Assembly: GCF_020782235.1 (NCBI RefSeq)
Contig: NZ_JAJGNO010000005.1
Location: 248,001 to 312,000 of the forward strand
Source: Sphingobium naphthae
GTDB taxonomy: Bacteria > Pseudomonadota > Alphaproteobacteria > Sphingomonadales > Sphingomonadaceae
Direction: 5' to 3'
Length of the DNA stretch: 64,000 nucleotides
Both the position numbers and the translations under genes were made by a program. Position 1 is the first letter of the stretch. Every line of letters starts with the position of its first letter. A model generated the notes under the pieces. That model was not told the DNA's origin and made no database searches. It saw only the letters and a list, made by a program, of their open reading frames with translations. Positions 1 through 64,000 of the stretch are shown piece after piece.

Positions 1-332
1 TAGAGCCGCGCCGCGGCTTCGTGCTGCACTCGCTCGACTGGGCCGGACAGGACATGGTTCAGGTGAACCAGCAATGGGGCCTTTCGGGCTCGCTAGATAT
101 ATTGAAGGCGATCGCGCAGCAGCGCGGGCCAAGCCGCTATCTGGTCGCGCTGGGCTATGCGGGGTGGGGTGCGGGTCAGCTGGAAGCGGAAATGACAGGC
201 GAAAGCTGGTTCCTCGCGCCGGGTGACGCGAACCTGCTGTTCGACACGCCGGCGCGGCGTAAATGGGCGGCGATCTTCGCGGCGTCGGGCGTCGATTCGG
301 CCCATCTGGTCGGCGGCGCGGGCTCCGCCTGA
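1..332 (+). CDS. YqgE/AlgH family protein, 3' part (5' end outside window)
   Basis: The frame is open from the first base and ends with TGA at 330-332, so the N-terminal part lies outside the window. The visible part contains GFVLHS near the start, a central SLDIL segment, LVALGYAGWGAGQLEAE and a WF-LAP stretch. These are typical of the C-terminal half of the YqgE/AlgH (DUF179) family. E. coli YqgE is about 187 residues, so roughly 40% is missing here. The family is cytoplasmic and has no agreed biochemical role; the AlgH name comes from alginate regulation in Pseudomonas. A GTG at 21 could be taken as a start, but it sits inside the conserved GFVLHS motif and is internal. The family assignment is confident, the function is not. 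Confidence 0.85.
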   Translation, partial: EPRRGFVLHSLDWAGQDMVQVNQQWGLSGSLDILKAIAQQRGPSRYLVALGYAGWGAGQLEAEMTGESWFLAPGDANLLFDTPARRKWAAIFAASGVDSAHLVGGAGSA

Positions 333-351
333 CCCAGCATCGCCACGCTAC

Positions 352-367
352 ATAAAGAAAACTTTAT
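352..367. promoter_or_regulatory. Perfect inverted repeat in the ahcY leader, candidate operator
   Basis: ATAAAG-AAAA-CTTTAT is a perfect 6-bp inverted repeat with a 4-base spacer in a GC-rich genome. It lies about 100 bases upstream of the ahcY start and 20 bases after the preceding stop codon. Methionine-cycle genes including ahcY are known targets of the ArsR-type repressor SahR in many Proteobacteria, so a SahR-like site is a reasonable guess. I did not compare it with a published motif matrix. Confidence 0.4.
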
Positions 368-469
368 ATCGAGTTGCCTTGCCGCCTGCCCATTGGTAAG
401 GCGCTTCCCATCCCGTCGTCGGATCGGCCGGCGGCGCGCAACTCTGACATCAGCAACGGAGACACGCTC

Positions 470-1882
470 GTGGCCACCGCACCCGCCGCCCAGGCTCAGG
501 ACTATGTGATTGCCGACATCGGCCTTGCCGGCTTCGGCCGCAAGGAAATCGAGATCGCCGAAACCGAAATGCCCGGCCTGATGGCGCTGCGCCAGGAATT
601 TGGCGCGGACAAGCCGCTGAAGGGCGCGCGCATCACCGGTTCGCTGCACATGACCATCCAGACCGCCGTGCTGATCGAGACGCTGGCCGAACTGGGCGCG
701 GAACTGCGCTGGGCCTCGTGCAACATTTTTTCGACCCAGGACCATGCTGCCGCCGCCATCGCCGCGCGCGGCATCCCCGTCTTCGCCGTCAAGGGCGAGA
801 CGCTGGAGGAATATTGGGATTATGTCGTCAAGATCTTCGATTGGGGTCAGGACACGACCTGCAACATGATCCTGGACGATGGCGGCGACGCCACCATGTT
901 CGCGCTGTGGGGCGCGCGGGTCGAAGCCGGTGAAGAGCTGTTCACCCCGACCAACGAGGAAGAGGAAATCTTCGTCGCCACGCTGAAGCGCTTCCTGGCG
1001 GAACGGCCCGGCTATCTGACCCGGACGGTGCAGGCCATCAAGGGCGTGTCAGAAGAAACCACCACCGGCGTGCATCGCCTGTATGAACTGGCGAAGAAGG
1101 GCAAGCTGCCTTTCCCCGCGATCAACGTGAACGACAGCGTCACCAAGTCGAAGTTCGACAATCTCTACGGCTGCAAGGAAAGCCTGGTCGACGCCATCCG
1201 CCGCGCTACCGACGTGATGTTGGCCGGCAAGGTCGCGGTCGTCGCGGGCTTTGGCGACGTCGGCAAGGGTTCGGCCGCTTCGCTGCGCAATGGCGGCGCG
1301 CGCGTGCTGGTGACCGAAGTCGATCCCATCTGCGCGCTGCAGGCCGCGATGGAAGGCTATGAAGTCGTGACGATGGAGGAAGCCGCGCCGCGCGCCGACA
1401 TCTTCGTCACCGCGACCGGCAATGCCGATGTCATCACCATCGATCATATGCGCGCGATGAAAAATATGGCGATCGTCTGCAACATCGGCCATTTCGACAG
1501 CGAGATCCAGATCGCCGCGCTCAACAACCTTAAATGGACCGAGATCAAGCCGCAGGTCGACGAAGTCGAGTTCGCCGACGGCAAGAAGATCATCGTTCTG
1601 GCGAAGGGCCGCCTGGTCAATCTGGGCTGCGCCACCGGCCACCCCAGCTTCGTCATGTCGTCCAGCTTCACCAACCAGGTGCTGGCCCAGATCGAGCTGT
1701 GGACCAAGGCGGACGACTATCAGAATGAAGTCTATGTGCTGCCCAAGCATCTGGACGAAAAGGTCGCCGCGCTGCACCTTGAAAAGCTGGGCGTGAAGCT
1801 CTCGAAGCTCAGCCAGAAGCAGGCCGATTATATCGGCGTGCCGGTGGAAGGGCCCTTCAAGCCCGATCATTACCGCTACTAA
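470..1882 (+). CDS. ahcY: Adenosylhomocysteinase (S-adenosylhomocysteine hydrolase)
   Basis: Cytosolic NAD-dependent enzyme splitting S-adenosylhomocysteine into adenosine and homocysteine, which relieves product inhibition of methyltransferases. The protein is 470 residues, the usual length for bacterial SahH. Visible hallmarks are [16 protein letters not shown] near the N-terminus, the KFDNLYGC block, the dinucleotide-binding loop [10 protein letters not shown] around residues 260-270 and the invariant C-terminal PDHYRY. I placed the start at the GTG at 470, preceded by ACGGAG at 456-461. The frame is open to 374, but the extra 32 residues are not family-like. The gene stands alone, with a palindrome upstream and a terminator-like hairpin after its stop. 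Identification is very secure; the GTG start is a choice. Confidence 0.97.
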
Positions 1883-1890
1883 GAGCGGGA

Positions 1891-1936
1891 CCTGAAAAAG
1901 GGGGAGGCGCCGACGCCTTCGCCTTTTTCGTTCAGG
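1891..1936 (+). terminator. Hairpin after ahcY, likely terminator
   Basis: CCTGAA at 1891-1896 pairs with TTCAGG at 1931-1936. An inner stem AGGCG/CGCCT (1905-1909 with 1914-1918) and an AAAAAGG/CCTTTTT pairing lie inside it. It begins 8 bases after the ahcY stop codon. The T-rich run is in the right arm, not after the stem. Confidence 0.55.
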
Positions 1937-2055
1937 GTTCGGCGCGATGCGCGAATCTTTTGCGCCGCCCGCTTCCCGCTGCGCCCGAACTGGGATAGGT
2001 CGGTCGCGACTATGACAAGGGACGGGCAGGTTCGGCGGATAAGGGGCGGTCGCCT

Positions 2056-4404
2056 ATGACGGCGCTGTCGCCTGTTGCCGCCATCATCTTGGGCGTCGTT
2101 CTGGCGCTCTGGCTGGGCGCTGCGATTTGGGCGCTGATGAGCGGCCAGCGCATGCGGCGCGAAGGCACGCATTCGCAGGGCAGGCTCGATCGGCTGACCG
2201 TGCTGCTCGCCTCCGCGCCTGCCGCTCCGGTCATCGTCCATCCCGATGGCCGGCTGGAAGCCGCCGACCGGCTCGCCAAATGGCTGGGCAAGTCCCGCGC
2301 GCCCAATTTTCTGTCGGAACTCACAGCCGAGGACGGCGGGATCGAGCCGGAGGACGGGCAGGCGCTCGCGCGCGAAATCGCCGCCGCGCAGCGAGCGGGG
2401 AAGAGCTTCGCCTTGCCGATCCGGGGCCTTGGCTCCACCCGCCTGCTGCTCGTGCGCGGCGCGCCGGCCGGGCCCGATCTTGCGGAAAGCGGCGGCGTCG
2501 TTCTGTGGATCTTTGACGCGACCGACAGCCAGGCGGAAATCCAGTCGCTGCGCGCCCAGGTGGAGCAGTTGCGGGAGGCGCTGGAGGCGCTGGCCGGGCT
2601 GGTCGAAGCCGCGCCTTTTCCGATGTGGCATCGCACGCCGGACCTGCGGCTCAGCCTGGTCAACAGCGCCTATGTCCGCGCGGTCGATGCGCAGGATGCG
2701 CGGGATGTCATCACCCAGGGTGTCGAGCTGGTCGAATCGGTGGGCGGCGTGCCACCCGAGGCCGCGGCCGCCGACGCGATGGCGCGCGACGAACTGGTCG
2801 AACGCATGGTGCCCGCCACCATCGATGGGGAACGGCGCATGATGCGCGTGGTCGACGTGCCGCTGGGCGAGGCCGGGATAGCCGGCTATGCGGTCGACCA
2901 GCATGAACTGGAGCAGGCGCGGGTCGAGCGCCGCCGGCTGGAAGCGGCCCAGCGCGATCTGCTCGACCGCCTCTCCGCTGGTGTGGCCCGCTTCGGCTCC
3001 GATCGGACGCTGCGCTTCTGGAACCAGCCCTTCATCAGCCTTTTCGGCCTGCGCCAGGACGCCCTGGCCGACGCGCCATTGTTCGAACGCGTGCTCGACC
3101 AGATGCGCGATGCGCGCCGTCTGCCCGAACATCGCGATTTTCCGGCCTGGCGGGCGGAGCGGCGCGACTGGTTCCTGTCGCCCGAGCCGCTGGAGGAAAA
3201 TTGGCTGCTGCAGGACGGCACGCATCTGCGCGTCTATGCCCAGCCGCTTCCCGATGGCGGATTGCTGCTGATCTTCGAGGATCGCACCGAACAGGTCCAG
3301 CTGTCGAGCGCGCGCGACACGCTGCTGCGCGTGCGCACCGCGACCTTCGACAATCTGTTCGAATCGATCGGCGTGTTCGCGGCCGATGGCCGGCTGCAGA
3401 TGTGGAACAGCCGCTTCCGCACGGTCTGGGGCGCCAGCGAGGAACTGCTCGCCACCCATCCGCGCATCGATGACCTGATGCGTGACGTGCAATCCTGCCT
3501 GGCAAAGCCGCAGCAGAGCAATCTGGTGCGCGAACTGGTGCGCGCCGCGACGCTGGAGCGCAAGCAGCGCATGGGCCATGTCGGCTTCGCCGACGGACGC
3601 ATCTTCGAATTTGCCGCCATCCCGTTGCCGGACGGCAATGCCCTTTTCACGATGCTGGACGTCACCGACAGCCGACGGGTCGAACAGGTGCTGCGCGACC
3701 GCAACGAGGCGCTGGAGCAGGCGGACAAGATCAAGACCGCCTTCGTCACCAACATGAGCTATGAGCTGCGCACGCCGCTCACCACCATTGCCGGTTTCGC
3801 CGAGATGATGAGCGCGGGCTATGCCGGCGCATTGTCGGACTCGGCCAGGGATTATGTCGAGGGCATCCTGCAGAGCACCGGCCGGCTGGCGATGCTGATC
3901 GACAATGTGCTCGACCTGACGCAGAGCGAGGCGGGGACGTTGCCGATCGAGCGGCTGCCGGTCGACCTCGCCTCGCTGGCGCGGGCGCGGGTCGATCGGC
4001 TGCGCGGCGACGCGGCGGCGAAGGGCATGGAGCTGGCGCTGGAACTGGCGCCGACAGTCGGCGTGGTGCGGGGCGATGAACGGCGGATCGGCCAGTGCAT
4101 CGACCATCTGCTCGAAAATGCGCTCAATTATTGCAGCCGCGGCGCGCGCATTCTGCTCCATGGCGACGGTACGGCGGAACAGGCGCGGATCGTCATTTCC
4201 GACAATGGTCCCGGTATTCCCGCCGATCGGCAGCAGGCGATCTTCGAACCGCTGGTCCGCGCCGAGCAGGCCCGCACCGGCGCGAAGGCGGGCATGGGGC
4301 TGCCGCTCGCCCGCCAGCTGGTGCAGGCGCATGGCGGTACGCTGCAGCTCGTGTCGAAGAAGGGGCAGGGCACCATGATCCTGATCGAATTGCCGCGTGG
4401 CTGA
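2056..4404 (+). CDS. divL: DivL-like PAS-domain tyrosine pseudo-histidine kinase
   Basis: A 782-residue sensor kinase-like protein. It has one N-terminal membrane segment (about residues 8-30), a long region of PAS-like repeats, a HisKA-like helix pair and a HATPase_c domain with NALNY, DNGPGIP and GMGLPLARQLV. The phosphorylation-site motif reads MSYELRTPLTTIAGF: Tyr569 (codon 3760-3762) replaces the usual histidine. This substitution and the roughly 770-residue length are the signature of Caulobacter DivL, which regulates CckA-CtrA signalling and works with DivK rather than as a classical kinase. The following genes tsaE-amgK-murU-addBA-trxA also match the alphaproteobacterial divL neighbourhood. 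AAGGGGCGG precedes the ATG. It overlaps tsaE by 8 bases. The role in this organism is inferred from Caulobacter. Confidence 0.88.
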   Translation: MTALSPVAAIILGVVLALWLGAAIWALMSGQRMRREGTHSQGRLDRLTVLLASAPAAPVIVHPDGRLEAADRLAKWLGKSRAPNFLSELTAEDGGIEPEDGQALAREIAAAQRAGKSFALPIRGLGSTRLLLVRGAPAGPDLAESGGVVLWIFDATDSQAEIQSLRAQVEQLREALEALAGLVEAAPFPMWHRTPDLRLSLVNSAYVRAVDAQDARDVITQGVELVESVGGVPPEAAAADAMARDELVERMVPATIDGERRMMRVVDVPLGEAGIAGYAVDQHELEQARVERRRLEAAQRDLLDRLSAGVARFGSDRTLRFWNQPFISLFGLRQDALADAPLFERVLDQMRDARRLPEHRDFPAWRAERRDWFLSPEPLEENWLLQDGTHLRVYAQPLPDGGLLLIFEDRTEQVQLSSARDTLLRVRTATFDNLFESIGVFAADGRLQMWNSRFRTVWGASEELLATHPRIDDLMRDVQSCLAKPQQSNLVRELVRAATLERKQRMGHVGFADGRIFEFAAIPLPDGNALFTMLDVTDSRRVEQVLRDRNEALEQADKIKTAFVTNMSYELRTPLTTIAGFAEMMSAGYAGALSDSARDYVEGILQSTGRLAMLIDNVLDLTQSEAGTLPIERLPVDLASLARARVDRLRGDAAAKGMELALELAPTVGVVRGDERRIGQCIDHLLENALNYCSRGARILLHGDGTAEQARIVISDNGPGIPADRQQAIFEPLVRAEQARTGAKAGMGLPLARQLVQAHGGTLQLVSKKGQGTMILIELPRG

Positions 4405-4855
4405 CCCGGTTTTGGACTTGCCCGATGAAGCGGCGATGCTGGACCTTGGCCGTCGCATCGCGCGGCAGGCGCGGATCGGCGACGTCATCGCGCTGGAAGG
4501 CGGGCTTGGCGCCGGCAAGACGACGCTGGCGCGGGGCTTGCTGGAAGCACTGGGCCTGGAAGGCGAAGCGCCCAGCCCCAGTTTCGCCATCGTCCAGCCC
4601 TATGACGTGCCGGAGGTCAGCCTCCCGGTGACTCATGTCGATCTCTACCGGCTGGACGACGCCGACGAAACGCAGGAACTGGCGCTCGGCGATTATCTGA
4701 TGGACGGGCTGCTCCTGATCGAATGGCCCGATCGGCTGGGCGACGCGCTGTGGCCGCATAGCCTGCGCCTCACCATAGAGATATTGGAGGATGGCGCGCG
4801 ACGCTTGACAGCGGACGTGCCGGAGGCTTGGACGGATCGATGGTCCCAGATTTGA
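4397..4855 (+). CDS. tsaE: tRNA threonylcarbamoyladenosine biosynthesis ATPase TsaE
   Basis: 152-residue P-loop ATPase of the YjeE/TsaE family. It has the Walker A motif GGLGAGKTT around residues 34-42, the family block PSPSFAIVQPY, HVDLYRL, and an acidic ELALGDYL...IEWPDR segment. TsaE powers the TsaB-TsaD complex that installs the threonylcarbamoyl group on A37 of ANN-decoding tRNAs. It begins inside the end of divL and its own end overlaps the next gene, so the three are probably cotranslated. Length matches the family (E. coli 153). Confidence 0.95.
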   Translation: MADPVLDLPDEAAMLDLGRRIARQARIGDVIALEGGLGAGKTTLARGLLEALGLEGEAPSPSFAIVQPYDVPEVSLPVTHVDLYRLDDADETQELALGDYLMDGLLLIEWPDRLGDALWPHSLRLTIEILEDGARRLTADVPEAWTDRWSQI

Positions 4856-5838
4856 TCCCGCCCGCCGCCGCCCCCGCTTTCCTCGCCCAGGCCGGGTGGG
4901 GAGAAGCCGCGATCCTGCCGCTGGCATGCGATGCCTCCTTTCGCCGCTACTTCCGCGTCGTCGGCCGGGAAGGGCAAGCCGTGCTGATGGACGCGCCACC
5001 GCCGCAGGAGGATCCGCGCCCCTTCATCGCCATCGCCGAACGATTGCGGCAGGATGGCTTTGCCGCGCCGCGTATCCTGGCGCGCGACCTGACCCAGGGC
5101 CTGGTCCTGATCGAGGATTTCGGCGACCTGCGGGTCAAGGAGCATCTGGACGTGCATCCGGGCGAGGAATTGTCGGTCTATGCCCGCGCGGTCGATCTGC
5201 TGGCGGAACTGCATCGGCTGCCGCCCGCTGACCTGCCGCCCTATGATCGCGGCGTCTATCAGCGCGAAGTCGGTTTGCTGACCGAATATTATTGCCCGGC
5301 CGTCGACCTCATGGTCGATGTCGACGCCTATGTCGGCGCATGGGATCAGGTGTTGCCGCTGGTCGAGCAGTCGGCCAGCGCGTCGGTCACGGTGCTGCGC
5401 GACTATCATGCCGAAAATATCATGCTGATCGACGATCCGACCTCGCATGGCCTTGGCTTGCTCGATTTCCAGGACGCGCTGATCGGCCATCCCGCCTACG
5501 ACCTCGTCTCGCTGCTGCAGGATGCGCGGCGCGACGTACCGGTGGCGGTGGAGGCGGCCATGCTGGCCCATTATAAGACGATCGCCGCGCCGCCCGCGGA
5601 TTTCGACGCGGTCTATGCCGTGCTCGGGGCTCAGCGCAACGCCAAGATCATCGGCATCTTCACCCGCCTGTGGAAGCGCGACGGCAAGCCGCGCTATCTC
5701 TCCTATCTGCCGCGGATGTGGGGCCTGCTGGAGCGCGACCTTGCACATCCCGCGCTCGCCCCGGTGGCCCAATGGTTCGCGCAGAATATCCCCGCCGAAA
5801 AGCGTCATCAGGCGCTGCAGGCCTTTGCGCTGGCATGA
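4840..5838 (+). CDS. amgK: N-acetylmuramate/N-acetylglucosamine 1-kinase AmgK (aminoglycoside phosphotransferase fold)
   Basis: 332-residue APH-fold kinase. The catalytic loop reads LRDYHAENIM, followed by LLDFQDALIGHPAYDL with the metal-binding aspartate, both typical of the APH/choline kinase superfamily. AmgK phosphorylates MurNAc and GlcNAc at the anomeric position; MurU, encoded next, then forms UDP-MurNAc. This is the peptidoglycan recycling shortcut known from Pseudomonas and Caulobacter that bypasses fosfomycin-sensitive MurA. I chose the ATG at 4840; a TTG at 4828 in frame is possible, but CGGAGG at 4821-4826 is then too close. It overlaps tsaE by 16 bases. The specific name rests on the murU neighbour. 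Confidence 0.88.
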   Translation: MVPDLIPPAAAPAFLAQAGWGEAAILPLACDASFRRYFRVVGREGQAVLMDAPPPQEDPRPFIAIAERLRQDGFAAPRILARDLTQGLVLIEDFGDLRVKEHLDVHPGEELSVYARAVDLLAELHRLPPADLPPYDRGVYQREVGLLTEYYCPAVDLMVDVDAYVGAWDQVLPLVEQSASASVTVLRDYHAENIMLIDDPTSHGLGLLDFQDALIGHPAYDLVSLLQDARRDVPVAVEAAMLAHYKTIAAPPADFDAVYAVLGAQRNAKIIGIFTRLWKRDGKPRYLSYLPRMWGLLERDLAHPALAPVAQWFAQNIPAEKRHQALQAFALA

Positions 5839-5848
5839 GGGCGCGCGC

Positions 5849-6559
5849 ATGATCGACACCGCGATGCTGATGGCGGCGGGCCTTGGCAAGCGGATGCGGC
5901 CGCTTACCGCGACGCGACCCAAGCCGCTGGTCAAGGTGGCGGGCAAGCCGCTGATGGATCATGCGCTCGACCGGCTGGAGGCCGGCGGCGTGCGCAAGGT
6001 GGTGGTCAATGTCCATTATCTCGCCGACACGGTCGAAGCGCATCTCAAGGCGCGGCGGTGCGGGCTGGAATTCACCGTGTCCGACGAACGCGCGAAGCTG
6101 CTGGAGACGGGCGGCGGCCTGATGCAGGCAAAGCCGCTGCTGGGCGACGAGCCTTTCTTCTGCGTCAACAGCGACAATTTCTGGATCGACGGCCCGGCCG
6201 AAACCTTCGCCATGATGCGCCGCGTCTGGGACCCGGAGCGGATGGACGCGCTGCTGCTGCTCGTCCCGCAGGCGCGCGCCTACTGCCACAGCGGCATGGG
6301 CGACTTCCGGATGGACGCCAATGGCCGCCTGACCCGGCGCAAGCAGGGGCATGTTGCGCCCTTCGTCTATATCGGCATCCAGATTCTTTCGCCGACGCTG
6401 CTGGTCGATCCGCCCGGCGACGTCTTTTCGACCAACATCTTCTGGAACCGCGCGATCGCGGCAGGGCGCCTCTATGGCGTGTCGCACCAGGGGCTGTGGT
6501 TCGATGTCGGCACGCCAGCGGCGATCCCCGTCGTGGAGTCGATGCTCGCCCATGGGTGA
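5849..6559 (+). CDS. murU: N-acetylmuramate alpha-1-phosphate uridylyltransferase MurU
   Basis: 236-residue sugar-phosphate nucleotidyltransferase. The N-terminus carries the signature AAGLGKRMRPLT..RPKPLVKVAGKPL, followed by ETGGGL and a NSDNFW metal-binding segment. The C-terminus has WFDVGTPAA. The short length without a C-terminal beta-helix fits MurU rather than GlmU or RmlA. It makes UDP-MurNAc from MurNAc-1-phosphate provided by AmgK. The start is the ATG at 5849, 10 bases after amgK; the same frame is open further upstream but overlaps amgK. The stop overlaps addB (ATGGGTGA). Confidence 0.92.
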   Translation: MIDTAMLMAAGLGKRMRPLTATRPKPLVKVAGKPLMDHALDRLEAGGVRKVVVNVHYLADTVEAHLKARRCGLEFTVSDERAKLLETGGGLMQAKPLLGDEPFFCVNSDNFWIDGPAETFAMMRRVWDPERMDALLLLVPQARAYCHSGMGDFRMDANGRLTRRKQGHVAPFVYIGIQILSPTLLVDPPGDVFSTNIFWNRAIAAGRLYGVSHQGLWFDVGTPAAIPVVESMLAHG

Positions 6560-9521
6560 GCGGGCGCGCCCGTCGCTGTTCACCATTCCCGCGCACCGCG
6601 CCTTCGCCGATGCGCTGGTGACCGGCCTGCTGGCGCAGCATCGCGGCGATCCCATGGCGCTGGCGCAGGGCATGGTGCTGCTGCCCAACAACCGCGCCAT
6701 CCGGGCGGTGCGCGACGCTTTCGTGCGCCAGTCGGGCGGCGGCCTGCTGCTGCCGCGCCTCGTCGCGATCGGCGATCCGGATCTGGGCGAGCAAGTGGGC
6801 GGCGCGCTCGACCCGCTGGGCGAGGAAGCGCCGATCCCGCCTGCGGTCGCGCCGATGCGGCGGCAGATGATGCTGGCGCGCATGGTGCAGGACGTTCGGC
6901 CCGACATCGACGCGGGGCAAGCGCTGCAACTGGCGCAGGCGCTGGGCGCGGTGCTGGACCAGATGCAGGTGGAGCGCGTGCCGCTGCGGGCGCTGCGCGA
7001 GCTGGACCTGTCCGCCGACCTTTCGCGCCATTGGCAGGTGTCGCTGACCCTGTTCGAGATACTGATCGCGCGCTGGCCCGATGAATTGGCGCGGATCGGC
7101 TGCATCGACCTTGCCGACCGCCGCAACCGCTTGTTCGATCGGCTGGCCGATCGGTGGGGCGCGCATCCGCCGCCCGGCTTCGTCGCCGCGGCAGGGATCT
7201 CGACCACTGCGCCGGCCGTCGCGCCCCTGCTCCGCCGGGTGTCCGAAATGCCGCGCGGGCTGGTGGTGTTCGCCGGGCTCGACCAGCATATGGACGCCGA
7301 CGCCTGGGACGCGATCGGCCCGTTCGATCCCGATCCGGTCACCGGCCAGCGGCCGCCGGGGCATGAGAGCCATCCGCAATATGCGCTCAAGCGCCTGCTC
7401 GACCGCATGAGCGCCACGCGCGAGGATGTCGCGCAATGGCGCTGGGGCAGCGAGCATGATGCGCGCGCGGTGCGGGGACGCAATATCTCCAACGCCATGC
7501 TGCCGCCGCGGCTCACCAGCCGCTGGCGCGACCTCAAGACCGCCGACCGTTCGCTCGCCGGGGTGGAGGCGCTGGAACTCGCGACGCCTGGCGAGGAGGC
7601 GCAGGCCATCGCCATTGCCCTGCGCGAGGCGCTGGAAACGCCGGGCCGCACCGCTGCGCTGGTGACGCCGGACCGGCAGCTGGCGACGCGCGTGTCCGCG
7701 CATCTGCGCCGGTGGGGGATCGAGGCGGACGACAGCGCGGGCCAGCCCTTGTCGCGCCTGCCGCCCGGCACTCTGCTGATCGCGATGGCGGAAGCGGTGG
7801 CGGAACGCTTCGCGCCAGTGCCGCTGTTGACCTTGCTCAAGCATCCGCTGGTGATGCGCGGAGAAGCACGGCTTCCCTGGCTGGAGGGCGTGCGCGGCCT
7901 GGACCTGCTGCTGCGCGGCCCGCGTCCGCAGGCTGGGCTGCACGGCATCGACCTGCTGCTGCTGCCGCAGGACGACGACCGGCATCGCGGCCTGCGGGAT
8001 CGGGTGCGCGCCTGGTGGCCGACCGCGCGCGCCGTTCTGGAGCCGCTGGAAACCGCCTTCGTCGACGCCACCGGCCTGGCCGCGCAACTGGCGGCGCTGC
8101 GGGAACAGGCGAGCGCGCTGTCGGCGGACGCGATCTGGGCGGGGCATCAGGGGCATGCCGCCGCCGACCTTTTCACCGAGATGGAGGCCGCCGCCCCAGA
8201 AGGCCCGCGGCAGGCCGATCCGCGCGCGCTGCCGGCCTTGCTCGATCATATGCTGGGCGGCCTTGCCGTGCGTCCGCCGCAGGGCGGTCACCCGCGCCTG
8301 TCGATCCTGGGCCTGATCGAGGCGCGCCTGACTCAGGCCGATCTCATGATCCTGGGGGGCTTGAACGAAGGCACCTGGCCCGGCCTGCCGGCACCCGATC
8401 CATGGCTGGCCCCGCGCATCCGCCGCGAACTGGGACTGCCAGGACTAGAGACGCGCATCGGTCTCGCCGCGCATGATTTCGCTGGCGCACTGGGCGCGCC
8501 GCGCGTGCTGATCACGCGCGCCCGGCGCGGCAGCGGCGGCCCGGCGGTCGCTTCGCGCCTGTGGCTGCGCCTGAAGGCGATGGCCGGGCCGCAGTGGAAA
8601 TCCGCCGACCGCTATGCCCTGCTGTCGCGGGCGATCGACGCGCCGTCGGCCTATGGGCCGGCGCGGCGACCCGCGCCCGTGCCGCCGGTCGCCGCGCGGC
8701 CGCGCGTCATTCCGGTGACCGACGTCGATCGGTTGAAGGCTGATCCCTTCGCTTTCTACGCGCGGCGCATCCTGCGCCTCACGCGGCTCGACCCGGTTGA
8801 TGCCGATGCCGGGCCCGCCTGGCGCGGCACGGCGGTGCATGACGTGCTGCAACGCTGGGCCGAAGCAGGCACGCTCGATCCCGCCGATCTGGAAGCGCGT
8901 GCGCGCGCCATGTTCGACCAGCCGCAAGTCCACCCGCTGCTCAAGGCGCTGTGGCAGCCGCGCCTGATCGAATCGATCCGCTGGATCGCGGCAGAGGTCG
9001 CGCGCGACAAGGCCGAGGGGCGCACCATCCTCTCGGTCGAGCAGGAGGGACGGGCCGAGGTCGCAGGCGTCACGCTGATGGGCAAGGCGGATCGGCTGGA
9101 CCGGCTGGCCGACGGCCGCATCGGCATCATCGACTACAAGACCGGCAAGCCGCCGAGCGCGCGGCAGGTGAAGGCCGGCTTCTCGCTGCAGCTGGGCCTG
9201 CTGGGGGTGCTGGCCGAACTGGGCGGGTTCGACGGGCTGGGGCCCTCGCTCAGGGCGGGCGACTTCGAATATTGGTCGCTCGCCAAGAAGGGCGATCAGT
9301 TCGGCTATCGCGAACGGCCGGTCGATCCGATGGGCAAGCGCGACAAGATCGTGACCGACGAATTCACCGCCCATGCCCACGCCCATTTCGAAACACTGGC
9401 GAATGACTATCTGTTGGGCAATGCGCCCTTCGTGGCGCAACTGAACCCCGAACTCGCCAATTATGGCGATTATGACCAGCTGATGCGGCTGGAGGAATGG
9501 TATGGCCGCGACGATGGCTAA
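6552..9521 (+). CDS. addB: Double-strand break repair protein AddB (alphaproteobacterial type)
   Basis: 989-residue partner of AddA in the helicase-nuclease that resects double-strand breaks for RecA, replacing RecBCD in alphaproteobacteria. The N-terminal part has LLPNNRAIRAVRDAF and no intact Walker A, as expected for this AddB class. GGLNEGTWPG lies in the middle. The C-terminal PD-(D/E)XK nuclease shows WRGTAVHDVLQRW, GKADRLDRL and IIDYKTGKPP near residue 860. The start is the ATG at 6552 inside the end of murU, and the gene overlaps addA by 20 bases. The pair is thus translationally coupled. Confidence 0.93.
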   Translation: MGERARPSLFTIPAHRAFADALVTGLLAQHRGDPMALAQGMVLLPNNRAIRAVRDAFVRQSGGGLLLPRLVAIGDPDLGEQVGGALDPLGEEAPIPPAVAPMRRQMMLARMVQDVRPDIDAGQALQLAQALGAVLDQMQVERVPLRALRELDLSADLSRHWQVSLTLFEILIARWPDELARIGCIDLADRRNRLFDRLADRWGAHPPPGFVAAAGISTTAPAVAPLLRRVSEMPRGLVVFAGLDQHMDADAWDAIGPFDPDPVTGQRPPGHESHPQYALKRLLDRMSATREDVAQWRWGSEHDARAVRGRNISNAMLPPRLTSRWRDLKTADRSLAGVEALELATPGEEAQAIAIALREALETPGRTAALVTPDRQLATRVSAHLRRWGIEADDSAGQPLSRLPPGTLLIAMAEAVAERFAPVPLLTLLKHPLVMRGEARLPWLEGVRGLDLLLRGPRPQAGLHGIDLLLLPQDDDRHRGLRDRVRAWWPTARAVLEPLETAFVDATGLAAQLAALREQASALSADAIWAGHQGHAAADLFTEMEAAAPEGPRQADPRALPALLDHMLGGLAVRPPQGGHPRLSILGLIEARLTQADLMILGGLNEGTWPGLPAPDPWLAPRIRRELGLPGLETRIGLAAHDFAGALGAPRVLITRARRGSGGPAVASRLWLRLKAMAGPQWKSADRYALLSRAIDAPSAYGPARRPAPVPPVAARPRVIPVTDVDRLKADPFAFYARRILRLTRLDPVDADAGPAWRGTAVHDVLQRWAEAGTLDPADLEARARAMFDQPQVHPLLKALWQPRLIESIRWIAAEVARDKAEGRTILSVEQEGRAEVAGVTLMGKADRLDRLADGRIGIIDYKTGKPPSARQVKAGFSLQLGLLGVLAELGGFDGLGPSLRAGDFEYWSLAKKGDQFGYRERPVDPMGKRDKIVTDEFTAHAHAHFETLANDYLLGNAPFVAQLNPELANYGDYDQLMRLEEWYGRDDG

Positions 9522-12500
9522 GGCGCGCGCGCTTCAGAAATTGCTGGGCGATCAGGCGCGCGCCGCGGCGCCGGACGCGCATGTGTGGCTTTCGGCCTCC
9601 GCCGGCACGGGCAAGACCCATGTGCTGACGGCGCGCGTGTTCCGCCTGCTGCTGCAGGGGGTGCGCCCCGAAAATATCCTCTGCCTCACCTTCACCAAGG
9701 CGGGCGCGGCGGAAATGGCCGATCGCATCCATGACCGGCTGGCCGCCTGGGTGCAGATGGACGGCCCCGGCCTTGCCGCCGACCTGATCGCGCTAGGCGA
9801 GGATCATGGGCCGCAGATGCAGGACCATGCCCGGCGTCTGTTCGCGGAGGTGCTGGAATCGACCGGTGGCCTGCGCATCCAGACCATCCATGGGTTCTGC
9901 CAGCAACTGCTCACCGCCTTTCCGCTGGAAGCCGAGCTGGCGCCGGGTTTTCGCCCGCTCGACCAGCGCGAGCAATCGACCCTGGCGCGCCAGACGCTGG
10001 CCGACCTGGTGGTGGGCGCACAGGAAGAGGGCGATGACGCGCTGATGGCGGCGCTTCAGGCGCTCAGCCTGCGGCTGGGCGAGGGCGGGGCGGAAGGCTT
10101 CCTGCTGCGCTGCGCCGCGCGGGGGGACGCGCTGGATGCGCTGCCGGCCGACATCGCCCCCTGGCTGAACCAGGCGCTGGACCTGCCGGAAGGCGATATC
10201 GATCAATGGCTTGCCGATCAGTGCTGCGACGACATGTTCGACCTGCGTTCGCTGGAATGGGTCGTCCGCGCCAATGCGGACTGGGGCAAGGGCCGGGGTC
10301 TGGAGCGATGCGAGCGGATCGCCGCCTGGCGCGCGCTCGATCCTGCCGGGCGCGCCGCGGGCCTCATCGATCTCCATCGCGCCTGGGCCAAGGCGGATGG
10401 CGATATTATTGACGCCAAAGGGTGGGTGCCACCGGTCGATGGCTATGGCGAGATGGCGGCGCGGCTGCACAGCCGCTGCGCCGAACTGATCGCGCTCAAG
10501 CTGCGCGCCGACTATGCCGCGTTGCTGGGCCAGGCGCTGCACGCCGGCCGCGCCTATGCCCGCGCCTATGCGCGCGCCAAGCGGCTCGCCGGCGCGGTCG
10601 ACTTCGACGATCTGATCGGCCGCACCGCCAGCCTGCTGGAGCAGCCGGGCATCGCCGAGTGGATCCGCTACAAGCTCGACCAGCGGATCGACCATATCCT
10701 GGTCGACGAGGCGCAGGACACCAATGCCGCCCAGTGGCGCATCGTCCGCACGTTGGCGGAGGAGTTCTTCAGCGGCGAAGGCGCGAAAGGGGAGCGGGTC
10801 CGCACCATCTTCACCGTCGGCGACTTCAAGCAGGCGATTTTCGGCTTCCAGGGCACCAGCCCGCAAAATTTCGCTGCCGCGCAATTGCTGTTCCAGCGCG
10901 ATGCGGACGGGGCTGGCCACGACTTCTTCAACCTCTCGCTCGACCGCAGTTTCCGCTCGACGCCGGCCGTGCTGGATGTTGTCGATCGCACCATCGCGAC
11001 GCTGCGGGCCGAGCGGCTGGGGCTGGAAAGCGGCGATGTGCGTCATGACAGCGCCAATCGCCATCCGGGCGAAGTGCTGCTCTGGAAGCCGGTCATCGCC
11101 AATCTGACCGAAGACGCCGAGGGCGAGGAGGATTGGGTCGACGATCAGGAGCGCGTTCTCGCCCAGCGCATCGCGCGGCAGGTGCGGCAGTGGATCGACG
11201 ACGGGGTGATGCTGGAAAGCCGCGGCCGCCCGGTGCGCGCTGGCGACATCATGATCCTGGTGCGCCGCCGCAGCGAGCTGGCGCGGCTGATCGTCGCGCG
11301 CCTGTATGAGGAGCAGGTCGCCGTGGCGGGCATCGACCGCCTGCGGCTCAATGCGCCGCTCGCGGTGCGCGACCTGCTGGCGGCGCTGCGCTTCGCGGTG
11401 CAGCCCGAGGATGAGCTGAACCTCGCCGCTTTGCTGGTCTCGCCGCTGATCGGGTGGACGCAGGATGATCTGATGGTCCGCCTGATCGGGCGGAAGACGG
11501 GGCTGTGGCGGCATCTCAACCAGACGCTGGACGAGCACCTGCTGAAGCCGCTGCGCGACCTCTTGTCCGTGGCGGATTTCTCGACCCCTTACCGCTATCT
11601 GGAAGCGATCCTGTCGGGGCCGATGGACGGGCGGCACAAGCTGATCGAGCGGCTGGGCGCGGAAGCGGCCGATCCGATCGAGGAATTGCTGAACGCGGCG
11701 CTTGCCTTCGAAAGCGACGATCATCCCTCGCTCCAGCGCTTCATCGACTGGTTCGACCGCGGCGAGGTGGAAATTGTCCGCGACGCCGCGGCGCAGGGCG
11801 ACATGCTGCGGCTGCTGACGGTTCATGGCGCCAAGGGATTGCAGGCGCCGATCGTCATCCTGGCGGACGCCTGCCTCGATCCCGACGCCGGCAATCGCGC
11901 GGACATGCTGGAATGGAACGGCTTGCCCATCCTGCCGCCGCGCAAGGCCGAGCGCCAGGGGCCGATCGGCGAAGTGGCCGAAGCGGCGGCGGCGGTCGAG
12001 CGGGAGGAGCATTGGCGGCTTCTCTACGTGGCGCTGACCCGTGCCGAGGAAAAGCTGGTTGTAGCCGGGTCGCTGGGGCCGCGCGCCAAGGGCGAGGTGA
12101 AGCCCGAAAGCTGGTTCGCCGCGGTCGAAGGCGCGATGGTGTCGCTGGGCACGGAGTGGGAGGCTGATCCGCTATGGGGAGCGGCGCGGCGCTGGCGCGG
12201 GGCGGAACAACTGCCCGCCAAGGAGGCGGCGTCGGAGGAAGCAGTGGCCGAGGTGCCGGTCGACGCGCCCGCCTGGCTGCGGCAAGCCGCGCCGGCCGAG
12301 GCGCGGCCGCCCCGGCCGCTGGCCCCATCGGCTCAGGTCGAGGATGACGTGCCCTATCCCCCGCCCACAGCGGCGATGCGCGCCGCGGCCGAGCGAGGCC
12401 GCTGGCTCCATGCCCTGTTCGAGCGGCTGCCCGCGCTGGCGCCGTCGCAGCGGGACGCGGCGGCCAATCGCTGGCTGGCGCAGCAGGGGCTCGACGATGC

Positions 12501-12936
12501 CGGCGCGCGGCGCGACCTGATCGCCCAGGCGCTGCGCGTCATCGACGCGCCCGATTTTGTGGGCCTATTCGGTCCCGATGCGCTCGCCGAAGCGCCGATC
12601 GCCGCCGTTGTGGGGGAGGCGGTGATCGCCGGCACCGTCGATCGCCTCTGCGTCGGACCGGACGTGGTGCAGTTCGTGGATTTCAAGACCGGGCGAGTCG
12701 CGCCCCTGACGCTGGCCGACGTGCCGCCCTCCCATATTCGGCAGATGGCCGCCTATGCCGCGGCGCTCGCCGTGATCTTTCCCGATCGGCGGATCGAGGC
12801 TGGCCTGCTCTACACCAGCGCGCCGCGGCTCATCACCCTGCCGGCGGCCCTCCTGGCGGCGCACAAGCCGGGCTTTGTCCCCGCGCAGGAGAATTTGCCG
12901 CTCCCGCCCGTTGAGCGACACGCGCCATCATCCTAG
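9502..12936 (+). CDS. addA: Double-strand break repair helicase AddA (alphaproteobacterial type)
   Basis: 1144-residue UvrD/RecB-type helicase with a fused C-terminal nuclease. Motif I is [12 protein letters not shown] around residues 31-42. Motif Ia region is [13 protein letters not shown], motif II is [13 protein letters not shown] near residue 400, motif V region is [13 protein letters not shown] and motif VI is [13 protein letters not shown] near 840. The nuclease signature VDFKTGR lies near residue 1058. AddA supplies the 3'-5' motor and one nuclease site of AddAB. The ATG at 9502 sits in the last codons of addB; a second in-frame ATG at 9514 is a possible alternative. Confidence 0.95.
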
Positions 12937-12939
12937 ATA
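12911..12939 (+). promoter_or_regulatory. Candidate sigma70-type promoter for trxA
   Basis: TTGAGC at 12911-12916 and TAGATA at 12934-12939 are separated by exactly 17 bases, ending 26 bases before the trxA ATG. It lies mostly in the last codons of addA, so trxA may be transcribed separately as well as from the upstream operon. Confidence 0.4.
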
Positions 12940-12965
12940 TTGCGCCAAGCAAAGGAGATTTACCC

Positions 12966-13286
12966 ATGGCCACCAAGGCAGTTACCGATGTCAGCTTCCA
13001 GGAAGACGTGATCGCCGCCGACAAGCCGGTGCTCGTCGATTTCTGGGCGGAATGGTGCGGCCCGTGCAAGATGATCGGCCCGGCCCTGGAGGAAATCTCC
13101 GAGGAACTGGCCGACAAGGTCACGATCGCCAAGATCAACATCGACGAAAATCCCGACGCGCCGGGCAAATATGGCGTGCGCGGCATTCCGACGATGATCC
13201 TGTTCAAGAATGGCGAGGTCAGCGCGACCAAGGTCGGCGCGGCGCCCAAGAGCGCGCTCAAGGGCTGGATCGAAAGCGTCCTCTGA
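12966..13286 (+). CDS. trxA: Thioredoxin
   Basis: 106-residue cytosolic thioredoxin that reduces protein disulfides, supplying ribonucleotide reductase and other enzymes. The active site is W30-C31-G32-P33-C34, with the conserved DFWAEW ahead of it and the cis-proline loop GIPTM further on. Length is standard. A strong ribosome binding site AAAGGAG (12951-12957) precedes the ATG. The position after addA is the usual alphaproteobacterial arrangement. Candidate own promoter at 12911-12939. Confidence 0.97.
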
Positions 13287-13476
13287 CGCCACATGGCGGC
13301 GGTTCGGAGCAGGGCCATGGACCCTGCCTCGGCCGTCGCTGCGTCGCATCGGCCAAGTGGTTGTCGATGCGCGCCTTTTCGCCGTACTCTGACAGCGAAA
13401 GCGACAAGTGCGCGGGTTTGCGTTCGGGCGCGATCAAACACCCCCACCTGTCGTGTTCGCTGTCGGACTTGTCTGT

Positions 13477-14274
13477 TCAGCTGAACAGCTGCTGCGTCGC
13501 CCGTTCCCACAGCCGCGGCGAGGATGCGCCCAGCAGCCCGCGGCGCATGTCGCCCACCAGATAGGGGCTGCCGTCCAGCCGCTGGCAGCACCCGCCCGCT
13601 TCATTGACGAACAGCGTGCCCGCCGCATGATCCCAGGGCAGGGTGCGCGCGAAGACCGACACGTCATTCTGGCCCAGCACCAGCCGCGGATATTGCTCCG
13701 CGGCGCAGCGGGGAATGTCGACCACGGCGAACTGGCCGTCCGCGCGTCGCTGGATATCGGCGCGCTCGTCTTCCGTCATGAAATAGACCGCCAGCGCCGC
13801 GATCGGCAGGTCGCCGCCGCTTTCGCGCGCCTGCACCTGCTCCCCGTCGATATGGCTGCCGCCGCCCAGCAGCGCATGGCAGAGCCGCCCGGTCATCGGA
13901 TCGAGGATCCAGCCCGCCAGCGTGGCGCCGGCGTCCGCCAGCGCGATCATGATGCCGAAGGGCGGATTGCCCGACGCGAAATTGCCGGTCCCGTCGATCG
14001 GGTCGATGATCCAGTTCAACCCGTGGCCCGCGCGTTCCAGGATCGTCGGGTCGGCGGCGCAGGCTTCCTCGCCGATGATGCCGGCCTCCGGCAGGATAGC
14101 CGCCAGCCCTTCGGCCAGGCGCAGTTCGCTTTCCTTGTCGGCGATGGTGACGAAGTCATTCGCCGCCTTCTCGCTGATTTCATGCGCGGCGAGATTGCGG
14201 AAACGCGGCATCACCACATCGCGCGCCACTTGCCGCATCAGCGCGACGACGGGTTCATGCAGGGCGAGCGTCAT
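13477..14274 (-). CDS. Inositol monophosphatase family protein
   Basis: 265-residue magnesium-dependent phosphatase of the IMPase superfamily. The metal site is complete: G68-E69-E70-A71, D91-P-I-D94-G-T-G-N-F and a late PWDHAAG. The family covers inositol-1-phosphatase, 3'-phosphoadenosine phosphatase (CysQ) and histidinol-phosphate phosphatase, and the exact substrate cannot be read from the sequence. The ATG overlaps the stop of argJ by one base, so the two are probably one transcript. Being next to an arginine biosynthesis gene gives weak support for an amino-acid pathway role. A 16-bp perfect palindrome (CTGTTCAG/CTGAACAG, 13473-13488) covers its 3' end. Confidence 0.85.
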   Translation of the reverse strand: MTLALHEPVVALMRQVARDVVMPRFRNLAAHEISEKAANDFVTIADKESELRLAEGLAAILPEAGIIGEEACAADPTILERAGHGLNWIIDPIDGTGNFASGNPPFGIMIALADAGATLAGWILDPMTGRLCHALLGGGSHIDGEQVQARESGGDLPIAALAVYFMTEDERADIQRRADGQFAVVDIPRCAAEQYPRLVLGQNDVSVFARTLPWDHAAGTLFVNEAGGCCQRLDGSPYLVGDMRRGLLGASSPRLWERATQQLFS

Positions 14275-15497
14275 CAGCTGCGATAATCCGCGTTGATCGA
14301 AATATAGCCATGCGTCAGGTCGCAGGTCCAGATGGTGGCGCGGCCATCGCCCAGCCCCAGATCGACGCCAATCTCTATCTCCTGCCCCTTGAGATGCGCG
14401 GCGACCGGCGCTTCGTCATAGCCTTCTACCGCCAGGCCCCCGGTGGCGACCTGCGTGGCGCCGAAGCGGATCGACAGCGTGTCGCGGTCGGCGGGTTCGC
14501 CCGCCTTGCCGATGGCAGCGACGACGCGGCCCCAATTGGCGTCTTCGCCGGCGATCGCGGTCTTGACCAGCGGCGAATTGGCGATCGACAGGCCGATGCG
14601 ATGCGCGCTCGCATCGCTGCTCGCCCCTTCGACGCTGATTTCCACGAACTTGGTCGCGCCTTCGCCATCGCGGACGACCAGATGCGCCAGCTGGCGGCAG
14701 AGATCGGCGAGCGCGGCGGCAAAGGCGTCAGCGCCCGGATCGTCCATCGATCGCAGCGGCGCATTGCCCGCCTTGCCGGTCGCGAAGGCGAGCACAGTGT
14801 CGCTGGTCGAGGTATCGCTATCCACGGTGATGCAGGAAAAGGTCCGCTTGTTCGCGGCCGAAAGCATCTGCTGCAACAGCCCCGGTTCGATCGCGGCGTC
14901 GGTGAAGATATAGCCCAGCATCGTCGCCATGTCGGGCGCGATCATGCCCGACCCCTTGATGATGCCGACCAGATCGACGCGCGTCTCGCCGATCAGCGCG
15001 CTGGCGCAGGCGCCCTTGGGATAGGTGTCGGTGGTGCCGATCGTGATCGCCGCTTCCTCCCAATCGCAGGGGGTGGCGCTGAAGGCCGCCTCCAGCCCCG
15101 CCTCGGCCTTGTCGACGGGCAGCGGCACGCCGATGACCCCGGTCGAGGAGATGAAGATATCCGACGGCAGGCAGGCGAGGTGATTGGCGACCCTGGCCGC
15201 GATCGCTTCCACCGCCGCGCGGCCGCGGTGCCCGGTGAAGGCATTGGCATTGCCGGCATTGACCACCAGCGCACGCGCCGCGCCCAGCGGAATGGCGTCG
15301 CGGCACCATTCGACTTCGGGTGAGGGGCATTTGCTCTGCGTCGTCACGCCGGCGACCGCCGTTCCTTCGTCCAGCTCGACATAAGTGAGGTCGCAGCGGT
15401 CCCACGCCTTGTAGCCCGCGCGCGCGGTGCGCAGCGTGACCCCGGCAATGGCGGGAAGGGACGGGAAGGCGGCGGGGGCGAGGGGCGATCTGTCCAT
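14274..15497 (-). CDS. argJ: Bifunctional glutamate N-acetyltransferase / amino-acid N-acetyltransferase ArgJ
   Basis: 407-residue ornithine acetyltransferase. It transfers acetyl from N-acetylornithine to glutamate, recycling the acetyl group in arginine synthesis; many versions also use acetyl-CoA. The enzyme cleaves itself within the ATML motif; here MIAPDMATMLGY places the catalytic Thr at residue 192. Other marks are VNAGNANAFTG, STGVIG, KGSGMI and the C-terminal HGYISINADYRS. The ATG at 15497 gives the usual length. It is transcribed away from the glycosyltransferase-like gene and is coupled to the IMPase gene by a one-base overlap. Confidence 0.96.
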   Translation of the reverse strand: MDRSPLAPAAFPSLPAIAGVTLRTARAGYKAWDRCDLTYVELDEGTAVAGVTTQSKCPSPEVEWCRDAIPLGAARALVVNAGNANAFTGHRGRAAVEAIAARVANHLACLPSDIFISSTGVIGVPLPVDKAEAGLEAAFSATPCDWEEAAITIGTTDTYPKGACASALIGETRVDLVGIIKGSGMIAPDMATMLGYIFTDAAIEPGLLQQMLSAANKRTFSCITVDSDTSTSDTVLAFATGKAGNAPLRSMDDPGADAFAAALADLCRQLAHLVVRDGEGATKFVEISVEGASSDASAHRIGLSIANSPLVKTAIAGEDANWGRVVAAIGKAGEPADRDTLSIRFGATQVATGGLAVEGYDEAPVAAHLKGQEIEIGVDLGLGDGRATIWTCDLTHGYISINADYRS

Positions 15498-15627
15498 GGC
15501 CTCGCCATAGGATGGGCCGCGCGCGAAAGCCAGCCTGTGCCGAACGGGCGACGCGGAATATGCGGCGGGCTTGCGCGGTGCGCGACGTCATGCTGATAAG
15601 GTGCAGCACAAAATAGGGTCGCTTATC

Positions 15628-16692
15628 ATGACGGACTTGGGCGGGGGCCGGTTCGCCTTTTATGCCAAACGCTATTCGCCCAGAAAGGCGAGCATCCGGC
15701 TTCGCGTGCTGGAGCCGATGGCGGCGCTGCGCGACGCCGGATTGCGGATCGCGCGCTATCCACGCGTGCGCCGTGCGCCCGCCTTTGACGCTGTCGTCAT
15801 TTCCAAGGCGTTCGGCCGGGGCGCGATGAAGGTCGTGCGGGCGGCAGCGGCGGCGCGATCCAGCCTGATCTTCGATATTTGCGACAATCGCTTCGCCAAT
15901 AATCGCTGCCAGCGTTCCGCCCGCCACGGCATGCGGACCAATCACCTGCTGTGCCGGGCGGACCTGGTGACGGTGCCGACCGAACGCATGGGCCAGTTGC
16001 TGATCCAGTCGGTGCCGGACATCAGCGACCGGGTGCGGGTCGTCCCCGATATGCTGGACGACATGTCGGCCAAGGGCGCCCGCCGGCTGCCGCTGCTGGA
16101 TCGCTGGCGGCTGGGCCAGCTGGAGCGGTTCCATGCACGGCACGGGGATGCGCTGCATTGCGTCTGGTTCGGCAACAACATGCCAGGCGTCGCCGGGCTG
16201 TGCCAGCTGCGTGACAGTGTCGCCGAACTGGAGCGCTTCGCCGCTCGCCATCCCGTGACGCTGACGATCATCAGCAACAAGCCCGCTCTTTATCGCAAGG
16301 CGTCGGCGGACTGGAGCATCCCCCATCATTATCTGCCCTGGTCGCTGGCGGGCTTCTCGCGCGCGCTGCGCGCACATCGCGCCGCCATCATCCCGGTGCC
16401 GCGCAACGACTATACGCTCGGCAAATCGATCAACCGCCCGGCGACGGCGATGATGGCGGGCCTGGGCGTGATCGCGGATTCGATCGAGTCCTATGAGGAA
16501 TTGCGCCCCTATATCGTGCTCGACGACTGGCAGGGCGGGCTTGCGCGCTACGCCTTTGGCTGGGAAGGGGAGCAGGAGCGGCTCGCGGCGGGGCGGGCGC
16601 ATCTCGATCGCCATTACGGCCGCGGTCGGATCGCCGAACGCTGGGCCGAGGTGCTGCGCGAAGCCGAAGCGCGCAGGATCGCGCAAGCCTGA
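15628..16692 (+). CDS. Glycosyltransferase-like protein of unknown substrate
   Basis: About 354 residues from the ATG at 15628 (an in-frame codon at 15571 would add 19). The opening FAFYAKRYSPRKASIRLRVLEPMAAL resembles group-1 glycosyltransferases, whose N-termini often carry a 'R-x-R-V-L-P' block. A DICDNRFANN segment, TVPTERMGQLL and VRVVPDML follow, where GT-B enzymes enter the second Rossmann domain. The end has PATAMMAGLGVIADSIESYEEL, which resembles the donor-site region. No canonical EX7E motif was found. It has no signal peptide and sits alone between argJ and secA. The fold call is moderate, and acceptor and donor are unknown. Confidence 0.55.
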   Translation: MTDLGGGRFAFYAKRYSPRKASIRLRVLEPMAALRDAGLRIARYPRVRRAPAFDAVVISKAFGRGAMKVVRAAAAARSSLIFDICDNRFANNRCQRSARHGMRTNHLLCRADLVTVPTERMGQLLIQSVPDISDRVRVVPDMLDDMSAKGARRLPLLDRWRLGQLERFHARHGDALHCVWFGNNMPGVAGLCQLRDSVAELERFAARHPVTLTIISNKPALYRKASADWSIPHHYLPWSLAGFSRALRAHRAAIIPVPRNDYTLGKSINRPATAMMAGLGVIADSIESYEELRPYIVLDDWQGGLARYAFGWEGEQERLAAGRAHLDRHYGRGRIAERWAEVLREAEARRIAQA

Positions 16693-16725
16693 CAGGCTTT
16701 TAGCGCCGCGTCGCCCCGCGCTGAA

Positions 16726-16754
16726 TTGACGCGCGCCCGACCGATGCCTATTTG
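16726..16754 (+). promoter_or_regulatory. Candidate sigma70-type promoter for secA
   Basis: TTGACG at 16726-16731 and TATTTG at 16749-16754 with a 17-base spacer, 62 bases upstream of the secA ATG and after the stop of the preceding gene. Position and spacing fit; the -10 is only a partial match. Confidence 0.4.
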
Positions 16755-16816
16755 CCGCTCAAATGTTTGCGGCGTGGCTTGTTACGCCTTCTAGTCCTTT
16801 CGCTCAGGGAGAGCTC

Positions 16817-19552
<2,736 letters not shown>

Positions 19553-19559
19553 CGCATTC

Positions 19560-19585
19560 GGGCGCGCCGATCGGCCGGCGCGCCC
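19560..19585 (+). terminator. GC-rich hairpin after secA
   Basis: GGGCGCGCC (560-568) pairs with GGCGCGCCC (577-585) around an 8-base loop, 8 bases after the secA stop. The T run at 19605-19610 is about 20 bases away, so intrinsic termination is uncertain. Confidence 0.4.
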
Positions 19586-19668
19586 CTGATCGCCGCCGGT
19601 AACCTTTTTTCAAGATTTGAGGCGGACTCTGTGTCTCTGAACCCGGGGGGCAAACCGGGAGAGAGGCG

Positions 19669-20025
19669 ATGGAACAGACGATTTGCCGGGCGCGGGCGGA
19701 ACGAAGGCGGGAACAACGCTTCGCCGCCCAGATACCCGCGATGCTCAGTTGGGACGGCACCAGCCAGCCGGTGGAGGTGCGAAACATCTCCATCTATGGC
19801 GCGCTGGTCGTGGGCGCATGGCTGCCGGTCGTGGGCGAGCGCGTGACGCTGATCGCCGATCGTCTGGAAGTAAGCGGCACGGTGATCTGGAACGGTCCGG
19901 ACCGTTGCGGCCTGCTGCTGAGCCACGCCGTCGACCCCCGCGCGATCATAGGCGAGGCGCATGTCTCCGACGCTCAAGATGCTCCGATCACCCTGCGCGA
20001 GGTGTCGCCGGGGCAATATGCCTGA
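19669..20025 (+). CDS. PilZ domain protein
   Basis: 118-residue protein made almost entirely of one PilZ domain. The arginine-rich lead RRREQRFAAQIPAMLSW supplies the RxxxR-type c-di-GMP contact, and VRNISIYGALV matches the [D/N]xSxxG motif. Later beta strands (VSGTVIWNGPDRCGLLL) complete the barrel. PilZ domains bind cyclic di-GMP and alter partner proteins in motility, polysaccharide synthesis or cell-cycle control. GGGAGAG at 19658-19664 precedes the ATG. The gene stands alone between secA and tRNA-Ser, so the partner is unknown. Confidence 0.8.
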   Translation: MEQTICRARAERRREQRFAAQIPAMLSWDGTSQPVEVRNISIYGALVVGAWLPVVGERVTLIADRLEVSGTVIWNGPDRCGLLLSHAVDPRAIIGEAHVSDAQDAPITLREVSPGQYA

Positions 20026-20048
20026 GGGCGATCCACCGCTTGAGCTAG

Positions 20049-20138
20049 TGGCGGACAGGGTGGGATTCGAACCCACGGTGGGCGTAAACCCACGGCGGTT
20101 TTCAAGACCGCTGCCTTAAACCACTCGGCCACCTGTCC
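20049..20138 (-). tRNA. tRNA-Ser (anticodon TGA)
   Basis: On the minus strand the gene starts GGACAGGTGGCCGAGTGG and ends with CCTGTCC then GCCA, so CCA is encoded. The acceptor arms GGACAGG/CCTGTCC pair fully. The anticodon loop CTTGAAA gives TGA. A long variable arm (GTGGG/CCCAC) and the TTCGAAT T-loop are present. At 90 bases with a long extra arm it is a class II tRNA, as expected for serine. Confidence 0.97.
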
Positions 20139-20269
20139 CTGGCGCGCTTCCTAGCGTCGATTGCGCGGTTGCCAAGCGCAAAATCGACCGGCTCGGTTCA
20201 TCGTCTTCTTGGCGCAGCGGCTTCGATAGGGGGTTTCATGGCCGCCATGGCCTGTGCAACAACAGGGTC

Positions 20270-21319
20270 ATGGGAGATTCTTTGCGCTCAATTCTGTCGG
20301 CATTGTGGGTCACGGCCGCGACGGCTTTCGTGGGCGCGGCGACGCCGGCGCCGGCGACCGCGCAGACCAGCGGCGATTTTCAATCCTATCTGGAAAGCCT
20401 GCGGCCCAAGGCGCGGGCGATGGGCATCAGCGACGCGACGCTGAACGCCGTGCTGCCGGAGCTGACGCCCAATCCCCGCGTTATCGAACTGGACCAGAAC
20501 CAGCCGGGCGGCGGCGCCTATGCGCCGATCCCGAATTTCGAGCCCTATCGCCGCAAGCATGTCGATGCCGCGCGGATCAGCCGCGGCCGGACCGCTTATC
20601 AGGCGAACCGCACGCGGCTGGCGCGGATCGAAGCGGAAACGGGCGTTCCCGAGGAGATCATGGTCGCGATCTTCGGCCACGAAACCAATTATGGGTCTTA
20701 TACCGGCGACTTCGACCTGATCCGGTCGCTGGCGACGCTGGCCTGGGAAGGGCGCAGACGCACCCTGTTCGAGCCTGAATTGCTGGCAACGCTCAAGATG
20801 CTGGATAATGGCGTGCCGCGCAGCCGGCTGGTGGGAAGCTGGGCCGGCGCGACCGGCTATCCGCAATTTCTGCCGAGCGTCTATCTGCGCCTGGCCAAGG
20901 ATGGCGATGGCGACGGCAAGGCCGACATCTGGACCAGCGAAGCGGATGCGCTGGCGTCGATCGCCAATTATTTCGTGCATTCCGGCTGGCGGCGCGGCGA
21001 ACCCTGGGGCGTTGCGGTCTCGGTGCCCTCGGGGCTGAACCGCGCAGCACTGATTGCGCGCACCAACCCGCCCCGCTGCCCGCGCGTGTTCAACCGGCAT
21101 AGCCGCTGGATGACCATGGCGGAATGGCGCCGGCTGGGGCTGGTGCCCGAAAGTGGGCGCTGGCCGGGCGACAGCATGATGGCGACGTTGCTGGAGCCCG
21201 ATGGCCCCGGCAAGACCGCTTACCTGCTGACCAGCAATTATCGCGCGATCCTCGATTATAATTGCTCCAATTTCTACGCCTTGTCGGTAGGATTGCTGGC
21301 GGATGCGGTCAGGCAATAA
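20270..21319 (+). CDS. Lytic murein transglycosylase (MltB-like, GH103)
   Basis: 349 residues with a secretion signal (basic start, hydrophobic ALWVTAATAFVGAA, ATAQ cleavage region). The catalytic domain contains VAIFGHETNYGSYTG, with Glu138 as the expected acid. WAGATGYPQFLPSVYL and a DGDGDGKADIW loop, typical of membrane-bound lytic transglycosylase B proteins, follow. The enzyme cleaves glycan strands of peptidoglycan, leaving 1,6-anhydroMurNAc, the kind of product recycled by AmgK and MurU encoded earlier in this window. No lipobox cysteine was found. Its last 17 bases overlap the following RlpA-like gene, opening a ten-gene run. Confidence 0.88.
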   Translation: MGDSLRSILSALWVTAATAFVGAATPAPATAQTSGDFQSYLESLRPKARAMGISDATLNAVLPELTPNPRVIELDQNQPGGGAYAPIPNFEPYRRKHVDAARISRGRTAYQANRTRLARIEAETGVPEEIMVAIFGHETNYGSYTGDFDLIRSLATLAWEGRRRTLFEPELLATLKMLDNGVPRSRLVGSWAGATGYPQFLPSVYLRLAKDGDGDGKADIWTSEADALASIANYFVHSGWRRGEPWGVAVSVPSGLNRAALIARTNPPRCPRVFNRHSRWMTMAEWRRLGLVPESGRWPGDSMMATLLEPDGPGKTAYLLTSNYRAILDYNCSNFYALSVGLLADAVRQ

Positions 21320-22244
21320 GGCGGTCTTCGCCGCGCTGGCGGCGACGTTCGGCACAGGCATGGCGCTTGCCCAAGGCCCCGCCGCCATGGTGGAGGACCG
21401 GCCGGTGCTGCTGGGGGAGCCCTATAGCGTCGCGGGCGTGACATACCGGCCGGCCGATCCGGCCGCCTATGATGAACCGGGCTATGCCGAGCCGATCGAC
21501 GCCGGCAGCAAAAGCGCAACCACCGCCAACGGAGAAACCTTCGTGGCTGGCGCGATCACCGCCGCGCACAAGAGCCTGCCGCTGCCCAGCTATGTCGAGG
21601 TGACGGCGCTCGACAGCGGACGCACGATCCTGGTGCGGATCAATGACCGCGGGCCGATGCGCAATGATCGGATCATCGGTCTGTCCCCCGGTGCGATGGC
21701 GCAGTTGGGTCTCGCGGGCGGCCCGGCGCCTGTCCGCGTCCGGCGCGTCAATCCGCCCGATCAGGATCAGGTGGCGCTGCGCCGGCATGAACACGCCGCC
21801 GAGCGGCTGGAAAGCCCGCCGGCCTTGCTGAAGGTGCTGCGCGAGAGACTGACCAAGACCGCCGCATCACCAGCGATGCCGCCGCCGGTCGCGTCGACGC
21901 TCAAGCCCGCGCCGCGCATGCGGGCCGGCGCGTCGTTCGATACGGCGCCGGCACCGCCTGCTGCGCTCGCCACGCCTGCCGCACCGCGCACCAAGGCTCC
22001 CGCGCCGCCGGCTAAGCCCGCCATGACGAAAGGCGGCTATGTCGTGCAGGTCGGCGCTTTCTCCTCGCGCGCGAACGCCGATGCCCTGGCCAAGCGGATC
22101 GGCGCGCAGGTGCATGGGGGCGAGGGGCTGTGGCGCGTGCGCTTCGGGCCATATCCCACGCGACAGGCGGCGCAGGCCGGCGTCCGCGCCGCAGCGGCGC
22201 AAGGCCTTGCGAACATGCCGATCATGGCTAATGACGAGCGATAG
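21303..22244 (+). CDS. rlpA: RlpA-like septal ring lytic transglycosylase with SPOR domain
   Basis: 313 residues. An N-terminal signal-like segment is followed by a double-psi beta-barrel of the RlpA type: TTANGETF...ITAAHKSLPLPSYVEV and ILVRINDRGPM. A Pro/Ala-rich linker (about residues 190-240) leads to a C-terminal SPOR domain starting GGYVVQVGAFSSRANA. RlpA cleaves denuded glycan strands and SPOR binds them at the septum. The gene overlaps the transglycosylase before it and lies 46 bases ahead of a carboxypeptidase. Together they form a peptidoglycan remodelling set. The usual DRGP motif is intact. Confidence 0.88.
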   Translation: MRSGNKAVFAALAATFGTGMALAQGPAAMVEDRPVLLGEPYSVAGVTYRPADPAAYDEPGYAEPIDAGSKSATTANGETFVAGAITAAHKSLPLPSYVEVTALDSGRTILVRINDRGPMRNDRIIGLSPGAMAQLGLAGGPAPVRVRRVNPPDQDQVALRRHEHAAERLESPPALLKVLRERLTKTAASPAMPPPVASTLKPAPRMRAGASFDTAPAPPAALATPAAPRTKAPAPPAKPAMTKGGYVVQVGAFSSRANADALAKRIGAQVHGGEGLWRVRFGPYPTRQAAQAGVRAAAAQGLANMPIMANDER

Positions 22245-22290
22245 CCGACAAGCCCCGAAGCGAATCCATCCAGTCGAAGGCAGTTTCCCG

Positions 22291-23454
22291 ATGAAGACAA
22301 CCCTTGCAGTCCTCCTGGCCACCGGGCTGCTCGCCCAGCCGCTGATCGCCTCCGCGCCGCCCTACACCAGCGAAGCGCCGATTGCCTATATGAAGGACCT
22401 GTCGTCGGGCGCGGTGCTGTATGACAAGGGCGGGCAGACGCGCATTCCGCCTGCGTCGATGGCGAAGATGATGACGGCGCATGTCGCCTTTCGCCTGATC
22501 CAGAAGGGCGACCTGAAGCTCGACACCAAATTCACCGTGCGTCCGGAAACCTGGCGGCAATGGCATGGGCCGCAGGCGGGATCGACCATGTTCCTGTCGG
22601 CGGGCGAACAGGTGTCGGTCGAAAATCTGCTGCACGGCATCGTTACTTTGTCGGGCAATGATGCCTGCGTCGTGCTGGCGGAAGGCATTGCCGGCACCGA
22701 GCAGGCGTTTGTCGCCCTGATGAACGAGGAGGGCAAGCGGCTCGGCCTCAAGAACAGCCATTTCGGCACCAGCAATGGCTGGCCCGATGAGGGCGTCACC
22801 TATGTGACGGCCGAAGATCTGGCAGCGCTGGCGCAGGCGACGATCGAGGAGACGCCCGACCTCTACAAGCGTTTCTACGCCACCAAGTCCTTCACCTGGG
22901 GCCAGACGATGGGCGGGTCGGCGATCGAGCAGGCCAACCGCAATCCCATTCTGGGCAAGATTAGTGGCGCCGATGGCCTCAAGACCGGCCATACTCAGGA
23001 AGCGGGCTATGGCTTCACCGGCTCGGCCGAGCAGGATGGTCGCCGTCTGGTGATGGTCGTGGCGGGGCTGGACAGCTTCAACGGCCGCATCGCCGAATCG
23101 GTGCGCTTCATGGACTGGGGCTTCAAGGCGTGGAAGGCGCAGCCGCTGTTCAAGAAGGGTCAAACCGTCGAGACCGCCGAAGTCCAGTTGGGCAGCGCCA
23201 CCACCGTGCCTCTGGTCGCGCCGCAAAATCTGGCGGTGACGCTGCCGCGCACCGCGTCGGCCGACGTGCAGGTGAAGGTCGTCTATACCGGCCCGATCAA
23301 GGCGCCGATCGCCAAGGGCCAGCAGATCGCGCAGCTGATCGTCCAGACCCATGATACCGCGCCGCAGGTGATGCCGCTGGTGGCGGGCGAGGATGTGGCC
23401 GAGGCCGGCATGTTCGGTCGGCTCTGGAACGGCCTGAAGTCGCTGTTCGGGTGA
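22291..23454 (+). CDS. D-alanyl-D-alanine carboxypeptidase (PBP5/DacC-like, S11 family)
   Basis: 387 residues with a cleavable signal peptide (KTTLAVLLATGLLAQPLIASA). All three penicillin-binding motifs are present: S56-M-A-K59, S121-G-N123 and K231-T-G233. A C-terminal PBP5_C beta domain and a final amphipathic helix (MFGRLWNGLKSLFG) suit membrane association. The enzyme trims the terminal D-Ala from peptidoglycan stem peptides. I set the start at the ATG at 22291; the frame is open upstream but overlaps the RlpA-like gene. The stop overlaps tmk (GTGA). Confidence 0.93.
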   Translation: MKTTLAVLLATGLLAQPLIASAPPYTSEAPIAYMKDLSSGAVLYDKGGQTRIPPASMAKMMTAHVAFRLIQKGDLKLDTKFTVRPETWRQWHGPQAGSTMFLSAGEQVSVENLLHGIVTLSGNDACVVLAEGIAGTEQAFVALMNEEGKRLGLKNSHFGTSNGWPDEGVTYVTAEDLAALAQATIEETPDLYKRFYATKSFTWGQTMGGSAIEQANRNPILGKISGADGLKTGHTQEAGYGFTGSAEQDGRRLVMVVAGLDSFNGRIAESVRFMDWGFKAWKAQPLFKKGQTVETAEVQLGSATTVPLVAPQNLAVTLPRTASADVQVKVVYTGPIKAPIAKGQQIAQLIVQTHDTAPQVMPLVAGEDVAEAGMFGRLWNGLKSLFG

Positions 23455-24077
23455 CGCGCGGCCGGTTCATCACGCTGGAAGGCGGGGAAGGGGCAGGCAA
23501 GTCGACGCAATTGCGCGCCCTAGCCCAGGCCCTGCGGAGCCGTGGCCTGGACGTCGTCGAAACGCGCGAGCCGGGCGGGAGCGAGGGCGCGGAAGCGATC
23601 CGCGCGCTGCTGCTGACCGGCGGCGCCGACCGCTGGAGCCCGCGCGCCGAAGCACTGCTGTTCGCGGCGGCGCGCGCGGATCATGTCGAAAAGACGATCC
23701 GGCCGGCATTGCAGCGCGGCGCCTGGGTCCTGTCCGACCGCTTTCTCGATTCGAGCCGCGCCTATCAGGGGCAGGGGGCGCTCAGCGATGCGGACATCGT
23801 GGCGCTGCACCGTCTGGGCAGCGAGGGGTTCCTGCCCGACCGCACGCTGCTCCTGACGCTGCCTGACAATGAAGCGGCGCAGCGCGCGCGCAGGCGCGAC
23901 GGCGACCAGAGCGATCGCATCGGCGGGCGCGACAGCGACTTTCACCGTGCGGTGGCGAGCGCCTTCGCCCGCTTCGCGGCGGATGAACCCGATCGTGTGC
24001 GCGCCGTCGATGCATCGGGCGCGGCAGAAGATGTGACGGATCGGCTGGTCGCAACGCTGTCCGACCTGCTGCCATGA
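23451..24077 (+). CDS. tmk: Thymidylate kinase
   Basis: 208-residue dTMP kinase, making dTDP for DNA synthesis. The P-loop is EGGEGAGKST, the DR(Y/F) motif reads LSDRFLDSSRAYQGQG, and TREPGGSEGAE is the typical substrate-binding block. Start is a GTG at 23451 overlapping the previous stop by four bases. The tmk-holB pairing is widely conserved, and the next gene overlaps by ATGA. Confidence 0.96.
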   Translation: MTRGRFITLEGGEGAGKSTQLRALAQALRSRGLDVVETREPGGSEGAEAIRALLLTGGADRWSPRAEALLFAAARADHVEKTIRPALQRGAWVLSDRFLDSSRAYQGQGALSDADIVALHRLGSEGFLPDRTLLLTLPDNEAAQRARRRDGDQSDRIGGRDSDFHRAVASAFARFAADEPDRVRAVDASGAAEDVTDRLVATLSDLLP

Positions 24078-25042
24078 CCGTGCTGGTCGGCCACGACACG
24101 CAGACGCGCGCGTTGCTGCAGGCGGCGCGAAGCGGCCGGATGCACCATGCCTGGATCCTCGCGGGGACGAAGGGCATCGGGAAAGCCGGCGTCGCGCGCG
24201 CCCTGGCGCTGCGGTTGCTGGCGGAGGCGGCAGGCCCGGCGATCGAGAGCGACGGGCTGGCGGTGCCGGAGAGCCATCCGATCCGCCGTCTGATCGAAGC
24301 GACGGCGCATCCCGATTATGCCGAGTTGGCGCCGATCGAGAAGGATGGCGTCACCGCACGCAATATCAGCGTCGATCAGGTGCGCGGGCTCCAGCGGCTG
24401 CTCCAGTCTGCGCCATCGCTGTCCACCCGTCGCATCGTGGTGATCGACAGCGCCGACGATCTGGAGCGCGGGGCGGCCAATGCCTTGCTCAAGACGCTGG
24501 AAGAGCCGCCGGCCGACATGCTGTTCCTGCTGGTCAGCCATGCGCCCGGGCGATTGCTGCCGACGATCCGGTCCCGCTGCCGCACCCTGGGCTTCGATGC
24601 GCTGGACGAAGCGGCGATGCGGCGCGTGCTGACCGATGTGCAGCCGGGCCTGCCGGACGCGGAGCTGGCGGCGCTGGTGCGCGCGGGTGAGGGGTCGCCG
24701 GGCCAGGCGCTGCGCTTTGCGGGCCTCAACCTGTCGGAGATCGAGCAGGCGCTGAGCGATCTGGCGGCGGGACCCGACGAGGGCAATGGCAAGCGGCTGG
24801 CGCTGGTCAAGGCGCTGGCGACCAAGTCCGCCAAACCCCGCTACGAAGCCTTTCTGGAGCGGGCGCCCGCCTTCATCGCCCAGGCGGCGCGCCACCGGCA
24901 GGGGGCGGCGCTGGGGCAGGCGCTCGATCATTGGGAGCAGGCGCGGCATCTGGCGGGCGGCGCGGTGATCCTGTCGCTGGACCCGGCCGCAGTGGTCTTC
25001 GAACTGGCCGGCCATGTCGCGGCCCTGGCGCCGCAGCGCTGA
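24074..25042 (+). CDS. holB: DNA polymerase III subunit delta' (HolB)
   Basis: 322-residue clamp-loader subunit of the AAA+ family. The N-terminal domain has AWILAGTKGIGKAGVARALA, an altered P-loop, and NALLKTLEEPPADMLFLLVSH followed by IRSRCRTL with the SRC arginine-finger motif. Delta' is the stator of the clamp loader, opening beta rings at primers. It overlaps tmk by four bases and precedes metG by 43 bases. Confidence 0.93.
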   Translation: MTVLVGHDTQTRALLQAARSGRMHHAWILAGTKGIGKAGVARALALRLLAEAAGPAIESDGLAVPESHPIRRLIEATAHPDYAELAPIEKDGVTARNISVDQVRGLQRLLQSAPSLSTRRIVVIDSADDLERGAANALLKTLEEPPADMLFLLVSHAPGRLLPTIRSRCRTLGFDALDEAAMRRVLTDVQPGLPDAELAALVRAGEGSPGQALRFAGLNLSEIEQALSDLAAGPDEGNGKRLALVKALATKSAKPRYEAFLERAPAFIAQAARHRQGAALGQALDHWEQARHLAGGAVILSLDPAAVVFELAGHVAALAPQR

Positions 25043-25085
25043 AAAGCGGCTTTGCGCCAGCGCGAACAGCGGGTAGGGAAGCGCC

Positions 25086-26648
25086 ATGTCGACGCCCTTC
25101 ACCATCACCACCGCCATTTCCTACCCCAATGGCCGCCCGCATATCGGCCATGCCTATGAAGTGATCGCCACCGATGCGATCGCGCGATTCCAGCGGATGA
25201 TGGGCCGCGACGTCTTCTTTCAGACCGGCACCGACGAACATGGGCTGAAAATGGCGCAGACAGCGCGCGGCCGGGGCATCGAGCCGCTCGCGCTGGCCGA
25301 TGAAATGGCCGGCTATTTCAAGGCGATGAACGACGGCCTGAATATCAGCCATGATCGTTTCATCCGCACCAGCGAACCCGATCATCATCGCGCGAGCCAA
25401 GCGATCTGGCAGGCGATGGAGGCCAATGGCGACCTGTATCTCGGCCGCTACGAAGGCTGGTATTCGGTGCGCGACGAAGCCTTTTACGACGAGAAGGAAC
25501 TGGTCGAGGGGGAAGGGGGCGCGAAGCTGTCGCCGCAGGGCACGCCGGTGGAATGGACCGTCGAGGAAAGCTGGTTCTTCCGCCTGTCCGCCTATCAGGA
25601 TCGGCTGCTTGCGCTGTATGAAAGCCAGCCGGACTTCATCCAGCCCGACAGCCGCCGCAACGAGATCATGCGCTTCGTCGAAGGCGGCCTGTCCGATCTC
25701 AGCGTGTCGCGAACCAGCTTCGACTGGGGCGTGAAGGTGCCCGGCGCCGACGGTCACGTCATGTATGTGTGGGTCGATGCGCTGACCAATTATCTGACCG
25801 GTTGCGGCTATCCCGACGATGCCGCCCGCATGGCGCGCTATTGGGCGGAAGGCGGCGACATCACGCACATCATCGGCAAGGATATCGTGCGTTTTCATGC
25901 CGTTTACTGGCCGGCCTTCCTGATGAGCGCGAAGCTGCCGCTGCCCAAGCAGATTTTCGGCCACGGCTTCCTGCTGAACCGCGGCGAGAAAATGTCCAAG
26001 TCGCTGGGCAATGTCGCCGATCCGATGGAGCTGGCCGACCGGTTCGGCGTCGATCAGCTGCGCTATTTCCTGCTGTCGGAAGTCACGTTCGGCAATGACG
26101 GCAGCTATAGCGCGGAGGCGATCGTCGCGCGGTCGAACAGCGACCTCGCCAACAGCTTCGGCAACCTCGCCCAGCGGACGCTGAGCTTTATCGCCAAGAA
26201 TCTGGAGGGCCGCCTGCCCGAACCCGCGGCGCAGGATGTCGACGACGCCCTGCTCGGCGCGGTGGCGGAGGCGTCCGGCAGCTTCCAGAATGCGATGAAC
26301 GACCTGGCGCCTTCCGTCGCGATCGAGGCCTGGATGCGCGCCGTCTTCGCCTGCAACGCCTATATCGATGCGCAGGCGCCCTGGGCGCTGCGCAAGACCG
26401 ATCCGGCGCGAATGGAAGCGGTGCTGGCGACGCTTTATGAGGCGATCGCAAGCCTGGCGGTCATGATCCAGCCCGTCATTCCGGCCAGCGCCGCCGCCCT
26501 GCTCGACCAGATGGGGATTGGCAGCGACCAGCGCAGCTATGCCCTGATCGGCAGCGACTTCTATGCGGCGTTGCGCGCGTCCGGCTTTACGCTCAGCCCG
26601 CCCAGGCCGCTGTTCCCGCGGCTCGAACTGGTGGAAGCGGAGGCCTGA
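25086..26648 (+). CDS. metG: Methionyl-tRNA synthetase
   Basis: 520-residue class I synthetase charging tRNA-Met. The HIGH motif is H19-I-G-H22 and KMSKS is residues 302-306. The GTDEHG block and the WVDALTNYLTG block are intact. The C-terminal tRNA-binding domain found in some MetRS is absent, giving the shorter form. No clear four-cysteine zinc knuckle was seen. A TAGGGAAG site precedes the ATG. It is 4 bases ahead of tatD, a pairing common in bacteria. Confidence 0.97.
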   Translation: MSTPFTITTAISYPNGRPHIGHAYEVIATDAIARFQRMMGRDVFFQTGTDEHGLKMAQTARGRGIEPLALADEMAGYFKAMNDGLNISHDRFIRTSEPDHHRASQAIWQAMEANGDLYLGRYEGWYSVRDEAFYDEKELVEGEGGAKLSPQGTPVEWTVEESWFFRLSAYQDRLLALYESQPDFIQPDSRRNEIMRFVEGGLSDLSVSRTSFDWGVKVPGADGHVMYVWVDALTNYLTGCGYPDDAARMARYWAEGGDITHIIGKDIVRFHAVYWPAFLMSAKLPLPKQIFGHGFLLNRGEKMSKSLGNVADPMELADRFGVDQLRYFLLSEVTFGNDGSYSAEAIVARSNSDLANSFGNLAQRTLSFIAKNLEGRLPEPAAQDVDDALLGAVAEASGSFQNAMNDLAPSVAIEAWMRAVFACNAYIDAQAPWALRKTDPARMEAVLATLYEAIASLAVMIQPVIPASAAALLDQMGIGSDQRSYALIGSDFYAALRASGFTLSPPRPLFPRLELVEAEA

Positions 26649-26652
26649 AGCC

Positions 26653-27426
26653 ATGTTGATCGACAGCCATTGTCACCTCAATTACAAGGGCTTGGTCGAG
26701 GATCAGGCCAATGTGCTGGACCGGTCGCGCGCGGCAGGCGTCGACCTGATGCTCAATATCGCGACGCGGGAAAGCGAATGGGACGCGGTGCTCGACACTG
26801 CGGTGCGCGAAAGCGATGTCTGGGCGACAGTCGGCATCCATCCGCACGAAGCGGACGAACATCCCCATGTCGACACCGCCAAGCTGGTCGAGCGCGCGGC
26901 GCACCCGCGCGTCGTCGGCATCGGCGAAACCGGGCTGGACTATTATTACGACCATAGCGACCGCGAACGGCAGCAGAAGAGCTTCCGGTCGCATATCGCC
27001 GCCTGCCGCGAGACCGGCCTGCCGCTGATCGTCCATACACGGGATGCGGAGGAGGACACGATCCGCATCATGCGCGAGGAGATGGAGCAGGGGGCCTATA
27101 GCGGCGTGATCCATTGCTTCACCGCCAGCGGGGCGTTTGCCGATGCGGCGATGGCGCTGGGTTTCTACATCAGCATTTCGGGCATCGTCACCTTCAAGAA
27201 TGCCAGGGACCTGCAGGAAACGGCGGCGCGGCTGCCGCTCGACCGGCTGCTGGTCGAGACGGACTCGCCCTTCCTCGCCCCTGTGCCGCACCGGGGCAAG
27301 CCGTGCGAACCGGCCTATGTCGCCGACACGGCGCGTTTTCTCGCCAGCTTGCGCGGCGAAAGCGTCGAGCAGCTGGCGGCGGCGACATCCGCCAATTTCC
27401 GCACCCTCTTCGCCAAGGTCGCATGA
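26653..27426 (+). CDS. TatD family metal-dependent hydrolase (YcfH-like)
   Basis: 257-residue TIM-barrel hydrolase. Metal ligands appear in order: DSHCHLN (His6 and His8), GIGETGLDYYY, PLIVHTRDAE, GVIHCFTAS and LVETDSPFLAP. TatD proteins are 3'-5' exonucleases or deoxyribonucleases in bacteria. The ATG at 26653 lies 4 bases after metG; the same frame is open upstream within metG. The stop overlaps the next gene (ATGA). Confidence 0.93.
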   Translation: MLIDSHCHLNYKGLVEDQANVLDRSRAAGVDLMLNIATRESEWDAVLDTAVRESDVWATVGIHPHEADEHPHVDTAKLVERAAHPRVVGIGETGLDYYYDHSDRERQQKSFRSHIAACRETGLPLIVHTRDAEEDTIRIMREEMEQGAYSGVIHCFTASGAFADAAMALGFYISISGIVTFKNARDLQETAARLPLDRLLVETDSPFLAPVPHRGKPCEPAYVADTARFLASLRGESVEQLAAATSANFRTLFAKVA

Positions 27427-28226
27427 GCCTGAAGCTCACCATGCTGGGCAGCGGGACATCCTCCGGGGTGCCGCGCATCGGCAATGACTGGGGCGCCTGC
27501 GATCCGCACGAGCCGAAGAACCGGCGGACTCGCGTGTCCATCCTGGTCGAAAGCGCGACCACGCGCATCCTGGTCGATACGTCGCCCGACATGCGGGCGC
27601 AGCTGCTGAGCGCCGACGTCGTCCATATCGATGCGATCATGTGGACGCATGACCATGCCGATCACAGCCATGGGCTGGACGATGTGCGCCAGCTTTATCA
27701 TCATCGCGGCACGCCGGTCCCCGGCTATGCGCGGGCGCAGACGCTGACGCTGCTGAAGCAGCGCTTCGCCTACGCGTTCGAGGGGCGGCATGGCTATCAT
27801 CCCACGATCGCGGCGGAAATCCTGCCCGACCGGCTGCGGATCGGCGACATCGACATCGACTGCGTCGACCAGCCCCATGGGGAAATCTACTCGACTGGAT
27901 TCCGCTTCAGCCATGGCGGCAAGTCCATCGGCTATGCCACGGATTTCCATGCGCTGACGCCTGAGATGCTGGCGCTGTATGACGGGCTGGACCTGTGGGT
28001 GGTCGATGCGTTGCGGGAAAAGCCGCATCCCACGCACGCGCACCTGGCGCTGACGCTGGACGGCATAGAAGCGGCCCGGCCCGGCCGCGCGATCCTGACG
28101 CATATGGACCAGAGCATGGATTATGCGACGCTGTGCCGCACGCTGCCCGAAGGCGTAGAACCGGGCTATGACGGCCTGATCGTGGATCTGGGCGGAGGCG
28201 CGCGAGGGGACGTGCAGGGGGGCTGA
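27423..28226 (+). CDS. MBL-fold metallohydrolase (PhnP-like)
   Basis: 267-residue metallo-beta-lactamase fold protein. The N-terminal MLGSGTSSGVPRIG is typical of the PhnP/YcbX-type branch. The metal site is THDHADHSHG, with DQPHGE, YATDFHAL and ILTHMDQSM further on. PhnP itself is a cyclic ribose phosphodiesterase of the C-P lyase pathway, but no phn genes are nearby. Close relatives follow metG-tatD in many alphaproteobacteria, so a nucleic acid or nucleotide phosphodiesterase role is a guess. Overlaps tatD by 4 bases and the next gene by one. Confidence 0.85.
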   Translation: MSLKLTMLGSGTSSGVPRIGNDWGACDPHEPKNRRTRVSILVESATTRILVDTSPDMRAQLLSADVVHIDAIMWTHDHADHSHGLDDVRQLYHHRGTPVPGYARAQTLTLLKQRFAYAFEGRHGYHPTIAAEILPDRLRIGDIDIDCVDQPHGEIYSTGFRFSHGGKSIGYATDFHALTPEMLALYDGLDLWVVDALREKPHPTHAHLALTLDGIEAARPGRAILTHMDQSMDYATLCRTLPEGVEPGYDGLIVDLGGGARGDVQGG

Positions 28227-28855
28227 TGGACGGAACGGATCAGGCGGCATCGACCATCTGGTATCTGCTGGCGCTGGTGCTGGTCGGATCGGCGCTGGTC
28301 GGTCGGCAGCTGGCGTGGAGCAGCCTGTGGCGGATGGCGCTGCTATGGGTGGCGATCTTCGCGGCGTTGCTCGGCCTGTTCAAATTCGCGCAAGGCCAGG
28401 GCTATCTGACCGGGCGCTGGGCGGAGGAGGGCGGGGTCGCCGCGCCAGTGGATGCGCCGGCCGCACTGCCCGAAGCTCGCGCGGAGGGGCAGGCGCTGCG
28501 CATCCCGATCGCGCCCGACGGTCATTATTGGGTCGAGGGGCAGATCAACGGCACGCCCGCGCGCTTCCTGATCGACAGCGGCGCGACCGTCACAGCTCTG
28601 TCGGAAAGCAGCGCCCGCGCTGCGGGGCTCAACTATGATGTCGGCGCACCGGGCGTCGTCATGACCACTGCCAACGGTAGGATCGAAGCGCGCCGGTCCA
28701 GCATCGCGACGCTCGCCATCGGACCGATCCGCGCCAGCGACCTGCCGGTCGTCGTCTCCCCTGCCTTTGGCGAGGTGAATGTGATCGGCATGAACATGCT
28801 GTCCCGCCTCGACAGCTGGGGCGTGCAGGGCGGCGAGATGGTGCTGAAGCCATGA
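28226..28855 (+). CDS. Membrane-anchored retropepsin-like aspartic protease (clan AA)
   Basis: 209 residues. Two N-terminal hydrophobic segments (about residues 11-30 and 34-53) precede a linker and a single pepsin-like half. The catalytic motif is FLIDSGATVTAL, with Asp117-Ser-Gly119, followed by the second psi-loop block NVIGMNMLSRL. This matches the TIGR02281 type of clan AA protease, common in alphaproteobacteria. Such proteins act as dimers because each chain supplies one aspartate. No substrate is known. It sits between the MBL gene and an MFS gene, with overlaps on both sides. Confidence 0.82.
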   Translation: MDGTDQAASTIWYLLALVLVGSALVGRQLAWSSLWRMALLWVAIFAALLGLFKFAQGQGYLTGRWAEEGGVAAPVDAPAALPEARAEGQALRIPIAPDGHYWVEGQINGTPARFLIDSGATVTALSESSARAAGLNYDVGAPGVVMTTANGRIEARRSSIATLAIGPIRASDLPVVVSPAFGEVNVIGMNMLSRLDSWGVQGGEMVLKP

Positions 28856-30147
28856 GGGACAGCGGCACAGCGCCGACCCAGCGCCAACGGCTCAAGGCCA
28901 TCATCGGCGGCTCCACCGGCAATCTGGTCGAATGGTATGACTGGTATGCCTATGCCGCCTTCACCCTCTATTTCGCGCCGCACTTTTTCCCGAGCGAGGA
29001 CCGCACCGCCCAGTTGCTCAGCGCTGCGGGCATTTTCGCGGTCGGGTTCCTGATGCGGCCGATCGGCGCCTGGCTGATGGGAGTCTATGCCGACCGGCAT
29101 GGGCGCAAGAGCGGGCTTACCCTGTCGGTGGCGCTGATGTGCGCGGGATCGCTGCTGATCGGGGTGACGCCGGGATATGAGACGATCGGCGTCGCCGCGC
29201 CGTTGCTGCTGGTGCTGGCCCGGTTAATGCAGGGGCTGTCGATCGGGGGTGAATATGGGGCGAGCGCCACCTATCTGTCGGAAATGGCGGGCCGAAGCCG
29301 GCGCGGCTTCTTCTCCAGCTTCCAATATGTGACGCTGATCGCGGGGCAGTTGGTCGCGATCTGCGTGCTGTTGCTGCTGCAGGCGACGCTGACCGAAGCG
29401 CAGCTCGACGCCTGGGGCTGGCGCATTCCCTTCTTCATCGGCGGAGCGCTGGCGATCATCGTCTTCTGGCTGCGGCGAGGCCTGGCGGAGACGCAGAGCT
29501 TCGCCAATGCGCGGGCCGAGGGTGGGCCGCGATCGGGCTTCGTCGAGCTGATCACGCGCCATCCGCGCGAAACGCTGACGGTGATGCTGCTGACCGCGGG
29601 CGGGACGATCGCCTTCTATGCCTACAGCATCTACATGCAGAAATTCCTGGTGAACACGAGCGGCCTCAGCCGCGAAGCCGCGTCGCAGATCAATGCGGTG
29701 ACGCTGTTCCTGTTCATGCTGCTTCAGCCCGTGGCGGGCGCCTTGTCCGATCGGATCGGGCGCAAGCCGCTGATGATCGGCTTTGGGGTTCTGGGTGTGG
29801 CCTGCACTTATCCGATCTTTTCCACGCTGGCGCGGACCACCGATCCTGTCATCGCCGGCCTGCTGGTGATGGCCGGGCTGGTGATCGTCACGGGCTACAC
29901 GTCGATCAACGCGGTGGTGAAGGCCGAGCTGTTCCCAGCCCATATCCGGGCGCTCGGCGTCGCGCTGCCTTATGCGCTGGCGAATACGCTGTTCGGGGGG
30001 ACGGCGGAATTCGTCGCCTTATGGTTCAAGCAGGCCGGGATGGAACAGGCCTTCTATATCTATGTGACGGTGATGATCGGCATTTCGCTCGGCGTCTATG
30101 TGCGGATGCGCGACACGGCCAAGCACAGCCTGATCCGTGAGGATTGA
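28852..30147 (+). CDS. MFS transporter of the metabolite:H+ symporter family (KgtP-like)
   Basis: 431 residues with about 12 membrane segments. The opening GGSTGNLVEWYDWYAYAAFTLYF is diagnostic for the metabolite:H+ symporter family (KgtP, ProP, ShiA). YADRHGRKSGL and LSDRIGRKPLM are the two MFS motif-A loops. RLMQGLSIGGEYGASATYLSE is a further family block. KgtP imports 2-oxoglutarate; ProP imports osmolytes. The sequence looks closest to the dicarboxylate-type members, but the substrate is not certain. It ends the run beginning at 20270. Confidence 0.85.
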   Translation: MRDSGTAPTQRQRLKAIIGGSTGNLVEWYDWYAYAAFTLYFAPHFFPSEDRTAQLLSAAGIFAVGFLMRPIGAWLMGVYADRHGRKSGLTLSVALMCAGSLLIGVTPGYETIGVAAPLLLVLARLMQGLSIGGEYGASATYLSEMAGRSRRGFFSSFQYVTLIAGQLVAICVLLLLQATLTEAQLDAWGWRIPFFIGGALAIIVFWLRRGLAETQSFANARAEGGPRSGFVELITRHPRETLTVMLLTAGGTIAFYAYSIYMQKFLVNTSGLSREAASQINAVTLFLFMLLQPVAGALSDRIGRKPLMIGFGVLGVACTYPIFSTLARTTDPVIAGLLVMAGLVIVTGYTSINAVVKAELFPAHIRALGVALPYALANTLFGGTAEFVALWFKQAGMEQAFYIYVTVMIGISLGVYVRMRDTAKHSLIRED

Positions 30148-30209
30148 TGCTTGAAGCGGACAGCGAAGGCGACACATATGCGGCGTGATCGCCTATGCGC
30201 GCATTTTAC

Positions 30210-30223
30210 ATAATATATATTAT
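30210..30223. promoter_or_regulatory. Perfect A/T palindrome upstream of mazG
   Basis: ATAATATATATTAT is a perfect 14-bp palindrome in an otherwise GC-rich genome, about 87 bases ahead of the mazG ATG and 60 bases after the MFS stop. It could be an operator or the A/T-rich heart of a promoter. No regulator is identified. Confidence 0.35.
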
Positions 30224-30309
30224 CGGACTTGCTTATGAGGGCTGGTCAGGTGTGCGCGGGCCGCCTATTCCGGCGGCATGATTTCCCTCCTTTCGCTCCG
30301 GAACCCTGG

Positions 30310-31086
30310 ATGACACGACCTAGCCCCGCCGACATCATGCCGCTCGTCACCGTAATGGCGCGGCTGCGCGATCCGGACACCGGATGTCCGTGGGACATCG
30401 CGCAGGATTTCGCGTCGATCGCGCCCTACACGATCGAGGAAGCCTATGAGGTCATGGACGCGATCGAGCGGCGCGACATGGAAGCGCTGCGCGACGAACT
30501 GGGCGATCTGCTGCTTCAGGTGGCCTTTCACAGTCGCATGGCCGAACAGGCCGGACATTTCTCGCTTCAGGACGTGATCGACGGCATTACGCGAAAGATG
30601 ATCCGCCGCCATCCGCATGTCTTTGGTGAAGGCGCCCGGCGCGAAGACGGGCATGCGCAATGGGAGGCGATCAAGGCAGCCGAACGCGCGGAAAAGGAGC
30701 CTGATCCCAGCGCGCTGGCGGGCGTGGCCATGGCCCTGCCCGCGCTGCTTCGCGCCGAGAAGCTGCAGAAGCGCGCGGCGCGCACGGGGTTCGACTGGCC
30801 CGATGCGGACGGCGTGGTCGCAAAGATCGAGGAGGAACTGGCGGAAGTCGCCGCCGCCACGACCGATGCGGAACGGACAGAGGAAGTGGGCGACCTGCTC
30901 TTCGCCGTGGTCAACCTGGCCCGCCATCTGAAGGTCGACCCGGAAGCCGCGCTGCGCCAGGCCAACAGCAAGTTCGACCGCCGCTTCCGCGCGATGGAGC
31001 ATATGGCCGGCGACGACTTCACCGCCCTGTCGCTGGACGCCAAGGAGGCGCTGTGGAGCCGGGCAAAGACGGAGGAACGACGCTGA
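30310..31086 (+). CDS. mazG: Nucleoside triphosphate pyrophosphohydrolase MazG
   Basis: 258 residues with two all-alpha MazG repeats. The first has CPWDIAQDFASI, EEAYEVMDAI and RDELGDLLLQVAFHSRMAE, with HPHVFGE at its end. The second has GFDWPDADGVVAKIEEELAEV and EEVGDLLFAVVNLAR. MazG hydrolyses NTPs to NMP and pyrophosphate, removing abnormal nucleotides and affecting ppGpp levels. I chose the ATG at 30310, matching the family length (E. coli 263); the open frame upstream to 30229 is not family-like. The stop lies 16 bases from the stop of the convergent hflX. Confidence 0.94.
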   Translation: MTRPSPADIMPLVTVMARLRDPDTGCPWDIAQDFASIAPYTIEEAYEVMDAIERRDMEALRDELGDLLLQVAFHSRMAEQAGHFSLQDVIDGITRKMIRRHPHVFGEGARREDGHAQWEAIKAAERAEKEPDPSALAGVAMALPALLRAEKLQKRAARTGFDWPDADGVVAKIEEELAEVAAATTDAERTEEVGDLLFAVVNLARHLKVDPEAALRQANSKFDRRFRAMEHMAGDDFTALSLDAKEALWSRAKTEERR

Positions 31087-31102
31087 GGCCGACCTTCCGC
31101 CC

Positions 31103-32437
31103 TCACCCCTCGCCGCGCTTGGTGAAGCGGGCGAAGGCGGCGTCGGAGAGGCGGACGTCGGCGCGGGTTTCTTCGCCTTCGACCTTCGTCGACAGAACCT
31201 CGCCATGTTCGTGCAGCCAGGCGAGCGCCGCGCCGTCGGACACGGGGATGCGCAAGCCGTAGATTTTCGCGCCGCGCGTCATCCGGTCGCTGATGGTGCG
31301 CTGGAGCAGGTCGACGCCCTCGCCGGTCAGGGCCGAAAGGATCACGACATCGTCGCGCCGCGACGCCTGTTCACGCACGAGCGCGGCCGTCTCCGCATCC
31401 AGCAAGTCGAGCTTGTTCCACGCCTCGATGATCGGCGGCGGCTCCGGGTCCCCCTCCCCGCGCTCCAGCGCCGCTTCGCCGGTCACGCCGAGTTCGCCGA
31501 GCACGTCCAGCACATCGTCGCGCTGCGCTTCGCTGTCGGGATGCGCAATGTCGCGGACGTGGACGATGAGGTCGGCGGACAGCACCTCCTCCAGCGTTGC
31601 GCGGAATGCGGCGATCAGTTGGGTCGGCAGGTCGGACACGAAACCGACCGTGTCGGACAGGATCGCCTTGTCCAGGCCCGGCAGTGCGATCTGCCGCATG
31701 GTGGGGTCGAGGGTCGCGAAGAGAAGATCTTCCGCCATGACGTCAGCGCCCGTCAAGCGGTTGAATAGCGTGGATTTTCCGGCATTGGTATAGCCGACCA
31801 GCGCGATCACCGGCCAGGGTGCGCGCTGGCGGCGGGCTCGGTGCAGGCCGCGGGTGCGCGTCACCTGGTCCAACTCGCGCCGGATTTTGGCCATGCGGTC
31901 GCGGATTAAGCGGCGGTCCGCCTCGATCTGGGTTTCGCCCGGACCGCCCAGGAAGCCGAAGCCGCCGCGCTGCCGTTCGAGGTGAGTCCAGCTTCGCACC
32001 AGACGCCCAGCCTGATAGTCGAGATGCGCCAGCTCGACCTGCAGCCGCCCTTCATTGGTGGCGGCGCGCTCGCCGAAGATTTCGAGGATCAGGCCGGTAC
32101 GGTCGATGACCTTGGCTTCGCAGGATTTCTCCAGATTGCTCTGTTGCACCGGCGACAGGCTGTTGTCGACGATGATCAGTTCGGCCTCTTCCTGCCGTGC
32201 GAGCGTTGCGATCTGGTCCACCTGGCCGCTGCCGAACAGGGTCGCGGGCTTGCGGTCGCGCACGCGAAAAGCCTGAGCGGCGCGGACGTCGATGCCGATC
32301 GCCAACGCAAGGCCGCGCGCCTCCTCCAGCCGCGCCTCGCTGTCCCGCCGGTCGGCGCCGTGGGTTTCGGCATGGACGACGATCGCGCGCGCGCCGCGCG
32401 AGACTTCGTCCTGAGAGTCGCGGTTAAAGACGGCCAT
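31103..32437 (-). CDS. hflX: Ribosome-associated GTPase HflX
   Basis: 444-residue GTPase that splits stalled ribosomes. The N-terminal HflX domain includes LFGSGQVDQI and the family signature RLVRSWTHLERQRGG, FGFLGGPGETQIE. The G domain has GYTNAGKSTLFN (G1), SDTVGFVSDLP (G3) and NKLD (G4). It is the last gene of the dusB-ntrBC-ntrYX-hfq-hflX run on the minus strand. The hfq-hflX order is conserved across Proteobacteria. A strong hairpin lies in the spacer after hfq. Confidence 0.96.
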   Translation of the reverse strand: MAVFNRDSQDEVSRGARAIVVHAETHGADRRDSEARLEEARGLALAIGIDVRAAQAFRVRDRKPATLFGSGQVDQIATLARQEEAELIIVDNSLSPVQQSNLEKSCEAKVIDRTGLILEIFGERAATNEGRLQVELAHLDYQAGRLVRSWTHLERQRGGFGFLGGPGETQIEADRRLIRDRMAKIRRELDQVTRTRGLHRARRQRAPWPVIALVGYTNAGKSTLFNRLTGADVMAEDLLFATLDPTMRQIALPGLDKAILSDTVGFVSDLPTQLIAAFRATLEEVLSADLIVHVRDIAHPDSEAQRDDVLDVLGELGVTGEAALERGEGDPEPPPIIEAWNKLDLLDAETAALVREQASRRDDVVILSALTGEGVDLLQRTISDRMTRGAKIYGLRIPVSDGAALAWLHEHGEVLSTKVEGEETRADVRLSDAAFARFTKRGEG

Positions 32438-32463
32438 GGAAGGTTCAGCGCCTCAAAATACAG

Positions 32464-32525
32464 CATGCTCCCGAACCGGCCGCATCCAGCCCGTCAGGCT
32501 GGAGCGCCGCCCGTTCGGGAGCATG
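32464..32525 (-). terminator. Long hairpin in the hfq-hflX spacer, attenuator-like
   Basis: CATGCTCCCGAAC (464-476) pairs perfectly with GTTCGGGAGCATG (513-525), and an inner stem CCAGCC/GGCTGG (486-491 with 497-502) sits inside. It lies 28 bases after the hfq stop and 26 before the hflX ATG. There is no T run, so it may slow polymerase, shield the hfq 3' end or act as an RNA-binding site. Confidence 0.5.
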
Positions 32526-32553
32526 ACATTGTCAGTGGAGCGGATCGGAAGGA

Positions 32554-33036
32554 TCAGTCGTCCTGCTCATTCTCGCCAGTGAGGTCGAGCGCATGGAGCG
32601 GCTGAACCGTCGAAATGGCGTGCTTGTAGACCAGCTGGACCATGCCGTCGCGTTCCAGCAGCATGCAGAACAGGTCGAAGGCCGCGATCTCACCCTGCAG
32701 CATGACGCCGTTCACCAGGAACATCGTCACCGGGCTGCCGGATTTGCGCACGGCGGACAGGAAGATTTCCTGCAGCAGCCGGGGCTTGCCGTTGCCGTCG
32801 CTCGATTTGCGCAGATCGGTAAGGTCCATCGACTGGGCCGGCATCACCGTGGAGATGGCGTGCTTGTAGACCAGCTGCGACTGGCCATCGCGGCGCAGCA
32901 GCACGGAGAAATTGTCGAACCAGGTGATGATGCCCTGAAGCTTCACGCCCTTGACCAGGAACATGGTCACCGGGGTCTTGCTCTTGCGCAGGCTGTTCAG
33001 GAAGATGTCCTGAAGATTGTTCACTTTGTCGGCCAT
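32554..33036 (-). CDS. hfq: Tandem (two-domain) RNA chaperone Hfq
   Basis: 160-residue protein with two full Sm-like domains head to tail. The first spans about residues 6-72 ([26 protein letters not shown] at 57-62). The second spans about 86-152 ([27 protein letters not shown] at 137-142). Each has both Sm1 and Sm2 motifs. Ordinary Hfq is one domain of 70-100 residues forming a hexamer ring; a double-length chain would presumably form the ring from three chains. Double Hfq has been noted in sphingomonads such as Novosphingobium. The halves differ in the rim and linker regions, so RNA-binding faces may be non-equivalent. Confidence 0.95.
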
Positions 33037-33179
33037 GGTCGTCGCCAGTCCTATATTCTTGGCGGGACGTTACCCGCTCTTCGCACCCTTAAGCAGGGCG
33101 TCTTGCCTGCCCCCGCGCACCGGAGGCCGAGCGGTTCTACCGCAATTGCGAAGAGGCGTCCACCGGCAAAGGGCGGCGC

Positions 33180-34550
33180 CTAGTCCTTGTCCTCGGTGAT
33201 GCCCAGCAGCTTGAGCTTGCGGTGGAGCGCCGAGCGTTCCATGCCGATGAAGGTCGCGGTGCGCGAGATATTGCCGGAAAAGCGCCGAATCTGGATGCGC
33301 AGATATTCCCGCTCGAAGCTTTCCCGCGCTTCGCGCAGCGGCGCGCCCATGATGGCGGACTGGCCAATCCCCTCCCCGCCGCCGCCGCTGGTGAGTTCGG
33401 ACGGCAGCATGTCCAGCTCGATCCGGCCGATGCGGTCGCCCGGCGCCAGGATCATCGTGCGTTCGATGACGTTCCGCAGCTGGCGGACATTGCCCGGCCA
33501 TTCATTGGCCTGCAGCGCGGCCATGGCGTCGCTGGCGATTTCGGGCGGCGGCACGCGGCGGTCGGCGGCGAAGCGCGCGAGATAATGTTCGACCAGCGGC
33601 GGGATGTCGTCGCGCCGTTCCGACAAAGGCGGAATGGCGAGCGGCACGACATTGAGGCGGTAGAAGAGATCTTCGCGGAAGCGGCGCTCCTCGATCTCGC
33701 TGGCAAGGTTGCGCGCGGTCGAGGAAATGACGCGCACGTCCACCTTGACCTGGCGCTGGCCGCCGACGCGCGTGAAGCTCTGGTCGGTCAGCACGCGCAG
33801 GATCTTGCCCTGGGTGGTGAGCGGCATGTCGGCGATCTCGTCGAGATAGAGGGTGCCGCCATGCGATTGTTCCAGGAAGCCGGGGCGGACGAGGCCGCTC
33901 GGATCCTCAATGCCGAACAATTCCTCTTCGACCCGGTCCGGGTCCATGCGGGCGGCGGCGACGATGATGAAGGGCGAGTCGGCCCGGCCGCTCCAGCTGT
34001 GGAGCATGCGCGCGGCGACTTCCTTGCCGACGCCGGCGGGGCCGGAAATGAGGACGCGGCTGCCGGTGCCGGCCACCTTCTTGATCGTGGCGCGCACGCC
34101 GTTGATCGCGGCGGAGGTTCCGGTGAGTTCGTCATCCTGGCCGAAGCGGGCGCGCAGCACCTGATTTTCGCGCCGCAGCCGCTCGGTTTCGGTGGCGCGC
34201 GCGACGAGGTGGAGCAGGCGGTCGGCCTCGAACGGCTTTTCGATGAAGTCGGCCGCGCCCTTGCGGATGGCGGCGACGGCCGTGTCGATGTTGCCGTGGC
34301 CCGAAATCATCAGCACGGGCACCGTGGGGTCGCGGCGCTTGATCTCTTCGAGCAATTCCAGCCCGTCCATGCGCGATCCCTGGAGCCAGACATCGAGCAG
34401 CACCAGCGACGGGCGGCGCGTGTCGAGCGCATCGATCGCGCTGTCGCTATTGGCCGCCGTCCGGGTCGTGAACCCCTCATCCTCCAGCACACCCGCGACC
34501 AGATCGCGAATATCCTCTTCATCGTCGACAATCAGAATATCAAGCGCCAT
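33180..34550 (-). CDS. ntrX: Nitrogen regulation response regulator NtrX
   Basis: 456 residues: an N-terminal receiver domain (VDDEEDIRDLV, SLVLLDVWL with the phospho-aspartate), an AAA+ domain and a C-terminal Fis-type helix-turn-helix (NISRTATFIGMERSALHRKL). The Walker A equivalent is ISGPAGVGKEVAARMLH and the Walker B region is GGTLYLDEIADMP. The sigma54-contacting GAFTGA loop is missing: after EELFGIED the chain reads SGLVRPGFLEQ. This loss is known in alphaproteobacterial NtrX and implies sigma54-independent action. Start overlaps ntrY by 11 bases. Partner kinase is NtrY; targets in relatives include respiration, envelope and nitrogen genes. Confidence 0.93.
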   Translation of the reverse strand: MALDILIVDDEEDIRDLVAGVLEDEGFTTRTAANSDSAIDALDTRRPSLVLLDVWLQGSRMDGLELLEEIKRRDPTVPVLMISGHGNIDTAVAAIRKGAADFIEKPFEADRLLHLVARATETERLRRENQVLRARFGQDDELTGTSAAINGVRATIKKVAGTGSRVLISGPAGVGKEVAARMLHSWSGRADSPFIIVAAARMDPDRVEEELFGIEDPSGLVRPGFLEQSHGGTLYLDEIADMPLTTQGKILRVLTDQSFTRVGGQRQVKVDVRVISSTARNLASEIEERRFREDLFYRLNVVPLAIPPLSERRDDIPPLVEHYLARFAADRRVPPPEIASDAMAALQANEWPGNVRQLRNVIERTMILAPGDRIGRIELDMLPSELTSGGGGEGIGQSAIMGAPLREARESFEREYLRIQIRRFSGNISRTATFIGMERSALHRKLKLLGITEDKD

Positions 34551-36795
34551 GGGCCGTCACTTTTCCCTTGGGCAGCGGTAATGGCTGCCCCTCTTCCAGT
34601 TTTTCCAATGCCCCCGCGGCGAACCGCAGGGTCACGCACGCGCCGCCGCCTTCGGCATCATCGAAGCGGATTTCCCCCAGATGTTCCTCCACGATCTTCT
34701 TGACGATGGCGAGGCCCAGACCCGTCCCCTTGGACCGCGTGGTCATATAGGGTTCGAGGATGCGATCCCGCTCGGGCGGCAGGCCGATGCCATCGTCGCG
34801 CACGGTGATGACGATGTCCTCGCCATCCTGCGCCAGCGCCATGCGGACATGACCGCGCGGGCCGCCCTGATCAGGATCGGCTTTGGGTTCAATGGCTTCG
34901 ACGGCATTCTTGACGATGTTCGTCAGCGCTTGCCCCAGCTGGCGGCGGTCGCACACCATCTCCAGGTCGCTCGTTTCCGCCGCATATTCGAAGCGGATGT
35001 CGGGATGGGCGACTTCGTGCAGGAACAAGGCATGGCGCGCGATGTCGCCGATCGCTTCGCGCCGGAAGACGGGCTTTGGCATGCGCGCGAAGGACGAGAA
35101 TTCATCGACGATGCGGCGCAGGTCGCCCACCTGGCGCACGATCGTGCCGGTCAGGCGGCTGAAGGTCGCCTTGTCGCTCGTCACTTCCTCGGCATAGCGG
35201 CGCTGGAGCCGTTCGGCGGCAAGCTGGATCGGCGTCAGCGGGTTCTTGATCTCATGCGCGATGCGGCGCGCGACATCGGACCAGGCGGCGCGGCGCTGGT
35301 CGGACAGCTGCTGGGTGATGTCGTCGAAGGTCAGGATGTGGCGCGAGGCGTCGCGCGCCAGCTTGACCGCCAGCGTGCGCAGATCGCCATGGGCTCGCAC
35401 CTGGACGATGCCCGCATCCTCGTCGGATGCGACGAAGTCGGCAAGTTCGGGCGAAATATCCGCCAGCCGCCGGCCGACCGGATCATCCCCCTCCTCCACC
35501 AGGATCGCCGCCGCCGAGCTGTTGAGCAGCAGCACAACGCCCTCCAGATCGACGGAGAGCACGCCGGCGGTCACGCCCGAAAGGATCGCTTCGATGAAGG
35601 CGCGGCGTTCGTCGAGCTGGCTGTTGGCGGCGACGAGCGCGCCGGTCTGGGCCTCGAGCCGCTGGGTCATGCGGTTGAAGGCGGACGCCAACGTGCCGAT
35701 TTCGTCGCGGCTGAGCGGACTGGTGACGCGCGCGGACAGATCGCCCGCGGTGATGCGCCGCGCCGCCGTCACCAGCTCGTTCACTGGCCGCACCATCCAG
35801 TCGGCCACGGCGAGCGCGATATAGACCGCGATCCCGACCAGGAGCAGCGATCCCACGAACAGCGCGACGTTGAAGCGCAATTGCAGCGCGCGCGATTGGG
35901 CGGCGAACAAGTCATAGTCGGCGATCACCTTCTGCGCCCGCTCGACATTGGAGAAGGAGGAGGTGCCGGCGTTGCGAGTGGCGTAGAGATAGATTTTCGA
36001 GTTGGGATAGAGCAGCGTCACCGCCTCGACCTGGTTCGGTCGCGCCTGGACCACGATATCCTCGCCGGCCGCGAGGCGACGGACGACGTCGGGCGAAAGC
36101 ATTTCGGACACGGGGCGATTTTCGGGATCCACGGTGGCGGCGGTGCGCGCGATGCCGTCCTTCCCGACCTCGATAATGGCGGAGCGGTTGAGCTTTCGCG
36201 TCACCACCTGATAGATATAGCCCTCGGCGAAGCGCGGGCTCGATACCTCGCTCTGGCTGAGATAATCGCGCAGATCGCCCGCCATGGTCAGTGTTTCGTC
36301 GCGCACCTCGCGCAGATTCTGCTCATAATAGCCGCGCGCCAGGTCGCTTGCATTTTGGAGCATGCCGCGCGCGCTGTCCGAGAACCAGAATTGCACGCCA
36401 TATTGGAACAGCAGCGATGCGAAGATCACCACCAGCAGCATCGGCACGCTGGCGACGATCGAGAAGATCGCGACGAGGCGCACATGCAACTGCCCGTCGC
36501 TGCCGATGGCGGAGGCAGCGGCGCGGCGCTTGGCCACGCGCCGGCCGAGCAGCACCAGCAGCGCGATCGCCGGCACGAGATTCGCGACCAGCAACAACGC
36601 CACGATCGGCGGCGTCAGCAGGGTGTAGGATTGGCCGCTTCCCGATAGGAGATAATAGGTCAGGCCGGCCATGCCGAGGAAAAGCGCGAGCGTGACGCCT
36701 TCCACCAGCGCGGCCAGACGCCCCCCGCGCAGGAAAGGCGGTATCAGCCTCCGCCATGCGGGGGCCCGCCTGGGGAGGGTAGTCGCGCCGTTCAT
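34540..36795 (-). CDS. ntrY: Membrane sensor histidine kinase NtrY
   Basis: 751 residues from the ATG at 36795; a GTG at 36834 would add 13. The N-terminal part has hydrophobic segments (ALVEGVTLALFLGMAGLTYYLL and two more), a periplasmic sensor region and another membrane segment. A HAMP domain, a PAS domain and the kinase core follow. The H box is [18 protein letters not shown], with NIVKNAVEAI, DDGIGLP and GTGLGLAIVKKI for ATP binding. NtrY phosphorylates NtrX and in relatives senses redox or envelope state. It follows ntrC and overlaps ntrX. Confidence 0.92.
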   Translation of the reverse strand: MNGATTLPRRAPAWRRLIPPFLRGGRLAALVEGVTLALFLGMAGLTYYLLSGSGQSYTLLTPPIVALLLVANLVPAIALLVLLGRRVAKRRAAASAIGSDGQLHVRLVAIFSIVASVPMLLVVIFASLLFQYGVQFWFSDSARGMLQNASDLARGYYEQNLREVRDETLTMAGDLRDYLSQSEVSSPRFAEGYIYQVVTRKLNRSAIIEVGKDGIARTAATVDPENRPVSEMLSPDVVRRLAAGEDIVVQARPNQVEAVTLLYPNSKIYLYATRNAGTSSFSNVERAQKVIADYDLFAAQSRALQLRFNVALFVGSLLLVGIAVYIALAVADWMVRPVNELVTAARRITAGDLSARVTSPLSRDEIGTLASAFNRMTQRLEAQTGALVAANSQLDERRAFIEAILSGVTAGVLSVDLEGVVLLLNSSAAAILVEEGDDPVGRRLADISPELADFVASDEDAGIVQVRAHGDLRTLAVKLARDASRHILTFDDITQQLSDQRRAAWSDVARRIAHEIKNPLTPIQLAAERLQRRYAEEVTSDKATFSRLTGTIVRQVGDLRRIVDEFSSFARMPKPVFRREAIGDIARHALFLHEVAHPDIRFEYAAETSDLEMVCDRRQLGQALTNIVKNAVEAIEPKADPDQGGPRGHVRMALAQDGEDIVITVRDDGIGLPPERDRILEPYMTTRSKGTGLGLAIVKKIVEEHLGEIRFDDAEGGGACVTLRFAAGALEKLEEGQPLPLPKGKVTAHGA

Positions 36796-36905
36796 AGTGG
36801 CTTTGTTACAACAAGCCCGTGCCCGTTCAAACACAGTATTTGCGGCGATGCCTGTCGCTGGTCGGGCCAGCCTGTCACTTCGTCCTGATCTGCCACCTAT
36901 CGCGG

Positions 36906-38351
36906 TCAGTCGCCGATGCGCAATTGCAGTGGATCCAGGCCATAATCGGTCAGCTTCTTGCGCAGCGTGTTGCGGTTGATGCCCAAGAGACCGGCGGCGC
37001 GGATCTGGTTGCCATCGACGCTGGACAGCACCTCTTCCAGCAGGACCGGTTCGATCACCGCCAGCAGATCGTCATGCAGCGCGCGCTGCGGCTGGCCGAT
37101 GCCGATGCCCAGCTGCCGCTTGGCCCAGTCGCGCACGGCGTGGACCAGCTGATCGGCCGGCGCGGCATAATCGGCGGGCACCGCATCCATGGGGAGCATG
37201 TTCCGCAGCATGTCGGTCGTGATGATATTTTCCCGGCTGAGCACCGACAGGCGCTGCATCATATTCTGAAGCTCGCGCACATTGCCGGGCCAGTGCCATG
37301 CCATCAGCAGTTGCGCGGCGTCATCGGCCAGCGCCTTGCGCGGCAGGCCATCCTGCGCGGCGCGCTCCAGGAAATGGCGCGCGAGCAGGATCACATCCTC
37401 GCGCCGTTCGCGCAGCGGCGGCAGAGCGATCGGCACGACGTTGAGGCGATAATAGAGATCCTGACGGAAGCGCCCCTCGTCGATCAGCAGCGGCAAATGC
37501 TTGTTGGTCGCGGCGATGATGCGGACATTGACCCGCACCGGCTTCGATCCGCCGACGGTCGTGACTTCACCCGACTGGAGCACGCGCAGCAGGCGCGTCT
37601 GCGCCTCCATCGGCATGTCGCCAATTTCATCGAGGAACAGCGTGCCGCCCTGCGCCTGTTCGAACTTGCCGGCGGTGCGGGCATGGGCCCCGGTGAAGGC
37701 GCCCTTTTCATAACCGAACAGTTCCGCCTCGATCAGTTCGCGCGGTATCGCGGCCATGTTGATCGCGACGAAGGGCTTGGTGCGGCGCTGGCCCAGGCTG
37801 TGGATCGCTTCTGCGACCAGTTCCTTGCCGGTGCCCGATTCTCCCAGCACCAGGATCGACAGGTCGTTGGACAGCACCCGGGCGATGGTGCGATAGACTT
37901 CCTGCATCGCCGGCGACCGGCCGACCAGCGGCAGCCCGTCATGGGGCAGGCCGCCCTCCCCCTCCAGCCCTTCGACGCTGTCGCGCGTGCCGAGCGCGTC
38001 GGATACGGCGCGGGTCAGTTCGTTGAGGTCGAAGGGCTTGGGCAGATATTCGAACGCGCCCTTCTCGGTCGCGCGGATCGCGGTATTGAGCGTATTCTGC
38101 GCCGACAGGATGATGACGTTGAGGTCCGGCTGGCGCTCCAATATGTCGGCCACGCCGTCCAGCCCATCGCCATCGGGCAGCATCACGTCGGTGATGAGCA
38201 CGTCGGGCGCGAAACTGTCCATCAGCGCCGTGCGCTCGCGGATAGAGGCCGCGGTCTTGACCTTGTGCCCCTGCCGCCGCAGCGCTTCGCCCACGACGAC
38301 GCAGATGGCGGGATCGTCATCGACGACCAGGATCGCGCCCGTCGCCGCCAT
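36906..38351 (-). CDS. ntrC: Nitrogen regulation response regulator NtrC
   Basis: 481 residues: a receiver domain ([12 protein letters not shown], phospho-site Asp55 in [12 protein letters not shown]), a sigma54-interacting AAA+ domain with [11 protein letters not shown], an intact GAFTGA at residues 217-222 and [13 protein letters not shown], and a C-terminal Fis HTH ([20 protein letters not shown]). NtrC activates sigma54 genes under nitrogen limitation after phosphorylation by NtrB. The start overlaps the ntrB stop by one base. This NtrC has the complete sigma54 contact, unlike NtrX downstream. Confidence 0.95.
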
Positions 38352-39460
38352 CAGGCCATGCCCATCGGCAGCAGGATGCGGAAGGTGGACTCGCCAGCTT
38401 CGGTGTCGCGCGCATATTGGACGAAGCCGTTCATGTCGCGCACCAGCTTGTCGACCAGCGCGAGACCCAGACCCTGCCCGTCGCGCTTTCCGGTGATGAA
38501 GGGGTTGAAGAGATGGTCGAGAATATTTTCGGGCACGCCCGGGCCATTGTCGATCACCAATATCTCGATCGGCAGCACCGCGCTGCCCTTGCCGCCGCCC
38601 ATCATTACCGAGACACCATGACGGAACGCGGTTTCAACCCGAATGAGCGGGTTCGGCACATGCTCCAGCGCTTCGGCGGCGTTCTTCAACAGGTTGATCA
38701 TCACCTGCACCAGCGCATCATCGTTGATCGTAGCGAATGGCAGCGATGGATCATAATGTTTTATGATCTTTATGTTTTTAGCAAATCCTGCCGATGCGAT
38801 ACCGGCCGCGCGATCGATCAGCGGATAGATATTGCCGGGCCGGCATTCCAGCGTCCGGTCGGTGGTGAAATCCTGCATCCGGTCGATCAGCGCGGCGATG
38901 CGATCCACCTCGTTGCAGATGAGCTGAGTCAACGCGGCGTCACGGCCGCCATGGCTGGATTCGAGAAGTTGCGCCGCGCCACGAATGCCCGACAGCGGGT
39001 TCTTGATCTCATGCGCCAGGATCGCCGCTGCGCCCATGGCCGAGCGCGCGCCGCCGGCCGACCCGCGATGGCCGATCTTTCGCGCCTGGCTTTGCGCATG
39101 AACGGACACGACGCGCCAGCCATCATGATCGACGATCGGCGCGATCATCAGGTCCACTTCCATTTCCGCCGTGCGGCCGGCATGGACCTTGATGTCATAG
39201 GCGGCGACGGCCTTATTGCTGTGCCAGATGTCGAAGCGCGCGCCCGCTTCGGCGATGCGGATGGTGCGCGCCACGTCGCTGCCGATGATCGCCGATCGCG
39301 CCATGTTGAGCAGCGTTTCCGCCCGGACATTGGCGTCGGCGATGCTGTTGTCGGGCTTGACGATCAGCGTCGCCACCGGCAGCGCCGTCATCTGTTCGCC
39401 CAGCGAGGGTCCGTCCTGCACCATCCGAAGCGGCGGGACGGACGTCAGCGCGCCGGTCAT
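38351..39460 (-). CDS. ntrB: Nitrogen regulation sensor kinase NtrB
   Basis: 369-residue cytosolic kinase with no membrane segment. An N-terminal PAS domain is followed by the H box [20 protein letters not shown], then [19 protein letters not shown] and [13 protein letters not shown]. NtrB phosphorylates or dephosphorylates NtrC under control of GlnB/PII. It overlaps dusB by four bases and ntrC by one, the conserved nifR3-ntrB-ntrC arrangement. Confidence 0.94.
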
Positions 39461-40479
39461 GCCGCCTTGCGCAGCTCCGCAGCATCGAGGCCGCTGGCGA
39501 TCAGCGGCTCATAGAAGCGCGCCAGCATGTCGAGCACGGTGTCGGCATCAGGCTCCTTGTTGACGGCATTGCGAAATTCCGCCGATCCGGTCAGCCCCTT
39601 GGTGTACCAGCCAATATGCTTGCGCGCCATGTTGACGCCGGTGTGCCTGTCATAATGATCGAGCATCGCGTGATAATGCTCGACGATCACACGATATTGT
39701 TCCTCGAGCGAAGGATCGGGCAAGCGGGTGCCGTCGGTCAGCCAGGCCATGACCTGGCCGATCAGCCAGGGCCGGCCATAGGCGCCGCGACCGATCATCA
39801 CGCCATCCGCGCCGCTTTGCTCCAGCGCCGTGTCGGCATCCTCGATCGAGCAGATGTCGCCATTGACGATGACCGGCAGCGCGACCGCATCCTTGACCTT
39901 GCGCACGAAGGCCCAGTCGGCCGAGCCCTTGTACATCTGGTTGCGGGTGCGACCATGTACGGTGATCAGCTTGGCGCCGAGATCCTCGGCAATATGGGCG
40001 AGTTCGGGCGCATTCAGGCTGGCATGGTCCCAGCCCATCCGCATCTTGACCGTGACAGGCACGTCGACCGCTTCGACCGTCGCCTTGATCAGCGAGGCGG
40101 CGAGCGGCAGGTCGCGCATCAGCGCGCTGCCCGCGTCGCCATTCACCACCTTCTTGACCGGGCAGCCCATGTTGATGTCGATGATGGCGGCACCGCGATC
40201 CGCATTGAGCTTGGCGGCTTCCGCCATTTCCACCGGCGAGCAGCCCGCCAGCTGCATCGACACCGGTTCCTCCAGCGGATGCCAGGCAGCCTTCTGCAGC
40301 GACTGGCGCGTTTCGCGGATCATCGCGGCCGACGCGATCATCTCCGTCACATTGAGGCCCGAACCATAGCGCCGCACCAGCGTGCGGAACGGCATGTCGG
40401 TAACGCCGGTCATCGGCGCCAGCACGACGGGCATGTCGATGGTCACCGGACCAATGGAGATGGGAGAAAGCCTGCGCAT
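39457..40479 (-). CDS. dusB: tRNA-dihydrouridine synthase B
   Basis: 340-residue FMN-dependent TIM barrel that reduces uridines in tRNA D-loops. The N-terminal [12 protein letters not shown] and the catalytic-cysteine block [13 protein letters not shown] are clear, as are [11 protein letters not shown] and the FMN-phosphate motif [12 protein letters not shown]. The gene was called nifR3 in alphaproteobacteria because it precedes ntrB. It opens the minus-strand run to hflX. An inverted repeat lies in its leader. Confidence 0.95.
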
Positions 40480-40496
40480 GATCGTTACTTTGAAAA

Positions 40497-40515
40497 CTGC
40501 CTAAAAAACAGGCAG
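40497..40515. promoter_or_regulatory. Inverted repeat in the dusB/ispDF divergent spacer
   Basis: CTGCCT and AGGCAG form a 6-bp inverted repeat around a 7-base A-rich centre. It begins 18 bases from the dusB start codon and about 80 from the ispDF start, so it may be an operator or a leader hairpin of dusB. Confidence 0.3.
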
Positions 40516-40596
40516 CCCTTAGCCGAAAAGGGCCACGCCGGCAAGCGGCCGCCCTGCCCTCTTCCGGACGAGCCCGGGAGCCGCTATGCGCCGGGC

Positions 40597-41763
40597 ATGA
40601 CCTTTCCCCCAAAGACCGTCGCGCTGATCGTCGCCGCAGGCCAGGGCAGCCGCGCCGGCGGCGATGTGCCGAAACAATATCGCACCATCGCGGGCAAGGC
40701 CGTGCTGGCCCATGCGCAGGAAGCGATCGCGGGGCATGGCGCGATCGACGCCGTCTTCGTGGTCGTCGCGGACGGCCAGCAGCATGTCGCGCCCATACTG
40801 CTTGGCGACGAGGTGCAAGTGGTTGCCGGCGCGGACAGCCGGCGCGGGTCCGTGCGCGCGGGGCTGGAGGCGATCGACGCGGCGGGCGGCGCGGACATCG
40901 TGCTGATCCACGATGCGGCGCGCCCTTTCCTGCCCGCGGCGGTGGTGGACCGGCTGCTGGAGGCTCTGGCGGACAGCGAGGGCGCAATCCCCACTCTGCC
41001 CGTCGCCGACACGCTGGTGCGCGAAGATGGCGGGACCATGGCCGATACGGTGGAGCGCGCGCAGCTGCATCGAGTGCAGACGCCGCAGGCTTTTCGCTTC
41101 GCCACCATCCTTGCCGCGCACCGCGCCTGGGACGAAGCGCGCGAAGCGACCGACGACGCGCAGATCCTGCGCGCCTCCGGTCATGACGTCATGTTGGTGC
41201 AGGGCGATGAAAGGCTGGAAAAATTGACCTACAGGCAGGATTTCACCCGTGCCGAGGCGCTGCTGGCGCCCGCTTATGTAACGCGAGTGGGCATGGGCTA
41301 TGACGTGCATCGGCTTGCGCCGGGCGAACCCCTGTGGCTGGGCGGCGTGCTGGTGCCGCATGACCGGGGCCTGGCCGGACACAGCGACGCCGACGTGGCG
41401 CTCCACGCCATTGTCGACGCCATGCTGGGCGCGCTGGCGGACGGTGACATTGGCAGCCATTTCCCGCCATCCGATCCGCAATGGCGCGGCGCGCCGTCCG
41501 ATCGCTTCCTTGCCTATGCGCGCGATCGGGTGGCGGCGCGCGGCGGGCGGATCGACCATGTCGACCTCACCATCATCTGCGAAGCGCCCAAGATTGGCCC
41601 GCATCGCGATGCCATGCGCGCCCGCATCGCCGCGATACTGGACGTCCCGATCGAGCGCGTGAGCGTCAAGGCGACGACGACGGAAAGGCTGGGCTTTGCC
41701 GGTCGTCGTGAAGGCATTGCCGCGCAGGCGGTTGCCACCCTCTCCCTCCCCGCGCTATCCTGA
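40597..41763 (+). CDS. ispDF: Fused IspD-IspF isoprenoid enzyme
   Basis: 388-residue fusion of two steps of the methylerythritol phosphate pathway. The N-terminal IspD half (CDP-ME synthase) has VAAGQGSRAGGDVPKQY, HDAARPF and VQTPQAF. The C-terminal IspF half (MECDP synthase) begins RVGMGYDVHRL and has HSDADVALHAIVDAMLGAL and ATTTERLGFAGR. Fusion is common in alphaproteobacteria and creates a bifunctional enzyme. The start is the ATG at 40597; the much longer open frame from 39616 runs antisense to dusB and is not real. Confidence 0.96.
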   Translation: MTFPPKTVALIVAAGQGSRAGGDVPKQYRTIAGKAVLAHAQEAIAGHGAIDAVFVVVADGQQHVAPILLGDEVQVVAGADSRRGSVRAGLEAIDAAGGADIVLIHDAARPFLPAAVVDRLLEALADSEGAIPTLPVADTLVREDGGTMADTVERAQLHRVQTPQAFRFATILAAHRAWDEAREATDDAQILRASGHDVMLVQGDERLEKLTYRQDFTRAEALLAPAYVTRVGMGYDVHRLAPGEPLWLGGVLVPHDRGLAGHSDADVALHAIVDAMLGALADGDIGSHFPPSDPQWRGAPSDRFLAYARDRVAARGGRIDHVDLTIICEAPKIGPHRDAMRARIAAILDVPIERVSVKATTTERLGFAGRREGIAAQAVATLSLPALS

Positions 41764-41767
41764 CGCC

Positions 41768-42280
41768 ATGCCCGATACCGTTCTTCCGACCCAATTGGTC
41801 GAACTCGCCCAGAAGGTCATCCTCGCCAACCGCCGCGCCGGTCGCACGGTCGCGGTGGCGGAAAGCTGCACCGGCGGCCTCGTCTCCGCCGCGCTCACCG
41901 AAATCGCTGGCTCATCGGACGTGTTCGAGGCTGGTTTCGTCACTTATTCCAATGATATGAAGGCGGAGCTTCTGAAGGTGTCGCATGATGTGCTCGACAC
42001 GTTCGGCGCCGTCTCGATCGCCACCGCCTGGGCGATGGCGCAAGGCGCGCTGACCAAGAGCCACGCGCATGTCGCCGTCGCCATCACGGGCATCGCCGGG
42101 CCTGGCGGCGGCAGCGAGCAGAAGCCCGTCGGCACGGTCGTCTTCGCCCGCGCCGAACGCGGCGCCAGCCCCGACAAGGTCGTCGCCGACATGCGGCATT
42201 TCGAGGATAATGGCCGGGGTGGCGTGCGGCTTCAGGCGGCGCTGTGTGCGCTCGAACTGCTATTGCCCGAGGACGCGTAA
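41768..42280 (+). CDS. pncC: CinA-family nicotinamide-nucleotide amidohydrolase PncC
   Basis: 170-residue stand-alone CinA C-terminal domain. Family marks are AESCTGGLVSAALTEIAGSS, FVTYSNDMKAELL, VAITGIAGPGGGS and KPVGTVVFA. PncC converts nicotinamide mononucleotide to nicotinate mononucleotide in NAD recycling. The ATG is 4 bases after ispDF, so they are one transcript. The gene overlaps the convergent ratA by 49 bases. Confidence 0.92.
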   Translation: MPDTVLPTQLVELAQKVILANRRAGRTVAVAESCTGGLVSAALTEIAGSSDVFEAGFVTYSNDMKAELLKVSHDVLDTFGAVSIATAWAMAQGALTKSHAHVAVAITGIAGPGGGSEQKPVGTVVFARAERGASPDKVVADMRHFEDNGRGGVRLQAALCALELLLPEDA

Positions 42281-42702
42281 AGCTCCGCCGCGCGGGTTTC
42301 GAACGCGCCGATCATCTTGCGCAGCGCCTTGTCGAAAAACTGGCCGGCGAGCATTTCGAAGATGCGGTTCTTGAATTCGAACTCCACTTCGAAATCCACC
42401 AGCACCCCGCCCTGCCCGTCGTCGCGAAACTGCCATTCATTGTGCAGATGCTTGAGCGGCCCGTCGAGATAATCGACGCGCACATGGTCCGGGCGCTCCT
42501 TCAGGACGCGCGAGGTGAAGCTTTCCTTGATTCCCTTGAAACCCACGATCATGTCGGCGACCATCTCGGTCTCGCTGTCCTGGCGGACGCGGATCGCGCT
42601 CACCCACGGCAAAAATTCGGGATAGGCCGCGACGTTCGACACCAGATCGAACATCTGCGTGGGCGTATAGGGGAGATGGCGAGTCTCGGTATGACGGGGC
42701 AT
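42232..42702 (-). CDS. RatA/COQ10-like START-domain protein
   Basis: 156-residue single SRPBCC (START-like) domain. The family pattern is HLPYTPTQMFDLVSNVAAYPEFLPWV near the N-terminus, with FKNRIFEMLAGQFFDKALRKMIGAFE at the end. Members include yeast Coq10, which supports ubiquinone function, and RatA, named as a toxin of 70S ribosome assembly in E. coli. In alphaproteobacteria a ubiquinone-binding role is more likely. It is 58 bases downstream of the lipA start region, on the same strand, and its 3' end overlaps pncC tail to tail. Confidence 0.86.
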   Translation of the reverse strand: MPRHTETRHLPYTPTQMFDLVSNVAAYPEFLPWVSAIRVRQDSETEMVADMIVGFKGIKESFTSRVLKERPDHVRVDYLDGPLKHLHNEWQFRDDGQGGVLVDFEVEFEFKNRIFEMLAGQFFDKALRKMIGAFETRAAELYASSGNSSSSAHSAA

Positions 42703-42709
42703 CGAACGG

Positions 42710-43651
42710 TCAGGCCTTCGCCGCAGCCTTGGCGAGTTGCGCCTCGCGCGCGGCCTTCATTTCGGCAAAATCCTTGCCGGCATGATAGCTGGAGCGCGTC
42801 AGCGGGCTGGACGCCACCTGCAGGAAGCCCTTGGCCCGCGCGATGGCGGCATAGGCGTTGAAGGCCGCAGGGGTCACGAACTCCATCACCTTGGCATGTT
42901 TGGGCGTGGGCTGGAGATATTGGCCCATGGTGAGGAAATCGATGTCGGCCGAGCGCATGTCGTCCATCACCTGATGCACTTCCAGCCGCTCCTCGCCCAG
43001 GCCCAGCATAATGCCGGACTTGGTGAAGATGGACGGGTCGAGCTTCTTCACCGTTTCGAGCAGGCGCAGCGACGCATAATAGCGCGCGCCCGGCCGGATC
43101 GTGGGGTAGAGGCGCGGGACGGTTTCCAGATTATGATTGTAGACGTCCGGACGCGCGGCGACGATCATCTCGACCGCGCGCTCATGCTTGTTGCGGAAAT
43201 CCGGCGTCAGGATTTCGACGGTCGTGTTCGGCGTCGTGCGGCGCAGCGCCTCGATCACCTTGACGAACTGGGTCGCGCCGCCATCGGGCAGGTCGTCGCG
43301 ATCGACCGAGGTGATGACGATATGTTCCAGCCCCATTTCGGCGCAGGCGTCGGCCAGATTCTGCGGCTCGTTGGGATCGACCTTGCGCGGCATCCCGGTC
43401 TTGACGTTGCAGAAGGCGCAGGCGCGGGTGCACACGTCCCCCAGGATCATCACCGTGGCGTGCTTCTTGGTCCAGCATTCGCCGATATTGGGGCAGGCCG
43501 CCTCCTCGCACACCGTCGCCAGCTTCTTGTCCCGCATCAACTGGCGCGTTTCATTATAGCCCTTGCTGGTCGGGGCCTTGACGCGGATCCAGTCGGGCTT
43601 GCGGGCGCGTTCGGGCTTGGCCGGCGCCGTTATGGGGGAAAGCTCGTTCAT
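42710..43651 (-). CDS. lipA: Lipoyl synthase
   Basis: 313-residue radical SAM enzyme inserting two sulfurs into octanoyl groups on lipoyl domains. The auxiliary cluster cysteines are C48, C53 and C59 ([12 protein letters not shown]) and the radical SAM cluster is C74-x3-C78-x2-C81. The C-terminal [11 protein letters not shown] supplies the conserved serine of the auxiliary cluster. Start chosen at the ATG at 43651, 313 residues; the upstream open codons to 43717 run into the divergent carbonic anhydrase promoter area. The stop is 7 bases from the ratA start, so the two are likely cotranscribed. Confidence 0.97.
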
Positions 43652-43715
43652 GGGCACCAGATAGCGATGCCGGGCCGCTCTTGCCAGTGCAGAGTTTGTC
43701 AGGCACATCGGCCCC

Positions 43716-44357
43716 ATGATCGACTTTGCCGAAATGCTGGCGGGCTATCGCCGCTTCCGCGAAACTGGCTGGGCGCAGCAGCGCGAACGCTGGGATGAAC
43801 TCAATGAGGGGCAGAGCCCCCGGGTGATGGTGATCGCCTGTTCCGACAGCCGGGTCGACCCTGCGCAGATATTCGACACCAGCCCCGGTGAGATCTTCGT
43901 GGTGCGCAACGTCGCCGCGCTGGTCCCGCCGTTCGAAACGACGCCCGGCCGCCATGGCGTGTCGGCCGCGCTGGAATTCGCGGTACAGGTGCTCAAGGTC
44001 GGCGAGATCGTGGTGATGGGCCATGGCAAGTGCGGCGGCTGCAAGGCGGCCCTCAGCCACGACCTCAAGGACGCGCCTCCGGGCGAAGGCGGCTTCATCC
44101 ATAACTGGATCGAACTGCTGGACGATGCGCGCGAAACGGTGGTCAGCCGCCATGGCGAGCGCCGCGACCGCGATGTCGAACGCGCGATGGAGCAGGAGGG
44201 CGTCAAGGTCAGCCTCGCCAATCTGCGCAGCTTCCCCTGCGTCCGCGCCAAGGAAAAGGCCGGCGAGCTGAAGCTGATCGGCAGCTTCTTCGCCATCGCC
44301 GACGGCCAGTTGCACATATTGGACGAAGCGAGCGGCGCCTTTTCGCCCGCCACCTGA
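43716..44357 (+). CDS. Beta-class carbonic anhydrase
   Basis: 213-residue zinc enzyme interconverting CO2 and bicarbonate. Zinc ligands are Cys42 in ACSDSRVDP, His103 and Cys106 in GHGKCGGC, and the Asp44-Arg46 dyad is present. [12 protein letters not shown] is the other family block. No signal peptide, so it is cytosolic. It is divergent from lipA across a 64-base spacer and is followed 15 bases later by the NYN-domain gene. Confidence 0.94.
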
Positions 44358-44372
44358 CCAAAGGGACTCACC

Positions 44373-45149
44373 ATGGCGACTCGGCAGGAAGGGCGCGGCA
44401 ACATCGCGCTGCTGATCGATTCCGACAATGCGTCGGCCGCGCATTTCGACTCTGTCATGACGGTGCTGGCGGAGCTTGGCACGGTCAACATCCGCCGCGC
44501 CTATGGCAATTGGAGCAAGGCGACGCTCAAGGCCTGGGCCGCGCTGTCCATCACCCAGGCGATCGAGCCGCAGCAGCAGTTCGACCTCACCAAGGGCAAG
44601 AACGCCACCGACATGAAGATGACGATCGACGCGATGGACCTGCTGGCGAGCGGGCGCGTCGATGGCTTCGGCCTCATGTCGAGCGACAGCGACTTCACGC
44701 CGCTGGTAACGCGCATCCGGCAGGACGGCATCCCCGTCTATGGCTTCGGCAACGCCAACACGCCCGAGGGCTTTCGCCGCGCCTGCACCCGCTTCATCGA
44801 CGTGGCGGCGCTGGAGCCGGCTGACGTGCCGGTCGCCAAGCCCGCGCGCAAGCGCGCCGCCAAGACGACGACGGGGGCAAAGCCGGCGCCGGCCGGAGGC
44901 GAGGAGCCCAAGGCCAAGCCCATCGATGACGAAGTCGTGAAGCTGCTGATCGACGCCTATGACGCGGTGAAACGCGACGAGCGCGGTTTCGCGGCACTGG
45001 GCAGCGTGGGCCAGCTGGCGGGCAACCGGTCCAGCTTCGACACGCGCAACTATGGCTACAAGCGGCTGTCGGACCTGATCCGCGTCGTGCCCAACTTCAT
45101 CGTCGAACTGCGCGAAGGTGGCCAGACCTGGATCAAGCGCGTGCACTGA
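44373..45149 (+). CDS. NYN-domain and OST-HTH/LOTUS-domain protein, likely RNA-binding nuclease
   Basis: 258 residues. The N-terminal NYN (PIN-like) domain carries acidic residues in LLIDSDNAS (Asp16, Asp18), NATDMKM (Asp80) and SSDSDFTPL (Asp105, Asp107). That arrangement suits a metal-dependent ribonuclease. A basic, Ala/Lys-rich linker (about residues 150-180) leads to a C-terminal OST-HTH/LOTUS domain (AYDAVKRDERGFAALG...YGYKRLSDLIR). The family (DUF88/LabA-like) is widespread; targets are mostly unknown. A rare pairing with carbonic anhydrase upstream and acyP downstream suggests one transcript. Confidence 0.85.
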   Translation: MATRQEGRGNIALLIDSDNASAAHFDSVMTVLAELGTVNIRRAYGNWSKATLKAWAALSITQAIEPQQQFDLTKGKNATDMKMTIDAMDLLASGRVDGFGLMSSDSDFTPLVTRIRQDGIPVYGFGNANTPEGFRRACTRFIDVAALEPADVPVAKPARKRAAKTTTGAKPAPAGGEEPKAKPIDDEVVKLLIDAYDAVKRDERGFAALGSVGQLAGNRSSFDTRNYGYKRLSDLIRVVPNFIVELREGGQTWIKRVH

Positions 45150-45430
45150 TGCCCCGGATCGCGCGCCATCTGACCATCACCGGCAAGGTGCAGGGCGTCT
45201 GGTTCCGGGCATGGACGGTGGAAACCGCGCAGTCACTGGGCCTCACAGGCTGGGTCCGCAACCGGACGGACGGCAGCGTCGAAGCCATTGTCGAAGGCGA
45301 TGAGAGCGCTGTCGACCAGTTCCTTGCCCTGGCCCAGGACGGGCCGGCCGCCGCTCGAGTCGCAGCCGTAGAAACCGAGGATGTCCCCGTTCAATATATG
45401 AGCGACTTCCACACGCGGCCGACGGCTTGA
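45149..45430 (+). CDS. acyP: Acylphosphatase
   Basis: 93-residue small enzyme hydrolysing acyl phosphates such as carbamoyl phosphate and 1,3-bisphosphoglycerate. The phosphate-binding loop is GKVQGVWFRAWT with catalytic Arg20, and Asn38 lies in VRNRTDGSVE. The ATG overlaps the stop of the NYN gene by one base. Length is typical. A terminator-like hairpin follows at 45497. Confidence 0.95.
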   Translation: MPRIARHLTITGKVQGVWFRAWTVETAQSLGLTGWVRNRTDGSVEAIVEGDESAVDQFLALAQDGPAAARVAAVETEDVPVQYMSDFHTRPTA

Positions 45431-45496
45431 ACATCCGTCCCGAAGCCTAGAGGCTCGGAAGCGCGCTACGCTGACGCACCATTAAGCGCGAAAAAA

Positions 45497-45530
45497 AGGG
45501 CCGGTCCGAAGACCAGCCCTGAAAGTTTTT
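45497..45530 (+). terminator. Rho-independent terminator after acyP
   Basis: AGGGCCGGTC pairs with GACCAGCCCT (one mismatch) around a CGAA loop, followed by GAAAGTTTTT. An A run precedes the stem, so it may also serve the convergent ettA transcript. Confidence 0.75.
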
Positions 45531-45642
45531 AGGAGAGGATGCCTGAAAGGCCTCTCTCCAATGCAATGTTAGCGCGACCATCGCAATTGCGAAACGCTGG
45601 GCGACGATTGCAAAAACTGCAACCGTCGCCTCCGACGGCGGA

Positions 45643-47328
45643 TCAGCGCGTCAGCTTCTTGTACGCGAGGCGGGTCGGACGATCGGCGGCATCGCCCAGG
45701 CGACGGCGCTTGTCTTCCTCATAGGCCTCGAAATTGCCTTCGAACCATTCGACATGGCTGTCGCCTTCGAAGGCGAGGATGTGGGTGGCGAGACGGTCGA
45801 GGAAGAAGCGGTCGTGGCTGATGACCACGGCGCAGCCCGCGAAATTCTCGATCGCCTCTTCCAGCGCCGCCAGCGTTTCGACGTCGAGATCGTTGGTCGG
45901 TTCGTCGAGCAGCAGCACATTGCCGCCGCGCTTCAGCATCTTGGCGATGTGGACGCGGTTGCGCTCACCACCCGACAGCTTGCCGACATTCTTCTGCTGG
46001 TCCTGCCCCTTGAAGTTGAAGGCGCCGACATAGGCGCGCGTCGACATGTCATGGCCGTTGACCTTGACGTAATCGAGGCCGTCCGACACTTCTTCCCAGA
46101 CATTCTTCGACGGGTCGAGATGGTCGCGGCTCTGGTCGACATAGCCCAGGCGGACGGTCGAACCGATGTCGATTTCCCCTGAATCCGGGGTTTCCTGCCC
46201 CGTGATGATGCGAAACAGGGTCGACTTGCCCGCGCCGTTGGGACCGATAACGCCGACGATGCCGCCGGGCGGCAGCATGAAGGACAGGTCCTCGAACAGC
46301 AGCTTGTCGCCATAGGCCTTCGAAATGCCCTTGGCCTCGATCACCTTGCCGCCCAGACGCTCGGGCACTTGGATGACGATCTGCGCCTTGCCGGGCGCGC
46401 GATTCTCCTGGCTGGCGACCAGCTGTTCGAACTTGGCGATACGCGCCTTCGACTTGGTCTGGCGGCCCTTGGGACCCTGGCGGATCCATTCAAGCTCGTC
46501 ATTGATCGCCTTCTGGCGGCCCGTGGCCTCGCGGTCTTCCTGCTCCAGGCGCTTGGCCTTCTTCTCCAGATAGGTGGAGTAGTTGCCTTCATAGGGGAAA
46601 TATTTGCCGCGATCGAGCTCCAGGATCCAGCCCACGACATTGTCGAGAAAGTAGCGATCGTGGGTGATCATCAGCACCGCGCCCGCATATTCCTTCAGGT
46701 GATTTTCCAGCCAGGTGACGCTTTCGGCGTCGAGATGGTTGGTCGGTTCGTCGAGCAGCAGGATGTCCGGCTTCTGGATCAGCAGGCGCGTGAGCGCGAT
46801 GCGGCGCTTTTCACCGCCCGAGAGGCTTTCCACGCCCCAGTCCGACGGCGGGCAGCGCAGCGCTTCCATCGCAATTTCGAGCTGGTTGTCGAGCGTCCAT
46901 CCGTCGGCGGCGTCGATCTGCTCCTGCAACGTGCCCATTTCCTCCATCAGGGCGTCGAAATCGACGTCTTCGGGCGGATCGGCCATGATCATGCTGATCT
47001 CGTTGAAACGGTCCAGCTTGTCCGCCATCTCGCGCGCGCCATCCTTGACATTTTCCAGGACGGTCTTGCTCGCGTCGAGCTGCGGCTCCTGCGGCAGGTA
47101 GCCGACGGTGATATTCTCGCCCGGCCAGGCTTCGCCGCTATAATCGGTGTCGATGCCGGCCATGATCTTCATCAGGGTCGATTTGCCCGCGCCGTTGGGG
47201 CCGACGATGCCGATCTTCGCGCCGCGATAGAATTGCAGGTTGATCTGGTTGAGCACCGGCTTCGCCGCGCCGGGGAAGCTCTTGGTCATGCTCTTCATGA
47301 CATAGGCATATTGCGATGAGGCGGACAT
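45643..47328 (-). CDS. ettA: Energy-dependent translational throttle protein EttA (ABC-F)
   Basis: 561-residue ABC-F protein with two ATPase domains and no membrane part. Walker A is GPNGAGKST in both halves. The signatures are LSGGEKRRIAL and LSGGERNRVHI, and both Walker B regions read LLLDEPTN. The P-site tRNA interaction linker with a long charged helix (KKAKRLEQEDREATGRQKAI) sits between the domains. EttA gates early elongation by ATP/ADP state. I set the start at the ATG at 47328 (MSASSQYAYVMKSM); the frame stays open for 457 more codons, antisense to the M28 peptidase, and is an artefact. Confidence 0.96.
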   Translation of the reverse strand: MSASSQYAYVMKSMTKSFPGAAKPVLNQINLQFYRGAKIGIVGPNGAGKSTLMKIMAGIDTDYSGEAWPGENITVGYLPQEPQLDASKTVLENVKDGAREMADKLDRFNEISMIMADPPEDVDFDALMEEMGTLQEQIDAADGWTLDNQLEIAMEALRCPPSDWGVESLSGGEKRRIALTRLLIQKPDILLLDEPTNHLDAESVTWLENHLKEYAGAVLMITHDRYFLDNVVGWILELDRGKYFPYEGNYSTYLEKKAKRLEQEDREATGRQKAINDELEWIRQGPKGRQTKSKARIAKFEQLVASQENRAPGKAQIVIQVPERLGGKVIEAKGISKAYGDKLLFEDLSFMLPPGGIVGVIGPNGAGKSTLFRIITGQETPDSGEIDIGSTVRLGYVDQSRDHLDPSKNVWEEVSDGLDYVKVNGHDMSTRAYVGAFNFKGQDQQKNVGKLSGGERNRVHIAKMLKRGGNVLLLDEPTNDLDVETLAALEEAIENFAGCAVVISHDRFFLDRLATHILAFEGDSHVEWFEGNFEAYEEDKRRRLGDAADRPTRLAYKKLTR

Positions 47329-47442
47329 GGGTACGCGCTGCTCCGAAAGTCTTGGGTAGGGAAATCTGGTCGAAATTTTCGGTCGGGTTAGCGGACGCGG
47401 AACATATTGGCAAATGGGGGATCGCCCGCTACCCCTTGAGCC

Positions 47443-48816
47443 ATGCAGAAAATCCGATCGGGCACGCTGGCCGCCCTGCTCCTTGGCAGCATCTTCACCC
47501 CCGCCCTCTCCCTGGCCGCGCCTGCCGATAGCGGCACGATTCGGGAGGCGGCTCTGAAGGACGACGTCGCGTGGGACTTCACCGAGGGGCTGACGACCGA
47601 AGTGGGGCCCCGGCCCGCCGGCACGCCCCAGGAAGCGCGGGCGCGCGACTGGGCAGTGGCGAAGCTGAAGGCGCTCGGCTTTTCCAATGTCCGGGCCGAG
47701 CCCTACACGATGCCGGTCTGGGTTCGTGGCGAGGAAGCGGCGCGCATCCTGTCGCCTTTCCCGCAAAATCTGGTGCTCGCCGCACTCGGCAACAGCGGAT
47801 CGACCCCCGCGAAGGGCATCGAGGGCGAGATCGTCTACTTCCCCAGCATCGATGCTCTGGAAGCGGCGCCCGCCGCCAGCGTGAAGGGCAAGATCGCCTT
47901 CGTCGACCACGGCATGAAGGCGACGCAGGATGGATCGTCCTACGGCTATTTCGGCGCCGCGCGGCGCCAGGGGCCCAGCATCGCGTCGAAAAAGGGCGCC
48001 ATCGCCATCCTGATCCGATCGATCGGGACCGATCATCATCGCGTGCCGCATACCGGGGTGCAGATGTGGGCCGACGGCGCGACGCCGATCCCCGCCGCCG
48101 CCCTGTCCGTCCCCGACGCCGAGCAGCTGGCCCGGGTGGTGAAGCGCGGCCAGCCGGTGAAGGTCCACCTGACGCTGACCTCCAAGATGCTGAAGGACCA
48201 GCCGTCGGGCAATGTCATCGCCGAAATTCCGGGCAGCGACCCGGACGCCGGCGTGGTGGTGGCCGCTTGCCACCTCGACAGCTGGGACCAGGGCACCGGC
48301 GCGATCGACGATGCGACCGGCTGCGGCATCGCCGCCGCATCGGCATTGCAGGTCGCCAAGGCGGGGCAGCCGCGTCGTACCATCCGCGTGCTGATGGCGG
48401 GCGCGGAAGAAGTGGGCGGCGACGGCGCGCGGGCCTATTTCAAGGCTCATGGCACAGAGCGCCACGCGCTGGCGATGGAATCCGACTTCGGTGCCGACCG
48501 CGTGTGGCGGGTCGACTTCAAGCTGCCGCAGGGCCATGACGATCTGGCCAAGCGCATCGCGGCCGCACTGGCGCCGCTGGGCGTGGGCGCGAGCACGCAG
48601 GAAGCGGGCGGCGGCGCCGACATTGCGCCGCTGGTGAAGGCGGGCGTGCCGGTCATCGACCTGCAGCAGGACGGCACCCGCTATTTCGATCTGCACCACA
48701 CGCCCGACGACACGCTGGACAAGGTCGACCCGGCGCAGCTGCGGCAGAATGTCGCCGCCTGGGCGGTGACGCTGAACCTTGTGGCCAATGCCGCAGAAAC
48801 AATGAGCGCTAACTGA
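47443..48816 (+). CDS. Secreted M28-family metallopeptidase with PA domain
   Basis: 457 residues with a signal peptide (AALLLGSIFTPALSLAA). A PA-type insert lies before the catalytic part. Zinc ligands appear in order: ACHLDSWDQGTGAIDDATG (His and Asp), GAEEVGGDGA (the EE pair), AMESDFGADR and LHHTPDDTLDKV (final His). M28 enzymes are aminopeptidases or carboxypeptidases cutting peptides outside the cytoplasm. Similar long forms act on N-terminal residues. It is divergent from ettA across a 114-base spacer and is not in a clear operon. The exact specificity cannot be read. Confidence 0.9.
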   Translation: MQKIRSGTLAALLLGSIFTPALSLAAPADSGTIREAALKDDVAWDFTEGLTTEVGPRPAGTPQEARARDWAVAKLKALGFSNVRAEPYTMPVWVRGEEAARILSPFPQNLVLAALGNSGSTPAKGIEGEIVYFPSIDALEAAPAASVKGKIAFVDHGMKATQDGSSYGYFGAARRQGPSIASKKGAIAILIRSIGTDHHRVPHTGVQMWADGATPIPAAALSVPDAEQLARVVKRGQPVKVHLTLTSKMLKDQPSGNVIAEIPGSDPDAGVVVAACHLDSWDQGTGAIDDATGCGIAAASALQVAKAGQPRRTIRVLMAGAEEVGGDGARAYFKAHGTERHALAMESDFGADRVWRVDFKLPQGHDDLAKRIAAALAPLGVGASTQEAGGGADIAPLVKAGVPVIDLQQDGTRYFDLHHTPDDTLDKVDPAQLRQNVAAWAVTLNLVANAAETMSAN

Positions 48817-48974
48817 ACTTTTATAGTAGACAACGCTCCGTCGCGTGATTCTGCCGCTTCACCGACGCTAGAAAAGCATTGATTTGTGCAGCGCACACGT
48901 TAATGCGGGTCGCTCGCGTAGGGCCACATCTGTAACGTGCCAGACGCGGCATAATGCTATGGGAGCCGTACACA

Positions 48975-49187
48975 ATGAAGAAGATCGCTGTTGTTTTCGC
49001 TTCGGCCAGCCTGATGGCCCTCGCCGCTTGCGGTGAGAAGCCGGCCAACGAGACCGCGAACGCTTCGAACGCTGTCGTCGAGAACGTCGTCGAAAACGCC
49101 ATGAACGCTTCGGACAATGCGATGAACGCCGCGAACGTCGCCGACAACGCTGCGATGAACGCCGCGAACGTCACGAACGCGATGTAA
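48975..49187 (+). CDS. Small Asn/Ala-rich lipoprotein
   Basis: 70 residues. MKKIAVVFASASLMALAACGE is a lipoprotein signal with lipobox LAAC, so lipidation at Cys19 and outer- or inner-membrane anchoring are expected. The rest is almost only Asn, Ala, Val, Glu and Met in degenerate repeats such as NAMNAANV. Similar proteins in sphingomonads are often misannotated as circumsporozoite-like. GGGAG at 48961-48965 serves the ATG at 48975; the longer frame from 48954 is unlikely. A strong terminator follows. The function is unknown; a spacer or abundant surface lipoprotein is possible. Confidence 0.8.
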   Translation: MKKIAVVFASASLMALAACGEKPANETANASNAVVENVVENAMNASDNAMNAANVADNAAMNAANVTNAM

Positions 49188-49210
49188 TCTTCGCATTAGC
49201 GAGATTTCGG

Positions 49211-49242
49211 AAAGGGCGGGTCCTTCGGGGCCCGCCCTTTTT
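49211..49242 (+). terminator. Strong rho-independent terminator
   Basis: AAAGGGCGGG pairs with CCCGCCCTTT around TCCTTCGGGG, which contains an inner cccttcggg-like tetraloop, and the T run begins in the right arm. It is 24 bases after the lipoprotein stop. Confidence 0.85.
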
Positions 49243-49302
49243 CGTGCCCGGGAACATTCGCCGCGCCCGCGCGCTTCCTGCCCGCAATCAAGGAGATCAT
49301 CG

Positions 49303-49380
49303 ATGGGCAAGGGCATATTATTGTGGCTTCTGGGCGTGCCGATCCCGATCATTCTGCTCTTGTGGCTGTTCTTTCATTGA
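49303..49380 (+). CDS. 25-residue hydrophobic membrane microprotein
   Basis: MGKGILLWLLGVPIPIILLL is followed by WLFFH and the TGA stop. A good AAGGAG site at 49290-49295 precedes the ATG with proper spacing. The peptide is a single membrane-spanning helix with a Pro-x-Pro kink. The gene sits between the lipoprotein terminator and tRNA-Pro. It is too short for ordinary gene callers, so it may be missed in databases. The function is unknown; small alphaproteobacterial hydrophobic proteins of this kind exist. Confidence 0.7.
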   Translation: MGKGILLWLLGVPIPIILLLWLFFH

Positions 49381-49426
49381 TGACCGATTGACGGGCCGCC
49401 TGTCCCCCCGCTAAGGCCCGCCCAGT

Positions 49427-50095
<669 letters not shown>

Positions 50096-50956
50096 GTGGA
50101 CGTGATGATGCCGGTCATACCGCTGCTGCTGACGTTCAGCCTGGCGCTGCTGGTGGTGGCCGCCGGCCTTGCCTCTTCGCGAGGAGATTTCACCTATGTC
50201 GTGAGCCGCCCGGCGCTGTTGCTGAAAGCCTTTGAAGCCATCATGCTCATTCCGGTGCTCACCGCGATGCTCGTCATCGGGTTCCTGCCCCTTTCGCCAG
50301 CGGTCAAGGCGGCGATCCTGCTGATGGCCTTTTCTCCGGTCCCGCCACTGATGCCGGGCAAAGCTCTGGAGACGGGCGGGCATAGCGCCTATGTCTATGG
50401 CCTGATGACGACCGGCGCGATCTTTGCCCTGGTCTTCGTGCCGATCCTCGGCGCTCTTGCTGCAAACTACTATCATGTCCACGCCCAGTTTCCGCTCGCC
50501 GTCGTGGCGCGCAATATTGCAGGCGGCGTGGTAATCCCGCTGGCCATCGGCCTCGCCCTCGGCCGCTGGCTGCTCAAGGATGTCGCGCCCCGGTTGACCA
50601 GGGGCATCACGATCCTGGCTCATGTGCTGCTGGTAGTCGCTGCCGTTCCGCTACTCGTCGGGGTCTGGCCGCAGATGATGATGCTGATTGGGGACGGCGC
50701 CGCCATGGCCATGGCGCTGGTGGTATTCGCCGCACTCGTCGGTGGCCATGTGCTGGGCGGAGACACCATCGCCGACCGCAGCTCCCTCGCCATCACCGCG
50801 TCGCTCCGTCACCCCGGCATTGCTCTCGCACTCGCGGGGGCCAATCATGCGGACAAAGCCGTGTCGGCGGCAGCTTTGCTGTTTCTCGTCATCGGCTTCC
50901 TGCTGCTCATTCCCTATCTGTTGCTGCTGCGCCTTCTGGTCACCACCGAGGCGTGA
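50096..50956 (+). CDS. BASS-like (bile acid:sodium symporter fold) transporter, copy 1
   Basis: 286 residues, about nine or ten hydrophobic segments. RHPGIALALAGANHA near the C-terminus resembles the conserved BASS family helix, and SPVPPLMPGKAL is another block. Start is the GTG at 50096; the second copy aligns from exactly this residue (MDVMMPVIPLLL against MEIIKQIIPLLL). BASS members move bile acids, pantoate, pyruvate or sulfonated and organic anions with Na+ or H+. The substrate is not known here. A hairpin follows its stop and a porin gene is next. Confidence 0.75.
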   Translation: MDVMMPVIPLLLTFSLALLVVAAGLASSRGDFTYVVSRPALLLKAFEAIMLIPVLTAMLVIGFLPLSPAVKAAILLMAFSPVPPLMPGKALETGGHSAYVYGLMTTGAIFALVFVPILGALAANYYHVHAQFPLAVVARNIAGGVVIPLAIGLALGRWLLKDVAPRLTRGITILAHVLLVVAAVPLLVGVWPQMMMLIGDGAAMAMALVVFAALVGGHVLGGDTIADRSSLAITASLRHPGIALALAGANHADKAVSAAALLFLVIGFLLLIPYLLLLRLLVTTEA

Positions 50957-50957
50957 T

Positions 50958-50981
50958 CCCCTTTGACGCGGTGCCAAGGGG
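50958..50981 (+). terminator. Short hairpin after first transporter
   Basis: CCCCTT and AAGGGG pair around a 12-base loop, starting two bases after the stop codon. No T run follows, so it is only a weak terminator candidate. Confidence 0.35.
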
Positions 50982-51195
50982 CGTCGACCCGGAGAAGGAT
51001 GCCGCAAAAAGCCCGATGGACCAAGGGGGAACCCTGATGGCTTTGAGAGCGAGAGGATCGGTAAGCGATGCAAGTGGAGCGAGTTGGGCGCGTAGCTGCG
51101 GTCGACCACGATGCGGCGTCCTTCATCCTCCATCGGTCAAGTCGTCTCTCAGCGCGCCTTGACCGGTGCCACGCCACGACGAGAAGAGGGGTTCG

Positions 51196-52620
51196 ATGCG
51201 GAGACGTCCTGACGTCTTGCGGGTTCACGACAAGAGGCCTGTTCGGCTGAGGGCTCGTTTCAGGGCAGGCCACGGCCTTGTGGCTGCGGGAATTTTCTTG
51301 GCAAGCGATCTGTCGGCGGCCGATGCTGAGGACGTTCTCGCGCTCCCTGCGCGAGCCCCAGATGGTCTGACCGTCCAGGGTCAGGTCCGGGCGCGGGCGG
51401 AGGGAATCGGGGGCCAGTTCCGCCCGGATGCGGCGGAGGAAGACCTCATGCTCTCGCTGAGGACGACGATCCAGGTCGAATATGACGGCGGCCATTGGCA
51501 AGTCGGAGGCGAATTGTGGGACTCCCGGGCTTATGGAGAGAGCGCCGATTCATCGGCAGGAACCGGCGAAGTCGACGCCTTGGCGTTGGTACAAGCCTAT
51601 GTCGGCTTCGACCTGGGGGGACAGGTTGACACGCATGTCACGGTCGGGCGCTTCACGATGAACCTGGGATCGCGGCGCTTGGTTGCCCGCCAGTCTTTCC
51701 GGAATACGACCAACGCCTTCACCGGCGTCAATCTTCAGTGGAGTGGTCCAGATGGAGATCAGGTGGCTCTGCTCTGGGCCATGCCCCAAATTCGCCTCCC
51801 CGACGATAGCGAAGACATTCGCGACAATGCGGTGCGGCGCGACAAGGAGACGAGCGACCTGCAATTTTATGGCGGCTCGCTGACCAAGACCGGCGTACTC
51901 GGGGGATCTCTGCAAATCTATGGCTTCGGCCTCAGCGAGCGCGACAGCGCGGAACGGCCGACCCGCAATCGCCATATCTTCACGCCCGGCCTACGCGCTC
52001 ACCGCAGCCCGAAGCAGGGCCAGCTGGACTATGATGTCGAGGGCGCCTATCAGTTCGGCCGCAGCCGCGCGACAAGCGCGCCGACAGACCTGACCGATCT
52101 CAACGTCTCCGCCTATTTCATTCATGCAGAGGCGGGCCGAACGTTCGATCACGGGTGGACGCCGCGACTGTCCATCGACTTCGATCTGGCGAGCGGCGAT
52201 GGGGCTTCGACCAAAGCCTATAACCGGTTCGACGCCCTGTTCGGAGCGCGGCGCTTCGATTTCGGACCGACGGGCCTGTATGGCGCGGTTGGCCGCTTCA
52301 ACATGATTTCGGGAGGCGCCAGGGTCGAAGTCAAGCCCGACAGGCAATCGGATGTCATGATGATGTATCGCGCGCTTTGGCTGCATTCCAGGACCGACAG
52401 CTTTTCCAACACGGGCGTCAGGGACGTGACTGGCAACAGCGGTCGCTTTGCAGGCAGTCAGTTCGAAGCACGCTATCGTCGCACGCTGATCCCTGGAAGG
52501 CTGCGCCTCGACATCGGCATGGCCTATCTCGACAAGGGACATTTCCTCAAGGCTGCGCCGAATGCCCCCCCAACCGGCGACACCAGATATGGGTATGTCG
52601 ATATCTATTTCGAATTCTGA
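51196..52620 (+). CDS. Alginate-export-family (AlgE-like) outer membrane porin
   Basis: 474 residues. An N-terminal Arg-rich start and hydrophobic segment (HGLVAAGIFLASDLSAADA) form a signal peptide. The mature part is a beta-barrel with alternating strands, an early LRTTIQVEYDGGHWQVGGELWDSRAY, VQAYVGFDLGG and LGSRRLVARQSFRNTTNAFTG, typical of the Alginate_exp family, and it ends with YVDIYFEF, an aromatic terminus. Such porins pass anionic solutes and are not always linked to alginate. I chose the ATG at 51196, with AGAGGGG ahead. It lies between the two transporter copies, suggesting a shared substrate. Confidence 0.75.
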   Translation: MRRRPDVLRVHDKRPVRLRARFRAGHGLVAAGIFLASDLSAADAEDVLALPARAPDGLTVQGQVRARAEGIGGQFRPDAAEEDLMLSLRTTIQVEYDGGHWQVGGELWDSRAYGESADSSAGTGEVDALALVQAYVGFDLGGQVDTHVTVGRFTMNLGSRRLVARQSFRNTTNAFTGVNLQWSGPDGDQVALLWAMPQIRLPDDSEDIRDNAVRRDKETSDLQFYGGSLTKTGVLGGSLQIYGFGLSERDSAERPTRNRHIFTPGLRAHRSPKQGQLDYDVEGAYQFGRSRATSAPTDLTDLNVSAYFIHAEAGRTFDHGWTPRLSIDFDLASGDGASTKAYNRFDALFGARRFDFGPTGLYGAVGRFNMISGGARVEVKPDRQSDVMMMYRALWLHSRTDSFSNTGVRDVTGNSGRFAGSQFEARYRRTLIPGRLRLDIGMAYLDKGHFLKAAPNAPPTGDTRYGYVDIYFEF

Positions 52621-52783
52621 GTCCAGCCGCACGCTCTCATCGGATCAGCAGTCCAGATCCGACTACGCGGCCGCCGCCAGGAATGGATGGAAACATTCCG
52701 GCGGCTCCGTGATTTCCCTGATCACAATTTCAGTAGCGGCAGGCGATCTTCCCGGCACGATAGTCAATCGATGAGGCTGGGCC

Positions 52784-53650
52784 ATGGAGATCATCAAACA
52801 GATCATACCCCTATTACTGACGATCAGCCTGGCGCTGTTCGTCGTCGCGGCGGGCTTGGCGTCGTCGCGCGGCGACTTCGCCTATGTCCTGCGCCGTCCC
52901 GGGCTGCTGCTGCGGGCCTTTGGCGCCATCATCGTTATCCCGATGGTGGCGGTCATGATCATCATCGCCATTTTCCCGCTCTCGCCATCGGCGAAGGCAG
53001 GGCTGCTGCTCATGGCGATCTCACCCGTTCCGCCGCTCATGCCGGGCAAGGCGCTCAAGGCTGGGGGCCACGCGCCCTATGTCTATGGGTTGATGGCCAC
53101 CGGAGCGGTCTTCGCCATCATCTTCGTGCCCATCCTGGGGACTTTCGCCGCCCGCTATTATGACGTCGATGCGCAATTTCCCGCCAGCATTGCGGCGCGC
53201 AACGTCTTCGTGGGCGTCGTGGTCCCGCTCGTCGTAGCCCTCGTCCTGGGCCGGCTCCTGTTCAAGGCGCCCAAGCCCAAGCTGACCAGGGCCGTGACCA
53301 TCGCCGCCTATGTGCTGCTCGTCCTGGCCGCCGTGCCGATCCTGATCAAGGTCTGGCCGCAGATGATGGCGCTGGTCGGCAATGGCACGCTGCTGGCGAT
53401 GGCTCTGGCTGCGGTCGCCGCGCTGCTGGGTGGACATTTTCTGGGGGGCGACAATGTCGCAGACCGCAGTTCGCTCGCGATCGCCGCTGCCATGCGCCAC
53501 CCCGGCATCGCGCTTGCACTGGCTGGCGCCAATCACGCCAACCAGGCTATCTCTGCTGCGGTGCTGCTCTTTCTGCTCATCGGATTTCTGGCGCTGATCC
53601 CCTATCAGATGATCGTGCGGCGACAGGCGATACCCGAGGATGAGGAATAA
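52784..53650 (+). CDS. BASS-like transporter, copy 2
   Basis: 288 residues, clearly paralogous to the gene at 50096. Shared blocks include LASSRGDF, SPVPPLMPGKAL, FVPILG, VWPQMM, LGGD-ADRSSLAI and RHPGIALALAGANHA. About ten membrane segments. It starts at an ATG 163 bases after the porin gene. Two copies flanking a porin suggest a duplication with the porin either inserted or carried along. Expected in the inner membrane, with a probable cation-coupled organic anion substrate (inference). Confidence 0.75.
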   Translation: MEIIKQIIPLLLTISLALFVVAAGLASSRGDFAYVLRRPGLLLRAFGAIIVIPMVAVMIIIAIFPLSPSAKAGLLLMAISPVPPLMPGKALKAGGHAPYVYGLMATGAVFAIIFVPILGTFAARYYDVDAQFPASIAARNVFVGVVVPLVVALVLGRLLFKAPKPKLTRAVTIAAYVLLVLAAVPILIKVWPQMMALVGNGTLLAMALAAVAALLGGHFLGGDNVADRSSLAIAAAMRHPGIALALAGANHANQAISAAVLLFLLIGFLALIPYQMIVRRQAIPEDEE

Positions 53651-53724
53651 GCCCTGACGGATCGCGCCTGAAGCGTCTTGGCGGTCGCGGGCAAATCAGA
53701 TGGCGGCAACCGTCGGAACGATAA

Positions 53725-53767
53725 GCAGAAGGCCGGTGTCGCGGTATCCGCGACACCGGCCTTCTGC
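53725..53767. terminator. Perfect 20-bp hairpin between convergent genes
   Basis: The left arm at 53725-53744 (begins GCAGAAGG, ends GTCGCGG) is the exact reverse complement of the right arm at 53748-53767, with a TAT loop. It lies between the convergent transporter copy 2 and DUF4136 genes. No T run follows either arm, so it could be a bidirectional terminator or a mobile repeat element. Confidence 0.55.
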
Positions 53768-53801
53768 GGGGCGGCGCCAAGCCCCTGCCTGTTCGGCTGC
53801 A

Positions 53802-54359
53802 TCAGCGTGGAGAGGGCGCGTCCGTCACTTCGCGGCTGCGGCCGGCGGGGGGGAAGTTGGCCAGCACCGCAGTCACGACTGCGGTCACCTTCTCGGCCGA
53901 GAGGGTCGTGCTCGTCACTTCCTGCGTCGCTGTCCCGTGCCATACCGGCGCCTTGCTTGCGGCATCGTAGATGTCGATCGTCAGCGTGCCGTCGGTGATG
54001 TTGCGCACGTCGACCTGATTATAGCCGCCCCAACCGCCCCAGGGCCGGAAATAGGGACCATAGGTGCCGAGCGAGGAGACTTCGACCCGGTCGCGCGAAC
54101 CGAGGGTAAACCCGATCGCGAATTCGCCCGAGGTCGCCTGCGTAAAGCCGCGCGTCGCCAGCACGCTCTCGACAGCCGTCTTCACCCGCTGGGTCAGCAG
54201 CGGGTTCACCCCGGCAGGCGCAGCCGTGTAGGCCCAGCTATATGTTCGAAAGCGCGAGAAATCGGCCGAAGGATCCGCATCATAGGTCACCTTCGGCGTC
54301 GTTGCGCACGACGTTGTCAGCAGCGCGAAACACGCCAAGGCAGCGGCTTGCATTCTCAT
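53802..54359 (-). CDS. DUF4136 lipoprotein
   Basis: 185 residues with a lipoprotein signal (ALACFALLTTSCATT, lipobox with Cys18). The mature part opens KVTYDADPSADFSRFRTYSWAY, the family's signature 'D-F-x-x-Y-x-T-Y-x-W', and continues with a domain of mixed strands. DUF4136 proteins are small lipoproteins found across Gram-negatives with no known job. It is transcribed toward the 53725 hairpin and divergently from the DUF2092 gene, with a 231-base spacer between. Confidence 0.82.
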   Translation of the reverse strand: MRMQAAALACFALLTTSCATTPKVTYDADPSADFSRFRTYSWAYTAAPAGVNPLLTQRVKTAVESVLATRGFTQATSGEFAIGFTLGSRDRVEVSSLGTYGPYFRPWGGWGGYNQVDVRNITDGTLTIDIYDAASKAPVWHGTATQEVTSTTLSAEKVTAVVTAVLANFPPAGRSREVTDAPSPR

Positions 54360-54590
54360 GGCTTTCTCCTTGTCTAGAGGCCCAGAATTATGCGGTCGCC
54401 CAGCATGGGCAGCTATCGGGAATCTCCCTGATGCGTGCTGTCACGCCTCCCTATCGCCCGCCGGGCGGCCACGGGCGGCGCCGCTCTAAGCCACCCGGGC
54501 AATTCCAGCGTGATCAGAGGGATTCTTCGGATAGGAGGCGGCCCATAAAGTTGGGATCGTGACGGCCTTCCTTCATGGCAGGAGTGATCT

Positions 54591-55406
54591 ATGCCCGTCC
54601 CATCCTTCCCCGTGGCAGCCGCGGCCATGCTCCTTGTGGCGGGACAGCCGCTATCCCCATGGGCGCCATCCGCATGGGCGCGTCCCGATCAGGGAGCCGC
54701 GCCCACGCCGTCGACGGCGGCGCGGACGGCTGCGGATACGATCGACCCGGTCGCGATCCAGGCGCTGGTGGGGATGGGAAACTATCTCAGCACGCTGAAG
54801 AGTTTCGAGTTCCGCACGAAGGCGACGGCGGAGGCAAGCTTCCAGGATACCGACTTCCTCGTCCACCTTGGCTATGAAGCGACATACAAGGTCCTGCGGC
54901 CCACCGCCTTTTACGTGCAGATGAAGTCGGACCGTGCGATCCGCGAATATGTCTACGACGGCAAGACGCTGACCGTGAACGTGCCCCGGCAGAAATTCTA
55001 CGCGAAGGTCGCGGCGCCGCCGACGATCCGCCAGACGGTCGACAAGATCTACCTCGACTATGGCATCGACTTGCCGCTCGCCGACGTCTTCTACTGGTCC
55101 GAAAATCCGGTGACCGATGGCATCACGTCGGCCGTGCGGGTCGGCTTCGCGCGCGTGGACGGCAAGGAAGCGGACCAGTTCGCCTATCGCGGGGAAACGC
55201 TGGACTGGCAGATCTGGATCGCCCGCGGCAAGGCGCCGCTGCCACTGCGCATCGTCATCACCGACCGCAGCGACACGGTCCGCCCTTCATACAGCGCCGA
55301 TCTCTTCTGGAACACCACGCCCGCCCTCACCGCCAGGGACTTCGCCTTCGTGCCACCGGCGGATTCCAGCTTGATCGAGGTCGCTGCCCTTTCTGGAGAC
55401 AATTGA
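54591..55406 (+). CDS. DUF2092 exported protein, copy 1
   Basis: 271 residues with an N-terminal signal (AAAAMLLVAGQPLSPWA). The body is a DUF2092 domain, with IDPVAIQALVGMGNYLSTLKSF, YDGKTLTV, YGIDLPLADVFYW and WNTTPALTARDFAFVPP. The fold resembles LolA/LppX-like beta-barrels that bind lipoprotein or lipid tails, which would place it in the periplasm. The second copy is at 59710. AGGAG (54579-54583) precedes the ATG. The next gene starts one base after its stop. No function is established. Confidence 0.8.
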   Translation: MPVPSFPVAAAAMLLVAGQPLSPWAPSAWARPDQGAAPTPSTAARTAADTIDPVAIQALVGMGNYLSTLKSFEFRTKATAEASFQDTDFLVHLGYEATYKVLRPTAFYVQMKSDRAIREYVYDGKTLTVNVPRQKFYAKVAAPPTIRQTVDKIYLDYGIDLPLADVFYWSENPVTDGITSAVRVGFARVDGKEADQFAYRGETLDWQIWIARGKAPLPLRIVITDRSDTVRPSYSADLFWNTTPALTARDFAFVPPADSSLIEVAALSGDN

Positions 55407-55407
55407 G

Positions 55408-56142
55408 ATGAGCAACCGCAGCATCGGCTTCGTCGCACGACTGGCCGTCGCGCTGACTGCGACCGGCGCGATGACGGTTTCGGTCGAAGCTCAACGCCAT
55501 TTCGGCGGCGGCGGGCTGCGCGGCGGCGGCCTGCAGGGCCGCGCCAATTTCCACGCGCCCGGCAGCGGCGGCGGCGGCATCCGCAACCCGTCCATCCCCC
55601 GCGAAACGCCGTCGCCGCATCCCGGCGGTGGTGGCGACCGACCCGGCCCTCGCCCCGGACCTGGGCCTGAGCCGGGCCCCGGTCCCCAGCCCGGACCTGG
55701 TCCTCATCCCGGGCCCGGCCCGCATCCGGGCCCCGGGCCCCAACCTGGACCTGGGCCCCATCCCGGACCTGGACCTGGACCTGGACCTGGACCTGGACCT
55801 GGCCCGCATCCCGGACCGGGACCTCATCCTGGCCCTCCGCCGCCCCCGCCCCCTCCCGGCTGGGGGTGGGGCTGGAGCTGGTACGACGATCCGTTCTGGG
55901 ATGCGGCCGCCGTGGGCGTGGTCGCCGGTACGACCGCCGCCGTGGTGGCCAGCTCGTCCCAGTCATCAGCGACGCAGGTGGTGCAGAGCACCAGTGTCGG
56001 CTCGGTCGTCTACACCTTGCCTGCAAATTGCCCCCGGGTCGTTCGCGGAGATGTGACTTACTATAGTTGCAATAACATCTGGTATCGTCCGCAATATCAG
56101 TCCTCGGGCGTGACCTATGTAATCGTAAATCCGCCGGGGTGA
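55408..56142 (+). CDS. Pro-Gly-repeat exported protein with C-terminal C-x12-C/WYRPQY block
   Basis: 244 residues. A signal-like start (VARLAVALTATGAMTVSVEA) precedes Gly-rich and then long Pro-Gly-rich low-complexity sequence (about residues 72-150), encoded partly by a tandem hexamer. The C-terminal part has a WGWSWYDDPFWD segment, an Ala/Val hydrophobic stretch, two cysteines 12 apart and NIWYRPQYQ...YVIVNPP. The same ending occurs in the protein at 59108, each time next to a DUF2092 gene. The family resembles DUF6515-type surface proteins. It could be a cell-surface or wall-spanning rod. Function unknown. Confidence 0.72.
   Translation: MSNRSIGFVARLAVALTATGAMTVSVEAQRHFGGGGLRGGGLQGRANFHAPGSGGGGIRNPSIPRETPSPHPGGGGDRPGPRPGPGPEPGPGPQPGPGPHPGPGPHPGPGPQPGPGPHPGPGPGPGPGPGPGPHPGPGPHPGPPPPPPPPGWGWGWSWYDDPFWDAAAVGVVAGTTAAVVASSSQSSATQVVQSTSVGSVVYTLPANCPRVVRGDVTYYSCNNIWYRPQYQSSGVTYVIVNPPG
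55765..55800 (+). repeat. Six perfect copies of GGACCT in the Pro-Gly gene
   Basis: The 36 bases are exactly six in-phase repeats coding Gly-Pro six times (codon 120 onward), flanked by degenerate Gly-Pro repeats. Unit changes would keep the frame but vary length. Confidence 0.95.
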
Positions 56143-56301
56143 CGCCTGCAGGGGGGCAAGTCAGCGATTGACGACGGCTGATAAACGCTCCCGACCATCG
56201 CCTCGCTGCGCCGACGCGCGCGCACTTTCAGACCGCCGGAACATACATCTGGGGCCGTCCGCGACATCTTCCCCGACGCCCCGAACCGAAAGGACCAGCC
56301 G

Positions 56302-56673
56302 ATGGAAGATGTGCTGCATATCCTGGCCGAACATATTGCGCTTGGCGTCAACCTGCTCGGGATGCTGGCGATCACGATCGGGGCGATCCAGGGCGCGATC
56401 GGCCTGACCAGGCTGCTGCTCTTCCATGCCGACGAGGAGAAGCTCGGCCCGGTCTGGCTCGCACTCGGTCGCTGGCTGGTCGCTGGCCTGACGTTCCAAC
56501 TCGCCGCCGACATCGTCGAGACCACGATCGCCCCCTCCTGGGATGACATCGGCAAGTTGGCCGCCATCGCCGCGCTGAGGACCATGCTCAACTTCTTTCT
56601 GGACCGCGACATGGAAGGTCTGCGCGAGCGCATCGAACGGCGGGCGCGGGAAGAAGAAGCCATGCGCGCATGA
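56302..56673 (+). CDS. DUF1622 family membrane protein
   Basis: 123 residues with three to four hydrophobic segments (GVNLLGMLAITIGAIQGAIGL, LVAGLTFQLAADIVE, and a later one). An early LTRLLLF and the TTIAPSWDDIGKLAAIAALRTMLNFFLDRD block are typical of DUF1622. The C-terminus is a charged helix. No function is known for the family. It starts the membrane trio, with AAGGA ahead, and the next gene begins 27 bases later. Confidence 0.82.
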   Translation: MEDVLHILAEHIALGVNLLGMLAITIGAIQGAIGLTRLLLFHADEEKLGPVWLALGRWLVAGLTFQLAADIVETTIAPSWDDIGKLAAIAALRTMLNFFLDRDMEGLRERIERRAREEEAMRA

Positions 56674-56700
56674 CCCGCCGAAGCGCAAAGGAGACCTGTC

Positions 56701-57096
56701 TTGCCCACAAACGGAAAACGCCCCGCACCCCGTCCCAGCCTGCCCAGCGACCTGGGCGCGATCCGCACGATCTTGGCGGCCGATCGCACGCTGATGGCCT
56801 GGATCCGCACCGCCCTGTCGATGCTGAGCTTCGGCTTCACCATCTACAAGTTCCTCCAGGCCCTGGCGGACCATGGCCAGATCGCTCGCACCGATAGTCC
56901 CCAGCATGTCGGCATGTTCCTGGCTGCCGTCGGCACGGGCGCCATGCTCCTGGGAACCGCGAGCTATTGGATCACATTGCGCGAAGTCGCGACGGCGCAC
57001 CCGTTCCGCAGCTGGCGCCCGATCCTGCTGCTCGCCTTCGTCATGTCGCTGGCTGGCATGGCCCTGTTCGTCGCCATCGCCAAGCGCCTCGTCTGA
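56701..57096 (+). CDS. DUF202/YidH-type membrane protein
   Basis: 131 residues. LAADRTLMAWIRTALSMLSFGFTI is the hallmark of the YidH/DUF202 family, with three membrane segments in total. The start is a TTG at 56701, supported by an excellent AAAGGAGA at 56687-56694. Members are inner-membrane proteins of unknown role; some relatives pair with stress or transport operons. It is the middle gene of the trio. Confidence 0.85.
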   Translation: MPTNGKRPAPRPSLPSDLGAIRTILAADRTLMAWIRTALSMLSFGFTIYKFLQALADHGQIARTDSPQHVGMFLAAVGTGAMLLGTASYWITLREVATAHPFRSWRPILLLAFVMSLAGMALFVAIAKRLV

Positions 57097-57129
57097 GGCG
57101 CGCCTGAACCCTGCAATGGAGCCCTTGCC

Positions 57130-57993
57130 ATGGATGCGTCCAGTCCGCTTACCGCCCTGCCCGTCCTCCTTCTTGGAACGATCCTTCTCGTCATCGTGAT
57201 CGGCCTCACCTGGGCCGGCATGCGGATCAGGATGAAGGCGGCCGGACGCGCGCGCGCCGCCGCCGGACGGGCGGAGGACGTCGATGAGGAGGAGGATGCC
57301 AATGGCGCGATCGTATCGGCCGTCCTGGGATTGCTGGCGCTGCTGCTGGGCTTCACCTTCGCGCTGGCGGTCAACCGGTTCGAGACTCGCCGCGCGCTGG
57401 TGCTGGAAGAGGCCAATGCCATCGGCACGGCCTATCTCCAGACGCAGGTCCTGCCCCAGCCCCACCGCGAGCGGTTGAGCATGCTGCTGATCCGCTACAC
57501 GGATAACCGCGTGGTGCTGGCGCAGCAGGAAACGCCCGAAAGTCGCCGTCAGCGGCTGGCCGACAACGACCGGATCGTCAACGACATCTGGGCCGCGACC
57601 CTGGCCGGGTTCGACAGCATCAAGCATCTGGACATGTCTAACGCCCTCGTCTCCTCGGTCAATGCGGTGATCGATATGGACACGTCGCGCAAGGCCGGTC
57701 GCATGACGCATGTCCCGGAGGAAGTCTTCTGGGTTCTCATCGTCTACGTCCTCGTCGCCGCCGCGATCATCGGCTATATCGTTCGCTCCCGATCGAACTT
57801 CCATCTCGCCTGCGTCATGCATGTCCTCATCGTCATGTCGCTCATGCTGATCATCGACATCGACCGGCCAGCCGCAGGTGGAATCCGGGAGTCGCAATAT
57901 CCGATGGAATTGCTCAGCGCGTCCATGCATGCGCAGCCGCGCGCCGCCTATGATCGGTGGCGGACCCTGGTCGCTCCTCCTCCAATGGAGTAG
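57130..57993 (+). CDS. Bestrophin-like DUF4239 membrane protein
   Basis: 287 residues. An N-terminal membrane segment (LPVLLLGTILLVIVIGLTWAG) is followed by an acidic loop, a second segment (VSAVLGLLALLLGFTFALAVNRFETRR) and two late membrane segments. The FALAVNRFETRRALVLEEANAIGTAYLQ stretch is the bestrophin-like DUF4239 pattern. A channel role is suggested by the family's name only. The third gene of the trio, 33 bases after the DUF202 gene. Confidence 0.78.
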   Translation: MDASSPLTALPVLLLGTILLVIVIGLTWAGMRIRMKAAGRARAAAGRAEDVDEEEDANGAIVSAVLGLLALLLGFTFALAVNRFETRRALVLEEANAIGTAYLQTQVLPQPHRERLSMLLIRYTDNRVVLAQQETPESRRQRLADNDRIVNDIWAATLAGFDSIKHLDMSNALVSSVNAVIDMDTSRKAGRMTHVPEEVFWVLIVYVLVAAAIIGYIVRSRSNFHLACVMHVLIVMSLMLIIDIDRPAAGGIRESQYPMELLSASMHAQPRAAYDRWRTLVAPPPME

Positions 57994-58171
57994 GGGATAA
58001 CCCGAAAGACTATTCAGGGTCGGTCCCGATACCAGCTTTGCGCGCCTGCCATATCCTTCGACAAGGCTTCAGGAGGTCGCCCATCGCGCCTCATGCCGAA
58101 GCTGCCTTTCGCCGGTCACAGGCACTCGACCGTCACGTGTGCCTCTGGCCGGCCTCGCACAGGAGCAGACC

Positions 58172-59035
58172 ATGGACTCCCCGATTTCCCAACTGGTTTC
58201 GGCCCCCCGTTGCCGCCTGGTCCTGCTGACAGGCGCCTGCGCGGCGGCCGCGCTCAGTCCGCCGGCGGGCGCACAGACGCTGGACAATGACTATTGGATC
58301 AGCGCCATGGCCTTTTTCCCGCGCATCGATACCGACGTCCGCGTGTCCTCCGATACTCCGTCGGTGCCTGGCGCCGAAATTGGAACGGACATCGATTTCG
58401 AGAAAGACCTGGCGCTGGACCGGGGCGAGGTCCTGCCGTCCTTCAATGCCGGCGCCCGGTTCGGCAAGGTGATCGTCGGCGCTGATTTCTACAAGCTCCA
58501 GCGCCGTGGCGAGACCAGTCTCAGTCGCGACATCAGCTTCGACGGTGTCATCTATCCGGCCAATGTCGAAGTCGAAAGCGGCTTCGACAGCGAAATTTAC
58601 CGCCTTACCGTCGGCTACGCCCTGGTCCAGAAACCGAACCTGGAACTCGGCGTGGCGATCGGCGCCCATGTCACTCGGTTCGAAATGTCGCTGAGCGGTC
58701 TGGCGTCGCTGGGCGGGGAGGCCGCACAGACGGAGGTGCGCCGTCGCGACGCGCTGGCCCCGCTCCCGACGATTGGCGCTTTCGGCACGTGGAAAGTCGC
58801 GCCCCGGGTGGAACTGAATGGCCGGTTCGACTGGCTCTCGCTGGAGATCGACGACTATGACGGCCGCCTGCTCAATGCTCAGGTCGGCGCCAATTATCTG
58901 GTGACGAAGAATATCGCCGTGGGCGTGGCCTATCGCTATGTCGACTATCGCCTGGGGATCGAGAAGGACCGCTGGGACGGTCTGGTTCGCTACAAGCTTT
59001 ATGGCCCGGCCATCCTGCTTCAGGCCTCATTCTGA
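58172..59035 (+). CDS. Outer membrane beta-barrel protein
   Basis: 287 residues with a signal peptide (CRLVLLTGACAAAALSPPAGA). The mature chain alternates strands and ends with an aromatic residue (YGPAILLQASF), the usual barrel terminus. Strand patterns such as VGANYLVTKNIAVGVAYRYVDYRLG are typical of small outer-membrane barrels. No closer family was recognised. AGGAG at 58161-58165 precedes the ATG at 58172. A 14-bp terminator hairpin follows its stop, between it and the convergent 59108 gene. Confidence 0.75.
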   Translation: MDSPISQLVSAPRCRLVLLTGACAAAALSPPAGAQTLDNDYWISAMAFFPRIDTDVRVSSDTPSVPGAEIGTDIDFEKDLALDRGEVLPSFNAGARFGKVIVGADFYKLQRRGETSLSRDISFDGVIYPANVEVESGFDSEIYRLTVGYALVQKPNLELGVAIGAHVTRFEMSLSGLASLGGEAAQTEVRRRDALAPLPTIGAFGTWKVAPRVELNGRFDWLSLEIDDYDGRLLNAQVGANYLVTKNIAVGVAYRYVDYRLGIEKDRWDGLVRYKLYGPAILLQASF

Positions 59036-59056
59036 CGCTTGAGGGCAGGCACGAGA

Positions 59057-59088
59057 AAAGGCGGCGGTTCGTTCGAACCGCCGCCTTT
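59057..59088. terminator. Bidirectional-type terminator hairpin
   Basis: AAAGGCGGCGGTTC (57-70) pairs perfectly with GAACCGCCGCCTTT (75-88) around GTTC. A-rich on the left and T-rich on the right, it suits both the barrel gene and the convergent 59108 gene. Confidence 0.8.
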
Positions 59089-59107
59089 CGCTTTGTGGAC
59101 TGGAGCC

Positions 59108-59713
59108 TCAGCGCGGCGGGTTCACCACCACATATTGGACGGACGATCCGACATATTGCGGCTGATACCAGGTGTTGCCGCATTGCGAATAGCTGATGCC
59201 GTTGACCACGGTGGTCGTGCAGCTGGGCGGGACGCTGCGCACGATCGAGCCGACCACCGCCGCCGTGGTCGCGGCAACGGCCATTGTGGCTACGGGATGC
59301 CAGTGATCGTCCCAGTCGTCCCAATCGTCATGATAATAGCCGCCGCCGTGATAATCGTTATGGACGTTCACGTTGACGTCCCGATTGACGTCGCGGTTCA
59401 CGTTGCGATTGACATTGCGGTTGCGATTGCGATCGACATTGTGGTTGATGTTGGTCGAGGCGCCCGATCGCACCTGCGGCCTGCTTGCCGCAGCATGATG
59501 GCCTCCGCCAGCCGGTCGCGAACGCTGGGCGCCACCCGATGGCCGCCGCCCGCCACCTTGCGCGAACGCCGCATACTGCTCTCCACCATAGGCAGGGGCA
59601 TCGCGCTGGTCTGGCGAGAAGGGCCGGCTCAAGGCGGGATCGGGAAGGATCTGCGCCGCCCCGCAGGCGAGAGCCGCCGCCAGAGCCAGTGGCATGCGAA
59701 CCGAGATGGTCAT
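59108..59713 (-). CDS. Asn/Arg/Val-repeat exported protein with C-terminal C-x12-C/WYQPQY block
   Basis: 201 residues. A signal peptide (PLALAAALACGAAQ) leads to a Gly/Arg-rich region, then Asn-Arg-Val repeats such as NRNVNRNVNRDVNRDVNV (about residues 87-120), an Asp/His/Tyr-rich patch (DDWDDWDDHW), a hydrophobic Ala/Val segment and the shared C-terminus with two cysteines 12 apart and NTWYQPQYVGSS..YVVVNPP. The ending matches the protein at 55408, and both follow a DUF2092 gene. Its start overlaps the DUF2092 stop by 4 bases. Function unknown. Confidence 0.72.
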   Translation of the reverse strand: MTISVRMPLALAAALACGAAQILPDPALSRPFSPDQRDAPAYGGEQYAAFAQGGGRRPSGGAQRSRPAGGGHHAAASRPQVRSGASTNINHNVDRNRNRNVNRNVNRDVNRDVNVNVHNDYHGGGYYHDDWDDWDDHWHPVATMAVAATTAAVVGSIVRSVPPSCTTTVVNGISYSQCGNTWYQPQYVGSSVQYVVVNPPR

Positions 59714-60543
59714 TGTCCTTCTCCCTCATTGGCGTTCGCGCCATCCGCGCCATTGCTCGCATCGTCCCCCAGGCTCGCCAGGGTGATGCGCTGCGCATCG
59801 GGCGGGGGTGCGAAGGCAAGGTCGGCGGCGGCCGGTGTCGCTTGGGTGTCCCAGTGTAGCACCGCGGTATATTGCGGCATGGCGGGATCATCCTTGTTGG
59901 TGATCACCATCTTGCAGGGCAGCGGACGCGCGCCCTCCTCTATCCAGAGCTGCCAGTCCACCCTCTCCTGCCGGAAGGCCAGGTGCAGGCACTTGCGATC
60001 GCCGATCGTTTCGGGCCGCACCACCAGCGCGCCCTGCACGCGCGAGCGCAGCGTCTGATCGGTGCCCCAGGTGAACAGGTCGGCCAGCGGCAGTTCGATG
60101 CCATATTCGCGCCGGGCCTTGTCGATCGTCAGCCCGATTGACGACGCTGCCGGAAAGCTGGCATAATAGCCTGATCGGGGGGAGAAGATCGTGAAGGCCT
60201 TGCCGTCATAATACATCTCTCGATGCTGGATGTCGGATTGGGTGACGATCTTGAAGGCATTGGGTCGTTTGGCCAGAATGTCGAAGGTTCCGCCGAACTG
60301 GATCTTCTGCCCGGTCATCAGCACTTGCTCGGTGGACGCTTCGCCGGTGATGCGGAACGCGCCGAGCGTGAGCAGATAGGCGCTCATCTTGTCCATCGCC
60401 TGCATGGCGGCGGGGTCCATGGAGGCGGCAACCTCCTCCGCCGTCTGCGCGAAAGCAGGCCCCGCCGCGGCGAGTGGCAGGCATAGCGCCGCCGCCAGCA
60501 GCGTCGATCTTGGTCTGAAGCCGCGTGAACCCGAACATGCCAT
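59710..60543 (-). CDS. DUF2092 exported protein, copy 2
   Basis: 277 residues with a signal peptide (STLLAAALCLPLAAAGPAFA). Shared with copy 1 at 54591 are the MDPAAMQAMDKMSAYL opening, YDGKAFTIF, YGIELPLADLFTW and the WD-x-x-A-T-x-A-A-D-L-A-F-x-P-P ending. It is probably periplasmic. GGGAGAA precedes the ATG. The next gene, 59108-59713, overlaps it by 4 bases. The two-gene module is thus a diverged, inverted copy of the one at 54591-56142. Function unknown. Confidence 0.8.
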   Translation of the reverse strand: MACSGSRGFRPRSTLLAAALCLPLAAAGPAFAQTAEEVAASMDPAAMQAMDKMSAYLLTLGAFRITGEASTEQVLMTGQKIQFGGTFDILAKRPNAFKIVTQSDIQHREMYYDGKAFTIFSPRSGYYASFPAASSIGLTIDKARREYGIELPLADLFTWGTDQTLRSRVQGALVVRPETIGDRKCLHLAFRQERVDWQLWIEEGARPLPCKMVITNKDDPAMPQYTAVLHWDTQATPAAADLAFAPPPDAQRITLASLGDDASNGADGANANEGEGQ

Positions 60544-61000
60544 GAGGTTTCTCCCTTGGAAAAATCGGCACGACTATCGATCCGGACGTGGCCGGGCCCC
60601 ATCGGGATTAGTGCCGAGTTCGCCGGGAAATGATCCTCTGTGAAGCGGACCCTGCCGTCCTTGCGACGCGCCGACCCGTTTCATGTCCCCATTGGACTGT
60701 CGAACACAGAGCGCGCGCATGCCTGCGCGCAGGCGCAGCGATGCTCGTCGTTACGCCACCGAACGCACACAGGCCGCTGCACGAGCACCATTCTCAGGAA
60801 AACGGCGCGCCCTTCCTCGGGTGAGTCCCGATGGCGTCCGGTTGGCGATCGGTCCATCCCAAGGACGTCATGCGCCACGGAGCCCCTGAACTCTTCCTGG
60901 CGCATCACGCCCGTCTGCGCCCTGCCTTCGTCAAGACCGCGCCGTCCTCCGTCGGCCCAAGGGGCGTTTCGTAACCTGACTCGTGCCAAGGAGACATGTT
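60544..61000. other. 457-base divergent spacer upstream of the arylsulfatase
   Basis: Between the divergent DUF2092 copy 2 and arylsulfatase genes. The short frames here lack family resemblance or credible start sites. It must hold both promoters, but I could not fix a clear -35/-10 pair. Confidence 0.5.
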
Positions 61001-63322
61001 GTGTCCCAACAGGAATTCAAAGGCGTCATCAAGCTGGATATCCGGGATTCCAAAGCGGATTGGGAACCCTTCCTGCCGCCGCGCGCCCCCGAAGGCGCAC
61101 CGAATGTTCTGATCATTCTGTACGATGACACTGGCCAGGCGGCCTGGCAGCCCTATGGCGGCGCGATCAACATGCCGACCCTTCAAAAGCTCGCCGACAA
61201 TGGGCTGACCTATACGCAGTGGCACACCACCGCGCTCTGCTCGCCCACGCGTTCCTGTTTCCTGACGGGGCGCAACCATCATCTCAATGGCATGTCCTGC
61301 ATCACCGAAGCGTCCAACGGCTTTCCCGGGTGGAGCGGCCGCATCCCCGAAAACTGCATGACGATCGGCCAGATGCTTCAGGATAACGGGTACAGCACCT
61401 TCTGGCTGGGCAAGGATCATAACGTGCCGGAGCCCGACATCTGCTCGGGCGGCCCCAAGTCGGAATGGCCGTTGCAGAAGGGCTTCGACCGCTATTACGG
61501 TTTTCTCGGCGGGGAGACCAACAACTGGTATCCCGACCTTGCCGAGGACAACAAGTTCATCGACCAGCCCTATCTGCCCGAGGACGGCTATCACTTGTCC
61601 AAGGACCTGGTGGATCAGGGCATGCAGATGATCCGCGACCAGAAGGCCAGCAATCCCTCCAAGCCCTGGTTCATGTGGCTGTGCCCCGGCGCCAACCACG
61701 CGCCGCATCATGCGCCCAAGGAATATGCCGACAGGTACAAGGGCAAGTTTGACGAGGGGTATGACGCCTATCGCAAATGGGTGGTGCCCCGGATGATCGA
61801 GAAGGGCATGCTGCCGGCCGATACCAAGCTGGAGGATTTCAACCCCCTCCCCGAGGACCAGGCCAATCCCGGCGATTTTGTGCGCCCCTGGGACGAGCTC
61901 AACGCCGAGGAAAAGCAGCTCTTCTCCCGCATGGCGGAAGTCTATGCCGGCTTTTCGGAATATACCGACGAACAGGTCGGGCGCCTGATCGACTATCTCG
62001 AACAGAGCGGCCAGCTGGACAACACCATCATCCTCTACTGCTCCGACAACGGCGCGTCAGGCGAAGGCGGCCCGAACGGTTCGGTCAACGAAAACAAGTT
62101 CTTCAACAACTATCCGGACTCGCTGGAAGAAAATCTCAAATATCTGGACGTCCTGGGCGGGCCGGAGACTTATAACCACTACCCCACCGGCTGGGCAGCG
62201 GCCTTTTCGGCGCCCTACAAGATGTTCAAGCGCTACTCGGAATATGCCGGCGGCACCGCCTGCCCGATGATCATTTCGTGGCCCAAGGGCATCAAGGCTC
62301 GGGGCGAGGTCCGTAACCAGTACCACCATGCGGTGGACCTGGTGCCGACCCTGCTGGAATGCATCGGCATCGACATGCCGGAGACCTTCCGCGGCGTGAA
62401 GCAACATCCGCTCTCCGGCGTTTCGATGAAGTACAGCTTCGATGCGGATGGCGACACGCGCAAGAAGCGCCAATATTATGCGATGCTCGGCACGCGCGGC
62501 ATCTGGGAAAATGGCTGGAAGGCCGCGGCGATCCACGCTCCGCTGACCGGCAAGGGCAATTTCGACAAGGACGAGTGGGAACTCTACCATGTCGACGAGG
62601 ACCGTTCGGAATCGATCGATCTGGCCAAGGAGCATCCCGAGAAGCTGGAAGCGCTGATCAAGGCCTGGTTCGAAGAGGCCGACGCCAACAATGTGCTGCC
62701 CCTCGACGACCGGAGCGCCGCCGAAGTGCTGGGGACCGAGCGTCCCTCCACCGAGGCGCCGCGTGAACGCTACCTCTACTATCCCGGCACCGCGCCGGTT
62801 CCGGAGGGCGTGGCGGTCAATGTGCGCGGACGTTCGTACAAGATCATCGCTGATGTCGAGATCACCGACACGACCGAAGGCGTGATCTTCGCCCATGGGT
62901 CGCGCTTCGGCGGGCACGCGCTGTTCATCAAGGATGGCAAGCTGCACTATGTCTACAACTTCCTTGGCATCAAGCCGGAGCAGAAATTCTCGTCCGACAA
63001 GCTCACCCCCGGCAAATATGCGCTGGGCATGGAGTTCATTCGCGAGAAGACGGGCGAATATGGCGAAGCGCTGGGCAAGACGACGCTCTACGTCAATGAG
63101 GAGGCCGTCGATTCGGGCGACATGAAGACCCAGATGGGCAAGTTCACGCTGTCCGGAGACGGACTATGCATCGGACGCGACAGCGGCGATGCGGTAAGCG
63201 AGGAATATAGCTCGCCTGGCGAGTTCCGGAACGGCCATATCTACGGCGTCGGCGTCTCGGTCGAGAAAAAACAATATTTCGATCTGGAAAAGCTCGCCGC
63301 CGCGGCGATGGCGGTGGACTGA
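61001..63322 (+). CDS. Type I arylsulfatase (formylglycine type)
   Basis: 773 residues. The FGly signature is C80-S-P-T-R84 in ALCSPTRSCFLTGR. Metal ligands are Asp42 and Asp43 in LYDDTG, with a later LYCSDNGASGEGG loop and KDHN. It closely resembles the large AtsA-like arylsulfatases. A C-terminal region of about 180 residues (from GRSYKIIADVEI) looks like a LamG/concanavalin-type beta sandwich. There is no signal peptide, so it should act in the cytoplasm. Start is a GTG at 61001 with AAGGAG ahead at 60988; an upstream GTG at 60983 is less likely. It releases sulfate from sulfate esters. A formylglycine-generating enzyme is needed from elsewhere. Confidence 0.93.
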   Translation: MSQQEFKGVIKLDIRDSKADWEPFLPPRAPEGAPNVLIILYDDTGQAAWQPYGGAINMPTLQKLADNGLTYTQWHTTALCSPTRSCFLTGRNHHLNGMSCITEASNGFPGWSGRIPENCMTIGQMLQDNGYSTFWLGKDHNVPEPDICSGGPKSEWPLQKGFDRYYGFLGGETNNWYPDLAEDNKFIDQPYLPEDGYHLSKDLVDQGMQMIRDQKASNPSKPWFMWLCPGANHAPHHAPKEYADRYKGKFDEGYDAYRKWVVPRMIEKGMLPADTKLEDFNPLPEDQANPGDFVRPWDELNAEEKQLFSRMAEVYAGFSEYTDEQVGRLIDYLEQSGQLDNTIILYCSDNGASGEGGPNGSVNENKFFNNYPDSLEENLKYLDVLGGPETYNHYPTGWAAAFSAPYKMFKRYSEYAGGTACPMIISWPKGIKARGEVRNQYHHAVDLVPTLLECIGIDMPETFRGVKQHPLSGVSMKYSFDADGDTRKKRQYYAMLGTRGIWENGWKAAAIHAPLTGKGNFDKDEWELYHVDEDRSESIDLAKEHPEKLEALIKAWFEEADANNVLPLDDRSAAEVLGTERPSTEAPRERYLYYPGTAPVPEGVAVNVRGRSYKIIADVEITDTTEGVIFAHGSRFGGHALFIKDGKLHYVYNFLGIKPEQKFSSDKLTPGKYALGMEFIREKTGEYGEALGKTTLYVNEEAVDSGDMKTQMGKFTLSGDGLCIGRDSGDAVSEEYSSPGEFRNGHIYGVGVSVEKKQYFDLEKLAAAAMAVD

Positions 63323-63351
63323 CCAACCCCGCAATTGGCAGGATCCAAGAT

Positions 63352-63384
63352 GGATGGGAGCGTGGTTCGCTCCCATCCTTTTTT
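63352..63384 (+). terminator. Rho-independent terminator after the arylsulfatase
   Basis: GGATGGGAGCG (352-362) pairs perfectly with CGCTCCCATCC (368-378) around TGGTT, directly followed by six T's. It ends 28 bases before the convergent barrel gene's stop. Confidence 0.92.
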
Positions 63385-63412
63385 CGTTCAGTGGGCGGGA
63401 ATTGCCCGATCG

Positions 63413-64000
63413 TCAGTCCAGGTTGAAAGCCCAGGCATGCCCGAACTGGAGGTAGAACACGGCGCCCGACGGGCCATAGGCCACGTCCACCCCGGCATCG
63501 AGGCCGAGCTTACGGGCGATGCGATAGCGAAATCCCACGCCGCCGGCGATCTTTGCGCCCGAATCCTCGAACAGCCGTGCGCCGCCCGCATCGGTGAAGC
63601 CCAGTCCGGCAAAGCCCAGCAAGGCCCAGCGCGGGCTGATCTGGCGCGTGACTTCCAGTTCGGTGCTGACGGCGGTTTCGCCCTGATAGCGCCGCGCCTC
63701 CACCCCGCGCAAATTGACCGAGGAGGCGAAATAGACCGGATAGTCGCCGCGGATGGCGTCCACTTCCACCTTGGCGCCCAGACGCCATTTGGACGACAGC
63801 GGGTGAAAGCCGTAGCCATGGACGTCATAGATCTGGAAATCGCGATCGCTGCCGAAGGCGCCGTCGTTGAACTTCCCCTCGGCGTAGATATTATAGCCCT
63901 TCGTGGGCGTAAGGGCATTGTCGCGGCTGTCGAAGTGGACACCAAAGCCCAGCGCCCCGGTTTGCAGCTTGCGGTCGAAGTCGGAAAATCGATCGGGTAG
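63413..64000 (-). CDS. BamA/TamA-family surface antigen (D15) barrel, C-terminal part (5' end outside window)
   Basis: The frame is open to the last base of the window and ends at 63413, giving the last 195 residues. The visible sequence includes LGFGVHFDSRDNALTPTKGY, the block typical of D15/Omp85 barrels, several amphipathic strands, AGVGFRYRIARKLGLDAGVDVAYG and an aromatic end (GHAWAFNLD). Omp85 proteins insert or secrete other barrels; short relatives without POTRA domains are outer-membrane proteins of unclear role. The N-terminus is missing, so POTRA content cannot be judged. It faces the arylsulfatase tail to tail. Confidence 0.75.
   Translation of the reverse strand, partial: LPDRFSDFDRKLQTGALGFGVHFDSRDNALTPTKGYNIYAEGKFNDGAFGSDRDFQIYDVHGYGFHPLSSKWRLGAKVEVDAIRGDYPVYFASSVNLRGVEARRYQGETAVSTELEVTRQISPRWALLGFAGLGFTDAGGARLFEDSGAKIAGGVGFRYRIARKLGLDAGVDVAYGPSGAVFYLQFGHAWAFNLD

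What the first reader, a model, noticed from the sequence alone, without database searches (positions are those of the whole stretch)
54591..60543. Inverted, duplicated DUF2092 plus C-x12-C/WYxPQY protein module
DUF2092 followed by a low-complexity exported protein occurs twice, on opposite strands, at 54591-56142 and 60543-59108. The second proteins share only their ends (a hydrophobic Ala/Val segment, two cysteines exactly 12 apart, WY-x-PQY, NPP), while their middles differ completely: Pro-Gly in one, Asn-Arg-Val in the other. This suggests a periplasmic LolA-like carrier matched to a surface protein with an exchangeable spacer. I know of no description of this pair.
Basis: partly seen in the sequence, partly recalled or inferred. 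Interest (0 to 1): 0.65.

Follow-up and report, generated by a model that had tools for sequence, protein, structure and literature searches.

The report
LolA-like protein with matched Cys-loop partner
Two neighbouring genes, one for a lipid-carrier-like protein and one for a small exported protein that usually has a cysteine loop and a swappable middle, travel together through very different bacteria, in part of them beside enzymes and transporters for sulfated molecules, and we found no description of them as a pair.

Summary
In detail: DUF2092 plus an exported C-x12-C protein occurs twice, convergently, at 54591-56142 and 60543-59108. It is not a recent duplication (DUF2092 copies 36% identical, in different clades). 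The second protein is marginally DUF6515. DUF2092 is modelled as a LolA fold (Z 15.9), as proposed in print in 2015. Pairing is near-obligate: of 122 non-redundant DUF2092 genes examined, 115 have an exported partner directly downstream, 5 reach a contig end, 2 are unclear; one plasmid counterexample was also seen. Most partners keep the cysteine pair (C-x12-C in 94 of 107 scored); elsewhere it is shifted or wholly lost. The spacer is exchangeable: Pro-Gly spacers need at least two origins, one shown by sister copies in one genome, and short partners lack a spacer. New here: the module clusters with sulfatases (11 of 50 loci, 0.9 expected) and SBF symporters (10 of 50, 0.3 expected), even on a cyanobacterial plasmid; in the window's genome 2 of 3 of each flank it. 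Best reading: a periplasmic relay for amphipathic, often sulfated, molecules. Surface location, complex and cargo were not shown.

The parts
54591..55406 (+). DUF2092 protein A (271 aa), LolA-like, exported
   Evidence: PF09865 E 6.8e-55; WIN_1587 in the trees, nearest L193 of Novosphingobium sp. PhB57, 76% identical
55408..56142 (+). partner A (244 aa): signal peptide, Gly-rich stretch, Pro-Gly spacer, hydrophobic Ala/Val/Gly segment, C-x12-C domain
   Evidence: PF20125 20.7 bits, below cut-off
55609..55860 (+). Pro-Gly spacer of partner A (bounds approximate)
   Evidence: sequence read directly
56029..56070 (+). C208 to C221 of partner A, 12 residues between
   Evidence: sequence
59710..60543 (-). 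DUF2092 protein B (277 aa), LolA-like, exported
   Evidence: PF09865 E 1.7e-63; model pLDDT 88.9, pTM 0.83; LolA folds Z up to 15.9
59108..59713 (-). partner B (201 aa): signal peptide, Asn-Arg-Val spacer, hydrophobic segment, C-x12-C domain
   Evidence: PF20125 29.6 bits, above cut-off; in the model 44 of 176 residues reach pLDDT 90, at the C-terminus, four strands
59357..59452 (-). Asn-Arg-Val spacer of partner B (bounds approximate)
   Evidence: sequence read directly
59180..59221 (-). C165 to C178 of partner B, 12 residues between
   Evidence: sequence
59710..59713 (-). ATGA overlap of DUF2092 B stop and partner B start (translational coupling, inferred)
   Evidence: sequence; across the family
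60983..63322 (+). PF00884 sulfatase with CSPTR motif, homologous to solved arylsulfatases, among them 1hdh (P. aeruginosa AtsA)
   Evidence: PF00884 E 2.6e-63; best PDB match 4cxk E 7.2e-67, 1hdh E 4e-65; 1hdh named in PMC5066984 (passages)
50096..50956 (+). SBF (bile acid:sodium symporter) family protein
   Evidence: PF01758 E 9.1e-10
52784..53650 (+). second SBF family protein
   Evidence: PF01758 E 4e-8
51166..52620 (+). outer-membrane Alginate_exp-type barrel; no homologue found in the 80 loci
   Evidence: PF13372 E 3.2e-48; 0 of 80 loci
58139..59035 (+). outer-membrane beta-barrel-like protein, recurrent neighbour in Sphingomonadales
   Evidence: PF13505 27.9 bits, just below cut-off; homologues in 13 of 80 loci
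56302..56673 (+). DUF1622 membrane protein, recurrent neighbour
   Evidence: PF07784; 11 of 80 loci
56701..57096 (+). DUF202 membrane protein, recurrent neighbour
   Evidence: PF02656; 11 of 80 loci
57130..57993 (+). Bestrophin-like membrane protein
   Evidence: PF14023 E 3.1e-19; 4 of 80 loci

Best explanation
The two genes form one unit: a periplasmic LolA-fold protein (DUF2092) and a small exported partner, mostly with a two-cysteine C-terminal mini-domain. Shown by sequence: near-obligate adjacency, tight gene coupling, co-inheritance, LolA fold of DUF2092 (model), cysteines kept, shifted or lost as a pair, exchange of the spacer. Inferred: the LolA-like cavity holds the hydrophobic part of an amphipathic molecule in the periplasm; the partner docks on DUF2092, in most lineages through the disulfide-stapled end; the hydrophobic segment touches a membrane or oligomerises; the spacer sets reach across the periplasm or cell wall and so can be replaced or dropped. 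In a part of the genomes the cargo is probably a sulfated amphiphile (aryl, alkyl or steroid-like sulfate) that enters by an outer-membrane barrel, is passed to an SBF-type sodium symporter and is desulfated by the neighbouring sulfatase. The window carries two such modules of different lineage, possibly for different cargo.
For: Pairing: 76 of 80 named-genome loci, chosen by DUF2092 alone, have the partner downstream on the same strand; the other 4 end at the contig edge. Over all sources 115 of 122 non-redundant DUF2092. The first ATG of the partner lies 30 nt or less behind the DUF2092 stop in 106 of 110 rows, 26 of them the 4 nt overlap (rows include near-copies, window rows not counted). 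Distances of the two proteins correlate, r 0.88 over 97 pairs, permutation maximum 0.29. Fold: LolA-type Z 15.9. Cell-wall hints: L121 partner has PG_binding_1 (E 4.4e-14), L111 DUF2092 stands behind an OmpA domain in one frame (E 2.5e-20). Sulfate link: PF00884-type sulfatase in 11 of 50 loci against 0.86 expected; alkyl-sulfatase in 3 of 50 against 0.14; SBF in 10 of 50 against 0.32. Own genome: 2 of 3 sulfatases and 2 of 3 SBF genes lie within 7 kb of the modules. Leptolyngbya plasmid: SBF, barrel-like protein, DUF2092, two partners, membrane protein, sulfatase in a row.
Against: 32 of 50 loci have no sulfatase, alkyl-sulfatase or FGE within about 6 kb, so sulfate esters cannot be the whole story; 110 neighbours of 40 loci, chosen mostly among those without a sulfatase, matched 114 families with no dominant one. 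The neighbour counts include relatives (8 of 24 hand-assigned genera have a sulfatase neighbour), so Poisson values overstate. The two cysteines are not universal: 5 of 107 scored partners have none, nor have L201, L217 and L218, so docking through a disulfide cannot be general. Eleftheria has DUF2092 followed by a Ysc84-family protein and no partner. No complex was predicted and no cargo is known. Cavity residues and the gating arginine of LolA were not tested here. The window sulfatase has no evident signal peptide (read directly), so it would act only after import.
Confidence: 0.4

Rival explanations
1. Dedicated chaperone and client: DUF2092 works like LolA for one protein only. It shields the hydrophobic segment of the partner during transit and delivers it to the outer membrane or cell wall, where the partner is the working part. 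Sulfatase genes are then only one kind of customer.
For: Near-obligate pairing and coupled translation; LolA fold; hydrophobic Ala/Val or Gly-zipper-like segment in the spacer-bearing partners (read by eye).
Against: The shortest partners (L108, L111, L114, 62-70 aa with signal peptide; L217, L218) show no hydrophobic segment beyond the signal peptide, yet keep the pair. Partners are not lipoproteins by motif (1 of 107 lipobox-like).
Confidence: 0.28
2. Envelope sensor: DUF2092 works like RseB/MucB, binding a lipid or misfolded protein and signalling through its partner.
For: RseB and MucB score nearly as well as LolA (RseB Z 14.5, MucB 13.7). Response regulators of LuxR type are the commonest class among the 110 neighbours (7 Response_reg, 6 GerE) and form a cluster in 13 of 80 loci.
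Against: DUF2092 has one LolA-like domain (model residues 10-224) and the partner shows no cytoplasmic part after its signal peptide (read directly). No sigma or anti-sigma family is among the 25 neighbour families shown of 114.
Confidence: 0.1
3. The pair serves the secretion or surface display of the sulfatase itself, not the substrate.
For: Sulfatase and FGE neighbours.
Against: The window sulfatase lacks a visible signal peptide; both the formylglycine and the unrelated metallo-lactamase alkyl-sulfatases occur beside the module; most modules have no sulfatase nearby.
Confidence: 0.07

Closest known systems
LolA (outer-membrane lipoprotein carrier), with LprG/LppX
   Same: Fold: Z 15.9 over 178 residues for a LolA-type protein (4mxt), LppX 13.1, LprG 11.5. 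Exported, single domain.
   Different: About 10-13% identity in the structural alignments; the DUF2092 profile reaches LolA only at E 0.34. Encoded with a small exported partner instead of standing alone.
RseB/MucB with RseA/MucA
   Same: LolA-like domain plus a genetically linked partner.
   Different: No second RseB domain; partner is an exported small protein without an anti-sigma match.
DUF6515 (PF20125)
   Same: C-terminal C-x12-C region of the partner; the Leptolyngbya partner is annotated 'DUF6515 family protein'.
   Different: Partner A is below the Pfam cut-off; spacers and N-terminal parts lie outside the matched part; DUF6515-like domains also occur without DUF2092.
Sulfatase / SBF symporter gene clusters
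   Same: PF00884 or PF14863 sulfatases, FGE, SBF symporters and outer-membrane barrels beside the module.
   Different: No described cluster of this make-up turned up in the word searches (open-licence papers only).

Membership tests
DUF2092 (PF09865) | score above Pfam gathering cut-off over the whole model | tested here: met
   186.2 and 214.3 bits against 21.2, positions 1-211 of 212
LolA/LolB/RseB fold superfamily | LolA-type fold matched over the domain | tested here: met
   AlphaFold2 model of protein B pLDDT 88.9; Foldseek E 6.5e-11 to a LolA; VIA Z 15.9, rmsd 3.1, 178 aligned. Protein A was in the alignment but not modelled itself
LolA proper | hydrophobic cavity and gating arginine; transfer of lipoproteins from LolCDE to LolB | not tested
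   A published alignment reports the hydrophobic cavity partly kept and a conserved Arg in DUF2092 (PMC4520260, passages); not repeated here; function not testable with these tools
DUF6515 (PF20125) | score above Pfam cut-off (24.9 bits) | tested here: inconclusive
   partner B 29.6, partner A 20.7, both only over the C-terminal part of the model
RseB/MucB | LolA-like domain plus second C-terminal domain; linked anti-sigma factor | tested here: not met
   one modelled domain, residues 228-244 disordered; partner has no anti-sigma Pfam match at E up to 1
Type I (S1) sulfatase, neighbour 60983-63322 | PF00884 and C-x-P-x-R formylglycine motif | tested here: met
   214.6 bits, CSPTR in the sequence; homologous to 1hdh, listed as S1_4 in PMC5066984 (passages)

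The most novel reading that the evidence does not exclude
DUF2092 plus its small exported partner is a widespread two-gene periplasmic relay, a LolA-fold carrier system for import rather than export, which hands amphipathic organosulfates from an outer-membrane barrel to an SBF symporter; its interchangeable low-complexity spacer acts as a length or wall-crossing adapter that evolves independently of the working ends.
Probability: 0.25. Interest if true: 0.8.

Novelty: new variant of a known kind. Interest (0 to 1): 0.6.

Why it matters
It turns two families of unknown function into one testable unit found in Alpha-, Beta- and Gammaproteobacteria, Myxococcus and a cyanobacterial plasmid. It suggests that LolA-like folds serve more than lipoprotein sorting, gives a candidate periplasmic step for uptake of sulfated amphiphiles such as detergents or steroid sulfates, and offers a natural experiment on how low-complexity spacers are swapped between conserved ends.

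Tried and rejected
Recent inverted duplication: rejected; the DUF2092 copies are 36% identical, and each has its nearest relative in another genome (B: L018, A: L193). Common to the genus: not so in the sample; the 3 other genomes of the genus that are listed have none, and 11 of 199 genomes of the family, the window's own included, have it.

Three origins of the Pro-Gly spacer: held at first from the 114-row tree (3 changes), then withdrawn. With three more Pro-Gly copies in a 47-row tree 2 changes suffice (bootstrap 2-3): one lineage in Sphingomonadales may be of single origin, and G336 is separate.

Partner domain fold: no match in the PDB by Foldseek (best E 1.0), by profile (best E 0.49, a 20-residue chain) or by VIA (best Z 2.7, phage IF1 g3p); too weak to use, and only 44 residues of that model are confident. 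The absence of a match does not show a new fold.

A common function from neighbours outside the sulfatase loci: not found. I gave it 110 of the 196 genes called by my own simple gene finder, left out the sulfatase and some SBF genes already known, and some calls may be spurious. The window barrel against the Leptolyngbya barrel-like protein: E 0.006 in a single comparison, not usable. Steroid-sulfate literature gave only a lead (Caenibius tardaugens arylsulfatase raised on cholate, PMC12882949, one passage).

NCBIfam gave no match of use for the four proteins.

Not examined: 22 of the 102 relatives that the tool did not keep; the 10 genomes with only weak DUF2092 hits; two DUF2092 fragments (G199:C10, G209:C6); 134 of 139 plasmid records; archaeal DUF2092 seen only as control matches.
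Full report
OBSERVATION. Both larger proteins are DUF2092 well above cut-off; the second proteins match only the C-terminal end of DUF6515, one above and one below cut-off. The whole genome (4.28 Mb, 48 contigs) holds two DUF2092 and two DUF6515-type matches, all in these two modules. The modules are coupled at the sequence level: 1 nt gap in module A, ATGA overlap in module B.

HOW OFTEN PAIRED. (a) Same family: 11 of 199 genomes, the window's own included, have DUF2092, 14 loci. The partner lies directly downstream in 10 of 14, two of them the window's (7 by pattern; 3 by eye); 2 more are cut by the contig end but begin with a fitting signal peptide; L005 has an exported protein of the short type without the cysteines; L011 is a truncated, rearranged DUF2092 without partner. 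(b) Named genomes: 102 relatives, 80 kept; 76 of 80 have the partner downstream on the same strand (in L027 in one frame with it), and the other 4 (L081, L094, L095, L096) run out of contig. The scan pattern lies in DUF2092, so the partner was not selected for; but the pattern favours one branch of DUF2092. (c) Phylum sample: 27 of 398 genomes match; 20 matches in 17 genomes have E < 1e-30, two of them the window's; the other 10 genomes have only short weak hits (E 4e-6 to 9e-4) that I did not follow. Of the 18 remaining strong loci, L112 ends at the contig edge; 12 have a partner by profile at E <= 1, some weak; 5 (L107, L108, L109, L111, L114) have a short exported protein that I recognised by eye from the motif GRPLTPxSxAGVARR and C-terminal cysteines.

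(d) Pooled: one search left out repeats of the same loci and found 126 DUF2092 rows; 12 were then dropped (7 duplicates, 5 fragments), leaving 114: 107 with a downstream partner by profile or motif, 5 at contig ends, L201 with a cysteine-less partner found on reading, L204 unresolved (a truncated partner-like frame downstream, a complete one upstream). Weak cases such as L120 and L121 (E about 0.002) are counted. Eight further copies listed were fetched on checking: 5 have the C-x12-C partner, 2 (L217, L218) a short GRPLTP-type protein without cysteines, and L214 a small exported protein that I cannot call. Sum: 115 of 122 with a partner, 5 at contig ends, 2 unclear. (e) Plasmids: 139 records match; I read 5. 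Four have a partner (Leptolyngbya two in tandem; Paracoccus with a Pro-Gly spacer; Sinorhizobium meliloti, short type with C-x12-C; Thiodictyon, divergent and without C-x12-C). Eleftheria has a Ysc84-family protein instead, the one clear counterexample.

RECIPROCAL TEST. The partner's last 64 residues as a profile (A4) gave 36 matches in 29 of 398 genomes of the phylum sample (at most 15 candidates a genome were scored). All 10 with E < 1e-12 lie in DUF2092 genomes, 9 adjacent to DUF2092, the tenth (G495) on another contig. Of the 26 weaker ones (E 3e-10 to 7e-4), one is adjacent (G445), one lies elsewhere in a DUF2092 genome and 24 lie in genomes without a strong DUF2092 match. So the cysteine domain belongs to a wider superfamily; the close form goes with DUF2092.

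ANATOMY OF THE PARTNER. In 75 aligned partners both cysteines are invariant. Over 107 partners C-x12-C is present in 94 at the C-terminus; in L121 the same spacing sits before an added domain; otherwise the spacing is 13, 9, 6 or 4, or both cysteines are gone (L005, L032 second copy, L196, L197, L199; also L201, and L217, L218). I saw none with a single one left. This fits a disulfide, which was not tested, and shows that it is not required everywhere. A strongly hydrophobic N-terminal stretch was found in 105 of 107, a lipobox-like motif in 1 (simple scan from the first ATG). The model is confident only for 44 residues at the C-terminus, four strands.

SPACER EXCHANGE. On a tree of 114 DUF2092 the labels of partner type need 18 changes against 40.9 shuffled. 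The labels are my own regular expressions, and 8 rows stayed 'other'. Pro-Gly spacers needed three changes there, but in a 47-row tree with three more Pro-Gly copies (L211, L213, L216) two suffice (bootstrap 2-3): a Sphingomonadales lineage, to which window module A belongs, and G336. In G336 the Pro-Gly copy is sister to the Asn-Val copy of the same genome (100/97 and 99/96), the best evidence that a spacer was exchanged. The Paracoccus plasmid also has a Pro-Gly spacer (not in a tree). G336, a genome of another class, carries its two modules in convergent orientation with sulfatase and FGE beside them, as the window carries its own beside sulfatases, yet its copies are each other's sisters: a separate origin of the same arrangement. 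Short partners have no spacer at all, so the spacer is not essential to the pair.

CO-INHERITANCE. Distances of DUF2092 and of partner ends correlate at r 0.88 over 97 pairs, short-type partners left out (permutation maximum 0.29; 0.71 for distant pairs). Adjacent genes inherited together would do the same, so this shows one unit, not contact. In genomes with several modules each partner mostly matches the partner of the nearest DUF2092 elsewhere rather than its paralogue; the pairs in G139 and G336 do not separate clearly.

NEIGHBOURS. In 50 loci, nearly all with about 6 kb on each side: PF00884-type sulfatase in 11 (0.86 expected from 349 in the 50 genomes), alkyl-sulfatase in 3 (0.14 expected), FGE in 6, any of these in 18; SBF-type symporter in 10 (0.32 expected from 130 PF01758 matches). 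Local genes were found with profiles made here, the background with Pfam, and relatives are included: 8 of 24 hand-assigned genera have a sulfatase neighbour. In 21 further stretches with a module a sulfatase is present in 8, two of them (L198, L203) repeats of loci already counted; new are G107, G168, G139, G336 and second modules of G209 and G210. Of the 8 stretches one has a sulfatase (L215) and two an FGE. In the window's genome 2 of 3 sulfatases and 2 of 3 SBF genes flank the modules; its FGE lies elsewhere, by the third sulfatase. On a Leptolyngbya plasmid the order is SBF, barrel-like protein, DUF2092, partner, partner, membrane protein, sulfatase. The other neighbours are diverse.

FOLD. 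DUF2092: LolA by Foldseek (6.5e-11) and VIA (Z 15.9, rmsd 3.1, 178 aligned), with RseB at 14.5, LppX 13.1 and LprG 11.5. The LolA relation was proposed in 2015 (PMC4520260, passages). The fold alone does not tell a carrier from a sensor. L111 has an OmpA domain before DUF2092 in one frame and L121 adds PG_binding_1 to the partner: single cases that place the module near the wall.

MECHANISM. Shown: one conserved two-gene unit, LolA fold, cysteines that come and go as a pair, exchangeable spacer, enrichment beside sulfatases and SBF symporters. Inferred: periplasmic handling of amphipathic, often sulfated, cargo, with the partner as docking and anchoring piece. That SBF relatives carry bile acids and steroid sulfates is recalled general knowledge. 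The main alternative is a chaperone with its own client.

LITERATURE. DUF2092: 2 papers (one read in passages; in the other one passage, a word list). DUF6515: 1, on plant bZIP genes, seen in the listing only. pfam09865: 1, the same word list. PF09865 or PF20125: 0. No description of the pair or of this cluster was found. The library lacks most subscription papers.

Noticed in passing
L206 (Leptolyngbya sp. BL0902 plasmid) 4697-5404: Two partner genes in tandem behind one DUF2092, both without spacer and with C-x12-C.
   Followed up: partly
L048 5895-8997 (Accumulibacter sp. HK-STAS-PROT-102): Two complete DUF2092-partner modules in direct tandem.
   Followed up: partly
L198 and L199 (Accumulibacter necessarius contig): Three DUF2092 genes and a short DUF2092-like fragment on one 43 kb contig, with two sulfatases among them.
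   Followed up: partly
L025, L211, L212, L213 (Novosphingobium sp. AP12): Four modules in one genome, two with Asn-Val and two with Pro-Gly spacers; FGE near both Pro-Gly ones.
   Followed up: partly
L217 6779-7022 and L218 6742-6964 (strand coordinates): Smallest partners: signal peptide plus GRPLTPVSYAGVARR, no cysteine and no spacer; L215 has that motif and the cysteine domain in one protein.
   Followed up: no
L121 1985-3517: Partner with a peptidoglycan-binding domain behind the cysteine domain (PG_binding_1, E 4.4e-14).
   Followed up: partly
L111 910-2193: OmpA domain and DUF2092 in one open frame.
   Followed up: partly
L027 167-1393 (Novosphingobium sp. BW1): A shortened DUF2092 and the partner lie in one open frame; may be a deletion, a fusion or an assembly fault.
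   Followed up: no
L209 5077-6627 (Sinorhizobium meliloti pSymA): A DUF1254 gene follows the module on a symbiosis plasmid; most plasmid records with a DUF2092 match are Sinorhizobium or Rhizobium.
   Followed up: no
clusters c11 and c15 (for example L023 4843-5787, L060 8884-10074): Two conserved neighbours whose examples had no Pfam match, each in 8 of 80 loci; c15 often stands beside sulfatase and HAD genes.
   Followed up: no
L200, L201, L204: Partners with tandem-repeat spacers (Gly-Gly-Ser-x-Glu-His or Ala-Ser-Trp-Ser types), a further spacer kind.
   Followed up: no
window 50096-53650: Two SBF symporter genes flank an Alginate_exp barrel upstream of module A.
   Followed up: partly
partner model m78e2c78b6132, residues 123-174: Best structural neighbour is phage IF1 g3p, Z only 2.7.
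   Followed up: no
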